Assembly (NCBI GenBank): GCA_039105265.1 | Contig: JAPFFF010000023.1 | Location: 744,001 to 808,000, forward strand | From: Tritrichomonas musculus | Taxonomy: Eukaryota; Parabasalia; Tritrichomonadida; Tritrichomonadidae | DNA: 64,000 bases | Reading direction: 5' to 3' | Part shown: positions 1 through 64,000 of the stretch, piece by piece | Numbering within the stretch: position 1 is the stretch's first letter | Layout of the letters: each line of letters starts with the position of its first letter | Position numbers and translations under genes: made by a program | Notes under the pieces: model-generated | Told to the model about the DNA's origin: nothing | The model's database searches: none | Seen by the model: the letters and a program-made list of their open reading frames with translations, nothing else

Positions 1-266
1 GGCAGCTTCTCCATAAGGAGATAATAATTATTAGATATTGTGATATATGCTTTTTTATCACAAGTAAAAATAATTGGCGCCACAGGTATTTGTAAGGCAA
101 TCAACGTTTGAAGTATTTTGACATTTCTGTCGATTTTATTTTGATCTTCATATTTTTTGAGAATAAATCGTTTTCCAATCTCCCAAATAGAAGGAGTCTT
201 CTGCACAAATTCACTATTTTCTATATCCCAATTTTTTAAAATTTCACAAAGATTTTTTTTCATCAT
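1..266 (-). CDS. Partial small-molecule kinase-like protein (APH/homoserine-kinase type), N-terminus only
   Basis: This is a reading frame on the minus strand that starts at an ATG pair (266 and 263) and runs off the left edge, giving about 88 residues without a stop. The N-terminal stretch ends in a segment of the form IPVAPIIFTCDKKAYI, followed by YYLLMEKLP. That layout (IP.P....T.dG..y....g..y.L.e.l.G) is what one sees in the N-lobe of the aminoglycoside phosphotransferase/homoserine kinase II superfamily, which phosphorylates small hydroxylated molecules. The catalytic loop would lie outside the window, so neither substrate nor activity can be judged. Such genes in protists are often of bacterial origin, but that is inference here. 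The family call rests on pattern recall and is moderate at best. Confidence 0.5.
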   Translation of the reverse strand, partial: MMKKNLCEILKNWDIENSEFVQKTPSIWEIGKRFILKKYEDQNKIDRNVKILQTLIALQIPVAPIIFTCDKKAYITISNNYYLLMEKL

Positions 267-549
267 AATAAAAATTTGAGTAGTTTGTTTGATTTAGTAA
301 ATATTGGACAAAATTCCAAAATTGGGTGTGAATCCAAAATTTTTAAAGTGATATTTAATGATCTTTTAAATCATTACAATCCTTGACTGATACCATTTCT
401 TAAGAAAAACAAAAAAATAATTATAAAAATATTTAAATTCATATAAAAATAAAAAATATACATTCAATTTATAATCCACATTATTTTTAAAACAAATGCA
501 AAAGTAACAGCAATAAATTCGCAAACAATTAAAAGTGAATAATATATTT

Positions 550-1779
550 TCATTTTGATGGAGAAGATGATTGGCTCTTACTTTTATTTGTCTTCCTCAT
601 TCTTGAATCAAAAAGAGGAGGCAATTTTAATGTGTTTATCATTTTCATATTGAGAGTTTTTGAATCTCTTTTTTTCTCTTGCTGATTTGTTGATTTTATA
701 GCTCTGCTAAGGACAGCACTTTCATTTCTATGATAAACATTCCAGTATTTAATTGGATCTTTTGCAATTGACAAGTTGTATTGGAGCTGGTCAATTCTTT
801 TTTTTAATGTATCAATTGCTTCTCCACCTGCCGATTTAACACTGGCCACACGCCTTTGCTGTGTTGATTTGAGAACATTTATTTCATTTTGATGCTTTTC
901 TGTTAGCAATTTGAATTGTTTATCATATTCCTGATTCATTGCTCGGGCCATAGCTTCTGTTTCCTCTTTTTCAAGATTAGATGCTATTTGATCTGTTTTT
1001 CTAAGCTCATCAAACCTTTTTTGATTCATTAATAGTATACTCTGAGCTCTTAATGAGCGAAGAGCTGTAGATGCTCGCGAAAATTGTTTTGTATATTTTT
1101 TTGATTGCCATTTTGATATAAATACATCTATTTCTTGGTCATGTTTTTGCCGAAGTTTATCAAGGTTATTTTGATTCTCATTTTTTAGGGATGCCATCGT
1201 ATTTTTTACGCGCTGTTCAAGTTCAATAAGCTGTTGATTGGCTTCATCAATTCTTTGCTGAAGTTCTTTAGCCCTTTCTTCAGCAATTGAACCTTTAATT
1301 GAATTTTTACGACCATCTTGAATTTTACAAATGATATTCTCTGCATGCTCTCCTTCTTTGACATCATGATTTCGTAGATGTTCATCACGATATGCAGAAA
1401 GATAGTTTACAACTGGAATTGTGTCTGATGGTTTTAAAATTGATATATCTTCACCTTTTAGTAAGCGCTTTGCAAGTGATTCAGGAGTGTCTTTTTCGGT
1501 TTTCTCTGAAGATTGATATGTTTGATAAATAGGACAACCTGGCTGCGTCTTTTCGAAGACCTGCGATTCATTTTTTTCCTCTTTCTGATCAATTGTTTTT
1601 TCTTCTACACCTAATTTTTCTTCTATTTCTAACTTTCCTTCTTCTTTTAATTCTTCTTCCTCTAATTTTTCTTCTTTTTCTAATTTTTCTTCTTCCTCAC
1701 ACTTGTTATTGTCAACGGTATCCATCATGGCGTTTTCTTGATCTATATTAGAAGGTTGGATAGATTCATTCTCACTCAT
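550..1779 (-). CDS. Coiled-coil protein with acidic Glu/Lys-rich N-terminus, conserved-hypothetical type
   Basis: The protein has 409 residues and opens at the only plausible ATG (1779). Residues about 25-70 are a low-complexity block built from EEKLE-like units. Residues about 100-135 hold a more globular segment with a KRLLKGEDI motif and a LSAYRDEHL motif. Residues about 165-345 are heptad-rich and predicted by eye to be coiled coil. The tail is basic and serine-rich. The order of a short conserved N-terminal module followed by a long coiled coil resembles conserved hypothetical proteins I associate with trichomonads, perhaps cytoskeletal. No catalytic motif is visible. The upstream DNA holds an AACGTTAG site close to the ATG and a 14-bp palindrome further out. 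I am sure it is a gene, but its function is unknown. Confidence 0.8.
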   Translation of the reverse strand: MSENESIQPSNIDQENAMMDTVDNNKCEEEEKLEKEEKLEEEELKEEGKLEIEEKLGVEEKTIDQKEEKNESQVFEKTQPGCPIYQTYQSSEKTEKDTPESLAKRLLKGEDISILKPSDTIPVVNYLSAYRDEHLRNHDVKEGEHAENIICKIQDGRKNSIKGSIAEERAKELQQRIDEANQQLIELEQRVKNTMASLKNENQNNLDKLRQKHDQEIDVFISKWQSKKYTKQFSRASTALRSLRAQSILLMNQKRFDELRKTDQIASNLEKEETEAMARAMNQEYDKQFKLLTEKHQNEINVLKSTQQRRVASVKSAGGEAIDTLKKRIDQLQYNLSIAKDPIKYWNVYHRNESAVLSRAIKSTNQQEKKRDSKTLNMKMINTLKLPPLFDSRMRKTNKSKSQSSSPSK

Positions 1780-1799
1780 AAACTAACGTTTTTTGAACG

Positions 1800-1983
1800 A
1801 TTAAAAACATTTGAACCGAAAATTGAATGAATTCATTCAAAAATTCAATTTAAAATTGAAAGTTTTCAATTCAATTTTAATTCATGAATTTTTAATAATG
1901 CCAATCAAAATATAAATATACATATATAAATATCACTTTAATAATGATGAAAGAATATTTATAATATATTTTCTAATCTCTAA
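1800..1983. other. Intergenic A+T-rich spacer with nested short palindromes
   Basis: The spacer between two minus-strand genes contains the perfect palindrome GAATGAATTCATTC followed by further imperfect inverted pairs built from CAATTT/AAATTG. It could hold the promoter of the upstream coiled-coil gene. I see no reading frame or RNA gene. Confidence 0.4.
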
Positions 1984-2757
1984 TTAATGATATGGAATTA
2001 AATCTACATAAGTTGGTTTGTTTGCAATTTTTCTACTTTGATTTACAAGTGCAACATTACAACATAAAGTATCACCAAAAACATCAGTTCCATAAGCTTC
2101 ATGTATATGACCAAAAACGGATAGAGCAGGCTTTACTCTTTCAATTGCACCACGCAAAACTTCACAGCCACAGTGGAAACCAGACGAAGATTTATCACAT
2201 ATATTGTGAGGTGGACCATGCGTTACTAAGACATCAATATCATTTGGTATTTGATCCCATAATGCTTTAGCTTGCTCTTTCTCTTTATATTGAAATCCAA
2301 AATCCATAAATTCAGGTGTATATGGTGATGCAAATATTCTAATCGGGTGATTAGAAATAGTGATTTCAACTAGATTGTGTTCTGCATAGATAAAATCTGC
2401 GTTTTGTAAAAAGTCTGGCTTAATTGTTTCAAGTTTGACATCAGTTTTAACGTAATGCGATATTTTATCTTTAAAGTGATCAAGATTCTTTGTATCAAAG
2501 GTAAGATCAAGATTGCCAGATATAAGAAGTTTGTTGGGACAATTGATTGATTGAAACCATTTTTTAAAAGATGAAACTTCAGATGGATTTCCAAACATGG
2601 ATAAATCACCAGCAAAAATAACGAGATCACATGGAGGAAATGATGATGGATCTAAAGAATCATGCTCACCATGTGTATCTGAAATGCAAAGAATTCTGAC
2701 TGAATCAAGAGATTTTGGTTTTCCTGGATCTGATACGAGTTGAGCGTGATACTTCAT
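1984..2757 (-). CDS. Calcineurin-like metallophosphoesterase, MPPED1/MPPED2 (UPF0046) type
   Basis: The 257-residue protein has the dinuclear metallophosphoesterase motifs in order: SDTHG (26-30), GD (50-51), GNLD (81-84), THGPP (179-183) and GHIHE (216-220). The spacing, and the THGPPHNICD and GHIHEAYG wording, place it in the MPPED family of small soluble phosphodiesterases rather than the PPP phosphatases found elsewhere in the window. The length fits the family. The oddity is GNLD: the family signature is GNH[DE], and the histidine that normally contacts substrate or stabilises the transition state is leucine here (codon CTT, clear in the DNA). The other metal ligands look intact. It may have reduced or altered activity. 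The start is a unique ATG, and a TATATAAAC stretch lies just upstream. Confidence 0.9.
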   Translation of the reverse strand: MKYHAQLVSDPGKPKSLDSVRILCISDTHGEHDSLDPSSFPPCDLVIFAGDLSMFGNPSEVSSFKKWFQSINCPNKLLISGNLDLTFDTKNLDHFKDKISHYVKTDVKLETIKPDFLQNADFIYAEHNLVEITISNHPIRIFASPYTPEFMDFGFQYKEKEQAKALWDQIPNDIDVLVTHGPPHNICDKSSSGFHCGCEVLRGAIERVKPALSVFGHIHEAYGTDVFGDTLCCNVALVNQSRKIANKPTYVDLIPYH

Positions 2758-3240
2758 GTTTATATAAACTTTTTCATAAATTATTATTATAAGTGAACAA
2801 AATGCTCTGAAAAAGTTTATGATATCTTAGGATCAAAATATATGTTTATCTGTATTTAAACCATTAATACATATATATTTTATACATTATTTGTTTAAAA
2901 TATGTGATCATTTTTATATATTTTTATTTTTTAAATAGAATCGACGAAATGAAGAAAAATAAAAAAATATATTAACGTGAATTGCTCATCATTCCTTTCA
3001 ATTCTCATATCATTTTTTATTATTGATGATTGTTTTTTACATTCTTCCACTCTTAGAGATTACAACAATAAGAATATTTAATAAACGTATCATTACAAAT
3101 ATTTAACTTTTTTCATAATGATTTTCTTGATTTATTTTTTTATATGATTATGCATTTATAAATAAATATTTGTCGAAAAAATTAGGACTATAAATTGAAA
3201 ACAACTATGATTCAAATTCTATCATGCCCGTTTACTATTT

Positions 3241-3246
3241 TCATTT
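3241..3246 (+). promoter_or_regulatory. Trichomonad-type initiator (TCATTT)
   Basis: TCATTT lies 8 nt before the ATG at 3254 and matches the trichomonad initiator consensus TCA(+1)Py(T/A). Transcription from the A would give an 11-nt leader, typical of trichomonads. It would also exclude the upstream in-frame ATG at 3224, so it decides the start of the next gene. Confidence 0.6.
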
Positions 3247-3253
3247 TTTAAAA

Positions 3254-4027
3254 ATGAGTGAAAATCAAGTCTTAAACTCAACACCATCCAATTCCATTAG
3301 GAAACTTAGTCCTACAAGAAGAATTCCTTCATCACCTAAATCAAGCAACCAAATGGATGCAGCTCTTGAAAAGCAAAAGCAAATTTTAGAGCAATATAAA
3401 GAAACAAACACTGCTTTGAGCAAATATAAAGAAAAAACAGAAGAATCCATTACACAATCCAAAAAAGTTCTAGACGAAGAAAAGGCAAAGACAAATGAAA
3501 TGATTAACGATATTGTTTTGAAAAATGAAGAAATGCTCAATCAGAAAAAATCAGAAAATGACAAAAAGATTCAAGAATTAAAAGAATCACCCCTATTTGA
3601 TTCAGAACCAATCCAGTCAATGAAGAACTCGTTTTCTGAAATGAAATCTAATGTTGAAGAAATTAAAAATGATTTTTCACAAAACTTCCAGAACTTTATG
3701 AATGATTTTCATTCAATTCAATCACAAGCTTTGTCTAAAAAGATTCAAAAATCAAACATCAATGATGTTAAAGATTCTATTGCTAACCTTCAAAAAGCAA
3801 TTGAAGATAAACGTGATAATGATGCAATCAAGCAAGCTGATTACTTAAACTCTAGAAAGCTTTCTCTTTCAGAAAATTCTATCACCTATAACCAAATGCC
3901 TAATGATTCAATTGATTATGTAGAAAGATCAATCGAACTCAGTGATGATGAACTATTCCCTCATACACCTCATATAAATGCATTCCTCAAAAAGTTTTGT
4001 GCAAAAAATGCGAAATGGCTTGATTGA
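3254..4027 (+). CDS. Coiled-coil protein of unknown function
   Basis: An open frame of 267 codons begins at an ATG at 3224, but the initiator at 3241 lies inside that extension. I therefore start at the ATG at 3254 (257 residues, beginning MSENQVLN). Residues about 5-40 are Ser/Pro/Arg-rich and likely disordered. Residues about 40-125 form a strongly charged heptad-rich coiled coil. A second helical region spans roughly 125-200, and the C-terminus is acidic and then ends in a short cysteine-containing piece. There is no enzymatic motif. The spacing of two coiled coils with a serine-rich head suggests a structural or adaptor protein, which is inference. It is divergent from the metallophosphoesterase gene upstream. 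Confidence 0.8.
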   Translation: MSENQVLNSTPSNSIRKLSPTRRIPSSPKSSNQMDAALEKQKQILEQYKETNTALSKYKEKTEESITQSKKVLDEEKAKTNEMINDIVLKNEEMLNQKKSENDKKIQELKESPLFDSEPIQSMKNSFSEMKSNVEEIKNDFSQNFQNFMNDFHSIQSQALSKKIQKSNINDVKDSIANLQKAIEDKRDNDAIKQADYLNSRKLSLSENSITYNQMPNDSIDYVERSIELSDDELFPHTPHINAFLKKFCAKNAKWLD

Positions 4028-5164
4028 AATATTCACTATGTAAAAATTAATTTTTTTTCCTATATCTTAAATGCTATTTATGTGAATATTATTCTATTTT
4101 TTTAGATTGCATTTTTAATCTATAATTATTCTATTTTTTTTTGCTAATTTGAATTGCAAATAGCAAGAGACTTTAATATTAGCAAAGGAAAATACAAAAA
4201 TAAATAATTTGACTCCTTATTAGTCGAAACCTTTAAATTTGAATTGAAGATAACATACAATGTCAATATTTGCCCAAAATTTATTTAAAATCGCAATAAA
4301 CACGACAAAATAAATATTAAACCTTTACCAAATTATGACGACCATAAAAAACTTACAATATGAAAAATCACATTAATATATAACCAAAATATGCTAGAAT
4401 CAACTAAACCAAATATTGCAATCAAAGGTGCAATAAAATACATAAAGCTTAAAATAACATGATTATTTAAAAAAAATAAGGGATGTTTACTGTTCCACTC
4501 CGGTAGCAGTTATTTTTCCAATTCAATACGAATAGTCCAGAGAGTAACAGCCAGGATGGAACAAATATTTGAAGTCAAGTTGAAAAATCATTAGTAAAAA
4601 GATGAATAAAATAAAATCTTTCTATTTTTACATAATTTTTACCGAGGCTACATACATCCTAGCGTGTGTCGAGTGCATCCGAAGCGAAGCGTAGGCGGAG
4701 TTGAGACCACAAGGCTTGCGGGTAGAAATAGCATTTGTCCGTAAAACCAAATTTTATTTCTCTGAAAAATTGTTATAATCAAAAGTTTCATTTAATAAAA
4801 AAACATATTATAATATATTATTTTTTTGTTGTTTAATGATATTTTCAAATATTTTTTTTTGAAAAATCACATTAATATTTATTTTTTATTAAAATATTTT
4901 CAAAATAATTAATATAACGAATAATATTTGAAGATAGCATTAATATAAATTATTGTCTTTTTGAAAAAGATTCAATATATGCAAATTCAATCTTTATAAA
5001 CAAATTTGAGAATATTATTTACGGTTTTTATCAAAACTAAATATAAACAAAAATAAAATTAAACTTTTTGAAAAAATTCTCTCAAAAAATATTAATTTTT
5101 CTTTTCTCAATTGAAATTTAAATTGAAATTTGAAAAACATTTTTTTTAATTTAAATGAACGGTA
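4028..5164. other. Gene-free A+T-rich stretch with a GC-richer island and decayed coding traces
   Basis: Most of this stretch is anonymous A+T-rich DNA. On the minus strand between about 4330 and 4500 there is a short hydrophobic frame (a KHPLFFLNNH start, then about 40 apolar residues) without a convincing start. It looks like the end of a decayed membrane-protein or element gene. A 7-nt complementary pair, TGTTCCA and TGGAACA, brackets about 4491-4565. The GC-richer island is listed separately. I could not identify a tRNA or snRNA here. Confidence 0.4.
4638..4742. other. GC-richer island, possible structured RNA or dispersed-repeat fragment
   Basis: About 100 bp is close to half G+C in a region that is otherwise roughly one-fifth G+C. 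It contains the GAAGCGAAGCG direct repeat and short complementary segments (CCTA near its left side and TAGG near its middle). Several frames on the minus strand are briefly open, but none has a start and stop that make sense. It could be a piece of a dispersed repeat or a small non-coding RNA. The sequence alone does not decide. Confidence 0.35.
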
Positions 5165-5511
5165 CTGCGATCGGATGTAAAGTGTCAAAAGTATTTAAAA
5201 ACTGTAATAATCGAAACAAACCAAATATATAAATAGAACACATTATATATAATAACTTATCAAAATATTGGAAGGATTTTCTAATTTGATTTGGAGATTT
5301 ATGTTCATTAAATTTGAATGAAAAACTCATTTTATCCATTCAAAAAATTTTTTTTCATATGGTATGTCTATAAAATTGAAAATTTACTTCCAAATTTCAT
5401 TAAAGAATTTGATTTTATATTATATAAAATTAACTGTTATATAATTTTTTTGGCATTTCCAGGTTATTTAATTTTGCTCTCAATTTTTTGACACTTTACA
5501 TCCGATCGAAG
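5165..5511. mobile_element. 347-bp MITE-like element with 26-bp terminal inverted repeats and TA target duplication
   Basis: The left end (5165-5190) and the reverse complement of the right end (5486-5511) agree at 25 of 26 positions, sharing the core GATCGGATGTAAAGTGTC. A TA dinucleotide immediately flanks each end (5163-5164 and 5512-5513), the footprint of Tc1/mariner-type insertion. The interior is A+T-rich and has no transposase frame, so it is a non-autonomous element. Boundaries are clear and the superfamily is inferred only from the TA. Confidence 0.75.
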
Positions 5512-6333
5512 TATCATTTTTAAATGATTAGCTCAGTACCTCTTTCTGAAAATGAAAAAATTGAAATTATAGGAAAATACTATACGGTAATAACTGGACC
5601 TTAATTGGACAATTAACAAATAGAAATCCCCAGTCAAAAGTTTTTACAACTCTTAAGTACAGTATCAAACTCTCTCACCACCAAGAGGAAGAATGATATA
5701 TCAGGAATAAAATTTGAAAGCAAAGATCAGTTATTTTATTCTCTCAATCGTTGAAGGTATTTTATTCTCATATCCATTTACTGGTCAAATAAGGCCAATT
5801 GAATTACCTTCAACGATCAGTTTTTCATAAGAAGAAAATTTTAACGATCATGATTTCAATGAAAGGATAAATAAACGATTAAGTTTTGAATATTTTCGTT
5901 TTTTTTATATTCAATTTTGATGATATGAGGAGGCATTTTAATTCCATTTTTTCAATTTTTTTAGTTCAAATTTTTCTTTTAATGAAAAATATAAAAATCA
6001 AATATAATGCAATATTAGATTTATTTAATTACTCTTAATAAAATTATATTTTAGGAAAGCTTAAAATTATGTTTATAAAAAGATATACTTATTTGAAAAC
6101 TGTGCTAAAGTTTTGATTAAAACAACAAGTTTATTTACATAGATTTTTCGTATTCTTTTATGGTTACCTTTTTTGATAAGACTTTACCAAAATATTAATT
6201 ACTTTTTTAAAAAAACTTTTCGTTTTTTTTTTTTTTTTTTTTAATTTTTTTGAGAAGGCTTTTGAAAAATTAAATATAAGTGGTCTATCAAAATAAAAAA
6301 CAATGAATCTTTTGAATATTTTTATTAATTTCA
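5512..6333. other. Gene-free stretch with a 13-bp inverted repeat and poly-T tract
   Basis: Short, stop-interrupted coding-like pieces occur near 5525-5760, but no family is recognisable. A perfect 13-bp inverted repeat (ATCGTTGAAGGTA) at 5747-5759 and 5805-5817 brackets 45 bp. A run of more than 15 T's near 6225-6242 lies upstream of the phosphatase gene and may act as a nucleosome-poor promoter tract. Confidence 0.4.
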
Positions 6334-7830
6334 ATGACAAAGAGAGCAGCTTACTTTTTTCAAGCATATTCATCCATTATAAACCTCCCAATCGAACAAT
6401 TGCTTCAAGTCGGTAATAATCAAATTGAATGTTCAAGCCCGATTCCATCGTTTGATGAAAATTTATTAATTAATTTATGTTTAGACGCCCAGCATATTTT
6501 TGAAACAGAAGATACCATTCTGAAAATTGATGGTGATGTTATTGTTGTTGGAGATATTCATGGGAGTTTCCATGATTTACTCCGTATTTTAAATTTTATT
6601 GAATTAAATCCATCTCAAGTTCTTTTTTTGGGTGATTATGTTGATCGTGGCAATTTTTCAGTAGAATGCATGTCATTGCTATTTGCTTTAAAAGTTTTAT
6701 TTCCAAATAAATATTTTTTATTAAGAGGTAATCATGAATTTGATATGCTGGCTTCACAATATGGATTTAAGAAAGAGATTCTCGACTATCATGACCCCAA
6801 AAAAGTTTCATCACTTCCAGATCATGAAAAACATTCAAAAATTCAAACAGGCGCTAAACATATCAATTATGAAAAACAGAAACAGACGTCAATTGAAAAA
6901 TTATGTGATCAATATTTTGAGAATCATGTAAATATTAATTGTTACAAATATACAGAAAAACTTTATCAATCATTTATTGACGCTTTTTCCTATCTACCAA
7001 TTGCAGCAATTATTAATTCGAATTCATTATGCATTCATGGAGGATTATCTCCTTTATTCGACAAAGTCGAAAAAATTGATAAACAAATTCAAAGACCAAT
7101 TCATGATTACGAATCAAATCAGCTTTTAGCTGACATTTTATGGGGCGATCCATCAGTGGATTTGAACCAGTCTTTTGGTGACAATCCTCGTGGATGTGGA
7201 AAGGTGTTTAATGGCGCCTCAGTAGTTCAATTTTTAAAAAATAACAACTTAAATAGAATTATACGTGGACATGAATGCGTCAATTCTGGCATTCAGCATC
7301 TTTTCAATGACAAGTGTATAACAGTCTTTTCTTCATCGTCATATAACTATGAGATGGGAAATCAAAGCGGAATTTTAAAAGTTTTACAGGATAATGATAA
7401 AACGGAATCAATTAGGTTTTGCCCACTTCCTCGTCTTAAAAAGTGCGATGCTAATTATTACAAAGTTCAGTCTTTAGATGATTCAAGTGCATCTAAACCG
7501 ATTTTATCTCGCTACGCTCTTAAAAAATTTTCCAGCTTTGACGGAATTGTCGACAAAAATAATGAATCAGAAATTCGTGGAAGCCAGTCAAGTACAAAAA
7601 GTACTCATTTATATTTATCAAATATGAAGGCTGCAGCATATGGTAGGAGAATTTCATTTAATACTGGCATTCAATACAAAAAACCTATTCCATTTCCATT
7701 AATTCCTAAATCATCTTCTCCATTGATTAGTTGTTCTAATTTGAATCAAATCAAATTAAAAAATGGTAACGAGACAAATATAGCAAGTAAATTACCAATT
7801 CCAACATTGATTCAAAGGAACAAACCCTAA
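6334..7830 (+). CDS. PPP-family serine/threonine phosphatase with a 50-residue insertion and long tail
   Basis: The 498-residue protein carries all PPP metal-binding motifs: GDIHG (73-77), GDYVDRG (100-106), RGNHE (131-135), HGG (235-237) and RGHE (311-314). It should therefore be a catalytically competent serine/threonine protein phosphatase of the PP1/PP2A/PP2B superfamily. Between the RGNHE helix and the YxxFxxxFxYLPIAA segment there is an extra, charged insertion at about residues 150-205 that standard PP1 lacks. About 120 residues of serine-rich tail follow the catalytic core. It does not match PP1, PP2A or calcineurin closely enough to name. The start is an ATG directly after TTTCA. A related but distinct PPP gene lies at 32991. 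Confidence 0.92.
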   Translation: MTKRAAYFFQAYSSIINLPIEQLLQVGNNQIECSSPIPSFDENLLINLCLDAQHIFETEDTILKIDGDVIVVGDIHGSFHDLLRILNFIELNPSQVLFLGDYVDRGNFSVECMSLLFALKVLFPNKYFLLRGNHEFDMLASQYGFKKEILDYHDPKKVSSLPDHEKHSKIQTGAKHINYEKQKQTSIEKLCDQYFENHVNINCYKYTEKLYQSFIDAFSYLPIAAIINSNSLCIHGGLSPLFDKVEKIDKQIQRPIHDYESNQLLADILWGDPSVDLNQSFGDNPRGCGKVFNGASVVQFLKNNNLNRIIRGHECVNSGIQHLFNDKCITVFSSSSYNYEMGNQSGILKVLQDNDKTESIRFCPLPRLKKCDANYYKVQSLDDSSASKPILSRYALKKFSSFDGIVDKNNESEIRGSQSSTKSTHLYLSNMKAAAYGRRISFNTGIQYKKPIPFPLIPKSSSPLISCSNLNQIKLKNGNETNIASKLPIPTLIQRNKP

Positions 7831-8128
7831 TTGTTTTTGTTAGATTATATATGTTATTATATTTTGTTATTTTTTATCACGATATTTGTAATAAAATTTA
7901 TTTTATCTATGGACTTAATTCCAATACTATTTATATTTATCTTTTATTTTTTAGCAAGATTTTTAATTTTTATGATTATTTTTTATTTATAATTTTTTTT
8001 GATAAATTTACAAATTTTTGAATATTCATTTTTTTTAATTATTCAATGGTAATGCTTTTTCTCCAAGGGGCATTGGTTTGGATTTATAGGAAAGCTTTTT
8101 TTTTTTTTTCATCAATTCAAACTTGAAT

Positions 8129-9352
8129 ATGGAAAATATTAGTTTTAAGCTATACATACAAATAATGAAAAGGATTCACGAATCCCTTTTAAATTTTATC
8201 GATGATGAGGACAATCCAGAGGAAAATTTTCAGAATTTTAATTCTCTTTTTAATGATCTCAAAATTCGAGATAATATCCATATGTTCAAATCATTGCTCC
8301 ATTTAATTGTTGAAATTGGAAATAACCATCATCGTGGACCTAATTTTTTCAGCAAAATTGGACAAGTTTTACGACTTTTCAAAGAAGACATTAAAAAATA
8401 TTTTTCAAATACAGAGATTTATTACATTTTCATAAGCAACAAAAGAATTTTTTTATTTCTCATTGAGGAAAAAATAATTATAATTGATGAATTTATTGCA
8501 AGAAGCCTGATTTTACCTTTTTATGACAATCGATATATAGATTCGAATTATCCAGGATATTTTGCGCCTGAAATAAAACCGTTTACAAATGCGAAATGGT
8601 ATCCAAAAAAGAGAAGGATTGATTCAGATAATGTATATTTTGAACAGATAAAGAAAGATTTACCAGAAAATTTTTATGAATTACGAAAAACAGGCGAAAA
8701 TGACAACACTATTTGCAAACTAATTCGAGACGATTTAGTTAAAGAATTTATAATTTATGTTAATCGAAATAATATTCCACTTGATTCATCAATTGAAGAA
8801 TCAATATTTGAAACGAATCCATTTTTGAATGAAATGCAAACTGAATTCGAAATCATTTGCTCAATTACAAAAAAACCAAATGATTCGTGTCATGAAAAGA
8901 TGGTTTCATTGATTAAATATGCCGCATTTTTTGGATCAATTCAAATTTTTAATTATTTACGTTTAAATGGAGTTAAATTAACACAATCAATATGGCCTTA
9001 TGCAATTCACGGGAGGAATCCAGAAATAATCAAAATTCTTGAAGATGTTGACATTGATGAGAAAACAGACAAAGTATTCAAACAATGCTTTGTTGATTCA
9101 ATTAAATGTCATCACAATGATATTGCAAATTATTTTCTTATTAATTTTTTGGAAAATCAAAAAGAAAATTTAAAAGATGAATTTGATCAAAGCTTCAAAT
9201 ATTATAATTTTGCTTTTATGCAAGATGAATCAGTTAATGAGCCATTATTCGAGTGCTTTTGCATTTATGATTATTACATATTTGTTGATGCTTTATTAAA
9301 AGTTCAAAGTATTGATATAAAAGGATTCATTTTAAAAATAAATTGTTTTTAA
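8129..9352 (+). CDS. DUF3447/ankyrin protein, N-terminal part (reading frame broken at 3' end)
   Basis: From the ATG at 8129 the frame gives 407 residues. The N-terminal half is the helical region that precedes ankyrin repeats in trichomonad proteins. It contains a motif reading GENDNTICKLIRDDLVKEF that recurs in the fragment at 15833. The segment AAFFGSIQIFNYLRLNGVKL followed by WPYAIHGRNPEIIKILE is the DUF3447 signature. The frame closes at TAA inside a T-run (9347-9351), but an adjacent frame continues directly into LFTVIEKGNSEILKLLLEKD, an ankyrin repeat. The gene has therefore lost about one nucleotide there. Upstream lies a poly-T stretch followed by TCATCA. I treat it as the 5' part of a broken gene, although sequencing error in the homopolymer is possible. 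Confidence 0.75.
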   Translation: MENISFKLYIQIMKRIHESLLNFIDDEDNPEENFQNFNSLFNDLKIRDNIHMFKSLLHLIVEIGNNHHRGPNFFSKIGQVLRLFKEDIKKYFSNTEIYYIFISNKRIFLFLIEEKIIIIDEFIARSLILPFYDNRYIDSNYPGYFAPEIKPFTNAKWYPKKRRIDSDNVYFEQIKKDLPENFYELRKTGENDNTICKLIRDDLVKEFIIYVNRNNIPLDSSIEESIFETNPFLNEMQTEFEIICSITKKPNDSCHEKMVSLIKYAAFFGSIQIFNYLRLNGVKLTQSIWPYAIHGRNPEIIKILEDVDIDEKTDKVFKQCFVDSIKCHHNDIANYFLINFLENQKENLKDEFDQSFKYYNFAFMQDESVNEPLFECFCIYDYYIFVDALLKVQSIDIKGFILKINCF

Positions 9353-11017
9353 ATGAAAATACTCTTTTTACAGTAATTGAAAAAGGAAACAGCGAAATTC
9401 TCAAGCTTTTATTAGAAAAAGACAAACTTGATATAAACATTAAATTAAAAAAAATTCAAAAATTTTGAAATTCTCATAAAATTTTAAAAGCGCAAATTCA
9501 AATCAGATTCAAAATCATGAATTTCAATTGCATTCAAAAATGTAATCGTTTTAATTGTATTATACATTGTCTTTTTAAATGAGATTACTAGATATATTTT
9601 TAAATAGTATTCAAAATATAATATTTCAATATAATTAATAAATAAATATATATTTTAATGAAATTCTATTACAATTTAATTTAACACCATTGTTATATGC
9701 TGTTTATCAAAACAATTATGAGATTGTTAGACTTTTATTAATCAATGACAAAGTTGATCCTAATATTCAGTGCATTCCAATTCCATTTATTTGTATGATT
9801 CAAAATTGCTTATTTCAATATCGTTCTATATTCAATAATTCAATCATATTCCAAGTCAAAAATTTGAACACCATTCAAAGCCAAAATTTTCAATCTAATT
9901 CTAAACAAATTTTTTAAACATAAATGGCATTCTCAATCATATGTATAAATTCAATTAATTATTATGCATTTCAATAATATTTACATTTATATTTTTCAAT
10001 GAAATTTTAATTCACTTTTTTTTGATGAAATTATTTTGTGATTTCATGTTACAGCATTATGTATTGCAGCTTCCAGAAATTATTATGAGATTGTCAAACT
10101 TTTTTTATTAAATGATAAACTTGATCCTAACATTCCAGACATTACAAATCATATTTTTTTTTAAATAAAATTCACAAATTTATGAATCAATAAAATTTGA
10201 AATCATAAATCTCAATGATGTTTTGGCCAATATAATTTAATGGAATTCTAAAATCAAAATATTAATATAGAATACATTTTTAAATAAATTAAGCTAATAA
10301 TAACATTGGTAATCATAATTTTGACATCGTTTATATAATAAATAATTGAATACAATTCAAACTCAATATATTTCAACAGAATTCAAGCTTTTTTGTCTTT
10401 AATCTCATTTAAAATTATCCAATTTAATATAATTCAATATAGTATATTCCAATTTCATTCAAAAATCAAATATTTAAGTTCCATTTTAAAGAATCAATTT
10501 CAATGAAATTATCTTTTATATGTTTTAATGAAATTTTATTAGAATTATAATCGCTCGCCATTATATATAGCCGTCCAAAAAGAAAATACAGAAGTTGTTA
10601 AACTTTTATTGGACAATGGCAAAGTTGATCCTAATACTCAATATGTTTTAACAACAACCATTTTATTTATAAAATTTAAAAAAACTTCATGTTTCAATAA
10701 AATTCGAAATTATGTGTTTAAATATCACTCGAAATTCTCGAAATCATGTTTCCACATTCACATATTTCAATGAAATTCAAAGTCATATTTGTTAAGAAGA
10801 TTTTAAAACTTCTATTTAAATAAAATTAACATTCACATATTTTTTATGAAATTTAATGAAATTGTTTTCAATATAATTCAATTTATTGTTTTTTAATCAT
10901 GAATCGGCATTGCATTTAGCTGTCAAAAATTCTTCTATTAATATTATCAAATTATTATTGGAAAGTAAAAATATTGATGAAAATATAAAAGACGACATTC
11001 TCTCTCAAATTAAATAA
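9353..11017 (+). pseudogene. Five ankyrin-repeat islands separated by A+T-rich DNA
   Basis: Downstream of the DUF3447 frame there are five isolated ankyrin-type coding islands on the same strand: about 9362-9450 (EKGNSEILKLLLEKD), 9675-9770 (TPLLYAVYQNNYEIVRLLL), 10055-10145 (ALCIAASRNYYEIVKLFLL), 10555-10640 (PLYIAVQKENTEVVKLLLD) and 10905-11017 (ALHLAVKNSSINIIKLLLE, ending in TAA at 11015). Each is about one repeat long and is separated from the next by 200-450 bp of A+T-rich DNA rich in CAATGAAATT-like words. No canonical trichomonad intron borders (GTAYGT and ACTAACACACAG) are seen at the junctions. The simplest reading is a decayed repeat array. Confidence 0.65.
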
Positions 11018-11426
11018 AATTAAAATAACATTTTGAATGATTTTATTCAATATATTTTTTATGGAAAACACCAATTGATTACACTTCGGATCCATTAATT
11101 TTAAAATTATTTCAACATCAATCATAATATTTATTTAGGCAAACATTTTCAATCATAAGTGAAAATAAATTGCTTTTGTATTTTTTAAAATAAAATGAAA
11201 CTAATTTTTTTTTTTTATTGTTTTCTTTTTCATTGAAATTATTATAATTTCATAATAAGAGTTTTCAATTGTAGATTTTATATTAAAAAAATTAAATTAT
11301 GATAATTTATGATATAATTTATTTACTTACAAACATAATCAACAACAAATAATGTGAAAAAAAGTTGAAAATCCAACGCTTGCATATTTTTAAATGAATT
11401 CATGAAATCTTTTGCAGAATAAATTT
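11018..11426. other. Gene-free A+T-rich spacer
   Basis: There is nothing here but A+T-rich sequence with several long T runs (for example near 11206-11217). It separates the ankyrin debris from the kinase fragment. Confidence 0.5.
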
Positions 11427-11675
11427 TTAATTTTGCAAATAATAATTTATTGAACGTAGGATTTTGACTTCATTGAATGTTGAATTAGTCAGCATTTTGT
11501 TCTCGATATCCTTTTTGGCCATGATTTTAGCTGAATATAATTCATGAGTTTTTTGTTCTTCGATCAATACAACGGCGCAGGTGCTTCCAAAGCCCAAGAA
11601 TTGAACAACATTATAACTGTGGAAAGAGGCCGGAATGTTGATTGGAAAATCACATTGGGTTTTGAATTGAAACAT
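11427..11675 (-). pseudogene. Protein-kinase N-lobe fragment
   Basis: An 82-residue frame begins at an ATG (11675) with a short leader. It then gives LGFGSTCAVVLIEE (a glycine-rich loop of the form GxGxxxxV), LYSAKIMAKK (the ATP-binding lysine in AK) and TFNEVKILRSI (the alpha-C glutamate). That is the opening of a CAMK-like kinase of the large trichomonad family. The frame stops right after the alpha-C helix, and no C-lobe (HRD, DFG) is found nearby in any frame. It is therefore a truncated copy. The spacing of the visible motifs is normal. Confidence 0.65.
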
Positions 11676-12278
11676 ATTTTATTTCGAAATATGGCCCAAA
11701 AATAACAAAATAATGATGTGTTGAAAAAAAGAGGGAAAGTTGAAAAAAAAATTAAAACTTATATTCTAATTTTATTATGCAAAATAAAGCCATTTTTGTC
11801 ACTAAATAATGAAAATAAGATTTGTGATAATCCAGGATTGTACTAAATTTCTAATTCACAAATAAACAAAATAATTTGTAAATAATATTCTTTATTTTAA
11901 TGAAATATTAATTTTTTTGAGAGATTATATAATAAAAAATATAAATATTTGAATATTGAATTCTTCATTGAAGAATTTCTTCAATTAAAACAAATACGAT
12001 ATTTAATTTAATTAGCAATAATTATTTTTTGATTATTATAAATTAAAAATCATACATATATCAAATAAATGTATCTATGCATGCTTGTTGACTAGTATCA
12101 AATCTTTCTTTTTTAATTGAATTAATTCTTTTTGGACGGTTATAGTGCTAATGACTTGAACCATAAATAATTATGAATGAAAAAACTTAAAATTCAACTT
12201 GATGCTTATTTTGGTTCCATAAGTGACAAAAATTAAAACTTTTAAAATTTATATTGACTTTTTATTCCAGAATTACAA
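11676..12278. other. Gene-free A+T-rich spacer
   Basis: A+T-rich sequence with no frame, inverted repeat or RNA-like block that I can support. Confidence 0.5.
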
Positions 12279-12953
12279 TCAAACAATTTGCCTGCATGCC
12301 AATGAATGACAAGTACAGAAAGCATTCTCATCGATAAATGCGACTGTTGAAGGAATTTTCACTTTTTCCAATGAAATAAAAGTTACAGACGAAGTAATTG
12401 AAAAGTTTGTCAATAAAGAACGTTCACAAAAACAACATTCATGGAACATTTTTTTATTGCTTTAATGCTTAGATTTAGTAAAGATGAGCATCTCATGAAT
12501 GCACTTTTTTCTTGAGTAATTGAAGACATGGAATCATTAAAAACAAAGTTTGCTTCTAACAAAGTTTGCTTCTGACAAAGTTTGCTTCTGACAAAGTTTG
12601 CTTCTAGCAAAGTTTGCTTCTAGCAAAGTTTGCTTCCAGCAAATTTTGCTTCTAGCAAAGTTTGCTTCTAACAAATTTTGCTTGGTGAATGAAAATTCAA
12701 TAAATTTTGCATCAATTGAATTGAAAATAATTTTCTTGAGTGATTTATGATCATCTATATCGAACTGTTTCATATCAAAATCATCCCAATTGAATACAAT
12801 TTGGCTCACAGTGAAGCATCCTATTAAATAATTAACATCTTTACAGAGGAAAAACCTTTCATTTTTATTTCTTTGGAAAGAAGAACAACTATCAAGAGTG
12901 ACTTCAGTTAATGAGTGAAGTTCCATTGAAATATGGCTCATTAGTTCCAACAT
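12279..12953 (-). pseudogene. Decayed BspA-like leucine-rich-repeat gene interrupted by a minisatellite
   Basis: On the minus strand, an ATG at 12953 opens a 138-codon frame (beginning MLELMSHISMELHSLTEVT) of uncertain family. It runs into a 16-bp tandem repeat and stops. Beyond the repeat, other frames give SITQEKSAFMRCSSLLNLSI and then VKIPSTVAFIDENAFCTCHS. The last of these is the classic BspA/LRR_5 wording (IPSSVTSIGENAFSGCSSL). The pieces are in different frames, so this is debris of a BspA-like surface-protein gene on which the minisatellite has expanded. Whether the first frame belonged to the same gene is unclear. Confidence 0.55.
12544..12687. repeat. 16-bp minisatellite, nine copies
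   Basis: Nine consecutive 16-bp units of the type CAAAGTTTGCTTCTGA, varying mainly in the last four bases. Because 16 is not a multiple of 3, successive units are read in all three frames. This makes a 16-residue super-period in the overlapping minus-strand frame (SKLCQKQTLLEANFAR-like). Confidence 0.9.
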
Positions 12954-13012
12954 AAATAAAAATCAATATAGTTTTATAGCATTATAAAGTATTTATTTTA
13001 TATAACAATTCC

Positions 13013-13034
13013 AAAAAAAAAAAAAAAAAAAAAA
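13013..13034 (-). repeat. 22-bp A/T homopolymer abutting a stop codon
   Basis: An uninterrupted run of 22 A's on the plus strand (T's on the transcribed gene's coding strand) begins at the base after the RING gene's stop codon. Confidence 0.9.
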
Positions 13035-13661
13035 TTATTGAATTAATGATTTGAACATTTCCATATTTTTATCGCATTGAATGAATAATTCTAATGCAAA
13101 TTCTTCGGACATTTCTTCTGGCTTTTCTTTTAAAACATTTTCAATTTCTTCATCAGTTAGGCCAATAACTGGGCCCAAGTCGTTATTTGGAGGAGGATGA
13201 TCATCAACTATTTGAAATAGTAAGTATTTTGATGCTTTTTCTATATCATTATCATTAGCTTCGAGAGCTTCGCGACATATTTGTCTATCAGGATTATATT
13301 CAGTTAATAAATCGATAAGACCTTCAATATCTGGTTCATTTTTTTGTGGTGGTTTAGTAGATACAGGATCGATGCTTGGTTTTGGTTCATCAATTTCCTG
13401 ATTAGGATCCATATCAGGAGGTATTATGTGTTTTTGTTTAGCAGAGTCTGCTATTTGAAGAATTAATATATTTTTTATTGTATTTGTAAATTCTTTTTTG
13501 CATAATGGGCATTGGTGCATTGTAGTTATACATTGTTGGCAAAATGTATGGCCACACTCTGTAATAATCATTGGTGTGTGAGATGGAGGAACCATTGCAA
13601 CATAGCATATTGGACATTGTATGTTATCCAAAACAGATTTAATAAAACTTTCATCCGACAT
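13035..13661 (-). CDS. RING-finger protein with UBA-like segment, probable E3 ubiquitin ligase
   Basis: The 208-residue protein starts at the ATG at 13661. A C3HC4 RING is complete: C16, C19, C36, H38, C41, C44, C51 and C54, with the CxHTFCxxC and CPLC wording. A proline-rich linker follows. Then comes a helical segment at about residues 110-148 (LIDLLTEYNPDRQICREALE, then NDNDIEKASKYLL) that resembles a ubiquitin-associated domain, and an acidic helical tail. A RING plus a ubiquitin-binding module is typical of soluble ubiquitin ligases acting with an E2. The stop codon is followed without gap by a run of 22 T's on the coding strand. The gene is intact although both neighbours are debris. 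Confidence 0.88.
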   Translation of the reverse strand: MSDESFIKSVLDNIQCPICYVAMVPPSHTPMIITECGHTFCQQCITTMHQCPLCKKEFTNTIKNILILQIADSAKQKHIIPPDMDPNQEIDEPKPSIDPVSTKPPQKNEPDIEGLIDLLTEYNPDRQICREALEANDNDIEKASKYLLFQIVDDHPPPNNDLGPVIGLTDEEIENVLKEKPEEMSEEFALELFIQCDKNMEMFKSLIQ

Positions 13662-14329
13662 AGCTTTTCTTTCCTTGAAGTATTTTATAATTAGAAAATT
13701 TTAAAAATTTTATATGACCAAAAATTAGGTTAAAATATGGCCTTAACGATCTTTTTTTTGAATGAAAATTATTTTTTTTTTCTATTTATAGATGCCATTT
13801 TTTTTTTTTTTTTTAATTTTGGATGATGCCATTATTTTCTCATTGGTGAATATGATTTAGTTGCTGGTGGATAATTTATTCTTTTCAAATTATGACATTC
13901 ATTGAAAGATTTTGTTAAATCACAAAAATAATCTTCCATTGGGCTGCATCATAAAGAAGGAGAACCAAGCATTGAAGATACAGATGGAGGAATTGTTATT
14001 TTTTTAATTACACTCAATTGCCAAATACTCTATTTTTTATGTATTCTTGAATTCGAATTATCGGAAATCATTCAATTAATTGATTATGATTTTTACTTCG
14101 TTTTTCTTCTTTTTCAACAAAATTGAGCAAGATTTTGAAGATTTTGCTTTCGTTCAATTGTAATCCATTATTTTTATAAATAAAATTCATTAACATTAAA
14201 CTTTTTAAAAGAAAGATACAAATTTGAAAAAGAAATCAAATAATATTTTGGTAAAAAGGACTCAAAAAGACACTTTTAAAGAACATTACTTTCTAGCAGA
14301 AATACGTTATTTTCGATATTAACTAAATT
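13662..14329 (-). other. Gene-free stretch with a short BspA-like remnant
   Basis: Between about 14010 and 13832 the minus strand reads LKKITIPPSVSSMLGSPSL, then a stop, then FNECHNLKRINYP. This resembles one or two BspA leucine-rich repeats. There is no start or extended frame. The rest is A+T-rich with poly-T runs near 13780-13815. Confidence 0.4.
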
Positions 14330-14986
14330 TTATTCAATTTTTTTGGGTATTAAATTAAATCCAGCTTTATATGCTGTTTCTAAATCTATAGGAAACTGTT
14401 CTCTTCTTGATTTGTATTTGTTTTCATGATCAAAACAGCGGATATCGTATTTTGAATAGTCTTTAACTTGCTGAGTATTGTATGCGCAAACAATTTTTTG
14501 ATCATAATGAAAAACATGCGACATCGACACTTTTAATGCTTCAAAAGTATTAAAGAAGCCTCTTTTGCGTGCCATATCTTCAGGCATGTTCATTGTGTAA
14601 ATCATTAATGATGGGAGCTTCTTTGGAAAGGCTGAGGGAAAGCCGGCATAATATCGCGAATTAGAAAACATTAGTCTTTCATAGAAGTTGTGTGCAAGTC
14701 CGCTTAAAAAGGAGAAATAAACAGGCGATCCGAAGATTAAAGCATCTGCGGTTTTAATTTCTTTAAGAATTGGATACAAGTCATCTTTGGTTACACACTC
14801 TCCTGCTGTTTCGGGACTTTTTTTACAATGAAGGCAGCTGCAACATCCTTTGAAATTTAATTCTGATAATTGATAAAGTTTGGTTTCATGACCAGCATCA
14901 GCTGCACCACGGAGTGCACTTTGTATCATTAGATCGGTATTCCAATTTTTACGTGGACTACCATTAATTCCTATTACTTTCAACAT
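14330..14986 (-). CDS. Flavodoxin-fold NAD(P)H-dependent FMN reductase / iron-sulfur flavoprotein
   Basis: I start at the ATG at 14986 because the residues upstream of it open at a non-ATG codon. The protein is then 218 residues and begins MLKVIGINGSPRK, the phosphate-binding loop of the flavodoxin-like FMN reductase family. Residues about 51-67 form a cysteine cluster, CCSCLHC followed nine residues later by another Cys. This fits a slightly stretched form of the CX2CX2CXnC site of iron-sulfur flavoproteins. GSPVYFSFLSG is the second flavin-contact loop. Such proteins reduce oxygen, metronidazole-like compounds or quinones in anaerobes. Trichomonads are known to have related iron-sulfur flavoproteins, some hydrogenosomal. 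No targeting presequence is obvious. It was probably acquired from bacteria (inference). Confidence 0.85.
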   Translation of the reverse strand: MLKVIGINGSPRKNWNTDLMIQSALRGAADAGHETKLYQLSELNFKGCCSCLHCKKSPETAGECVTKDDLYPILKEIKTADALIFGSPVYFSFLSGLAHNFYERLMFSNSRYYAGFPSAFPKKLPSLMIYTMNMPEDMARKRGFFNTFEALKVSMSHVFHYDQKIVCAYNTQQVKDYSKYDIRCFDHENKYKSRREQFPIDLETAYKAGFNLIPKKIE

Positions 14987-15832
14987 TTTTTCTTTTTTAT
15001 TGCTAAATTTATACAAGATATAAATATTTCGAAATATGTTTTATTTTTTCTATTATTTTCTAATTAAATTAAATAAAATTAATATATTTAATATATATAA
15101 TCTATAATTTACATAATATAAGCATTATTTACAATAATATCAATATTTTAAATAATTTTCAAAAAATTTTAAGGATTTGAATAACCTTAACTTTTTGACT
15201 AATATAAATTATTTTATTCTTTTTATTTATTTTCTCGAATATTCAATGAAATTAAGAAATTATAAAAATTCACATATTAAATACAACTGAAGCTCATGTT
15301 TTTTCATTAATCCCATTTAGATGTGCATGATTTTTGTAAGTTATCTAAAATCAACTCCACTAAATCATAAATTTGGCTTCCAATTAGTAGTTATCTCATT
15401 GAATATCCAAAATAATTTGTTTTATTAGATGAAAGATAGAATATAACAAAGATTAGTTCTTGTATCCTAGCAACAATCAACGAAGGCGTTGTTTCTCCAG
15501 GAAAAGCAGTTGATAAAAAATTAAATTCACTCAGATACAAGCTATCTGACCTTGGCTATGTTTTAATCTCACAATTAGATTGTAATCATGCTTGTGGAGT
15601 GAAACAAGTTTTCATAGCAAATTATTGCTTCTGATGATGAAATGAAGTTTGCAATCAACGGATCATTCAAAAACAGGATTCTATATCAACCTCAATAATG
15701 GAGTGATGTGAATATCACTACCCTCAATTGGAATGACGACCATAGACCATTGAACAAGTCATATAATTTGTTTGTAGACAGATTAATTCAGCTCATTTCA
15801 ATGCCTGGACATTCTAATAGTTGTTTTGCTAC
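14987..15832. other. Gene-free stretch with unassigned coding-like pieces
   Basis: A+T-rich up to about 15450. From about 15470 to 15820 the composition becomes less A+T-rich and the plus strand shows broken frames. One reads VSPGKAVDKKLNSLRYKLS and another reads SYNLFVDRLIQLISMPGHSN. I cannot assign them to a family. They may be the remains of a mobile element or of a gene upstream of the DUF3447 fragment. Confidence 0.35.
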
Positions 15833-16108
15833 ATGAATAACTTTGAACCAAATTATTTAGATAATTTTGAAGCAAAACGTTTGGTAGGAGAAAATGATTC
15901 GGATCTTTGTTCTTTAATAAGAGATGATTCTATTGATGAATTCGTTATATATGTAAATAAAGAACACTTGACACTTACAAATACAATAAAACCGTCAAAT
16001 TTTGAAACAAATAGTTTTTTGATTGATAAAGATCCTTCAATTTATTGTTTTAAGTTTTTCATTGACAAATTTAAATTAATCTACTACACTAAACTTTGGA
16101 ATTTATGA
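15833..16108 (+). pseudogene. DUF3447-family N-terminal fragment
   Basis: Ninety-one residues from an ATG at 15833. The segment GENDSDLCSLIRDDSIDEF, followed by VIYVNKEHL and later FETNSFL, aligns closely with residues about 190-240 of the DUF3447 protein at 8129 (GENDNTICKLIRDDLVKEF, then IIYVNRNNI and FETNPFL). The frame then drifts and stops before the DUF3447 core, and no ankyrin part follows. It is a truncated paralogue. Confidence 0.65.
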
Positions 16109-16618
16109 AATATCAATAATTTCTGTTTCCAAAACATATTTTTAAATTTAAACAAATCTAATGAAATAACAAAAGCTAAAATTGCATTTTTAACTTGGTA
16201 ATACTGTATCAATTTCAAAGTCTTTTGAAAAAGAAAATGCTTTTAAAAAAGCATTCAATTTGAAAATTGAATGAAAGTTTTCTCTCAAAAATTGTTCTGT
16301 AAATCTAGCATACAAAAATTGATATCACTTCACCAATTCCATAAATATGCAATTGTGATTTTACTCACTGTCCAGATCTTGTTGAAGCTTTTTTTTTTTT
16401 TTTTTTTTTCGATAATTTTCTCTTAATTAAGAACATTGTACAACCGAATACAACTTAATTTGTTTACAGTATAACATTTAAATTGTTTATTAAACATTGA
16501 AAAAAAATGCAGATTAATCATTATAAAACAATGAACGTGTAAAAAAAAAAATGCAGTTTAATCAATCTCTTAATTTTTTTTTGATTAAAATTAAATACAT
16601 TTGTAATGATTCATTTTT
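16109..16618. other. Gene-free spacer with long T tract
   Basis: A+T-rich DNA. A run of more than 20 T's near 16388-16410 lies about 210 bp beyond the 3' end of the triple-kinase gene. I see no RNA gene. Confidence 0.5.
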
Positions 16619-19555
16619 TTAATGTCCTTTAATTAGTTCAACATACTTGTCATATTCATTTTTATCAACATTTTGTGAAATGAAGTTTGTTTTCAAATCA
16701 AGCTTTTTAACAATTTCTTCGAATGAAGGCCTTATTTCAGGATTTTGTGACCAGCACATTTCAATTAGTTCATAATAACAAAGCTGAATCGGCTTTCTAA
16801 AAGAAGGACGTTTTTCATTAACAACAACTTCATTGCGAAGCTCTGAAATACTTTTTATTTCACTGAAAGGTAAAGATTTGGTAATAATTTCATAAACAAT
16901 CAAACCGAATGAATAAACGTCACTTTTTTCAGTATATTCATATGATTGCAAAACTTCAGGAGCAGAATAAACAGGCAATTCAGCAATCAATCCAAGAGTT
17001 GATTGTTTAGAGACACTTTGTGAATTTTTAAATTTAGTCCAAAAACCAATTTCACATATTTTTGGATACAAATTTTCATCGAGATGAATGTTTCTAGGTT
17101 TCAAATCATAATGATGAATATCATTTGAATGCAAGTATTTCATTGCAGAAGCAATTCCATAAATAACAATTAATTTTTTTGTTGGATTCCAATTATCATT
17201 TCTGATTCCTTTTCTTTCATCAGAAAGAACATCTTCTAATGTTAAATTGTTGGACAAATATTCATTGATTATCATTGGTTTTGAATGATGCTTGAAATTA
17301 ACAAAACTGTAACCAATGAATTTTTGAATTGCTGGATGATTCAATTGTGAAAGAATTCTAGATTCTTTTGAAATGTTTTCAATTTCATTTTTTGTAAATG
17401 TAACTTTACAAGTTAATGTTTTTGCTGAATATATAATTTTACTTTTTTTGTCGGCAATTTTGATAACTTTACAAAGTCCTTCTTTTGAAATATTTTCAAC
17501 TTTTTTATAAGAATCAATATTAAACAACAATTTTTCATTTTGATTTATTAAATGTTGTGATTTATGCTTTTTATAAAGTGCTTCTAAAGAATATTTTTGA
17601 AATACTTTTGTTGTTTTCATATCAATACATTTCTTAGAATTCAAAATTTGAATGTATTTCAGAAATTGTTTTTTATCAATACTTTTTGAGATGATAAATT
17701 CTGGATTGTTTTGAAGATTTTCTACAATTTCAGTGAATGTTGGACGTTTATCTATTTCTTGTGACCAACAAGATTCAATTAAATCTTTATAATATTTTGG
17801 AATTCCTGATTTTATTGTTGGTCTCTTTCCATCAGAAATTAGACATGCTATTTGAAATTCATTCAAATCACAAAAAGGTATTATTTCGCATAATATTTCA
17901 TAAACAAGAACAGCGAAAGCATAAACATCACTTTTTTTTGAGTAATTATTATCATCCCAAATTTCAGGTGCAATAAAGGCAGAAGTTCCGAAGATTGTCG
18001 ATGTTTGTTTTATATTCATTAAAACTTCTTTTGAAAACCCAAAATCAGTCAATTTTGGGAACAAATATTCATCGATAAGAATGTTTCCTGGCTTTAAATC
18101 TCGATGTATTATATTTAATGAATGAAGATACATCATACTAAAAGCGATTCCATATATAATGATGAGTTTTTTTGTATCATCAAAGAATGGGATTTCAATA
18201 CCTTCTCTTTCCTTTTCTAAAATGCTTTCTAATGATCCATTTGATATAAATTCAGTAACAATCACCGGCTGGAATCTGTCATTAAAGTCAATTGGACTGT
18301 ATCCGATGAATTTAACAATTGAATTGTGACTTAATTTAGAAAGAATATTAACTTCTCGCGTCAAACAAATTGCAAAATGTCTATTCTTTAATCTATCAAA
18401 AATTTCTCTTTGAATTATTTTGGCTGCAAAAGTGTAATTCTTCTTTTTATAAAAAATTCTATAAACATTGGCAAAACCGCCATCGCCAATTTTTTCTTTT
18501 TGTTTAAATTTCTTCAAATTAAAACATTTAACATTCAAAATCAGAGGTTTTTCATCATCTTTTTTAGAATCAATTAAATCAAAATTATTTGTAAAGGATT
18601 CATCTTTATATTTTTCTTCTTCTTCTTCATTGTCTTCTTCTTCTTCTTTTTCAGATAATTTTAAAATGAATTTATCAATTGATTCTATGTAATTATGATA
18701 TTCGTTAACATCAATCTCACTTGTAATGTATGCTTCACTATTTCTCAATTCATCAACAATTTGATCAAATGTCGGACGTTTTTCAGGCCTTTCTGCCCAG
18801 CAACACTCAATGAGATTCTTGTATCTTTCCGGGATATCTGTCGTGAATTCAGGACGATAACCAGAAATTACATTTTTAAATAAATCAAATCGATTTTTAA
18901 TACGCTTATAAAGATCTTCATTCGTCATGATTTCATAAGCAGTGATTGCAAATGAAAAAACATCAATAGCGAAGGAATAAACGTCATTTTCTTCCATGAT
19001 TTCAGGAGCCATATACATCGGTGTTCCAACGATTTTTGAACCACCAAGTAACAAATCGCTAGTTTTGGATTTTGAAAGATTAAAATCACAAATTTTTGGA
19101 TAGTAATTTTCATCTTCTAGTACATTTTCTGGCTTTAAATCACGATGGATAATGTTTTTTGAATGCGCATATTTCATCCCAGATGCAATGCCATAGAGAT
19201 TAATTAGTTTTTTTGTATCATTCCAAAATGGAGCCTTCCCTTTTTTGCTTAGAATAATAACATCCCGGAGAGTCTTATTTGGCATATATTCTAAAAAAAT
19301 ACCAGGTTTGCGTTTTCCATGAAAAAAAGAAGGACAAAAACCAATGAGTTTTACAATCGCGGGGTGCTTTAATTGTGATAAAATATTGATTTCATTAAAT
19401 AATCTAGTGTTTGTATCTGTAGAGAGACCATCAAAATCAAAATAAAATTGTTTTACATAAAATATCTTGTCAGTTTTTTTTTGACGTACTAAATTGTCAT
19501 GATTATTTATCAATACATAGTTTTTTCTGTCGATGATTCGAATATATTTAGACAT
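16619..19555 (-). CDS. TKL-type protein with three tandem kinase domains, one canonical and two degenerate
   Basis: The 978-residue protein has three kinase-like domains. Domain 1 (about 12-272) lacks a glycine-rich loop but keeps VK (34-35), HRDLKPEN (137-144) and APE, and has DFN instead of DFG (157-159). Domain 2 (about 350-615) is fully canonical: GDGGFANV loop, AAK lysine (379), HRDLKPGN (484-491), DFG (504-506) and APE. Domain 3 (about 683-952) has HYDLKPRN (815-822) and EIG in place of DFG (835-837), so it is probably a pseudokinase. Each domain is followed by the same short motif, I/V-D-x-[NK]-x-[YF]-x-x-Y-[IV]. An acidic Glu-rich linker separates domains 1 and 2. The family is TKL/receptor-interacting-like with no transmembrane segment. 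Domain 2 probably supplies catalysis and the others regulate (inference). Confidence 0.9.
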   Translation of the reverse strand: MSKYIRIIDRKNYVLINNHDNLVRQKKTDKIFYVKQFYFDFDGLSTDTNTRLFNEINILSQLKHPAIVKLIGFCPSFFHGKRKPGIFLEYMPNKTLRDVIILSKKGKAPFWNDTKKLINLYGIASGMKYAHSKNIIHRDLKPENVLEDENYYPKICDFNLSKSKTSDLLLGGSKIVGTPMYMAPEIMEENDVYSFAIDVFSFAITAYEIMTNEDLYKRIKNRFDLFKNVISGYRPEFTTDIPERYKNLIECCWAERPEKRPTFDQIVDELRNSEAYITSEIDVNEYHNYIESIDKFILKLSEKEEEEDNEEEEEKYKDESFTNNFDLIDSKKDDEKPLILNVKCFNLKKFKQKEKIGDGGFANVYRIFYKKKNYTFAAKIIQREIFDRLKNRHFAICLTREVNILSKLSHNSIVKFIGYSPIDFNDRFQPVIVTEFISNGSLESILEKEREGIEIPFFDDTKKLIIIYGIAFSMMYLHSLNIIHRDLKPGNILIDEYLFPKLTDFGFSKEVLMNIKQTSTIFGTSAFIAPEIWDDNNYSKKSDVYAFAVLVYEILCEIIPFCDLNEFQIACLISDGKRPTIKSGIPKYYKDLIESCWSQEIDKRPTFTEIVENLQNNPEFIISKSIDKKQFLKYIQILNSKKCIDMKTTKVFQKYSLEALYKKHKSQHLINQNEKLLFNIDSYKKVENISKEGLCKVIKIADKKSKIIYSAKTLTCKVTFTKNEIENISKESRILSQLNHPAIQKFIGYSFVNFKHHSKPMIINEYLSNNLTLEDVLSDERKGIRNDNWNPTKKLIVIYGIASAMKYLHSNDIHHYDLKPRNIHLDENLYPKICEIGFWTKFKNSQSVSKQSTLGLIAELPVYSAPEVLQSYEYTEKSDVYSFGLIVYEIITKSLPFSEIKSISELRNEVVVNEKRPSFRKPIQLCYYELIEMCWSQNPEIRPSFEEIVKKLDLKTNFISQNVDKNEYDKYVELIKGH

Positions 19556-19827
19556 TAAGGTATTTCAATATTAAAAAAAATTTGTTTCAATTTTTTCAAA
19601 AAGTTTTAAAAAAATTTATTTTTCAAATATTTTACTAAAGAAAGAAATTAACAAAAAATATTTATATTTTTTATTATTTAGATACTAATATAATTATATT
19701 TATTATGCTAGTCATTCGTATTTATGGATATCAATAATATTATAATTTTATTAAGTTGGTCTAAATTAAAAAATTATAGAAACAGAGTCATATCCACAAG
19801 AATAAAAATAAATTTTGTCAATATTAG
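19556..19827. other. Intergenic spacer holding the presumed promoter of the triple kinase
   Basis: Read toward the kinase gene, this spacer carries an AACTTTTTGA word about 40-50 nt before the ATG. The same word recurs upstream of, or near, several other genes in the window. No initiator match is obvious. Confidence 0.35.
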
Positions 19828-20538
19828 TCAATTATCATGCTTTTTTTCATCTTGAAGTGGAATGATTCCCAATCCAGTAACAATCATGAATTGAGCAACA
19901 ATATAAGTTAGCATGATGGCATATTTAAGATTGTCAGGAATTTGTGTGATTTCTTTGTAAAGCAAAAGCAAATCCGAAACAAGAAATAAGAAATATCCTA
20001 TTGCAATCAGTAAAACATTGGGCTCTAGTATTCCTTTTGCATATTTATACTCCCTGCCAATTGATGAAGCTGCTGCTATTTCTAATACAAGCGAATATAA
20101 TAGAAAACATATCGATTGCGAACCTTTGTTCATACAATGAGGATATAAAAAAAAAGCATGAAGAGAAATTCCTGGAAGCATCAAAATAAATGCTTTAATC
20201 GACACTTTTCTCCAATCAACATGAAAATATAGAGTCAGAGTAATATGAGAAAGCAGAAAGAAAATGCCGCCAATGATATATATAGTGAAATCATACGACA
20301 TTAAAAGAATATCTCCTAGAAATGCAAATATAATATATAAAATGAAAATAAAATTAATTTTAGGTGCAATAGAATAATAATATATACCCAAAATCACAAG
20401 AAGTCCACCTTTGATAATTCCATAGTAGGATGTCAAATAATCTGCATTAGCTAAATCTGACTGATGAAAGTGTAGCATTATTAAACCCGAATCTACTATA
20501 TAAAAGCAGATTGAGACTAAAGATATGATAAATTTCAT
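19828..20538 (-). CDS. YhhN/TMEM86-family membrane protein, probable lysoplasmalogenase
   Basis: I choose the ATG at 20538 (236 residues), because the upstream extension opens at a TTG. The protein is almost entirely hydrophobic, with about eight transmembrane helices. It shows the YhhN signatures: FAFLGDILLM (acidic residue in helix 3), SHITLTLYFH, GYFLFLVSDLLLLYKE (second acidic residue) and a final TYIVAQFMIVTGLG helix. TMEM86 proteins hydrolyse the vinyl-ether bond of lysoplasmalogens, and the two Asp positions are the candidate catalytic residues. The tail is short and charged. This is a housekeeping lipid enzyme with no link to its neighbours. The family call is firm and the substrate is inferred from the family. 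Confidence 0.85.
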   Translation of the reverse strand: MKFIISLVSICFYIVDSGLIMLHFHQSDLANADYLTSYYGIIKGGLLVILGIYYYSIAPKINFIFILYIIFAFLGDILLMSYDFTIYIIGGIFFLLSHITLTLYFHVDWRKVSIKAFILMLPGISLHAFFLYPHCMNKGSQSICFLLYSLVLEIAAASSIGREYKYAKGILEPNVLLIAIGYFLFLVSDLLLLYKEITQIPDNLKYAIMLTYIVAQFMIVTGLGIIPLQDEKKHDN

Positions 20539-20689
20539 TGGAATCAATATTCGAGATTATATTAATTTGAATTCAAAAAATAATCGGAAATCAAAGAAAA
20601 AGTTTTAAAATAAAAATTCAATTAAATTTTTATTGCTCAATTTCATTGATTCAAACAAGCCAAATTCAACTCAAAACATCGTGCATTAT

Positions 20690-21352
20690 GACAATCCCTC
20701 TTACCATAATGACTTTTTATTCATTGTTAATGGGGAAGAATTCAAGAAAAACAAGGTCGTCACAGATCTATTATGATCTGTAATCATTCAAATTCATTTG
20801 AATGATCAGGTGTTTGATGTATCTTTAATCAACAAGGAGATTCTTTTTCACATATTCTCAATCTTTTTAAATTCAAATCAAATAATATCTCATTTCAAAA
20901 CTTCCATTGGTCCCAGAATTGATTGAAATTCTTGATATAGACCCAATTTAATACCAAGATTGTGATGAAAGGCCATAAATCACAGCTAATAACTTTTTTT
21001 CATGAAAAAAAATCAACATTTTACAATAACGGTTTTTCAACTGAAATTAAATTTATCGCATCACATTTCAATGAATTTTACAAAGAACACAAAAAAGATC
21101 TTAAAGATCTTTCAATTGATACACTTATGTTGATTTTGAGTGACGTGTGCCACGAGTTAGAGAGGGAGAAAAAACTTTGGAGATTTGTAAACAATTAGTA
21201 TATTATTGCCACCATCCAAAGAGCCGAGTGATTGAAGGATCGAATGACAAATCGTTATGAATGACGCTTGACAAGAGCGACAACTGTCCTCATCTGAATT
21301 GGAAGAATGTGCCTCGCACATTCGAAATGAAAAAAAAAACTCATTCATTTGA
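20690..21352 (+). pseudogene. BTB-BACK-F5/8-type-C (discoidin) family pseudogene
   Basis: Plus-strand frames read in order FIVNGEEFKKNKVVTDLL, a TGA, then IQIHLNDQVFDVS (BTB-like). The frame at 20962-21198 contains IASHFNEFYKEH followed by KDLSIDTLMLILSD (BACK-like). The end reads VIEGSNDKSL, a stop, then NCPHLNWKNVPRTFEM, the C-terminal discoidin segment (typically VIEGSNDGxxW...LNGxNVxHTFE). The order and spacing fit the BTB/BACK/F5-8C proteins expanded in trichomonads. At least two stops and one frame change break it, so it is a pseudogene. A second remnant of the same family is at 51430. Confidence 0.6.
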
Positions 21353-22133
21353 AATTTATGAAATACTTATACTTAAAAAAAATTATTATATTAACTTTTT
21401 TGGACTAACTACAAAGAAATTATAAATATTTATGTTTTATAATGGATAATGTATATGTATAAAATCAAATAGTATTAGTAGTTTTGAAGGATATCTCTTA
21501 CGAAGAGAGATCTATTAGTAGGTGAAGTCAAAAAAAACTCGATGAATTTTAAGTTTTTTGATTGGTTTCAATTACCAATTTAAAGATTATTAAATGGGTA
21601 AGAAAATTTATTAAAATCGCCAAATAAAACCTAAAATTCGAAGAGATATTGAAACTTTTTGAGGTCAAAAAAAGAGTGTTCCACCCATATTCTCTTTGAA
21701 TATTGTATGGAAATTCTCAATAAGATTTTTTTTTTTTTAAAAAAAATTGAATAAATAAAAAGGAATTCTTATTTATTTGCAAGAACTTAATATCTTTGTT
21801 TGAAGTTGAAACGATTGTCAAAACAATTTGAATATTTTATAGAAATTCTCTTCTTTCAAATCTATTTAAAAACTGACATCCAATATAAGAAGGAAAGTAT
21901 TCAATTTTCTTTTAAATTGAATGAATCATTCAAAAGTTTAATCTATAAAAAAAAATGTTTCTTGAATTATTTTATATTCTTTTAGGTTACGATAAAGAAA
22001 AATGCATTAATCAAAAAATTTAAAATCTTAGCAGAATTTTTTTCTAACAAAAGTTTCAACGGTGCTTTCAAAAATTTAATCAGTATTAAAATATAAAACT
22101 GGTCTAGTATAAAATTCTTTTTATATTCTTTGC
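21353..22133. other. Gene-free A+T-rich spacer
   Basis: No gene is supported. An AACTTTTTGA word lies at 21653-21662. Just upstream of the kinase ATG the sequence TTCTTTGC abuts the start, resembling the CCTTT-type core promoter motif described in trichomonads. Confidence 0.4.
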
Positions 22134-23478
22134 ATGCTTGAAACAAGTGGTCCACTTTCTTTTATTGCAGGCTGGCTCAAATATTACCACTATTCAACAA
22201 ATGAAGAAAGAAAGCTTTTCTGTCTTGTTAACACTGGACTCTTGACACTTTCCTCAGATGAAAAGCAAACAGAAATTATTTTACAAATTGAAATAAATGA
22301 TATCTTGTCAGTAGAAGAAGAAGAAGAACCAAATCAAATTGAGATAAATAATGATAAATATTTTTATAAATTTACAATTTATCTGGAAAATGGAAAATTC
22401 ACTTTTGGTTGTCAATCATTAACACAAATGAAGAAATGGATTGTTGTATTGACACCAGAAAGATACAATCTTTTCAACATGCAAACAACATTAGATGATT
22501 TTACAATTATAGATAAAATTGGATCTGGCTATTCAGGCGAAGTTTTGCTTGCAAAGTACAAAGCAACGAATCAATTATATGCATTAAAATCCATTCCAAA
22601 AGAAAACATTGCTGAAAGCAAAGTTACAAGAGCATTTTCTGAAAGAAATATTTTAATGGAAGCTTCACATCCATTCATTACAAGACTTATATCGACTTTT
22701 CAAACAGAAGATAAGTTATATCTTGTCTTGGAATATGTTCAAGGAGGAGATTTATTACACCATATCAACAAAGGCCTAAATTTAAAGACAAATCAAACTT
22801 TATCTTGCAGAAATTGCAACAGCTTTATCATATTTGCATCATCTTGGCATTGTTTTTCGTGATCTGAAACCAAGTAACATATTGATTGGTAAAGATGGCC
22901 ACTTAAAACTTACTGATTTTGGTCTTTCACGTTATTTAATCGACAACAACATTTGCTATTCATTCTGCGGAACGAATGAGTATTTGGCTCCAGAAATCAT
23001 TCAAAATGAAGGTTATAACTTTGCTGTTGATTGGTGGTCTTTCGGCATTCTTGCTTATCTTCTGTTTGAAGGTGCACTTCCATTCAGAAGTTTAAATCTT
23101 ACAAAATTGTTTAATCAGATCACTTCATCTCCTTTGAGGTTTCTCAAAAAGTTGCCTGATGACATCACCGACTTAATTGAAAAATTGCTGACTAAGGATC
23201 CTAAAAAGCGTCTTGGATGTGGTGTCAGTGGTGACAAAGAAATATTCGAGCATCCATTTTTCAAGGGAATCGATTGGAATGATGTTTACGATAGAAAATG
23301 TGAACCTCTTTTTAAGCCATATTTGGAAACAGATGATGATGAATACTTGTGCATAAATCAAAATATCACATCTTCTTTGTTTAATAACTTATCAAGATTG
23401 CCAGAAGAAAGGAGAGGTTTTGCATATCATTTCAAAGATTTTTCATTTAACAATTTTGAAGAATTATCTTGTTTTTGA
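22134..23478 (+). pseudogene. PH-domain plus AGC protein kinase, frameshifted in the catalytic core
   Basis: The first frame (22134-22862) encodes a PH-like domain (about residues 3-113, with GWLKYYH and a terminal MKKWIVVL helix). The AGC kinase N-lobe follows: GSGYSGEV loop, ALK lysine, FSERNILMEASHPFITRL and LEYVQGGDLLHHI. It then runs out of frame. From about 22800 another frame continues [20 protein letters not shown] and [21 protein letters not shown], and ends with an AGC tail whose hydrophobic motif is FKDFSF. Comparing frames, two single-base shifts about 30 bp apart (22770-22800) explain the break. Without them it would be an S6K/AKT-like kinase. HRD is replaced by FRD, and the activation loop has SFCGT where TFCGT is usual. 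It is a recent pseudogene or contains sequencing errors. Confidence 0.8.
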
Positions 23479-24953
23479 AATGTTTATTTTAGTTGATTAT
23501 TCGAAAAATAGAGAATAAAAAGGCGGCTTTATTACGGTTTTTATTTGTTTTTGAATATACATAATTTATTATTGTTATTACTGGAGGGAATATTGAACAT
23601 GCATGCTTAATATGAATGCATCAATTGAAGGAATGTTATACAATACAAGTAACAGAAAATATAATTAATAATTTATTTAATAAAATGAAATGTTGAAAAG
23701 CATATCATTCAATTCTTCTCACAAATAAAAGAATTTGTGATGTGCTTCAGAGAATCAGAATTAATGAATGCATGCTATCCAATTGGGAAAGCAGAATCTA
23801 TTAAAAACGTTTTTTATATGACTGCAGTCCCAATTGTCAAAAGAAAATGCTCCAATTGAAAGCTGCTTCCAGATTATTTCTGAGGTACGATATAGAACCA
23901 CATTTGATCTTAACGGTTGAGGTCAAATGAAATCGGAGGCAAAAAATCATTCTCTCTCCTTTTTTTTTTTTTTTTTTTTGTTTAAAATTATACTTGATAT
24001 CTACCTAATTGAGTTTTTTTATTTAATTTTTTTTTTTTAAAGTTGATTCTTTTAATTTAGTATCGATACTTGTATGAGAATTATCTTTTAGTTGCATTAA
24101 AATATTTATATATCATATGAAGCAAGTATTTATCAACTTTATATCAGAATATTCGTGTTTTCATCTTAGATATAAATTTAATATTTTTCAGAAAAGCTTT
24201 ATTATTGCTATATTTAATATATTTATATCTATACTAAAATAAACAAATGAAATAATATTGAAATTTTATGATAATTGTTGTGAAAATTATATTTTATAAC
24301 TTATATAAAGCAATTCAAATTTTAGGTAAATAATTAAACTTTTTGATAATTATATTATCAAAAAATTGAAATATTTTTTCATTTAAGAACTTTTTGAAAT
24401 ACCTAAACAAATGAAATGAATTAAAATATCTTCCAAAAGATTGTTAAAAATTCAAATGTTTTGCATATTATATTTTAAATATATAAATTTTATATGTTTA
24501 TATGAAATAATTCAGTATATATAAATTTTTAAATTATATGTTTATATGAGTGAGCCTTTACTAAATACAGAATTATTATTAATTCTATACTTTGATCAAT
24601 CAATTTTTTGGGATAATATTATTTAACTAAGTAAAAAAAGATATGACAAGCAAGAGATGATATTCCATTTGAATGATCATTGTTCATTTCATATATTTCA
24701 ATTCAAATATTGAAAGCAATTTTAAATATTTAAAACTAGCAAAAAGATATGACATATAGAATATCTTCTCTTATGATTTAAAAATTAGTTATAAAATTTT
24801 ATTTTATATATTTAAAATATATACTATAAATTGTTTTCTAATTTTAACATTCATAATTTTTAAATTAATTAGAATATATGTAATTATTTTTTTTTTAAAC
24901 GATAGAAAATTTTTTCACCAAAATATTCAATATAAAAATATTTATTTCTAATA
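23479..24953. other. Gene-free stretch with long poly-T tract and weak coding traces
   Basis: There is a run of about 19 T's near 23960. Between 23570 and 23920 plus-strand frames are briefly open (for example SELMNACYPIGKAESIKNVF) but are stop-interrupted and unassigned. A perfect 10-bp hairpin, TTTTTGATAA with loop TTATA, is at 24340-24364. AACTTTTTGA words are at 24337 and 24388. The remainder is A+T-rich. Confidence 0.4.
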
Positions 24954-25574
24954 ATGCTTAGAATAAATGATCCTAGCTTAAGGATTATTATAGAAGAGAA
25001 ATTACTAACTAGTTCATTGTTCAGCATCGATGATTTTAAAAGTAAATTCAACAGCAAATGTCTAGATATTCTAAATTACGATGATTATATTCAATTTGTA
25101 AAGGAAGAAAATTCTAAAAAAAAGAGAAAAATCCTAAAAAGGAATTCCAACATCCTGGATTTTTATTATTTGCTTCAGGTTCAGGGATATGGTTCGTCAA
25201 AAAGTCATATAGGTAAAAAATTAATTTCAAATGTATTACAAAGTGCAGTTAATAGAATTCTAGATACAAGTAATTTCATAGCAATACGTCATATTGAGCG
25301 TTTTTCGGTAGATTGCAAAAATTTGTTATTTATCTTTTTATCTTACAGTTATCCAGATATATTACGTGATATTATTCAAAACATTGAACAATATGGCTTT
25401 TCTAGCAGGATGAAAGACATGAATAGCTTTAAAAGTCGATTCAAAAGTTATATCCAATTGATCCAAAATATAAAGAATGATGATCCAGAAATAAGTTCCG
25501 ATAATGAAGTTTTATCTTTTGACCAATATATTGATAATGAAAATCCGTTCGATTTTCTTGATGCGCCATGGTAA
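24954..25574 (+). CDS. Unknown 206-residue protein
   Basis: The frame opens at an ATG and has normal, non-repetitive composition. An N-terminal helical part ends in a basic cluster (KKKRKILKRN, about residues 55-64) that could be a nuclear signal. A GYGSSKSHIGKKL segment follows, then a helical middle and an acidic C-terminus ending NPFDFLDAPW. No signal peptide, transmembrane segment or catalytic motif is present, and I recognise no family. Being long, intact and flanked by clean intergenic DNA, it is probably a real gene. A poly-T tract lies about 120 bp downstream of the stop. Confidence 0.6.
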   Translation: MLRINDPSLRIIIEEKLLTSSLFSIDDFKSKFNSKCLDILNYDDYIQFVKEENSKKKRKILKRNSNILDFYYLLQVQGYGSSKSHIGKKLISNVLQSAVNRILDTSNFIAIRHIERFSVDCKNLLFIFLSYSYPDILRDIIQNIEQYGFSSRMKDMNSFKSRFKSYIQLIQNIKNDDPEISSDNEVLSFDQYIDNENPFDFLDAPW

Positions 25575-26009
25575 TTAAGATAATACGCATAGCGGAAGTC
25601 TCTGACTCATTCTGCTTTGCATTTGTTATTATCTTTTATTAATTAAATTGATCATGCGTATTAGTAAATAACTAAAACGCGATTTATATATATATTATTT
25701 TTTTTTTTTTTTTCTTTTTTCAAAATTAATATACAATGTGAATCAAAGCCAAATACATTTTTTTATTCTTATATTCATCACTTCATAATTGGTGGATCAT
25801 TATCAAATAAAAAATATTAATTAGTAAATGATTCATGTTAAAGTAAATCTGATGTGAAATTTTATTAAATAACTCAATAAAAAAAGTAGAACAGTTAAAA
25901 AATTAGAAATAAAATTTCAGATGGAATATCTTTTTTTTTTTTTTTAGATTTATTACCGAATCCAATTTAATAATGAAGTTTTTTTGGGAAGTTTTCATTG
26001 ATAATTTTG

Positions 26010-26044
<35 letters not shown>

Positions 26045-26081
26045 TATATAATTTTGAGAGAGAAAGATATTTTATTTATTT
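25575..26081. other. Spacer between convergent genes, with three long homopolymer runs
   Basis: This spacer lies between the 3' ends of two convergent genes. It holds a T run near 25698-25712, a T run near 25930-25946 and an A run of roughly 30 near 26012-26042. I see no gene. The tracts may mark termination or nucleosome-free DNA. Confidence 0.5.
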
Positions 26082-29000
26082 TTAATCGTCATTTGTAGTA
26101 GAAGCACTTTGAGAATTATTTTCAGCTAATTCGATATTAGAATCATCCATTGCTTTTTCGTACTTTCGACGAATGACGATGAAAACAATTAATCCGCAAA
26201 CAACAGCAGCAAAAACAGCGCAGCCCAGAGCGATACCAACAACAGCACCTGTATAAAGGCTCTTCTTTTTATCTTGATTATTATCATTATCAGTAACGGT
26301 ACTATTTCCTCCCATATTATTATCATTCGGAACTTTAGGGACATCGAACAAATTAACCGTTTTTACTTGAAGGACGTCGTTATTTCTAGATTTACTGCAA
26401 TGAAACATGAACGTGCAATTTTCACCACTGTTACTAGAAAATTTTTCAATTGATGAAGAAAATTTAGCGTTTTTCATCCATTCTTCACAATCAAAATTTC
26501 CTCGAATTAAATCAAATTTCATGTTAACAAGAATGTTATTATATTCGGTCTTATTTAAATCATCTTCACTTTCATCACCGTTGAAAATAACAGTGATTTC
26601 AGGCACATAAAAAATTCTTTCATTTGAAATGATTTCTAATTCAGGCATTTTATTCTTTCTCCATTTAAAATCAAGTCCAAGAATCGGCTGATTAAGGAGA
26701 TGAATCGACAAAATAGAACTTTCAATCATTTCAATTTTACTAACAACAAAAGTTTTAGGAAGTTGTGCATAGGCATCATCTTCAATAATCAATTCTCTAA
26801 CACGAACATGTCCTTCATCTTCAGTAAATGAAATCCCTGAAGATCCAGAACAAGTAATCATGTTTGCATAAATGATACGATCATCTTCATTTTCAATCGA
26901 TGTCATATCAATGATTTGTTCCTTATCAAGAAGGTATTCATCACCCAAATTGAAATCAACATGATTTCCTTGTTGATTTAATGTTGAATCAAGAGAAACA
27001 GAGAAATTGTTGGTGTTGAACATGTTATTTAATGGATATGAAGCTGAATATATATCAAGCATATAATTGCCAGCATTGATATTTAATTCATTTGTATTTG
27101 TGATCTTTCGCCATCCCGTTCCAATATGGACAACTATTCTATCGTCTCCTTTTGTCGATAGAATTGAAAGATCAGGTTTTTTAACTTCAGTCATGTCTTC
27201 TTCATTTGGATCAAGTAAAAGAGTAATTTCATCATAACCTTCTAATTGTATTCGATTGGATAAAGGAGTCATTGATGAAATATAAACTGGCGTTTTCCAT
27301 GATGATTCTCGAACAATCCAGCCATCTTTAGTAAAGGTAATATAATTGGAAGATGTTAATTTTAATTTGCCTTGATAACTATCTTTAATAATTTCATTGT
27401 TTAATAACGAATTAAATGAATCAGCATCAGTTTCAACATTTTTAATGGTTTCATCAATAATCAATGAATTTCCGGAAATTGATGAATCAACAAATTTTAT
27501 TAAATCAATGTTGATTTGTTTATCTTCAATAAATTGCGTTGATACTGATTCAGGATCAAGAAGATTAATATTCGTTATTGTGAGCGTGTTTATAATTGGC
27601 CCAAGAATGATTGATGCTGAATAACGTTTAAGTGAAACTCCGTCTAAAACAACGTCAATTTTATTCTCAAATTTCTCTGATGAAAACTGTCTGAAATCAA
27701 TTACATCGGGTTGATAAAGATTGTCTGTTATGTACAAATAAAGACTCTTTACTTGCTTAGGAAGACTTGCACTTAGTATTGGAATGATGTTTCTCGAATC
27801 TGTAATCACTAAAGATGCATCTGAAATGATCTCAGTATTTCCAAGTTTCTCAAATTGTGCAACAAATGTACTGTCAGAAAGTTGTTTCAAACGGCCTAAA
27901 TTAATCTTTCTTTGATCATCGGAGATAGTAAATCCAATGATATCAGAAGAAGAACTTGTTCCATAAGCCGGATTTTCAGCTTTGTTTACATATTTGATAC
28001 TCTTCTCATTAATCATTTCAAGCAAATTTCTATATCTTCCATTTACAATTGTTACATTTTCATGCAAAATAATAATGTTATCAATATCAACTGTTCCTGC
28101 AATTGAAGCTTCAACTAAAACTTCATCCAAAACTACTTGAGAAAGAGTATTTTCAATTGTTAATGAACTTGCTTTTGATGCATCAAGTGGTAATTTGATA
28201 TTAACTTTAACTCGTTCAGAATTAAAGCTTTGAATGTTATTTATTAATAAATTTACTTTAGATGAAGTTGAAATGAGTTGAAAATGTTCACAACGATGAA
28301 TAAATTGAATTGCTGATTTAATACAGAATGTTCTTGATGATAATAAATCATCACCAGCATGAATTGACCAATCAATAATATTAGTTCCAATTGTTTGATC
28401 AATGATGATGTCATATTGAATGCCAACATTTTGAATGCTTGTTTGATTAATGTAAAAATTATGTGATGTAAACATGGTCATTTGAATTCCCATAGGAATT
28501 AATGATTTAAAGTAGAATGAAACAGATTTACTTAAAACAAAAGATAGTATTTGTGATGTAGATTCTTTCCAATTTTCATTAAAATAAACATTCCTTACTT
28601 CTCCGCCAAATTCAGTATTCATGTTAAATCGAGCAAGTGGAACTTTTTCAATATCAGCATTCTTTTCTAAATTAACATTAAAGTTGAAATTATCAGCTGT
28701 TACAACAATGTCTATATATTCAGTTCGTTTAATATTAAATTGAATATTTCCTAATTTCATGCAGCCATCACCAAATGCAAATGTGAATGGATTTATGTTG
28801 TATTCAAAGTTAATTGAAATGTCATAAAAATCACTGCCTTCATTAATGTTAATTACCTTTTCAAATTCGGGATTGTTGTCTCCTTTTTTTACAGTGATTT
28901 TGATTTCATCCATTATATAAAATGATGAGAATTTATTGATGTGACTCATGCAGCAGTAGAATTTATCAACAGTTAATTTAATGTTGTTGAAATTGTTAAT

Positions 29001-31655
29001 CAAACCTTCTAATGAAGAAAGGTCCAAAATGCTAAGTTTAAAATCCTCTGTTGATGATGATGAAGAATCTGGTTGAATGTTAATTTTGCCAGAAAATATA
29101 ACATTTCCATTTATCGATTCACCACTGTCTAATTTAATGTTTAATGTGACTTCTTCAAGTGAATCAATTTCAACTTTTTTATTGGCAAAAAATGAAGCTG
29201 GAATGACTGGAATTGAATCACCTTCAAATTGTGGAAAAACAGTAATTTTTAAGTTATGAACACTTTCATCAATATCAATATTGTCATAATATAACTTGGT
29301 TGATGAAGTGTTGCATTTTTGACAGTTTTTATCTTCTTCATTATAACAAAGACAGAAGTCTTTAACAGTGCCGTAATTAATGTTTCTTGAAACGTATCCA
29401 TGACCATTTAATTTGACATAATTATCGATATTAGAGCCGATATCGTAATAAATGTCGAGTTCCTTATCGTCGTGATTCAATTGAATTTTAGAATCAGATG
29501 CATCACCAGTTGTAAACTTATTCAATATAAGCTGTGAATTTTGTGTGAATTCAATTGAAAATTGATGAGAAAGACTCTTTTGAATGTTTGATTCTAAGAC
29601 CAAATCATTTGTCAAAAATTTCACTGAATATGATTTTCCTAACGGAACGTCATAGTTGACTGTTCCTAGCTCAAAAGACACTTCTGAGTCTTTTACAGTA
29701 ATTTGATACGCATTTTTATTCACAGCATTAATAACAATACTTTTAAGAGGTGAATCATCATCATCAATGATTTTTGACAAGAACAAATTTGCACTGGAAT
29801 CAGTTCCAATTTGAATATTTTTTACTTTAATTGCTGTTGGATTAATAATGAATGATTGGTCCATTACATTCAATGTATCAACATAAATATTTGAAGAGTA
29901 AATTATTCTGATGTCGCCCAATAAAGTTAATGATTTTATATGCTGAAATGATTGTTCATCTGAATCGATATCAATTGCAATATTTTGGCCATTTACAGAT
30001 GGTTGGAATATAAAATTATATTCACCAGCTGTAATTGATTTAAAATCGAATTTAGGAAATTTTTCTGTTGTGTAAATAGTGAAGATGTAGTCTTTTTGAT
30101 CTGTCAAATAGTCAGACACATTAAAAAAATTTCCATAAATTGGATTCTTTGAATTACAAAGAGATGAAAAAGTATTGGGACAAACATTGTGTTCAACAGG
30201 TGAGTCAGGAGGAGTACTTGTTAAGTGAAATGAAAAAGTGGCTCTATTGTTGGAATTCTTTATTTTCACATCAACAATATTGTAACAGTTTGTAAAGCCT
30301 TCTCTTTCAAATGACGATTGATCATAATGAACCAAAATATCAGAAGCTTCCATCCAAGGTTGTGATGGTAAAAATAAAAAATTTTTCTCCTTCTCAAAAA
30401 TTTTAACAACTTTTTGTGAGGAAATTTGGGACGTTAAAAATGAAAAGACGTTTAAATTGTAATCAATAATTGTATTTAAAGTTGTCAATTTGTTTACAGT
30501 TAGCTTACTAATATGCTTATCTGAAAAAGAGGCTGTTGCTGGAATCCTATATCCTGTGTACGTGTAATCATCAACAGTGATTGAGATATTGGGCGATAAT
30601 ATTTGAAGATCTGATATCAATTTCGGAATCACTACGTTCGCTACATTATTGGTCGTTCGTCGCATTATTAATTTGCGGGCTTCAATTTGACCTAAAAATA
30701 CAGTGGATGTAATAATCGTCATATCTAAATTTCGTGCATAAAAATTGAATGGAACTTTTTCTGAGATCACAGAAATTTTTGTATCCGTTTTTTCATCTCC
30801 AATATTTATTAAATCAGAAAATGTTGTGAACATTGGATCTGGCCATGTTCCTGATATTCCAATTTCATCAATATACGTGGTTGTGAATTTCGGAATTTTT
30901 GAATAATCATTAATATCGACATTACTTAAAAACATAATTCCTGGTTCTTTCCCTCTTCTTTTGAAATTTAATATTGAATTTGATGGAAAGAAAACATTTG
31001 TACTCCCAGAATTTGTTTCATATTCAAAATAATTTTCATGTAATTTAACGTTGCATTGACCATCGTGAATATATAATTCAACATTGCTTACATTTACTAA
31101 TATTTGGTTAAAAATGAGAAATTTTGAGAGAATGAGCGAATTGTCGGTTTTTGTCATTGAATTAGAAGAAATTTTAGGAGATTCTCCAATAAATTCCACT
31201 GTACTGCTAATGGATTCAGAAAGAATGAAATTGTGTAGGATCAAATTTGACGCTTTATTATTAATTGGACTGAAAATAATTTTTACATTAATACTAATTA
31301 GTTGGAGGGTCGAATAATCTTCATCATTTGTATATTGAAATATAACTCCTTCTCTTGGCGCATCATTTAAACAACTTTCTGTCACTCGAACCTTTTTTCC
31401 GGAAAATTGAATTAATCTCATTTCTGGAACAAAGGCTGAAGAATTTCTTCTTATAATTAGATTTATATCGCTGCATCCAATCATTAAGGTCTGTATTCGA
31501 TCATAAAAATCTTTTGAAGTAAGTTCATTAACTGGATCAAGTGTGTTTTTGATTGAGCACCCTGCATATTGCTGGCAATTTAAATTTTGGCAAATACAGA
31601 TTTGAACTTCTTTTGAAGTAATCGAGCTAATAAGGAGTAAGAAGTAAAACGCCAT
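26082..31655 (-). CDS. Giant type I surface membrane protein (1,857 residues)
   Basis: The protein begins with a hydrophobic signal peptide (MAFYFLLLISSITS). It continues with a Cys-containing N-terminal segment (CICQNLNCQQYAGC) and a long, Ser/Asn/Ile-rich extracellular region with repeated beta-strand-like patches of the form [LI]x[LIV]xN[IV]x[LI]. It ends in one transmembrane helix at about 1804-1828, followed by RRKYEKAMDD and a 29-residue acidic, serine-rich cytoplasmic tail. The strand-loop texture suggests a beta-helix or stacked-strand ectodomain. A few Cys pairs (CLCYNEEDKNCQKC near the middle) may be disulfides. I do not recognise a Pfam-type domain and there is no protease motif. 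The architecture fits a trichomonad adhesin-like surface protein, which is inference. A perfect palindrome lies just before the ATG. Confidence 0.85.
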   Translation of the reverse strand: MAFYFLLLISSITSKEVQICICQNLNCQQYAGCSIKNTLDPVNELTSKDFYDRIQTLMIGCSDINLIIRRNSSAFVPEMRLIQFSGKKVRVTESCLNDAPREGVIFQYTNDEDYSTLQLISINVKIIFSPINNKASNLILHNFILSESISSTVEFIGESPKISSNSMTKTDNSLILSKFLIFNQILVNVSNVELYIHDGQCNVKLHENYFEYETNSGSTNVFFPSNSILNFKRRGKEPGIMFLSNVDINDYSKIPKFTTTYIDEIGISGTWPDPMFTTFSDLINIGDEKTDTKISVISEKVPFNFYARNLDMTIITSTVFLGQIEARKLIMRRTTNNVANVVIPKLISDLQILSPNISITVDDYTYTGYRIPATASFSDKHISKLTVNKLTTLNTIIDYNLNVFSFLTSQISSQKVVKIFEKEKNFLFLPSQPWMEASDILVHYDQSSFEREGFTNCYNIVDVKIKNSNNRATFSFHLTSTPPDSPVEHNVCPNTFSSLCNSKNPIYGNFFNVSDYLTDQKDYIFTIYTTEKFPKFDFKSITAGEYNFIFQPSVNGQNIAIDIDSDEQSFQHIKSLTLLGDIRIIYSSNIYVDTLNVMDQSFIINPTAIKVKNIQIGTDSSANLFLSKIIDDDDSPLKSIVINAVNKNAYQITVKDSEVSFELGTVNYDVPLGKSYSVKFLTNDLVLESNIQKSLSHQFSIEFTQNSQLILNKFTTGDASDSKIQLNHDDKELDIYYDIGSNIDNYVKLNGHGYVSRNINYGTVKDFCLCYNEEDKNCQKCNTSSTKLYYDNIDIDESVHNLKITVFPQFEGDSIPVIPASFFANKKVEIDSLEEVTLNIKLDSGESINGNVIFSGKINIQPDSSSSSTEDFKLSILDLSSLEGLINNFNNIKLTVDKFYCCMSHINKFSSFYIMDEIKITVKKGDNNPEFEKVININEGSDFYDISINFEYNINPFTFAFGDGCMKLGNIQFNIKRTEYIDIVVTADNFNFNVNLEKNADIEKVPLARFNMNTEFGGEVRNVYFNENWKESTSQILSFVLSKSVSFYFKSLIPMGIQMTMFTSHNFYINQTSIQNVGIQYDIIIDQTIGTNIIDWSIHAGDDLLSSRTFCIKSAIQFIHRCEHFQLISTSSKVNLLINNIQSFNSERVKVNIKLPLDASKASSLTIENTLSQVVLDEVLVEASIAGTVDIDNIIILHENVTIVNGRYRNLLEMINEKSIKYVNKAENPAYGTSSSSDIIGFTISDDQRKINLGRLKQLSDSTFVAQFEKLGNTEIISDASLVITDSRNIIPILSASLPKQVKSLYLYITDNLYQPDVIDFRQFSSEKFENKIDVVLDGVSLKRYSASIILGPIINTLTITNINLLDPESVSTQFIEDKQINIDLIKFVDSSISGNSLIIDETIKNVETDADSFNSLLNNEIIKDSYQGKLKLTSSNYITFTKDGWIVRESSWKTPVYISSMTPLSNRIQLEGYDEITLLLDPNEEDMTEVKKPDLSILSTKGDDRIVVHIGTGWRKITNTNELNINAGNYMLDIYSASYPLNNMFNTNNFSVSLDSTLNQQGNHVDFNLGDEYLLDKEQIIDMTSIENEDDRIIYANMITCSGSSGISFTEDEGHVRVRELIIEDDAYAQLPKTFVVSKIEMIESSILSIHLLNQPILGLDFKWRKNKMPELEIISNERIFYVPEITVIFNGDESEDDLNKTEYNNILVNMKFDLIRGNFDCEEWMKNAKFSSSIEKFSSNSGENCTFMFHCSKSRNNDVLQVKTVNLFDVPKVPNDNNMGGNSTVTDNDNNQDKKKSLYTGAVVGIALGCAVFAAVVCGLIVFIVIRRKYEKAMDDSNIELAENNSQSASTTNDD

Positions 31656-31665
31656 AAAAGAAGAT

Positions 31666-31679
31666 AGAACTATAGTTCT
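31666..31679. promoter_or_regulatory. 14-bp perfect palindrome upstream of the surface-protein gene
   Basis: AGAACTATAGTTCT is a perfect palindrome 11 bp upstream of the ATG of the giant surface protein on the minus strand. It could be a dimeric transcription-factor site, but it may be chance in A+T-rich DNA. Confidence 0.3.
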
Positions 31680-32990
31680 AAGAAAATTATTCTATTAATT
31701 CAAATTATGATAATTATTTATAAAATTTGTGTGATTAATTATGGATTTTGATACTCTCAAATTATATAGTTTTATCAGAAAATTGTTATCGATTAGCCAA
31801 TTGAGTTATACAATCTTTATGACATGTTTTTATTTATTAATTATATTTATTTTTCTATATTTTGCTCTTTTCATTAGATATGAAATAATAATAGTTTTCT
31901 ATCTTATCAAATCTATTGAAATTAAAAATTTAAAAATTCATAAATAATCTTCTCAATTATGAAATGAATAATTCATATTTATATTTATATAAAATTAATA
32001 GTTATGATTTAAAATGGAATATAATGAATAGTATATATGTATAATATGCATTTGTTCAATATTTATTAAAATTGGAATTGAGAAAAAGAAATCCAATTTT
32101 TAATATAATGAAATATGTCAAAATAAAAAGAATTTTATTTAGTAATATATGAATTCACATATATAATCTCTTTTGGGATTCTATATTTAAGTAATTTTTA
32201 TTTAATTAATAGATGAAATTGAAAATGAATCCAAATATTATAAAATTATGCATAAAATTTTATTCTAATTTTACAAAAGGATTGAAAAATCATTATTTTG
32301 TTTTCAAGTCATCTGAATTAGAAATTTGATTCACCTAAAAGTTCATGAAATTATAATATAATATAATTTATGTGTATAATCAAATGTAATTAATCAAATT
32401 AAAAATTAATATAATGTAAACTATCTTTATGAAATAAGATAAATATAAAAAAGGTATTAATTTAATGAAGCTGAAACATAATTCACTTAAATTAATTGTT
32501 ACAATTGATTACGTATCATATAAAATGAGCAAGATGATTGAAATTTGGTATTTTATGGTTTATATAGTAAAAATATGGCTGAGATCTGTTTTCCCTTTTC
32601 CAATCTGTTTTATTTCATTACTTGTTTATTTTTTTATTTGTAAGCGTAAGAAAAAATGTACTCTGTAAGTTTCTCTTCATGAGCGAGGATATAATTTCGT
32701 AGCCAAAATTTTAATTCAATTTAGAAAATTTTTCAAATTGAAAAAATAAAATTTTTATCTTAGATTCAGAATCTCAAACGTTTATAATTTTCGCTTTTTC
32801 TGGCGATAACAGTTTATATTTATTTGAGAGGAGAAATATATAATTCAATGACATAAAAGAAAAATATACTCACAATTTTAAATAAACTTACAAAAAATAT
32901 TCAATTTCATAGCATATTTGTTCGAAATGGGAATTTCCTTTTATTTCAATTTTTATATCACTTTCTTTTTTACATATTGTTTTATATAAT
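31680..32990. other. Intergenic region between divergent genes; only tiny uncertain frames
   Basis: This 1.3-kb spacer holds two small plus-strand frames with hydrophobic stretches (31741-31947 and 32465-32668), which I do not accept as genes. A TCACTT initiator-like site at 32958 lies about 30 nt before the phosphatase ATG. Nothing else is supported. Confidence 0.4.
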
Positions 32991-34178
32991 ATGGAAAAAT
33001 CTCAAATACACCAAGTAATTTACAACATACTTACCTCATGCATGAATAGCAAACTTAATCAAACAGCATTTCCATCAGATGAAACGATAATCAAAATTAT
33101 AAAAGCAGCACAAAATATTTTCAAAAAAGAGAGTTCGCTTCTCAAACTCCAAGGAAACTTTGTAGTTGTTGGTGATATTCATGGAAATATAGATGACCTT
33201 CTTCGTATCTTTGAAAAGCGTGGTTATCCTCCAACAACCAATTATTTATTCTTAGGGGATTATGTTGATCGTGGAACTCATTCAATAGAAGTCATTATTC
33301 TACTTTTTTGTCTTAAAATACTTTATCCGGACTCCCTTTATATGATTAGAGGAAACCATGAATGTCAATCAGTTACTACCGTATACGGATTCAAAAAAGA
33401 TTGCAGCCTCCGCTTTAAGTCATCAGATGATTACTCAGGCTTTTCTATTTATGAAGAAGGAAACAAAGTTTACAAGAAATTCATGAAATGTTTTATGTAT
33501 TTATCTTATGTAGCTGTAATTAATGATTCATACTTTTGTGTTCATGGAGGAATTAGTCCTTATCTTGAATCCCTTGATGATATAGATGAACTTTACAAAC
33601 CAATGATTTCAGCTGATTCAGAATTAGCAACTGATCTTGTTTGGAGTGATCCTCTTAAATCTGCAGATGGTTTTCAACATAGTACTAGAGGAGCAGGCTA
33701 TTATTTCAATGATAAAAAACTTAATAAATTTTTAAAAAGAAGTGGTCTCAAAAAACTGATTCGTTCTCACGAATCATGTATGGACGGTGTTGATTTTCCT
33801 TTGGAAAATTGCGTCACTGTTTTTAGTAATACAGATTATTGCGGAATGTACAATAAGATGGCCATAGCAATTATCAATCAAGATTCTAACGATTTTTCTT
33901 CAGAATCGTCTCCTTCAGCTTCAAATTCATCTGATGATTCAGGGACAGAAGATTCTCTCTCAGTTTCTGATGATTCTCATAAAATTAATTGTATTAGCAC
34001 AATGAAATTCGAATTTTTCGATCCTTTATCAGGTGAAGAGCTCAAAAAGAGAAGGGTTATTATTCCTGAGTGGATTTTTACTGAAGATAAAGAGGATTTA
34101 ATACCAATAAAAGATTCGTGCGCCATCTCACCTCAAGACTTACTTGATGTTCTTTCTACACCAGTTGCCCTCTTTTAA
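32991..34178 (+). CDS. Divergent PPP-family serine/threonine phosphatase with acidic serine-rich tail
   Basis: The 395-residue protein has complete PPP motifs: GDIHG (61-65), GDYVDRG (89-95), RGNHE (120-124), HGG (185-187) and RSHE (258-261, where RGHE or RAHE is usual). The catalytic domain ends near residue 295 and is compact, without the insertion seen in the phosphatase at 6334. A C-terminal extension of about 100 residues begins with a stretch of Ser/Asp (SSESSPSASNSSDDSGTEDS), a good candidate for casein-kinase-type phosphorylation. It should be active on phospho-Ser/Thr. The exact subfamily is unclear, but it is nearer PP1 than PP2B. A TCACTT initiator-like site lies upstream. Confidence 0.92.
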   Translation: MEKSQIHQVIYNILTSCMNSKLNQTAFPSDETIIKIIKAAQNIFKKESSLLKLQGNFVVVGDIHGNIDDLLRIFEKRGYPPTTNYLFLGDYVDRGTHSIEVIILLFCLKILYPDSLYMIRGNHECQSVTTVYGFKKDCSLRFKSSDDYSGFSIYEEGNKVYKKFMKCFMYLSYVAVINDSYFCVHGGISPYLESLDDIDELYKPMISADSELATDLVWSDPLKSADGFQHSTRGAGYYFNDKKLNKFLKRSGLKKLIRSHESCMDGVDFPLENCVTVFSNTDYCGMYNKMAIAIINQDSNDFSSESSPSASNSSDDSGTEDSLSVSDDSHKINCISTMKFEFFDPLSGEELKKRRVIIPEWIFTEDKEDLIPIKDSCAISPQDLLDVLSTPVALF

Positions 34179-34492
34179 AATATTTAATGTTGTTTGTTTT
34201 TATATTAGGCTATTTAATAAAAGCTTTTTATTATTCGTATTTTTTTAAAAATCTCATGTTTTATAAAATGTTGAATATGATAGATTAAATGTGTTAATAC
34301 TGCTTCATTTGTAAAAGACAAGAATTTATAAAAACAAAAATAAAAAAGAATCATTCAATTTTTCACTTTTTGAAAGTAATAAATGAAAAAGTTCCAGAAT
34401 AAAAAAATCATTCAAGTTCCAGAATAAAAAAAAAATATCGTTAGCGCACAGCAATTTGTTATTTTCGAATTATCATGTTTTGCTTTTACTTT

Positions 34493-37357
34493 TTATTTTT
34501 TCCCAGAATCCGACAAATGTATTTTCTCTTTTGGCATTATTTTATTCGTTCTCTGAATATTTTGAAAATTTATCTGTGAATCTAAAAACACAATTTCATC
34601 ATCATCCCAATTATTGTCATCCACATCGTCATCATCATCATCATCGTCGTCGTCGTCGTCACCATTTTCATACTCCTCTTCAAAATTTTCTGCCTCAATC
34701 ATTTGAATCGTGTTTGTATAAATTGAATCTTTTTGCTTTTGTAGAATTTGATATGCAATGCCATGATCAATTGATTTAGCAAATCCTAAAAATGTGTAAT
34801 AATTGGGATCATTCACAGTAAGATGAAATCCACGTTGTAAGTCAACTATATTATTAACTTCAAACAATTTTGTGTTAGCTGCTTTGTAATTAGTTATGCG
34901 ATTATTCTTTTCTTTGAAGAAAATGTAGTATAATTCATTATTTTGTTGGAATATAGCAACATTTTGATCATCTTTATTATTATTTGTTTCAATTTGCTCT
35001 ACTTCGTCATCAATATCATCAGAATAAGATTCTTCAATATTAGTGTTTTTAACAGCTTTATTATCAAAGCTATAATGGAAAATATCGTTTTTATTGTTAA
35101 TGTTACTATTTCTATTGTTATTATAATTATTGTTGTTACTGTTATTTTGAATAATAATATTTGAAATGTTATTTGGCCCTTGAAAATATGAATAAGTAAA
35201 TCTTGATTGGGACTGATTTTGTGAAGCTTTATTTGAATCATAGTAATTTGGCTGATATAATGCACTATCGTACGGATAATTGAAAACGCAACCGTCAACT
35301 GCCGCTGATCTGATTTCAGATGCCAATATAGAATAGCTTCTTTTTGACTGATCAGAGAATCCTATGAATGTATAGACGTTCTTTGTTCCAGGATAATAAC
35401 GAAACCTCTGAATATCTTGCGCATTTCTTGTTCCAAAAAGTTGGCCGTATGAGCCATAAACCATTGAATAGCTAGGCTTGTTTATTTCCGCAAAGAAACA
35501 ATAAGAGACGTTTTCTTTTGGCACAAAGTCTCTAAAGGTAAAGCCAAGATTTTCGTGCTTCTTAAATTGCGGCAGTGGCGATTGAATTGGGCTTGCTTTA
35601 TCAGCATCATTGCTATTTTTTGTATAGCTGAATCGGCCGGCATCTTCTTTTTGAGGCGGAGTGTAGACAAACTGCTTTTTATCTTTCTTTTTGGGCTTCT
35701 CTGGTTCTGGCCTTGAATCCGTTTTTGGTGGTGGTGTGTAAACAAACTGAGAATTCTTTGCTTTTACATTTTGTTTTGGAGAAGACAAAGATGTTTTATT
35801 TTGATCGTTTTGTATTGAAAAAGTTGGATTCGTTTTGTTTTGATCGTTTTGTATTGAAAAAGTTGTATTTGTTTTGTTTTGATCGTTTTGTATTGAAAAA
35901 GTTGAATTTGTTTTGTTTTGATCGGTTTGTACTGAAAAAGTTGGGTCTGTCTGTGTTTCGTTTTCGCTGTCGCTGTTGTTCTCGTCGCCGTCGAAGACTT
36001 TGATGCTTGTTGTATCAATCAGCTTCTTCTTTTTCTGAAGGATTTTCATTGCGCGAACAAGGTTGTCTGGCTGAGAGAATCCCATGAATGTGTAGATGCA
36101 CGGGTCATCAGAGCCAGCTCTGCATCCTCTTTGGAGATCGTCTGCATTCTCAATTCCAAGCTCGCTCACATCATTCAAGCCAGACTCCTTGAAATAGACG
36201 TAACACAGACTGTCATCAGGCTTGAAAAACTTGTCATTATATTTAGGAGTGTAAACAAACAAGTTTTCTTGCTTCTTCTTTTTAGAGCTGCATTCAATAG
36301 TGTCACTTTTATTCGAATTGACTAAATTATGATCGTCTTTAATTTTTGAAATGATTTCAATTTGATCATTCTTGCTTGAATTGAATTTGTTTTGATCGTT
36401 AGTATTTAAATTAAATGTTTTTTGATCGTTGTTTAAATTGAATGTTTTTTGATCGTTTATGTGATAAATATTAATTTGTTGGTTGACAGCAGCTGATCTG
36501 AGTGATGATTTTTGGATTGCACTGTTTAATTCATTTTGGTCTGAAAATCCAATAAAAGTACAAACTTTTTCTGTGATTGGATGATAGCAATATCGCTGAA
36601 TATCGATTGCATTTTGTATTCCAAACAAGCTTTCGTATCTTACATCGGCAAGCCTAGATGATGGTTGTTGAATTTCATCAAAAAAACAATAAAAAACATT
36701 TTCTTTTGGAATAAAAACTTTAAAATCGCGCTTCTTAGATTTTGAATTTGAGTAAATTCTGATTTTGTATTTTGATAAATTCGTAGTTGCATTCTGTAAC
36801 GCTTGAATTCCTAATTCTTTACTTGAAAAGCCAAAAAACGAATTTACTTTTGTGGTTCCTGGATAATAATGATATAATTGAATGTCTGATGCGTTAAATA
36901 CGTGATAAACTGGATGTTTGAAGGTTCTTAATCGCTCTGAATCAGATTTTTTCTTTTCGTGAAAATAAAAATATATGAGATTATCCTTTGGAATAAACTC
37001 TTTGATGTTATCCGATTTTTCCTCTTTTTGTTTTTTTTTTGAATGAATATTTTTATCTTTACTCTGATAAAAATTTAATATTTCTTGGTATCCTTGTACA
37101 TATTTGTAAATTATTTGATTGCTCGAGTAATTTATAATTTTTTGGTACATTGTGGCTTGATCTCTTCGTTTCTGATCGGAAAATCCAACAAATGTGTATA
37201 TTTCCTGCGATTTTCGATAAAAACAGTGTCGTTGAATGTCAATTGCGTCTGGGATATCCAAAGATTGATATTTAAAATTTATTTTCTCTATGAAATAACA
37301 ATAAAATAGTCCTTTTTTAGGGATAAAAACTTTGGTGTGAAGATTATGAGAATACAT
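34493..37357 (-). CDS. 954-residue protein with six copies of an unrecognised domain of about 80 residues
   Basis: Six domains share the pattern F[IV]PKxN[VL][FS]Y[CF][FY]FxE, then about 25 variable residues, then [IN]A.D[IL]QR, YYPGT and [VI]YTF[IV]GFS. They start near residues 8, 121, 210, 375, 630 and 835. Linkers carry low-complexity repeats: four tandem 13-residue units of the form NDQNKTNxTFSIQ, NDQKTFNLN repeats and Asn-rich stretches. The C-terminus has a run of Asp. There is no signal peptide, transmembrane segment or catalytic motif. I do not recognise the domain. The conserved aromatic/glycine core (YTFxGFS) suggests a small beta-rich fold, possibly ligand- or protein-binding. The gene is intact and its 3' end converges on the phosphatase gene. 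Confidence 0.85.
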   Translation of the reverse strand: MYSHNLHTKVFIPKKGLFYCYFIEKINFKYQSLDIPDAIDIQRHCFYRKSQEIYTFVGFSDQKRRDQATMYQKIINYSSNQIIYKYVQGYQEILNFYQSKDKNIHSKKKQKEEKSDNIKEFIPKDNLIYFYFHEKKKSDSERLRTFKHPVYHVFNASDIQLYHYYPGTTKVNSFFGFSSKELGIQALQNATTNLSKYKIRIYSNSKSKKRDFKVFIPKENVFYCFFDEIQQPSSRLADVRYESLFGIQNAIDIQRYCYHPITEKVCTFIGFSDQNELNSAIQKSSLRSAAVNQQINIYHINDQKTFNLNNDQKTFNLNTNDQNKFNSSKNDQIEIISKIKDDHNLVNSNKSDTIECSSKKKKQENLFVYTPKYNDKFFKPDDSLCYVYFKESGLNDVSELGIENADDLQRGCRAGSDDPCIYTFMGFSQPDNLVRAMKILQKKKKLIDTTSIKVFDGDENNSDSENETQTDPTFSVQTDQNKTNSTFSIQNDQNKTNTTFSIQNDQNKTNPTFSIQNDQNKTSLSSPKQNVKAKNSQFVYTPPPKTDSRPEPEKPKKKDKKQFVYTPPQKEDAGRFSYTKNSNDADKASPIQSPLPQFKKHENLGFTFRDFVPKENVSYCFFAEINKPSYSMVYGSYGQLFGTRNAQDIQRFRYYPGTKNVYTFIGFSDQSKRSYSILASEIRSAAVDGCVFNYPYDSALYQPNYYDSNKASQNQSQSRFTYSYFQGPNNISNIIIQNNSNNNNYNNNRNSNINNKNDIFHYSFDNKAVKNTNIEESYSDDIDDEVEQIETNNNKDDQNVAIFQQNNELYYIFFKEKNNRITNYKAANTKLFEVNNIVDLQRGFHLTVNDPNYYTFLGFAKSIDHGIAYQILQKQKDSIYTNTIQMIEAENFEEEYENGDDDDDDDDDDDDVDDNNWDDDEIVFLDSQINFQNIQRTNKIMPKEKIHLSDSGKK
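35803..35958. repeat. 39-bp in-frame tandem repeat (four copies) inside the six-domain protein
   Basis: The word TTTTGATCG recurs at 39-bp spacing (G positions 35803, 35842, 35881 and 35920). It encodes the 13-residue Asn/Gln/Thr-rich linker repeat, and the frame is preserved. Confidence 0.85.
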
Positions 37358-37926
37358 TTACATATGGAAAATTTTGTTTTTTCAAAAAGTTAAAACAAAA
37401 ATTTTAAAAACTTTTTGATTAGAAATTTTTTAAAAAAGGAGTATAGATTTGTGAGTTTAATGATGGAAAGCCACATATGGAATCTTTTTTACTGTTTTTG
37501 GTGAGGTTTATCATACATAAATATAAAAATTTGTGGGATGAAAAAGTGATATTGTCCTGGGGAGTCCCAAAAAGCATGCATGTTTCAAAGAAGCAACTAG
37601 TTTGAGAGATAACAAATTATCTTTGCTTGACTTAGCTCATACATGCTTTTATAAAGACAAAACCAAAGTTAATATAAATACATCAATTGAATTATTAAAA
37701 GAATCATATTTTTGAAAAAAATAAATTGGAGATATCAAACCAACTATAATAATTTCTAAGATATTAAGTTATAACTGATAATATAAAATTTAAACATAAA
37801 GATATGAATTAAAAAAAAAAAAAAAAAAAACATATTTAAATTATGACTCATAGGAGAAATATTAATAACCAGATTAGAGAATTACTAACATTGATTCCTA
37901 TTTATTGTAATTTCATTCATTAACAA
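37358..37926. other. Spacer with a possible repeat-protein remnant and poly-A tract
   Basis: On the plus strand at about 37544-37715 an open stretch reads KHACFKEATSLRDNKLSLLD and LAHTCFYKDKTKVN. This resembles the end of an ankyrin/DUF3447-like protein but has no start. An A run of about 20 lies near 37810-37830, beyond the 3' end of the Polo-like kinase. Paired AACTTTTTGA words at 37382 and 37409, in opposite orientation, sit upstream of the six-domain gene. Confidence 0.4.
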
Positions 37927-39594
37927 TCAGATTTGGTTGAGCATTTCTCTTGCTTTCAAATATTTTTTATATTCATCATTATGCGAATGCTTACTGATAA
38001 CATTGTCTATTTTCAACAAGCTGCATTTATCCTTAATTGATCTTACAAGACACATTTCTTTGTTGCTCGTGAAAATGATCATTTTCATGTGATCATTAAA
38101 ATTGACTTGAACGTTGTTGTCATTGAATTTGAACAACAGTGTATTATCCTTATTTAAAAATGACATTACGTTTGGAAAAGGAAGAAATTCATCCAAATTT
38201 TCATTTGAAGCTTGATAATAAGACTTGCTTTTCTTTAATGATCTTGAGAACCTTTTTAGAAGTGATATTTTTCTCAGCAATCTTTTGTCAAAGTTTTCTT
38301 CTGATGCTTCTTCTTCTTTTTCGAGATCAAAGACTTCAGGGAATGAATCAATATTATTGTAATATTGAATGAACTTCTCGGTTGGATCCATAACGATGCG
38401 TGAATGATCATTAAAGCACGCTCCAACAATTCCATTTTCTAGCAAGTAACCTAAATTGCCGTCATGAAAAGTCACTCTTGAAACAAATGTTTTTGGAATT
38501 GTGAATGATTTTGTGTCTTCGTTTGTCTCATTATTTTTGACGTCGAAATCATCGTCTTCATCATTCTGTGCAGCGTGGCTAACGTATTTTGTGCTTGTTG
38601 GGGGCAAAGGAAGCCTTGGTCGAACAATATTCATTCTTGTTGTTGTTGTAAAAGTTGTCGTTGTATTGAATTGATTCATATTTTCATTATCATCCGATGG
38701 TCTGTACAAATGAACAAGACCTTGATTGAAAATCATCATAAATGGATGATTTGCTAGATCAATCGCCGTTGGTCTTCGATTTGGATCGATTTTTAAGATC
38801 GTTCGAATGAAATCTTTGGCTTTTCCTGATATTGGAATGTATGAAGGGAAATTGTATTCTAAATTTTTAATGCGTTCAAAAGTGATCGACTTTCTTCCAC
38901 CTTCAAAAGGAGGATGGCCGGTAAGCATTGCGAAAGCAGATACGCCAATCGACCAAATATCAACTTCATAACTATATCCTTTGTTAACTTTTTGAAGGGC
39001 TTCGGGACTTAAGTAATTTGGTGTTCCAACAATTGAGAACCTTTTTTCATCGTCATGTTTAAGTATGACAGAAATTCCAAAATCAGCTATTTTGACATTT
39101 CCATCGGATCCAATCATATAATTTTCAAGTTTGAGATCTCGATGAATAATATGTTTACGATGAAGATAAACAACAGCACGAATTACATCTTGTAAAATTT
39201 TCCTCGTTTCGGCTTCACTGAGGTAACCTTTTTCACTATTAAGAAGAAGATCATGAACTGTCTTTCCTGGACAATACTCAAGAATTATGTAATAATTGAA
39301 TACATCGGAAAATGAGCCATATGATCGAACAATATTTGGATGATTTACAGTTTTTTGAATCAATATTTCATTCTTCAATTTTTCAAATGATTTGGCGCCT
39401 TTTGGTCCATTATATCGTTCTTTGGAAATTACTTTCATGGCATATTCTTGATTTGTACCTTGTTGGACAACACGATATACAATTGCAAATCCACCATGAC
39501 CTAGTTCTTCCTTTCGAATGTATGTATCACTCGTTCCATCATCATGATCATAAACTATTGTCATTGGAACACGAAATTGCGGAGAACAAATCAT
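37927..39594 (-). CDS. PLK: Polo-like kinase (PLK) with kinase domain and two polo boxes
   Basis: The 555-residue protein has a canonical kinase domain at about 26-286: GHGGFAIV loop, AMK lysine (54), HRDLKLEN (151-158) and DFG (171-173). The GTPNYLSPEAL and GYSYEVDIWSIG wording is specific to the Polo family. The activation-loop site is Ser187 (RFSIVGTPNY), where PLK1 has Thr210. Two polo boxes follow: PB1 about 367-430 (LGYLLENGIVGACFNDHSRI) and PB2 about 465-545 (NNVQVNFNDHMKMIIF). PB2 retains the His-x-Lys phosphopeptide pincer (H502, K504). It presumably governs mitosis, basal-body duplication or cytokinesis, as in other flagellates. A TCATTT initiator lies 11 nt before the ATG. Confidence 0.94.
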   Translation of the reverse strand: MICSPQFRVPMTIVYDHDDGTSDTYIRKEELGHGGFAIVYRVVQQGTNQEYAMKVISKERYNGPKGAKSFEKLKNEILIQKTVNHPNIVRSYGSFSDVFNYYIILEYCPGKTVHDLLLNSEKGYLSEAETRKILQDVIRAVVYLHRKHIIHRDLKLENYMIGSDGNVKIADFGISVILKHDDEKRFSIVGTPNYLSPEALQKVNKGYSYEVDIWSIGVSAFAMLTGHPPFEGGRKSITFERIKNLEYNFPSYIPISGKAKDFIRTILKIDPNRRPTAIDLANHPFMMIFNQGLVHLYRPSDDNENMNQFNTTTTFTTTTRMNIVRPRLPLPPTSTKYVSHAAQNDEDDDFDVKNNETNEDTKSFTIPKTFVSRVTFHDGNLGYLLENGIVGACFNDHSRIVMDPTEKFIQYYNNIDSFPEVFDLEKEEEASEENFDKRLLRKISLLKRFSRSLKKSKSYYQASNENLDEFLPFPNVMSFLNKDNTLLFKFNDNNVQVNFNDHMKMIIFTSNKEMCLVRSIKDKCSLLKIDNVISKHSHNDEYKKYLKAREMLNQI

Positions 39595-39600
39595 ATTAAA

Positions 39601-39606
39601 AAATGA
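39601..39606 (-). promoter_or_regulatory. Trichomonad-type initiator (TCATTT) of the Polo-like kinase
   Basis: On the minus strand the sequence TTCATTTTTTAATATG places TCATTT just upstream of the start codon, giving a leader of roughly 10 nt. It has the same arrangement as at 3241, which supports both. Confidence 0.6.
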
Positions 39607-39935
39607 ATATTTATCTTTTTTACATTTTTATATTTTCACAAAAATTGAATAAAGATTAAAAGTTATCATTGAAATAGTTGTTTTTTTATATTATCAATAT
39701 ATTGAGATATTTCCGAATTTTCTATAGTTAACAATTTATTTTATTTTACATAAATTTTTTTTAATATTTCTAAAATTATAAATTTATAATACTAAATTCT
39801 ATAATTAAAACTATTTGAATAAACGTTTTTTTTTTTTTATTCCATAACTTTTTGAATGTTTTTTAACAATTTAAATATTTTATATATATCTACTTTTTAC
39901 ATTTTAAATATATTTATGTTTTAAATAAATATAAT
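39607..39935. other. A+T-rich spacer
   Basis: No gene. It contains an AACTTTTTGA word at 39846-39855 and a run of T's before it. Confidence 0.5.
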
Positions 39936-42900
39936 TTAAACAACAATTCTCTTTAAAAAAAATTGAAACCCATTAGTTCCATCACTTAAAACTGTGATTT
40001 CTCCACTTAATCTATTATCTTTTTGAACAACTTGTTGTACATCCTCCAAAGTGATTATATCATATCTAAATTCAAATTTTCTTGGTGAATTAAACAATAT
40101 TTTAATCCTATATTTAAAAAATGGATTTAAGCTCAACAAGGATCTTCTTAAAAGAAATTGAAACGACCTTTTTGTAAGAACAATGAATTCTAATGTTTTA
40201 TAAATTGGCTTTGTTATCAAATTGCTAACTTTTCTTTTATTCTGATCAAGTTTATCAATTATATAATTTTCAATTTCAAAATTATTATTTCTTTCAATAT
40301 TATTAATTCTTTTTGGTTTCATAATTAATTCTTTTTTGTCTTCATTTTCATGCTGTTTTATTGACACATATAATGAATTACATTTTGCATTAATGATTTC
40401 AAATTCATTTTTTTCATCTTCTTGAACTTTGTCTTCAACTTTATTTTGTTCCAATTGAATGCATTCAATCAATTTTAAATCCGGATTCGATTGAGCGTTA
40501 TCTAAGAAATTGTTGATTTTCATTAAAATTTCATCAAAATTAATGATTAAATCATTGAATGAATATTTATTCTTTTGGAAGAGATGGAAAATATCTTTCA
40601 TTGATGTAAATGTTATTTGAAATAATGGATAATCATGATTTTTGTAATTATTATAAAAAATATCTTTTGTATCTTCATCATAATTCTTATTGATGAAGTT
40701 ATATAGATAATGAACATATAGAGACATTGAATCAAATTGTTCAAAAACTATATCTGGTATTATATCGAATTCTTTAAAAATACTGGCAAATTTTTTAATG
40801 TCTTTTCTTTGCATTTTTGATGTTTTTTCATTATGTGAATACAGCTTAGAAGGAACTTCAATTTTACATGAATCAAAATAGTTTTGCTTGATTTTATAAT
40901 AGGAATAATACAAAATAGCAGATGGTATTAGTGTTTTTGTTTTTTTGTTATAATAAAGGCCAATGTTTTGTAACGATAAATCTCCGTGATAGAGATTATT
41001 TGAATGAATAAATGAGAGTTCTTTTGCAATGAAGTACATCCATATTATTAAAAATCGTTCATATTTATTTTCATTATTGTTAATAAAATCGTATAATGTA
41101 CAAACAGGAATTATAAAATCAATATTTTCTTGATTTTTTGCATTTTCTTCAATCGATAAAGTAAGCATCCAATCATCCATATTTATCATTTTACTTGGAC
41201 TTATTTTCTTATGATAAAACTTTTGAACAATTATATCAAAAATTTCTTTAAAATAAAATGTATCATCTTCATCGAGTTTTATATTAAAACATTTCATAAT
41301 TTCATTGATAACATCATCTTGAATGGAAACATCTATTGATGTTTCTCCATTTAATATTTGTAGATAAGCTGAAAGGAAGTTTTCAATATCTTTTTTGCAT
41401 GATATTTGACCTTGATAATAACTACAAATAAGATCTGAGATTTTACATTTGTATTTGGATGAATCATTAGCTTTGAAAAGACGATATTCAATCTCTTCTT
41501 TATTTTTTTCATAAATTGTTAATTTATGAATATCTTCAATCAATTCTTTAAAAGATGAATAACGTTCTTCACTATTTTTTTTCATACATTTTTCAATTAT
41601 TTCTTTCATTCCAATCATACAATTTCCATATTCATCAAATAAATAATTTGCTTCATCAAAGTATTCATTATTATCTCCTGAAAACAAGAAATCTATATAA
41701 TTATATTTTATAGTACAAATTCTTTGTTTCCTTGGCATATTTCCCATTCGATCTATTGGAGATTTTTCAGTAATAAATTCATGCATTAACACTCCAATTG
41801 AATAAATATCAATTTTTTGTTGTTTTTTGATGTATTTTTCATCCTCTTCATTTTTTTCAAAAATTGTAAGATCAAAGATTTCTGGAGGACGATAATACAA
41901 AGGACCTTTAGGTTTAGTATCAGAAGCTTCATTATTTCTATCAAAGCAAAAGTTTCCTAAATAAGCATCTTTATTTGAATCAATATATACGAATTGGCTA
42001 CAAAGATTGCCATGATATTCATCATGTAAATGCAAGTCTTGCAATGCTGTTGCTATCTCCAAAATCATTACAATTTTATCAACAAATGAGAAATGAGCAT
42101 GATTAATATTTTTATGTTTGTTTGTTATTAAGGAATAAAAAGTTCGCATAGGATAATATGGGATTACAATTCTATCTTGGTCTTTATATGCATATTGGAC
42201 AATAAACTTGGAATATTTGCTATTCAAAATATTGACATCTCTTTCTATCTCTTTTTCAACAGTATTATTATACTTCTTTTCTAGATAAAAATTCATTTTA
42301 TGATCGAAAAATATTTTAAGTGATATGCAGCAATCATTGAAATCTATAATGTCATCTTTAAAAAAGAATTCACCAGTATCATTTGTCTTGTAAATAATAT
42401 CTGATAACTCTTTAAATATTTTCACGAAAGACTTTCGATTGAGAATTTTTTTGGCTGTTTGACTTGCGAGAGAATCAAATAAATAAAACTTATTTTGTTC
42501 TAGTAATTCTTCTATTTCTTGTTTAAACATATTTATATCCACATTACTTCCATTTATTTTAGCTAAAAATTTACTCATCATTTTTATTCTTGGCGAGTCT
42601 CCTATAAAAATATTATAATGATTATAAATATAATTAATCATGTCCACTATAAATGAGCCATTACTTTTATATTCTGATATTTTAAAAAGAGTTGACCAAT
42701 AACCATCAATTGTAGATAAATCGCAGATTAAAATATCAAATATTCTTTTGACAATATTTTCATCACTTGGGAAAATTAAAGAGTTATATTGTGATTTCAA
42801 AATTGTTTGTTGATATGTAGATAAAAAGAGATCAACATCATTTTTGGATTTAGCATGACCACGATAGTAACTTTCAACAAGATTTGAAAGAGAACATTGA

Positions 42901-45900
42901 TATTCATCTGATTTTTCAGCATTTTTAAGTCGAAATTCTATTTCTTCTCTATTTTGCTTATAAAAAGGTAAGGCACGAATATCATTGATCAGGTCTTTAA
43001 ATGATGAATAACGTTCTTCTGGGTTTTGTTTCATACATTTTCCAATTATATTTTTAATTATATCCATATCTTCTTTAGGTCCTTTAGAAAAGAAATCATC
43101 ATTCGATTTGGAAAACAAGAATTCATAATAATATTCATTTAATATTTTAATGCGTTGTATCGTTTGCATATTTTTTAGTCTAGTTTCTGGATTAATTTCT
43201 GTTATTACTTCATGAAATAAAACTCCAAATGAGTAAATATCATTTTTTTGCTCAGTATTCACAGATTCATCAAGTGTTTCCATACTTTCTTTTGATCGAT
43301 AATAAAATGGACCTTTCAATTCAGTTGCTTGTGATTCTGATTTTTTATCATAACAAAAATTAATTATATAAGCATTTTTATTGGAACTTAGATGAATAAA
43401 ATGACTGCATATATTTCCATGATATTGATCATGAGAATGTAAATCATTTAAAGCTGTTGCTATTTCAAGTAAAATTACAATTTTATCAACAAAAGTTAAA
43501 ATTATTTTTGGTTCTGAATTAAGTACCTCATTTAAGGTACCAAATGGAAAATAAGGAATAATTATTCCGTTCCCTTCTTGATTATTTACAGCATGAACAA
43601 TATATTTTGAATAATTTTCATTTAAAATTTTTTTTTCTCTTCTAATTATTCTTTCATCTATTCCATTTAAATATGTTTTTTGATAGTAAAACCTCATCTT
43701 ATAATCAAAGCACAACTTGAATACAGCATCAAAACATTTAGCTTCTTTTTCTTTCCCACAAATATATCCAAACTCCTTTCCATCTTCATATAATCTTGAG
43801 TATTTGGATATTATATATTCTTGATCAAAAAAGTATTTAAAAACACTTTGATATAAAACATCTAAAAGATAATATTTCCTTTGATGTTGTATTTGCTCCA
43901 TAATTTCGTCAATAGTTTTTTCTCTTGAATCATCTGACTTAAAAAGAAATCTAAATTTGCTATTTAATTGCTTAATCAATATTTCTTCATTTCTAATTCC
44001 AGATATTTTATATATTCTTTCAACATATCGCATAAATGATTCACCATCTTGTCTAATTTTTAGATTAGCTTTTGTAAAGAATTGAATCCAGTATTCGTCA
44101 AATGAAATTGGCTTTTTTTCAAGCAAATCAATAATTGATGAAACATCCTCATTTAATTTAATGTTAAGAGATTCAAATACAAATTGTATCATATCAATAT
44201 TGTCGGTATTTTCAGTACTTAAATCTGACTTATTTTGATAAACAGAAAGGTATTTTTCAATATCTTTTTTGCATGATATTTGACCTTGATAATAACTACA
44301 AATAAGATCTGAGATTTTACATTTGTATTTGGATGAATCATTAGCTTTGAAAAGACGATATTCAATCTCTTCTTTATTTTTTTCATAAATTGTTAATTTA
44401 TGAATATCTTCAATCAATTCTTTAAAAGATGAATAACGTTCTTCACTATTTTTTTTCATACATTTTTCAATTATTTCTTTCATTCCAATCATACAATTAC
44501 CAAACTCATCTATAATAAACTGTTTTTCGTCAAAATATTCATTATTTTTGCCAGAAAACAAAAATTCAAAATAATTTTCTGTGAGAATCTCTAAAAATTT
44601 TGATATATTCATTCCTTTTTTCCTTGATTCAATATTTGTTTCGGTAACAATTTCATGCATTAGAATACCAAATGAATAAATATCAAACAATTTCTGTGCT
44701 TTTGTACCCATATTTTTATTCTTTAGACTTTCTGGGGGACGATATAAAAAGGGACCATCTTGTTTGGAGTTATTTTGCTCATTTGACTTATCATAATAAA
44801 ATCCACCCAAATAAGCATCTTTATTTGAATCAACAACAATTAAATTACTGCACAAATTACCATGAAATATATTATATGAATGCAAATCTTTTAATGCAGT
44901 TGCTATTTCCAGAATAATAACAATTTTATCAACAAATGATAGAAATATTCTTTCATCAATTGTTTTTGAAAACAATCTGTTCAATGTTTCATTTGGATAA
45001 TAAGGAAAAGTAATCATCGTTTCACTTGAATTTTTAATATGAACAATAAATTTGGAATAGTTCCGAGTCATTATATCTTTTTCACGCTTTTTTTCAGCTT
45101 GATTACATTCATCAGTGTATTTTTTCTGTAGAACAAAACCCAGGTCTTTGTCAAAAATGAGTCTACATGATGAATCACTAAATGAAAGTCCATTTTTAGC
45201 TTTAATTTTAATACTTTTAGCTTGCTCTAAGTGAATTCTTTCTTCAAACATGTTTTTTATTATAATTTTGAATATTCTATCTAAATAAAAAAAGTTTCCT
45301 TCTTGTTGTACTTCGTCAATCATTTTCTCTATTGAATAATTCGGTAAACGGTTTTTCTTTGCTAAATAAAAATCCTTTAAAATTGAATAAATTTCATCAT
45401 ATGATTTCAAAATTGTTAATTGACTAATATGTTCTCTATTTTTTCTAAATATTGAATTAATGGTATTGATAATTGTTGATCCTTTCAAAAATAACTGAGA
45501 GTTTGCGATATTGAATAGACTGATGAACCTATTATTACTTATTGTTTGGTCAGAAAATGACATCTTCGTATTATCTGTATATTGGCAATAGTCCGATAAT
45601 AATAAGTCTAATAATTTTAATGATACTTTGATTGGATTTTCTTGATCTTCAATTTTTTTTTTTATATCTGAAATTTTATTAGAAAATTTGATAGTCTCAT
45701 CTATAATATAGTCATTTATGTTGTATTTCCTTTCTGTTTCTGATGATTGGCTTGAATTTTTAATATCCGAACATTTAATTAATGTTTCAATGTTTTCTAT
45801 ATATTTATTTTCAATGTTTGAGAGTAAATATTTTGTATTATTTTTGTTTTTATCAGATTGAAAGGAATCTTTTTGAATATTTTGAGAATATTCCAGAATT

Positions 45901-46571
45901 ATGTTCTTGTTTTGATCAATAAGATATGATTTAATCGATATTGAGTCTAAACTCTTGTTTAATGATAATTTATCAAGCACATTCATGCATTTTTTGAGGT
46001 AACATAAATATTTATATTGAAATTGTTTAAAAATATTGTTAAAATCAATGATTCTATTGACTATGCCATTGAAAGTTATAAGAATTTCTATAATTTCTTC
46101 CAGATATTTGTTAATGTTTTCGAATGATTTATTTTTCCAAATCTTTTCCAAGCATAAAATACTGGTTTGTAATTTAGTGTATATATCATTTAAGCCAATA
46201 GCATTTCCAATTGAATATTTCTTTGAAATATTTTTTTTCAAATACCTAATTTTTTCTCCAATCATAGTCAAATGGTTTTTGATTAGAGAAAATAAATTTG
46301 ATAGTTGTTCATTTTTTCCTTTTGAGTTTGTATGAAAATCTATGATTTTTGTAAATAGTTGAGATAATGTAACAATTTCTCTTTCAATATCAGAAATATT
46401 AACTTCAAAACTATCACTAGATAACATTGATATAAAATTTTGTAACATTTTGCTATTTCTGCTGATGTTCAAAAGATAGTCTCTTGACCAATAAAAAGTA
46501 TCATTGCAATCTTTTAATGCATTACTCTGAACGTAAGCATAATGGTTTAATTGATTGTGATGTAATTCCAT
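39936..46571 (-). CDS. 2,211-residue protein with three tandem pseudokinase domains and a fourth degenerate one
   Basis: Three kinase-like C-lobes share FVDKIVxILEIATAL, DLHS, HGN[LI]CS and DSNKDAYL, with PP[ES] (APE-like), DIYSFGxLMHE and a KCMKKN-type distal helix. The catalytic HRD is HGN at 570-572, 1051-1053 and 1520-1522, so Asp is Asn. The DFG position is GGF in the first domain and similarly lost in the others. A fourth copy retains HGDLSLQN (1862-1869) but lacks the rest. The N-terminal 330 residues form a helical region. A C-terminal segment of about 80 residues lies after basic low-complexity sequence. Between the kinase units sits a repeated module (SDLICSYYQGQISCKKDIE). Catalysis is unlikely. 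It is probably a scaffold (inference). The family is TKL-like. Confidence 0.88.
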   Translation of the reverse strand: MELHHNQLNHYAYVQSNALKDCNDTFYWSRDYLLNISRNSKMLQNFISMLSSDSFEVNISDIEREIVTLSQLFTKIIDFHTNSKGKNEQLSNLFSLIKNHLTMIGEKIRYLKKNISKKYSIGNAIGLNDIYTKLQTSILCLEKIWKNKSFENINKYLEEIIEILITFNGIVNRIIDFNNIFKQFQYKYLCYLKKCMNVLDKLSLNKSLDSISIKSYLIDQNKNIILEYSQNIQKDSFQSDKNKNNTKYLLSNIENKYIENIETLIKCSDIKNSSQSSETERKYNINDYIIDETIKFSNKISDIKKKIEDQENPIKVSLKLLDLLLSDYCQYTDNTKMSFSDQTISNNRFISLFNIANSQLFLKGSTIINTINSIFRKNREHISQLTILKSYDEIYSILKDFYLAKKNRLPNYSIEKMIDEVQQEGNFFYLDRIFKIIIKNMFEERIHLEQAKSIKIKAKNGLSFSDSSCRLIFDKDLGFVLQKKYTDECNQAEKKREKDIMTRNYSKFIVHIKNSSETMITFPYYPNETLNRLFSKTIDERIFLSFVDKIVIILEIATALKDLHSYNIFHGNLCSNLIVVDSNKDAYLGGFYYDKSNEQNNSKQDGPFLYRPPESLKNKNMGTKAQKLFDIYSFGILMHEIVTETNIESRKKGMNISKFLEILTENYFEFLFSGKNNEYFDEKQFIIDEFGNCMIGMKEIIEKCMKKNSEERYSSFKELIEDIHKLTIYEKNKEEIEYRLFKANDSSKYKCKISDLICSYYQGQISCKKDIEKYLSVYQNKSDLSTENTDNIDMIQFVFESLNIKLNEDVSSIIDLLEKKPISFDEYWIQFFTKANLKIRQDGESFMRYVERIYKISGIRNEEILIKQLNSKFRFLFKSDDSREKTIDEIMEQIQHQRKYYLLDVLYQSVFKYFFDQEYIISKYSRLYEDGKEFGYICGKEKEAKCFDAVFKLCFDYKMRFYYQKTYLNGIDERIIRREKKILNENYSKYIVHAVNNQEGNGIIIPYFPFGTLNEVLNSEPKIILTFVDKIVILLEIATALNDLHSHDQYHGNICSHFIHLSSNKNAYIINFCYDKKSESQATELKGPFYYRSKESMETLDESVNTEQKNDIYSFGVLFHEVITEINPETRLKNMQTIQRIKILNEYYYEFLFSKSNDDFFSKGPKEDMDIIKNIIGKCMKQNPEERYSSFKDLINDIRALPFYKQNREEIEFRLKNAEKSDEYQCSLSNLVESYYRGHAKSKNDVDLFLSTYQQTILKSQYNSLIFPSDENIVKRIFDILICDLSTIDGYWSTLFKISEYKSNGSFIVDMINYIYNHYNIFIGDSPRIKMMSKFLAKINGSNVDINMFKQEIEELLEQNKFYLFDSLASQTAKKILNRKSFVKIFKELSDIIYKTNDTGEFFFKDDIIDFNDCCISLKIFFDHKMNFYLEKKYNNTVEKEIERDVNILNSKYSKFIVQYAYKDQDRIVIPYYPMRTFYSLITNKHKNINHAHFSFVDKIVMILEIATALQDLHLHDEYHGNLCSQFVYIDSNKDAYLGNFCFDRNNEASDTKPKGPLYYRPPEIFDLTIFEKNEEDEKYIKKQQKIDIYSIGVLMHEFITEKSPIDRMGNMPRKQRICTIKYNYIDFLFSGDNNEYFDEANYLFDEYGNCMIGMKEIIEKCMKKNSEERYSSFKELIEDIHKLTIYEKNKEEIEYRLFKANDSSKYKCKISDLICSYYQGQISCKKDIENFLSAYLQILNGETSIDVSIQDDVINEIMKCFNIKLDEDDTFYFKEIFDIIVQKFYHKKISPSKMINMDDWMLTLSIEENAKNQENIDFIIPVCTLYDFINNNENKYERFLIIWMYFIAKELSFIHSNNLYHGDLSLQNIGLYYNKKTKTLIPSAILYYSYYKIKQNYFDSCKIEVPSKLYSHNEKTSKMQRKDIKKFASIFKEFDIIPDIVFEQFDSMSLYVHYLYNFINKNYDEDTKDIFYNNYKNHDYPLFQITFTSMKDIFHLFQKNKYSFNDLIINFDEILMKINNFLDNAQSNPDLKLIECIQLEQNKVEDKVQEDEKNEFEIINAKCNSLYVSIKQHENEDKKELIMKPKRINNIERNNNFEIENYIIDKLDQNKRKVSNLITKPIYKTLEFIVLTKRSFQFLLRRSLLSLNPFFKYRIKILFNSPRKFEFRYDIITLEDVQQVVQKDNRLSGEITVLSDGTNGFQFFLKRIVV
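41380..41624. repeat. 245-bp exact repeat, copy 1, inside the multi-pseudokinase gene
   Basis: Identical to 44254-44498 by base-by-base reading. The offset of 2,874 bp equals 958 codons, so the duplicated block stays in frame and encodes an identical segment of about 82 residues in two places of the protein. Confidence 0.9.
44254..44498. repeat. 245-bp exact repeat, copy 2
   Basis: The partner of 41380-41624. Sequence on either side diverges sharply, which suggests gene conversion or a recent internal duplication. Confidence 0.9.
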
Positions 46572-47212
46572 ATTCTAATTCATATCATTTTTTTTTTAAA
46601 TTCAAAATGGAAAATTAATTATAGAGAGGGAAAATTTACCACTTTCAAATTATTAATATATTTTTATCAACTCATTTTTCAACAATACTGTTAGCTTTTT
46701 AAAATATATTTAAGTTAAAAATATATATTATATCATATTTTCTTTTTATTATTAGGGGAAAAATTACGTTTTAAATAATAATTTTTCAAGATAATTGTAA
46801 TCATTTATTAATAGGTACTTTTTGAATGACTATTCAAAAAGTGACTTGTTTTATTTTTTTTTTCCGTTTTCTATAAAATGAAATGTTTTTTATGCCAATA
46901 GAATTTGGAAGCAACCCTTCTCAGTTTTAAAATTTAGAGAAATGGACTTTGTTTTCATTTCTTTTTAAAAAACTATATTTTTTCTTCATATATATTATAT
47001 GATTTTATGTTTTTTAGATATTTTTCATTAAAAAAAGTTTAAAAAGCAGCATTTTGCGGATATTTTATTAAAATAGTAATAAAGGTATAACCTTTAATTT
47101 AACGAAAATGCAAATGGTTTGAAAAATAGAAAAAATTTAAAAATATTTGTTTGTTTAATCACTTTATTAATCATTTATTGACCTTGATGTATAATTTATG
47201 CCCATAAAAATA
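46572..47212. other. Gene-free spacer with a perfect 11-bp hairpin
   Basis: ACTTTTTGAAT at 46817-46827 pairs perfectly with 46832-46842 across a 4-nt loop. Otherwise it is A+T-rich with no frame. Confidence 0.5.
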
Positions 47213-48600
47213 AGTAAGCGACAAATGTCCCTACTTTAACGGTCATTTTTAACGGTTATAGTATATATTTGCCTGTAAAAACAACGAAAGATGTGAATTT
47301 TATGATAAATTACGCATAAAATGTTTTAAAAATGCTAGTATACAAAAATGTTTATAAGACGAATTCAAAAAAACTGGAAATTCAGATAAAAATTAGAATA
47401 AGATATATCCAAAAAAAAAACTTAATAAATTAGTCGAAATGTTAACGTTAACATTATACAAAAGATGTTTATTTAAATTAAAACAAAATATTCTTTTATA
47501 TTTTAGGAAATAATATTATTAGTAATCTCTTTATCTGCATTTATAAAAATATTTTTAAGTTAAATAGCATGTGAAGTTCTTATAAATAGTTTTGTTTGAT
47601 GTTTTCATGGGCAAAAAAGTTGAATGCATCTATTTCAAATTTTCTTGAAAAAAAGTGTGAATAGGTGGTCATGGATTTTTTAATAAAAATATATTTTTTT
47701 CCATCATTGCTAAAACAAAGTAATTTCTTTTTAACAAATGATTTTTTTAATTATATTAAAACTTATTTATCAAAAATATGTAAGGAAATGCTTTAAAGTT
47801 TGATAATTACTTCGATCTTTACTAAAAAGTAATAGAGGTCGTTCAGTGAAGTGATTTTAACGTAACTTTTTGCTTGCAATCAACTTTTTACCAAAAAATA
47901 TTTAACAAAATTTACAAAAAATAATATAATCATAATTTATATGATTATTCTGTTTTGTTAAATGTAAAATTGTAGTCAAATATGATTTTTTTTAATTTTT
48001 GAAATAATATTAATCATTACTGATTTTATCTTTGAATTTTTAAGATTTGTAAGATTTAATACGATAAATTATATTATTATTCATATACTCGTTATAAATA
48101 CCTTGAATCAATCTATTTAAATGATTATTGGTCTCTGAATTGCATTAATAGATAATTTCAGTTTTTTGACATCAAACATTATTCACCGGTTTTTGGTATT
48201 TATTCATTTGGTTAGTTATTGTAATATGATTTTATCTTCAACTTTTTAGGAAATTTCTTCCAGTCAATTTTGCATTATAAAATTGCATTTTTAATTCCTA
48301 TACAATCATCTCCAAATTAAAGATTTTAATATATTTTAATATATTTATATATATATTATTAAATTGATTATTCAATTAATTTATCAAAATATTAGATATT
48401 TATAGATATAAATCAATTTTTATAATTTGAGAGTATTTTTAATTGAATTATTAAAAATTAAAATATCTAAAGATCAGTCGGAAATTTTTTTAAAATATTA
48501 TTTTCTCTTTATATATATATATCATATAATAACATACTAAAAAATAATCTGTTTTTGAATTACTTTTTATAAGTTGAAGGACCTCTAAAGTAATCGAATA

Positions 48601-49716
48601 CCCTTACAAATTAACTGTCATTTTTTTTTGCGGAATAAACGTACGTATAATTTTCATTTAAAATTTTTAAAATTTTTTTTTGAATAAACTCAATTCAAAA
48701 AAGAATTGTCATTTACAAAACATATTATTTTTAATTTATAATTAGTAATCCTTTAGATTTTATTAGAAAGAAATATGCTTTATAAGAAAAACTTATTTTT
48801 TATGAAAAAGTGAATATAATCTAATTTTGAAAGAGTGATCGTAAATCATAAAATTCACCCATTTTTTTATACAAGTTCCTTTGCTCAATTTCTACTTAAA
48901 TCTTGCTTCTGAAACATCGAGACCAAAATATTATTACAGTTCCTAAGTGTATAGATGATCTCAATTCGTTGCTAATTCAAATTTGAAAGATTATTCGATG
49001 ACGATATTTATTTTTTTCGATTCTTTTTAATTTTATGGTTTTTACTAAACATATTCTTTATAATCATTCTCTTATTATGCTTTTTATTTGACCCTTTTTG
49101 CTTTTTTTAATATTATTCAATAAAGATTGAAAATCGCTATAATTTGATTAATTTGTGCTTCCAATGTGCGTTTTAGATAATACTTAAGTATAATACTTAA
49201 GTATGAATCTTAATTTTATATAATAATCACTCAAAAATTTCAATTTTAGCTTTTTTTAAATAAAAAAATATAGAAAAAGTCGATGAATAATGAGATTTAT
49301 ATTAAAAAAATGGTATAAATAAATTTAATATTATTTATAATTATATTATAACTATAAATATTGGGATTTAATTCGAATTTTTTATTAATAAAAAAATTGC
49401 TAACGATTAAAAAAACAAAATTCGTTATAACTTGGGCATTAAATAATATAGGATATAATGATTTAAATCCCCAAAGATTTTATCCAAATATTTGTTAAAT
49501 ATAAAGAAAAACCTCATTTACATGTAAAATCAATAATAAACGGTCAAAATTCTGATAAAAAAAAAATATTTCAAAAAAATTCAATGGGAATAAAAAGAAT
49601 TGTCAGATTTTGAGAGAGAAAGTAAAATTATTTGTGAGAAAATTTTTCAAAAATTTCTTCTTACGTTTACTCGTACGTTTATTCCGCAAAAAAAAATGAC
49701 AGTTAATTTGTAAGGG
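48601..49716. mobile_element. 1,116-bp element with 45-bp perfect terminal inverted repeats and TA target duplication
   Basis: The left end (48601-48645) and the reverse complement of the right end (49672-49716) are identical over 45 bp, starting CCCTTACAAATTAACTGTCA. TA lies immediately outside both ends (48599-48600 and 49717-49718). The length is close to that of a mariner element, but no transposase frame survives, so this is a deletion derivative or a large MITE. It is inserted inside the 47213-50996 element and is therefore younger than it. Confidence 0.8.
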
Positions 49717-50579
49717 TATTATAATATATTCAGTTTGAATTTTATTAGAAGAATCTATTACATTATGCAAAGAACTAATTCTACTTTTGTCTTTTTAAGT
49801 TTTTGATCATATTTTTTAGGTTTATCAAATATTTTTGCCTTTGAAAATTACGATTTTTTAGCAAAATTATAATTATTTATTGTATAAAGCACTAAAAATA
49901 AAGATTTATTCATTTTAATACTATTTTAAATAAAATATATTAAATAAATAATTCACATTTTCTTATGCAATGAGTAAGGATATTTGTAACCTCATTTCTA
50001 TTATATAATTAAAAATAAATAGAGCGGTTGTCCATTTGTAAAGTATTGAAAAATATTAAAAAACGCTGATTGGCTTATAATATTTTATATTTGGGGCTGA
50101 AATATATGAATTGCTCAGATATATTCCGTTGATTATGAGAAAAAAAATTCAATATAAAAATAAATGTGTTTTAAAAATTTTATATTTCTCACAAAATTAT
50201 AGATACGATTTTCTCTTCATTATTTCATTCCTTTTTATAAATTACTTTATTTTTCATATTTTTTCTTTTATGAGTTTATTTGAAGATTGAATTTTTGTAT
50301 TATTATTTTTGGTCAATTCAAATTTCCAAATAAATTTCAATAAAATTTTTCAATTTATTCATTTTTTAAAATATTTTTATAATGATACGAAAATGAGATA
50401 TTGATTTCATAATTATATAAAAAGAAATAATTTATACTACTATTATTGTAATTTTGGACGATGGATAAATTGATTGAATCATAAAAGAAAATATTTTTTT
50501 TTTAGATAAAAGACTAATTTCCCAGATGCCAGCTATAAATATTTATTTTCTAATCTTTTGTTAAACTCTCCTGATTCAC

Positions 50580-50849
50580 ATGCAATTTCTGAATCAAGTT
50601 TTCCTATCAATATTATCAAATGATCAAAATCGATTATTTTATTTAAATAATTATTTCGATCTTTTAATCACAATCGTTCAAGGTGCAAGTCTTCTCAATT
50701 TTTCTGATATATCCATTCAAATATTTCATTCAATTGTTCTTCCAATTGGAATACCTGTTGGCGAAAAAATAATTTGTAAATTGACTTTATTTATAAATTT
50801 GATAAAGACACTTTTTGAGCGTAGCTCAAAAAGCGGCTATCTTGTATAA
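50580..50849 (+). pseudogene. Unassigned 89-codon frame inside the 3.8-kb element
   Basis: This is the only coding-like frame in the element, and it is hydrophobic/helical with SLLNFSDISIQIFHSIVLPI and VGEKIICKLTLF. The texture resembles a piece of an alpha-solenoid (ARM/HEAT-like) protein, possibly captured host sequence. There is no family match I would defend. Confidence 0.3.
50811..50833. repeat. Perfect 10-bp stem, 3-nt loop hairpin
   Basis: CTTTTTGAGC, loop GTA, GCTCAAAAAG. It is similar in sequence to the hairpin at 46817 (ACTTTTTGAAT). Confidence 0.85.
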
Positions 50850-51429
50850 AAATAAAAAAAGATTTTCTATATATTTGACCGTTATTAATGACCGTTAAAG
50901 TAGGGACAAATGGAGCAGCGACAAATGTCCCTACTTCACCTCACAAATTTAATAGCCGTTAAAAATGACCGTTAAAGTAGGGACATTTGTAATTTTCCAT
51001 AAAAATATGCCCAATTTACTAAGTCTCTTAAGGTGAATTTTTCACTAACGTACTTTTTGTAACAAAAAAGGTCAAAAATAGGTGAATAAAAATTAGAAAT
51101 ATTTTCTATATTAAAATTTTAATAAACTTTTTTAAAGGATTTGTTCACATAACCGTTTTCCCTTCAACTAATCATAACCCCTTAATTGAATTCATCTGGA
51201 TGTGATTTAATTTTCATGATGACGAAAGCCAAAAAACTTGAAGACAGAGGAAGAGCCAAAATCGATAAATCAGAAGAGATAGGCAGTCATTAATAAGCAC
51301 AAATGAATGACAGTTAAAAATGACAACAACGCGAACAACCGATTCAATTGAATAATTTCGAAACTTGGCAGTGAAATCATCAACTTAAAAGAATCACAAA
51401 CTTTTTATAATCTTCTTTAACAAAACAGA

Positions 51430-51747
51430 AATGTTTCTGGATAGAAAAGTGAAGCCTTCTTTCTGTTCAATCAGATCTAACAGCTGGGGTGAGGCTCAAA
51501 TGAAGGAGAAAGCTGGACGCGACTTGATACACGAACAAACGACAAAAGCATAGATGAACGTGGATCTTCGAATACATTTGAAGTTATAAAAGGTAAATCA
51601 TTGAATGAATACTTCCAGTACCTTTGAATCACGCAAACAGGTACTAATAGGCGTGGATCAAATGATTTCATTTTTACAGCTCTTGAATTTTTAGGGACAA
51701 TCGGAGAGCAATATTTTTATTTATCTACTTCATCTCTAAATAAATAA
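51430..51747 (+). pseudogene. F5/8-type-C (discoidin) domain remnant
   Basis: Plus-strand frames read CSIRSNSWGEAQM, shift to SNEGESWTRLDTRTNDKS and DERGSSNTFEV, then YFQYL, a TGA, and ITQTGTNRRGSNDFIFTALE with FLGTIG, ending in TAA at 51747. This is the C-terminal half of the trichomonad discoidin domain (usually ...SSNTFxV...YFRYIRLxQTGxNxxGxNxLxLxxxEFFGTL). One frameshift and at least one internal stop mark it as a pseudogene. The BTB part is absent. Confidence 0.7.
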
Positions 51748-51990
51748 TGAATTTTATTCCATTTTCCTCTCTTCAAATTAGAATCTCCTATATATGTAAC
51801 ATATAGAGAGATGAATAATTACTTATATCTTCTTATAATTTTGTTTAGTGAATTGAAAAGAGGACATTAAAGATCTTTTTATTTTATAATTCCAATGTTT
51901 AATTGAAATGAATCGATAGGTATAAATCAGTAAAATGGGTGAATTAATGTTTTTTATTTATGAATTAAACCTATATGATGCAAAAGCAAT

Positions 51991-52158
51991 TTAATCTGAA
52001 TCTTTTGCTTCATTTTCACTAGAAGCTTCATTTTTCTTGAAACGCATAGTGAAGAAATATTCGCCAACCATCAAAACAGCAACATCCAAATTCATCTTTG
52101 TACAATACTTACAATGGCAACTCCTCTCAAATTCTTCTTTTTCTAGACAATTTTGGGA
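51991..52158 (-). pseudogene. Short C-terminal gene remnant with CxCxxC cluster
   Basis: Fifty-five codons without an ATG at the front. It reads CHCKYC, then VAVLMVGEYFFTMRFKKNEA and an acidic serine-rich end with TAA. The natural-looking end (ASSENEAKDSD) suggests it was the C-terminus of a real protein. The family is not recognised. Confidence 0.35.
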
Positions 52159-52300
52159 TCATTGTCATAATTATGATATTCTTGATTCTTTACAAGTTCT
52201 AACTTTGATCGACTATTTTCATAATATTGATACTAATAATTGAATTATATCTATGATCACCAGGTTTTAAGTATGAATAGTGTTGATATCAAAATGGATT

Positions 52301-52522
52301 TTAATTTTCTTCTTTGTTTACTGAAGGTTGATATAAAACAGCCTCATCATTAGCAAATGAATTAACAATTTTAGGAACAATAGTGTTGATGCCATTTTCG
52401 ATAACTGAAATAGAAGCAATATTGATCTTGAGGATAGACAAGCTTTCAATTGAATTTTCATCATCAGTTGAAGATTGATCTAATTGAATATTGAGATTTC
52501 CTCCATTGAAATCTAAATCTTT
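52301..52522 (-). pseudogene. Acidic C-terminal gene remnant
   Basis: Seventy-three codons open between stops and without an ATG. It reads DLDFNGGNLNIQLDQS, LSILKINIASISVIENGIN and VNKEEN before TAA. The Leu/Ile/Asn strand pattern is like that of the giant surface protein at 26082, but the match is only in texture. Confidence 0.35.
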
Positions 52523-52544
52523 TTAGTGAACCTGTTAAATAAGT

Positions 52545-53926
52545 CTACGTATTATTGAAAAAAATGCTTTTGCTTTCACTTCACTTGACACTTTTTCAAT
52601 TCCATCAAACGTTGAAATATTGAATGATAGTATATTTTGTGATACCAAAAATCTAACGAATTGTATCGCCTGAAAATAAAAGATTTTCTTTTATTGATGA
52701 CAAATTTCTTGCTTTCAAATCAGACGAAAATGATGAAAATTTTGATTCAAAATTACAAATAATTATTTTCATCAATTACTTGCATTTCTCTTCCTTCAAG
52801 GTTAACTGAAATTGGTTCAAAAGCATTTTATTTGTGTTCTAATCTTAAAACCGTGAAATTTGCATCAGATTCAAATCTTGTATCAATTGGTGATGAAGCT
52901 TTTTATCATTCGTCAATTGAAAAGTATTCCAATTCCATCGTCTGTCACAAGAATTGGATCTGGTGCATTTTTATGGTGTAAAAGTATTAAATTGGATCAG
53001 TTGATTTTCAATATGGCTCAACAATTAGTGTATTAAATAAATGTTTGTTCGCTAATTCAACACTTGAAGCAATTTCAATCCCTGCAAGTGTTTCTACAAT
53101 AAAAGAAAAAGTCTTTTCAGGATGCGTAAAACTTAAATTTGTCAATATTCCCGAAAATTCAAAATTGAAAATCATTGAGGACAATGTTTTTGAATATTCT
53201 TCCATTGAAACACTTTTGATTCCAGTACATTTAGATCAAATTGGAAAAGAATGTTTCAAAAATGCCAAAAAAAAGGCAAATATATCTGTTTCTGTTAAAA
53301 ATAACCGTTTTTCGTATGTAAATAGTCAAGCTTTAATTTATAAATGTGATGATAATTTTGATATTCTTCTTGTATCTTCAAGAAGTTATAAAGAAATTAC
53401 AATTTCATCATATGTCAAACAAATTAATTAATTTGCATTTGAAAAATGTGAAAATCTTAAAATTGTGAAATTTTCATCTGACTCACAACTTGAATCAATT
53501 GAAAGATATGCTTTCGATCATTCTTCAATTGAGTTCATCACAATTCCTTCTAATTGTATATATATTAAAGGATATGCATTTGCTAATTGTAAACATTTAA
53601 GATCATTTAAATTCCAATCAAATTCAAAACTTAGGAGTATTGGAATGAATTCTTTCAGTAATTCATCGATTGATAACAGTGGAATTCCTGCCAATGTGAA
53701 AACAATTGGTATTGAAGCTTTTTATTCATGCTTTAAACTCAAATCAGTTGAATTTATTGGTCAATTTTTATATATTGATAGATCTGCTTTTGATTGTTCA
53801 AAGAATCTTTTTGTTGCTTCATTTCCTCTTGCTAATGAAATTTTTATTGAGAAAAATTCTTTTAATAATATATATAATGACTTTTCAATATATACAATCA
53901 AAGATGCCAAGATAATTATCATATAA
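52545..53926 (+). pseudogene. BspA-like leucine-rich-repeat surface-protein pseudogene
   Basis: LRR_5/BspA wording runs along the plus strand: IIEKNAFAFTSLDTFSIPSN, LTEIGSKAFYLCSNLKTVKF, VSIGDEAFYHSSIE, IPSSVTRIGSGAF, FANSTLEAISIPASVSTIKE, IERYAFDHSSIEFITIPSN and VKTIGIEAFYSCFKLKSVEF. It ends in TAA at 53924-53926. Frame changes near 52665, 52925 and 53005 break the first half. From 53045 a single frame continues to the end except for one in-frame TAA at 53429-53431. These proteins are a large trichomonad surface family. There is no transmembrane segment at the C-terminus. The 7.7-kb element begins 82 bp downstream. Confidence 0.8.
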
Positions 53927-54000
53927 AATCTTTTTTCTTATTGTAAATTTTTCTGAAAAGTTTATTATTTAATAAACGTGCTCCTTCACAAAATATTATA

Positions 54001-54008
54001 TTTGTTAT
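54001..54008. repeat. Left copy of 8-bp target-site duplication (TTTGTTAT)
   Basis: TTTGTTAT directly abuts the left terminal inverted repeat. The same eight bases in the same orientation abut the right one at 61690-61697. Confidence 0.75.
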
Positions 54009-54100
54009 GGCTCAAAGTCTTTATGCCCTTCACGATTTTGTGAGGATTCTCTCAATTTTTTGTGTAATTTTTTTCAAAAATGTAAAAATATAAAAATTAG

Positions 54101-54941
54101 CTCAGAAACAAATTGAATGATCATAGAATTGCAAAATAAACATTCAAAATAAAAAATTAAAATATCTCCACCAAAAAATCATTAAATAAAGCATTTCACT
54201 AAATTAAATGATAAAATATTATATTTTAGTAAATGAATATATGCACCAAAAGATGAAAAAGATGACTTTTCCTTATTCATTGAAAATAATTGAGAGATCA
54301 TTGAAATAATAATAAATGCATTCAATTAAAAAAACTAAAATATCTTGCCGGAAATAATAAAAACTATATTTCCAATCTAAATTAAACTTAATTATATAAG
54401 TAATATAATATATAAACTAATATAAAATGCGTATATTTTCGATATTTGGTTTTTAATTCAAAATAATTGAGAGATCATTGAAATAGGAATTAATGCATTC
54501 AATTAAAAAAACTAAAATATCTTGCCGGAAATAATAAAAACTATATTTCCAATCTAAATTAAACTTAATTATATAAGTAATATAATATATAAACAAATAT
54601 AAAATGCGCATATTTTCGATATTTGGTTTTTAATTCAAAATAATTGAGAGATCATTGAAACAAGAATTAATCTATTCAATTTAAAAATAAACAATATCCT
54701 AGTAAATTTAACGATATGTATATTATTTCTCTGGTTAAAATAGAATTAAATTGATGATAAGTAATCAAAATAATATTAGTTAATGAGAATTATTATTTTA
54801 TTATTTTGAATGCAAAAAATTGAATACTCTAATATAATCATAAATTTTTCAAAAATTTTACAAAATTTTTGAGAAATAAAAGGTATCAATCTACTCAAAC
54901 AGAAAGACATTATGTTAATTTATGTATTCCATTGTGATAAT
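54101..54941 (+). repeat. Left 841-bp inverted arm
   Basis: Reverse-complementary to 60793-61633 with equal length, so no net indel. It contains two complete 177-bp tandem units plus a partial third, with phase marks (AAAATAATTGAGAGATCATT) at 54283, 54460 and 54637. Confidence 0.9.
54283..54660. repeat. 177-bp tandem repeat within the arm (two units plus partial)
   Basis: Unit starts are exactly 177 bp apart (54283, 54460 and 54637). Units differ by a few substitutions, and the third diverges after about 25 bp. The same units occur inverted in the right arm at about 61075-61452. Confidence 0.85.
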
Positions 54942-55440
54942 GGACATATTACTTTTATGTTACATCTAAAAAATTTTATTTATTTTTTAAAAATTTAGCG
55001 AAAAAACATAACAAAAATAATGATCATAATAAAAGCATATAAAGTTTTTATGATAACAACCAATAGAATCATCTATATGAAATACCATAAAAAAGGAATA
55101 TATACTCATTATATAATTAAAATTTTTGATTTAACTTTATTTTGCAAATTCATTTTAAAAAGTGAATATAGAAGATACCAAAAATTTTAGCATGAAAATT
55201 GTAAGTGATTATAATAAGTGAAATTCATGATAAGAATGTGGAATTTGTCAAGATTTTATATTGACATTAATAAATTACACATTGATAATTCCAATTTTTT
55301 ACATCTTTTACAAATGAAAGTTATAGTTAGAAATATGAGAAATATGAGACAAATAATATTTCAAAAGAATATTAAATGCAAAAAAAAAAATAATAATTAG
55401 ATTATAAATCACACCTTCACAGGGGATAAACAAGATTAAC

Positions 55441-58400
55441 ATGCTCATACATATTTAATGCATATCCATACATTTTTGTGCATATTCATATATATTTGAT
55501 TCATATTCATACATATTTAATAGATATTCATATATATTTGATGCATATTCATACATATTTAATATATATTCATATATGTTTGATGCATATTCATACATAT
55601 TTGATGCATATTCATACATATTTGATGCATATTCATACATATTTGATGCATATTCATACATATTTGATGCATATTCATACATATTTGATGCATATTCATG
55701 CATATTTAATATATATTCATATATGTTTGATGCATATTCATACATATTTGATGCATATTCATACATATTTAATAGATATTCATATATGTTTGATGCATAT
55801 TCAACCATTATTGTGCATATTAATAGATATATTATTGCATATTTATACATATTTGATGCATATTCAACCATTATTGTGCATATTAATAGATATTTTATTG
55901 CATATTCATACATATTTGATGCATATTCATAAACATTTGATGCATATTCATACATATTTGATGCATATTCATGCATATTTAATATATATTCATATATGTT
56001 TGATGCATATTCATACATATTTAATAGATATTCATATATGTTTGATGCATATTCATACATATTTGATGCATATTCATACATATTTGATGCATATTCATAC
56101 ATATTTGATGCATATTCATACATATTTGATGCATATTCATACATATTTGATGCATATTCATACATATTTGATGCATATTCATGCATATTTAATATATATT
56201 CATATATGTTTGATGCATATTCATACATATTTGATGCATATTCATACATATTTGATGCATATTCATACATATTTGATGCATATTCATACATATTTGATGC
56301 ATATTCATACATATTTGATGCATATTCATACATATTTGATGCATATTCATAAATATTTGATGCATATTCATACATATTTAATAGATATTCATATATGTTT
56401 GATGCATATTCATACATATTTGATGCATATTCATACATATTTAATAGATATTCATATATGTTTGATGCATATTCATACATATTTGATGCATATTCATGCA
56501 TATTTAATATATATTCATATATGTTTGATGCATATTCATACATATTTGATGCATATTCATGCATATTTAATATATATTCATATATGTTTGATGCATATTC
56601 ATACATATTTGATGCATATTCATACATATTTGATGCATATTCATACATATTTGATGCATATTCATACATATTTGATGCATATTCATACATATTTGATGCA
56701 TATTCATACATATTTGATGCATATTCATGCATATTTAATATATATTCATATATGTTTGATGCATATTCATACATATTTGATGCATATTCATACATATTTA
56801 ATAGATATTCATATATGTTTGATGCATATTCAACCATTATTGTGCATATTAATAGATATATTATTGCATATTTATACATATTTGATGCATATTCAACCAT
56901 TATTGTGCATATTAATAGATATTTTATTGCATATTCATACATATTTGATGCATATTCATAAACATTTGATGCATATTCATACATATTTGATGCATATTCA
57001 TGCATATTTAATATATATTCATATATGTTTGATGCATATTCATACATATTTAATAGATATTCATATATGTTTGATGCATATTCATACATATTTGATGCAT
57101 ATTCATACATATTTGATGCATATTCATACATATTTGATGCATATTCATACATATTTGATGCATATTCATAAACATTTGATGCATATTCATACATATTTGA
57201 TGCATATTCATACATATTTGATGCATATTCATACATATTTGATGCATATTCATACATATTTGATGCATATTCATACATATTTGATGCATATTCATACATA
57301 TTTGATGCATATTCATAAATATTTGATGCATATTCATACATATTTGATGCATATTCATGCATATTTAATATATATTCATACATATTTAATAGATATTCAT
57401 ATATGTTTGATGCATATTCATGCATATTTAATATATATTCATATATGTTTGATGCATATTCAACCATTATTGTGCATATTAATAGATATTTTATTGCATA
57501 TTTATACATATTTGATGCATATTCAACCATTATTGTGCATATTAATAGATATTTTATTGCATATTCATACATATTTGATGCATATTCATAAACATTTGAT
57601 GCATATTCATACATATTTGATGCATATTCATGCATATTTAATATATATTCATATATGTTTGATGCATATTCATACATATTTAATAGATATTCATATATGT
57701 TTGATGCATATTCATACATATTTAATAGATATTCATATATGTTTGATGCATATTCATAAATATTTAATATATATTCATATATGTTTGATGCATATTCAAC
57801 CATTATTGTGCATATTAATAGATATTTTATTGCATATTTATACATATTTGATGCATATTCAACCATTATTGTGCATATTAATAGATATTTTATTGCATAT
57901 TCATACATATTTGATGCATATTCATAAACATTTGATGCATATTCATACATATTTGATGCATATTCATGCATATTTAATATATATTCATAAATATTTGATG
58001 CATATTCATACATATTTGATGCATATTCATGCATATTTAATATATATTCATACATATTTAATAGATATTCATATATGTTTGATGCATATTCATGCATATT
58101 TAATATATATTCATATATGTTTGATGCATATTCAACCATTATTGTGCATATTAATAGATATTTTATTGCATATTTATACATATTTGATGCATATTCAACC
58201 ATTATTGTGCATATTAATAGATATTTTATTGCATATTCATACATATTTGATGCATATTCATAAACATTTGATGCATATTCATACATATTTGATGCATATT
58301 CATGCATATTTAATATATATTCATATATGTTTGATGCATATTCATACATATTTAATAGATATTCATATATGTTTGATGCATATTCAACCATTATTGTGCA

Positions 58401-59060
58401 TATTAATAGATATATTATTGCATATTTATACATATTTGATGCATATTCAACCATTATTGTGCATATTAATAGATATTTTATTGCATATTCATACATATTT
58501 GATGCATATTCATAAACATTTGATGCATATTCATACATATTTGATGCATATTCATGCATATTTAATATATATTCATATATGTTTGATGCATATTCATACA
58601 TATTTAATAGATATTCATATATGTTTGATGCATATTCATACATATTTGATGCATATTCAACCATTATTGTGCATATTAATATATATTTGATGCATATTCA
58701 TACATATTTAATGCATATTTATATATTTTATTGCATATTCATACATATTTAATGCATATTTATATATTTTATTGCATATTCATACATATTTGATGCATAT
58801 TCAAGCATATTTAATATATATTCATATATGTTTGATTCATATTCATTAATTTTGGTGTATATTCATACATATTTGATGCATATTTATAGATATTAGATGC
58901 ATATTCATATATGTTTGATGCACATTTATACATATTTAATAGAATTCATGCATGTTTGGTACATATTCATACATATTTGTGCATATTTAATAGATATTCA
59001 TAAACATTTAATTCATATTCATATATGTATGATGCATATTCATAATATTTGAGCATATAT
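55441..59060. repeat. 21-bp minisatellite with higher-order organisation, about 170 units
   Basis: The basic unit is 21 bp, of the form TACATATTTGATGCATATTC plus A, with recurrent variants (ATATATGTTTGATGC, GCATATTTAATATAT, ATACATATTTAATAGAT, ATAAACATTTGATGC and a CAACCATTATTGTGC type). The CAACC variant occurs in pairs exactly 63 bp apart at 55802, 56831, 57461, 57797, 58133 and 58385. The distances between pairs (1029, 630, 336, 336 and 252) are all multiples of 21. Phase is thus kept with no indel over at least 2.8 kb. The repeat becomes ragged beyond about 58680. Frames of more than 1,000 codons on both strands follow from a period divisible by 3 and are not taken as genes. Confidence 0.95.
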
Positions 59061-59349
59061 AATGACCATAAAGCTCAAAATAATCTCGATTTCTGCATTT
59101 TAATTTTAATCTTTGGTCATAAAATATTGATATATTAAATTAAAAACATAGTGAATTCAATTTATTTAACTTAATGGGAAAGCACAAATAGGAATTAGGT
59201 TCAAAAAGTACATATGCTATTTTTTTTAAAAAAGAAGAGTCTTTAAAAATGTAAAAATAAATTAAATCAGACTCATATAATATAATGTACATTAGATATA
59301 GTTAATAATGAAAATAATTATTAAGCCTTTTATATAAAAAAAATATTTA

Positions 59350-60081
59350 GAAGGGGCGAAGCTCCTGATTTTCAATATGATTCATTTTATAATTTTATAT
59401 CATTATATTTATTTGCTGTTAAGATTATTTTTCCAAATTGTATTCATTTTTATATGGTGAAAAAAAAGATATAGGTATTTTTATTTTTATAAAAATCATT
59501 GAATTGTTAATCGTGTAAGTAAATATTGACCATATTAAAAACGGTTTAATTTTTTAAAATTTTATGATTATTTTATAAAATTTCCAAACTTTTTGAATTC
59601 ATTGAATTTTTTTCTTTTAATTTTTATTCGTTGTTTTTTAGATATATGCTTAAAATTTAAAGATAATTCTTTTTGTATTTTAAATAATCTCGATTATTGA
59701 TTAAATATTTAATATTATTTGTTCTAAAAAAGCCAAATATTATGAAATAATTTTGATATCAAAAGATTGGCCATATAAAATGGCATACAATTTTATATCT
59801 TACATTAATAAATGTATTTTTATTTATTTTTATTGCGTTTTATAACATCGTATTGAAGTTCACATAGAAAATTATGTTTTTTACTTTCTGAGCAAAAAGA
59901 AGTTTTTCATTCAATTTTTTTGATTTAAAATAGCATTATCTTGAATTTTTTACACATTAATGCTTATAACATTTGTTCAAATATATTTTATAAAATGTAT
60001 TCATTATAAATAAATAATTAATATTGCAATATAACTATCATAAAATGAAAAAGGTTAACGGTCGAAGAGCTTCGCCCCTTC
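59350..60081. mobile_element. 732-bp MITE-like element, 15-bp perfect TIR and TA duplication
   Basis: GAAGGGGCGAAGCTC at 59350-59364 is exactly inverted at 60067-60081, and TA flanks both (59348-59349 and 60082-60083). The match extends outward through the self-complementary AAATATTT. There is no coding frame inside. It lies between the satellite and the right arm of the 7.7-kb element. Confidence 0.75.
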
Positions 60082-60237
60082 TAAATATTTTATTAATTGA
60101 ATAATTTAAAATGAATATGGTGTATATTAGTTATTTATAATTTTAATTATTATAGGTTTTTATCAAGGTTTCACTATAATACATAAATAATATGATATAT
60201 ATATATATATATAAAATATTATTTTATTTAATAAATA

Positions 60238-60749
60238 GAGAACCGCGGAAAATCTTTTTACTTATTGATATAACTGACTTTTTTTCAATAAGACACTCAT
60301 TTTTTTTAAGGGAATTTTTAGGAATAAAATATATATATTCATTAAAATCTAAAATTTAACAAATAACTCGTTTTGCAGCAAAAAGAGAGACATTTCAAAA
60401 AAACTATGGTTTTTCGAAAAAAGTAAAAAACAAATATATCTCAAAAAATAAAAGCATTTATACTTTTATTTTTTATATTAATCCTTATTATAATATTTAA
60501 ATTTTAAATTTATATTTTTAAGATTCTTACTTTTCAACAAAGAAGGATAAAATTATTTTTATATTAAATAAATGATACTCTTCATTCAAAAAAATCAATG
60601 TGATTTCATAAAATGTTTTGATTTTTTGAAAAACTAAGTTTTTTCGAAATAAAAAAGTTTTTTTAATAAAACCATTTTTTAAATATAATTATAACAATTT
60701 TAAATATAAATAATTTATATTGATAAGTAAAAACTTTCTCGCGGTTCTC
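60238..60749. mobile_element. 512-bp MITE-like element, about 32-bp imperfect TIR and TA duplication
   Basis: GAGAACCGCG at 60238-60247 is inverted at 60740-60749, followed by a second matching block (TTTTTACTTAT) in both ends. TA flanks both sides (60236-60237 and 60750-60751). The interior has A+T-rich tandem-like text and no gene. Confidence 0.75.
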
Positions 60750-60792
60750 TAATATTAGATATAATCAATTCTAATATGGTGGTTTTACACAT

Positions 60793-61633
60793 ATTATCAC
60801 AATGGAATACATAAATTAACATAATGTCTTTCTGTTTGAGTAGATTGATACTTTTTATTTCTCAAAAATTTTGTAAAATTTTTGAAAAATTTATGATTAT
60901 ATTAGAGTATTCAATTTTTTGCATTCAAAATAATAAAATAATAATTCTCATTAACTAATATTATTTTGATTACTTATCATCAATTTAATTCTATTTTAAC
61001 CAGAGAAATAATATACATATCGTTAAATTTACTAGGATATTGTTTATTTTTAAATTGAATAGATTAATTCTTGTTTCAATGATCTCTCAATTATTTTGAA
61101 TTAAAAACCAAATATCGAAAATATGCGCATTTTATATTTGTTTATATATTATATTACTTATATAATTAAGTTTAATTTAGATTGGAAATATAGTTTTTAT
61201 TATTTCCGGCAAGATATTTTAGTTTTTTTAATTGAATGCATTAATTCCTATTTCAATGATCTCTCAATTATTTTGAATTAAAAACCAAATATCGAAAATA
61301 TACGCATTTTATATTAGTTTATATATTATATTACTTATATAATTAAGTTTAATTTAGATTGGAAATATAGTTTTTATTATTTCCGGCAAGATATTTTAGT
61401 TTTTTTAATTGAATGCATTTATTATTATTTCAATGATCTCTCAATTATTTTCAATGAATAAGGAAAAGTCATCTTTTTCATCTTTTGGTGCATATATTCA
61501 TTTACTAAAATATAATATTTTATCATTTAATTTAGTGAAATGCTTTATTTAATGATTTTTTGGTGGAGATATTTTAATTTTTTATTTTGAATGTTTATTT
61601 TGCAATTCTATGATCATTCAATTTGTTTCTGAG
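60793..61633 (-). repeat. Right 841-bp inverted arm
   Basis: The mirror copy of the left arm. Small within-arm differences between tandem units (for example GCGTAT versus GCGCAT) are reproduced in both arms, showing that the arms were copied as a whole. Confidence 0.9.
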
Positions 61634-61689
61634 AGTATGTTTTTTTTCTTCAGAAAAATTGAGAGTGAAGGGCATAAAGACTTTGAGCC

Positions 61690-61697
61690 TTTGTTAT
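61690..61697. repeat. Right copy of 8-bp target-site duplication (TTTGTTAT)
   Basis: Directly follows the right terminal inverted repeat of the 7.7-kb element. Confidence 0.75.
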
Positions 61698-61860
61698 TTG
61701 TATACTTTCTAAATATTTCAATATTCATTATAATATTGGAGACCATCTTTCTATTTAAAAAAAGTTAAATGAAAAAAATAAGAAAAAATTGTAAGTTAAA
61801 TGGAAAAAAAATTTAATAATTGATTATTTTAATAAGGAACTAAAATAAAATAGTATTTCC

Positions 61861-62415
61861 TTATTTAAGACTGTTGATAATTGCTTTTTCAATCTTGTCT
61901 GCCCATTCAATGTATGGATAAATTCGAAGATCTAAACTATCAATTATTTGGTAATAATTTATAGGATTTGGCTTTCTTCCAAATTTTTCTTCAAATTCCG
62001 CAACACATCTTTTCATGGTAACTTCGCCAAACATTGTCTTGAAATTTTCTTCCATTGAATCAATAAGAGCATTAAGATATTCAAGCTCTTCATCGAGATC
62101 CATTGATTGTTTTACAAGTTCTAATTCTTCACGTTTTTTATTAATAGTGCCAATGCTCATTTTTGGCTTTCGAGCATTTGAATCTCCTTGGCACATTAAG
62201 CTATCTTCAAATTGATTGTGTAGTTCATGAGTTGTCGCTAATTGTCCTTGAAGGCGATTCCATTCAGAGTCTGTGGATGTAGTTGACATGTTGTCTTCTT
62301 GAAGAAGATTTTGTAATAATGATCTTCTCATTGGTCGGGACCTTCTTGATTTGGTATAATTCACATTTGAAGCTTTTCTGTAATTAGAGTTCCAGTTGTC
62401 ACAGATATTCTCCAT
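61861..62415 (-). CDS. Unknown 184-residue protein, basic N-terminus and helical C-terminus
   Basis: The frame starts at an ATG (62415). Residues 20-40 are Arg-rich (KSRRSRPMRRSLLQNLL), residues 40-85 are polar, and residues about 85-130 are heptad-like (KKREELELVKQSMDLDEELE). The C-terminal 60 residues look globular (CVAEFEEKFGRKPNPINYYQ). No catalytic motif, signal peptide or membrane segment is present. I do not recognise a family. Its promoter region contains a striking hairpin. A repeat-free, intact frame next to the 7.7-kb element supports a real gene. Confidence 0.65.
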   Translation of the reverse strand: MENICDNWNSNYRKASNVNYTKSRRSRPMRRSLLQNLLQEDNMSTTSTDSEWNRLQGQLATTHELHNQFEDSLMCQGDSNARKPKMSIGTINKKREELELVKQSMDLDEELEYLNALIDSMEENFKTMFGEVTMKRCVAEFEEKFGRKPNPINYYQIIDSLDLRIYPYIEWADKIEKAIINSLK

Positions 62416-62431
62416 TATTTAAAAATATTAC

Positions 62432-62458
62432 GTACGTTAAACACTTTGTTTAACGTAC
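62432..62458. promoter_or_regulatory. 11-bp perfect inverted repeat upstream of a small gene, containing TAACGT half-sites
   Basis: GTACGTTAAAC, loop ACTTT, GTTTAACGTAC begins 17 bp upstream of the ATG at 62415. Each arm contains TTAACGT, close to the YAACG core bound by Myb-type factors, which are known promoter regulators in trichomonads. It could act as a dimeric operator or an RNA hairpin. Confidence 0.5.
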
Positions 62459-62881
62459 TCTCTCTTTAAGATGATATTTGGTCCTATCTCATAATTTTTT
62501 TCACTATTTATTCAAAAAATTGATAAAAGGATTAATAAATATCTCACAATTTTTTATTTATTTATTTAAAACTTAAAATTTTACAATTTTTTATAATATC
62601 TTTATTAATAATCTTTGTGCACATTAAAATATCAAATATTATAAGATAGAAAATATTTTTCAGGATATAAAATCCTATCAAACATTAAAATCTTTCGGTC
62701 GATATATTTGAACTTAAATTTTTGCTTTTAAATTTTGATATTCATCTGAAACCATGTCTAAATGCTATTGAAAAATTAGTATTGGTGTATTCAATAATTA
62801 AATAAAAACAATTTTTACCATATTGTATATAATATAATACATATTTTAGTCTTATTTTTGTGTGATTGAAATAATAAAAAA
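62459..62881. other. A+T-rich spacer
   Basis: No gene or repeat supported. Confidence 0.5.
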
Positions 62882-64000
62882 TTAAGCAAGATTTGATTTA
62901 AATATCTTGTAGACACGGAGAAAGTCCATTTGTCCACCTTGCAATCTTTCAATTTCAATCAAACTTAAATCGCTTGAAATTTTGGAAAGTGATAATCTTA
63001 TGTAAACTTCTTTCGAACAAATTGGAATAATTGCTTTGATGATTCTTTCTGATTTGCTATTCTTCAAATGAGCACCTAGATCTTTAAGTGTTTGATTAAC
63101 AATCTCAACTGCTTTTGAAATTGACATGGGAGAAGAAAAAGTAGTTGGAGATTTTTGTGTATCATCTTTAGGTTTCGTACCTGTATTAATACTAACTGGA
63201 GAAGTTTTTGCGATTAATTCAAATACGCTGACAGAGTCATTAACATCATCTTCAACTTTTTTCGATGTTGTATCGGCAGAAAGATGAACAGTAACTTCAA
63301 TATCATCTAGGACATGTTTTGGATCGGGTTCTTGGCCAAGAATAGGAGTGTAATCTTGTTTAAACCATTCATTATTTCTTATTTCTTTAATTGTTATGCG
63401 TTTTGCTGGATCAGGATTTATCATCCATTTAAGGAAATTTACAACTTTCGTGGGTATCGATGATGGGTAACTAACATGAGGATCTTTTATAGCTTCTTCG
63501 AGAATTTGTGGTGTTTCCCCATCAAATGGTAATGTTCCCGTTAACATTACATATAATATTACACCTGCGCTCCAAATATCGCACGCTGGCGAAACATATC
63601 CTTGTTCGTGAAGTACTTCTGGAGCTGCATAATATCGTAAAGTTGTTGTTGGAAATTTTACTTCTGAATTTGGGGCTGAATCTTCGTTATCTGATTCTAA
63701 AAGATCAATATCTTCAATTATTGCATCATGGAAATTTGAAAATATAAAATCAGCAATTTTTAGATTATTGTTTGAATCGATTAGTAGATTTTCTAACTTT
63801 AAGTCGCGAAATGTGATATCGTGATCGTGCATATAGCTTAAAGCATCAATAAGCTGCTGGAAATATTTTCTAGCAGTTGCTTCTGGAAGAGGGCAAGATT
63901 CGGATATAGAACTTAAGAATTCTCCCTTTGCAAGATCAAAAATGAGAAATAGATTGTTAGTACTATGCATAATGCCATGAAGCGAAACAATACCAGGATG
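62882..64000 (-). CDS. CAMK/SNF1-MARK-like protein kinase, N-terminus beyond the window
   Basis: The frame is open through the right edge. The visible upstream end reads HPGIVSLHGIMHSTNNLFLI, the end of the N-lobe. The C-lobe has the ALSYMHDHDITFRDLKLEN catalytic loop with FRD in place of HRD, then KIADFIFSNF, where DFG is DFI. YAAPEVL, DIWSAGVILYVMLTGTLPF and INPDPAKRITIKEI follow. The activation loop is long and acidic. The last 80 residues (VYIRLSLSKISSDLSLIEIE, GGQMDFLRVYKIFKSNL) resemble a KA1 domain, the membrane- and autoinhibition module of MARK/AMPK-related kinases. The FRD and DFI changes leave the catalytic Asp residues in place, so activity is possible. Confidence 0.85.
   Translation of the reverse strand, partial: HPGIVSLHGIMHSTNNLFLIFDLAKGEFLSSISESCPLPEATARKYFQQLIDALSYMHDHDITFRDLKLENLLIDSNNNLKIADFIFSNFHDAIIEDIDLLESDNEDSAPNSEVKFPTTTLRYYAAPEVLHEQGYVSPACDIWSAGVILYVMLTGTLPFDGETPQILEEAIKDPHVSYPSSIPTKVVNFLKWMINPDPAKRITIKEIRNNEWFKQDYTPILGQEPDPKHVLDDIEVTVHLSADTTSKKVEDDVNDSVSVFELIAKTSPVSINTGTKPKDDTQKSPTTFSSPMSISKAVEIVNQTLKDLGAHLKNSKSERIIKAIIPICSKEVYIRLSLSKISSDLSLIEIERLQGGQMDFLRVYKIFKSNLA

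What the first reader, a model, noticed from the sequence alone, without database searches (positions are those of the whole stretch)
54001..61697. A 7.7-kb element with 8-bp TSD, terminal inverted repeats and 841-bp identical arms around a satellite core
TTTGTTAT|GGCTCAAAG... on the left mirrors ...CTTTGAGCC|TTTGTTAT on the right. Inside are 841-bp arms I read as identical, a 3.6-kb 21-bp minisatellite and two smaller elements. No transposase is visible. It combines transposon ends with foldback-like arms and a satellite payload, which I have not seen described for trichomonads. It could be a satellite-spreading element, a large non-autonomous hAT/Merlin-type transposon, or a chromosome-structural element such as a centromere or origin.
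Basis: partly seen in the sequence, partly recalled or inferred. Interest (0 to 1): 0.87.

Follow-up and report, generated by a model that had tools for sequence, protein, structure and literature searches.

The report
Foldback Merlin transposon carrying a satellite
This 7.7-kb stretch of a mouse-gut protist's genome is most likely a jumping gene of the Merlin type that has lost its own enzyme, grown long mirror-image arms and a private repeat array, and whose middle is flipped relative to a near-identical copy elsewhere in the genome.

Summary
The window copy (54009-61689) has perfect 25-bp inverted ends, an 8-bp duplication (TTTGTTAT), near-identical inverted arms (1 mismatch in 833), a 21-bp-unit minisatellite, two nested TA-flanked MITEs and no transposase. 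The assembly matches Tritrichomonas musculus EAF2021 (two contig lengths agree). It holds 28 matches to the terminus (control 0). Ten copies have both ends; nine carry exact 8-bp duplications. Two relatives on C22 carry a Merlin (IS1595-type) transposase, one with an intact 315-aa frame, so the window copy is most likely a non-autonomous Merlin element. The 28-kb and 97.6-kb copies are swollen by nested insertions, Maverick/Polinton DNA shown in the first and likely in the second. Merlin, foldback elements and satellite-bearing transposons are each known; my searches found no foldback Merlin and no trichomonad Merlin. Verdict: new variant of a known kind.

The parts
54001..54008 (.). target-site duplication TTTGTTAT, left
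   Evidence: equals 61690-61697
54009..54033 (+). 25-bp terminal inverted repeat, begins GG
54009..54101 (+). L-type end (TIR plus about 68 bp found only at this end)
   Evidence: one L-type and one R-type outer end in 10 of 10 two-ended copies
54101..54941 (+). left foldback arm
54279..54687 (+). 177-bp tandem repeat x2.3 in the left arm
54941..55445 (+). U1, core segment outside the satellite; next to the L-type end here (isomer A)
55445..59058 (+). 21-bp-unit minisatellite with 42/63-bp and longer periods
   Evidence: all listed matches lie in family copies
59069..59349 (+). U2a, core segment outside the satellite
59350..60081 (.). nested MITE 1 with TA on both sides, GAAGGGGCG...CGCCCCTTC termini
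   Evidence: no match in the other copies mapped
60084..60237 (+). U2b, core segment outside the satellite; next to the R-type end here (isomer A)
60238..60749 (.). nested MITE 2 with TA on both sides, GAGAACCGCGG...CGCGGTTCTC termini
   Evidence: empty site read in copy C6
60793..61633 (-). right foldback arm
61047..61455 (-). 177-bp tandem repeat x2.3 in the right arm
61634..61689 (-). R-type end (TIR plus about 31 bp found only at this end)
61665..61689 (-). 25-bp terminal inverted repeat
61690..61697 (.). target-site duplication TTTGTTAT, right

Best explanation
A non-autonomous, foldback-type member of a Merlin (IS1595/IS1016-related) DNA transposon family in Tritrichomonas musculus. Shown: GG-starting 25-bp inverted ends, 8-bp duplications, a Merlin-type transposase gene (one intact, one broken) in two relatives with the same arms, arms alike within a copy but usually different between copies, a core inverted relative to the ends in two branches, and a satellite not seen outside the family. 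Inferred: a Merlin transposase acting in trans cuts at the two unlike ends (L and R) and inserts the element with 8-bp staggered cuts. The window copy lost the transposase region by internal deletion. Recombination between the inverted arms of one copy both keeps the arms alike (gene conversion) and flips the core (crossing over). The array expands by unequal exchange or slippage inside the copy.
For: 28 matches to the terminus with up to 3 mismatches, reversed control 0. Exact 8-bp duplications in 9 of 10 two-ended copies: window, C2:9442097, C25, C1, C4, C3:1131537, C3:2291099, C28, C2:1529824; not C6. C22:1084513 copy has R-type end, arm, satellite, intact 315-aa PF12762 frame (2.2e-23), U2 and second arm; C22:59277 copy has a broken piece of that gene, 98% alike over 362 bases. 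D166 and D229 in all 8 aligned proteins, E269 in 7 of 8 (triad assignment mine). A second Merlin family in the genome starts GG at 9 of 10 ends and has exact 8-bp duplications in 3 of 5 copies. PMC8101967 gives 5'-GG ends, TIRs of 24-462 bp and 8- or 9-bp TSDs as Merlin features (passages). Arms: 4 of 6285 sites differ within eight copies; 2 of 40320 pairings, the true one included, score this low. Core orientation: 9 copies B, 2 copies A (window, C28); window and C6 cores differ at 2 of 933 sites yet lie in opposite orientation, and C28 falls in another clade.
Against: No copy seen has both ends and an intact transposase: C22:1084513 lacks the L-type end. Its duplication cannot be tested, and that this transposase moves the family is inferred from shared arms and ends. 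C6 has no duplication. C28's two arms differ at 18 of 590 sites, so they are not alike there. In the second Merlin family 2 of 5 copies lack an exact duplication. No empty allele of the window site was found in the assembly.
Confidence: 0.88

Rival explanations
1. The arms are alike within a copy not because they exchange in place but because one arm is copied from the other at each birth of a copy (for example during gap repair after excision, or at a hairpin step), so identity only reflects young copies and the inversions happened during transposition.
For: Arms share their own copy's variants. C28, whose arms now lie 26 kb apart, has arms differing at 18 of 590 sites, which fits homogenising at birth only (it also fits conversion failing over a long distance).
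Against: C28's right arm has a span of 1010 instead of 833 bases, about one 177-bp unit more, so it is not a clean test. The flipped window copy and its unflipped near-twin C6 have equally matched arms (1 of 833 and 0 of 732). Nothing here excludes this rival.
Confidence: 0.3
2. The element belongs to another superfamily with 8-bp duplications (hAT, P or Mutator-like) and the Merlin gene on C22 is a passenger.
For: 8-bp duplications are not unique to Merlin (recalled). Only two copies were seen to carry the gene, one of them broken.
Against: Ends start GG, a feature reported for all Merlin families. The gene lies inside two family copies, and a second Merlin family in this genome shows the same kind of ends. 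Tetris was assigned to Mutator on 8-10-bp TSDs without a transposase, so TSD length alone is weak evidence either way. No hAT, P or Mutator profile was searched.
Confidence: 0.07
3. The element is a gutted Maverick/Polinton provirus, since the 28-kb copy carries polymerase B, an A32-type ATPase and a weak integrase match.
For: Gene content of the C28 copy; rve matches inside the 97.6-kb span.
Against: The Maverick in C28 has its own AGTAGTAATACTAAG ends, inverted over several hundred bases, lying inside the satellite. Different DNA ending in ...CTATACTACT abuts the satellite of the 97.6-kb copy. The window copy and six short copies have no frame of 100 aa or more among those shown (up to eight each) other than satellite frames (judged by eye from the start of each frame).
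Confidence: 0.02
4. A chromosome-structural element such as a centromere or replication origin.
For: Satellite and inverted repeats resemble such sites.
Against: Dispersed over at least nine contigs, two copies on C2, C3 and C22 each, with target-site duplications and arrays of at most 3.6 kb in the eight copies measured.
Confidence: 0.01
5. The inverted arms or the flipped core are assembly artefacts.
For: Near-identical inverted arms are a known source of false inversions (general knowledge). Reads were not examined.
Against: PacBio reads averaging 8.9 kb and ONT reads were used, long enough to cross an arm of under 1 kb; the paired-arm structure recurs in eight copies at distinct sites, six of them with their own duplications.
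Confidence: 0.02

Closest known systems
Merlin superfamily (eukaryotic relatives of IS1016 in the IS1595 family)
   Same: PF12762 transposase in the family, ends starting GG, 8-bp duplication, short TIR of 25 bp; internal tandem repeats are also reported in Merlin (PMC8101967, abstract and passages)
   Different: Inverted arms of about 840-860 bp behind unlike ends (reported TIRs 24-462 bp), a 0.8-3.6-kb satellite core, core inversion. That paper found Merlin in Metamonada only in Preaxostyla, among 24 genomes from 3 phyla.
Galileo (foldback-like, P superfamily, Drosophila)
   Same: Long TIRs alike within a copy but about 7% diverged between copies, and a middle segment in opposite orientation in two copies (PMC2775673, abstract lines and passages)
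   Different: P superfamily, 7-bp duplications. There the recombination discussed was between copies and exchanged the duplications; here both flipped copies keep matching duplications.
Tetris (foldback element giving rise to a satellite, Drosophila virilis)
   Same: Foldback arms with internal tandem repeats, no transposase found, 8-10-bp duplications (PMC4079207, abstract and discussion part 1)
   Different: Tetris's satellite comes from the arm repeats and forms large arrays; here the satellite is in the core, the arm repeats vary by about one 177-bp unit in the arms measured (spans 656, 833 and 1010), and no free arrays were seen.
Maverick/Polinton
   Same: Found inside the C28 family copy
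   Different: A separate nested element with its own AG-starting ends

Membership tests
Merlin superfamily | DDE_Tnp_IS1595 transposase | tested here: met
   Met in a relative (C22:1088804-1089748, PF12762 2.2e-23), with a broken gene piece in C22:66142 that alone gave no Pfam match; absent from the window copy itself
Merlin superfamily | Ends begin 5'-GG | tested here: met
   Both window ends GG; 24 of 28 terminus matches begin GG, the others TG, TG, TA and AG
Merlin superfamily | 8- or 9-bp duplication | tested here: met
   9 of 10 two-ended copies, 8 bp
Merlin superfamily | TIR 24-462 bp as reported | tested here: met
   25-bp perfect TIR; the long arms exceed the range but lie behind the unlike ends
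Merlin superfamily | Conserved DDE triad | tested here: met
   D166, D229 in 8 of 8 and E269 in 7 of 8 aligned proteins; assignment of the triad is mine
Merlin superfamily | Transposase acts on these ends | not testable with these tools
   needs a binding or excision assay
Foldback-type element (a structure, not a lineage) | Long inverted arms with internal tandem repeats | tested here: met
   858-nt arms with 177-bp x2.3 repeats
Maverick/Polinton | Polymerase B, ATPase and integrase encoded between its own ends | tested here: not met
   none in the window copy; in C28 they lie in a nested element
hAT | CA-starting ends (recalled) | tested here: not met
   ends start GG
hAT | hAT transposase | not tested
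   no hAT profile was searched in the genome; the gene found in relatives is PF12762
Mutator-like | MULE transposase | not tested
   no MULE profile was searched in the genome; the gene found in relatives is PF12762

The most novel reading that the evidence does not exclude
The first foldback-type Merlin: its two arms work as a recombination switch that repeatedly flips the core and keeps the arms alike, and its satellite arose and expands only inside the element, giving a set of replicate satellites at known sites. Boldest form: folding of the arms is part of how the element moves or is repaired, so inversion and arm identity are by-products of a hairpin-like step in Merlin transposition.
Probability: 0.3. 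Interest if true: 0.65.

Novelty: new variant of a known kind. Interest (0 to 1): 0.47.

Why it matters
Foldback elements are said mostly to belong to Mutator, with exceptions (PMC4079207), such as Galileo in the P superfamily (PMC2775673). A Merlin case would show that the structure arises again on another transposase, with similar consequences: matched arms and flipped middles. The T. musculus copies, including a flipped copy and a near-twin in the other orientation, make arm exchange and the early growth of a satellite testable by comparing strains at fixed insertion sites. It also adds Merlin elements from a trichomonad, which my searches did not find described.

Tried and rejected
Rfam (gathering threshold) and tRNA scans of the window gave nothing. 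A gutted-Maverick reading, raised by the 28-kb copy, was dropped once its own ends were seen inside the satellite. A whole 97.6-kb transposon was considered and rejected: its left arm is interrupted and resumes at C2:1543466, and other DNA abuts the satellite on the right; the middle of that span was not read. An empty-site search for the window copy found only the occupied site. Automatic end scans on the other Merlin loci gave nothing usable, four of them because the fetched pieces stopped inside the element; a pattern search and small flanks solved it for that family. The nearest well-covered Merlin relative, C1:4307814 (50% identical), showed no inverted arms at the threshold used. Integrase of C28 against the PDB: no match. 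The genome search for polymerase B did not complete.

Rows left out of counts: C3:2291099 has an extra internal R-type end and was left out of the A/B orientation count (it is in the tree). C28 was left out of the arm permutation because its right arm is longer (reported separately), and C2:1529824 and C22:59277 because only one arm of each was held. Partial arms were used for C6, C3:1131537 and C22:1084513. Solo ends and fragments on C10, C13, C15, C4:3859026, C64 and C584 were in no orientation or arm count. In one search only 100 of 202 satellite matches were listed.
Full report
What is there. The window element runs from 54009 to 61689 between two copies of TTTGTTAT. Its ends are a perfect 25-bp inverted repeat that begins GGCTCAAAG. 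Behind the TIR the two ends differ: the L-type end has about 68 further bases and the R-type end about 31, then come the arms, 858 nt at 99% in the repeat search and one mismatch in the 833 sites compared. Each arm holds a 177-bp repeat, 2.3 units. Between the arms lie U1, a 3.6-kb minisatellite of 21-bp units with strong 42/63-bp and longer periods, U2a and U2b, and two nested MITEs flanked by TA. No gene is visible; the long frames are satellite frames.

Where it lives. The window is C23:744001-808000 of a 193.40-Mb assembly in 746 contigs. Its C1 length (11,419,247) and C15 length (3,579,227) equal the longest contig and the N50 printed for Tritrichomonas musculus EAF2021; the printed totals differ slightly, 193.49 Mb and 756 contigs (PMC11978803, parts 1 and 2 of 4 read). 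Its IMP dehydrogenase is closest to PDB 1ak5 (recalled to be the T. foetus enzyme) and not identical to it.

The family. The terminus has 28 matches with up to 3 mismatches and none for the reversed control. Ten copies have both ends, and nine of them exact 8-bp duplications; C6 has none. Each of the ten has one L-type and one R-type outer end. Random 8-mers of the window agree in 47 of 200000 draws.

The enzyme. The copy at C22:1084513 has an R-type end, both arms (the second cut short), satellite, U2 and an intact 315-aa frame that matches PF12762, DDE_Tnp_IS1595, at 2.2e-23. A second copy at C22:59277 has a broken piece of the same gene, 98% alike over 362 bases, too short to give a Pfam match by itself, and a DDE_1-type transposase frame. 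The genome has 64 matches to the protein, most of them distant. An independent Merlin family here begins GGATTAATT (9 of 10 ends GG) and has exact 8-bp duplications in three of five copies; in a fourth the repeat is offset by one base, and the fifth has none. Merlin elements are described as having 5'-GG ends, TIRs of 24-462 bp and 8- or 9-bp duplications (PMC8101967, abstract and passages). The window copy is therefore best read as a non-autonomous Merlin element. No copy with both ends and an intact gene was seen. In the window copy and six short copies the frames shown of 100 aa or more are satellite frames.

The arms. Over eight copies with both arms held in full or part, the arms of one copy differ at 4 of 6285 sites. 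Left and right arms of different copies differ by a median of 1.4% and up to 3.1%, the least being 0 between the near-twins (window and C6). Of 40320 ways of pairing the arms, 2, the true one included, score as low as the true one. In the 28-kb C28 copy, left out of that test, the arms differ at 18 of 590 sites, and its right arm spans 1010 instead of 833 bases. So matched arms are usual but not universal.

The flip. Nine copies have U2 next to the L-type end (B): C2:9442097, C25, C6, C1, C4, C3:1131537, C2:1529824, C22:59277 and C22:1084513, the last judged from its R-type end. Two have U1 there (A): the window copy and C28. The window core differs from that of C6 at 2 of 933 sites but is inverted. 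In the tree the window copy, C6 and C2:9442097 are split from the rest with support 84, and C28 groups with C3:1131537, C3:2291099 and C2:1529824 with support 89, so at least two flips are needed. Both A copies have matching duplications, so the exchange was within one copy or happened before that copy moved. Galileo is a precedent for matched arms and opposite middles (PMC2775673, passages).

The satellite. An exact 46-base word has 41 matches, all in family copies, control 0. A 33-base word with up to 2 mismatches has 202 matches, control 0; the 100 listed are all in family copies, the transposase-bearing relative included. Array lengths in eight copies run from 833 to 3623 bp, the window's being longest. 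The array is thus part of the family rather than a cargo picked up by the window copy. More diverged satellite elsewhere would not have been seen by these words.

The swollen copies. C28 (28,048 bp) contains a Maverick/Polinton-like element with polymerase B (PF03175, 1.1e-24), an A32-type ATPase (PF04665, 3.1e-6), a weak integrase match (rve, below its cut-off) and an HNH domain, bounded by its own inverted ends inside the satellite (97% over an 879-column alignment that includes some satellite). No clean Maverick target duplication could be read in the AT-rich satellite: the two sides share TATA (my reading). The C2:1529824-1627400 span (97.6 kb) has equal 8-bp flanks, an interrupted left arm, a DDE_3 transposase frame, an integrase match over the cut-off near its left end and a weaker one inside, and other DNA abutting its satellite. 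I read these as nested insertions; the middle of the span was not read.

Novelty. Searches for Merlin with Trichomonas (4 papers), Tritrichomonas (22, of which 15 listed), foldback (2) and Parabasalia (1) showed no foldback Merlin and no trichomonad Merlin in what I read. The passages read of PMC10045372, PMC5718144 and PMC3072357 do not report one; the other papers of these listings were seen as listings only. In PMC8101967 the main text holds neither 'trichomon' nor 'foldback'; its supplements were not seen. Repbase and most subscription papers could not be searched, so priority is not proven. Each component is known elsewhere; the combination on a Merlin transposase, with recurrent flipping, is the new part.

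Noticed in passing
L038-L040 (C28:1785001-1815000): A Maverick/Polinton-like element sits in the satellite of the C28 family copy; its end sequence occurs twice, about 300 bases apart, at each side.
   Followed up: partly
L041, L042 (C2:1529824-1627400): A 97.6-kb span with matching 8-bp flanks, apparently one Merlin-family copy carrying several nested insertions, among them a DDE_3 transposase frame and an integrase match.
   Followed up: partly
L054-L057, L059-L064: A second Merlin family with GGATTAATT ends, copies of about 4.2-6.0 kb, a 133-bp internal tandem repeat and what look like 300-bp MITEs sharing its ends (217 matches against 73 for the control).
   Followed up: partly
L015/L028 (C584) and L032 (C25): Contig C584 ends in what looks like the same insertion as the C25 copy (same 20-base flank), so it is probably a duplicate or allelic contig.
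   Followed up: no
L037/L048 (C3:2291099-2297155): A copy with outer L and R ends and duplication CATGCTTT but an additional R-type end inside, a sign of a more complex rearrangement.
   Followed up: partly
L045 (C10:4244500-4254400): An R-type end and arm followed by a different tandem repeat (36/72/108-bp period) and a separate 392-bp inverted repeat.
   Followed up: no
window 12542-12683: 16-bp tandem repeat AACAAAGTTTGCTTCT, 8.9 copies, 92%.
   Followed up: no
whole genome: 797 candidates for an integrase core (PF00665), 150 scored, many in frames of about 362 aa, which fits a large Maverick load.
   Followed up: no
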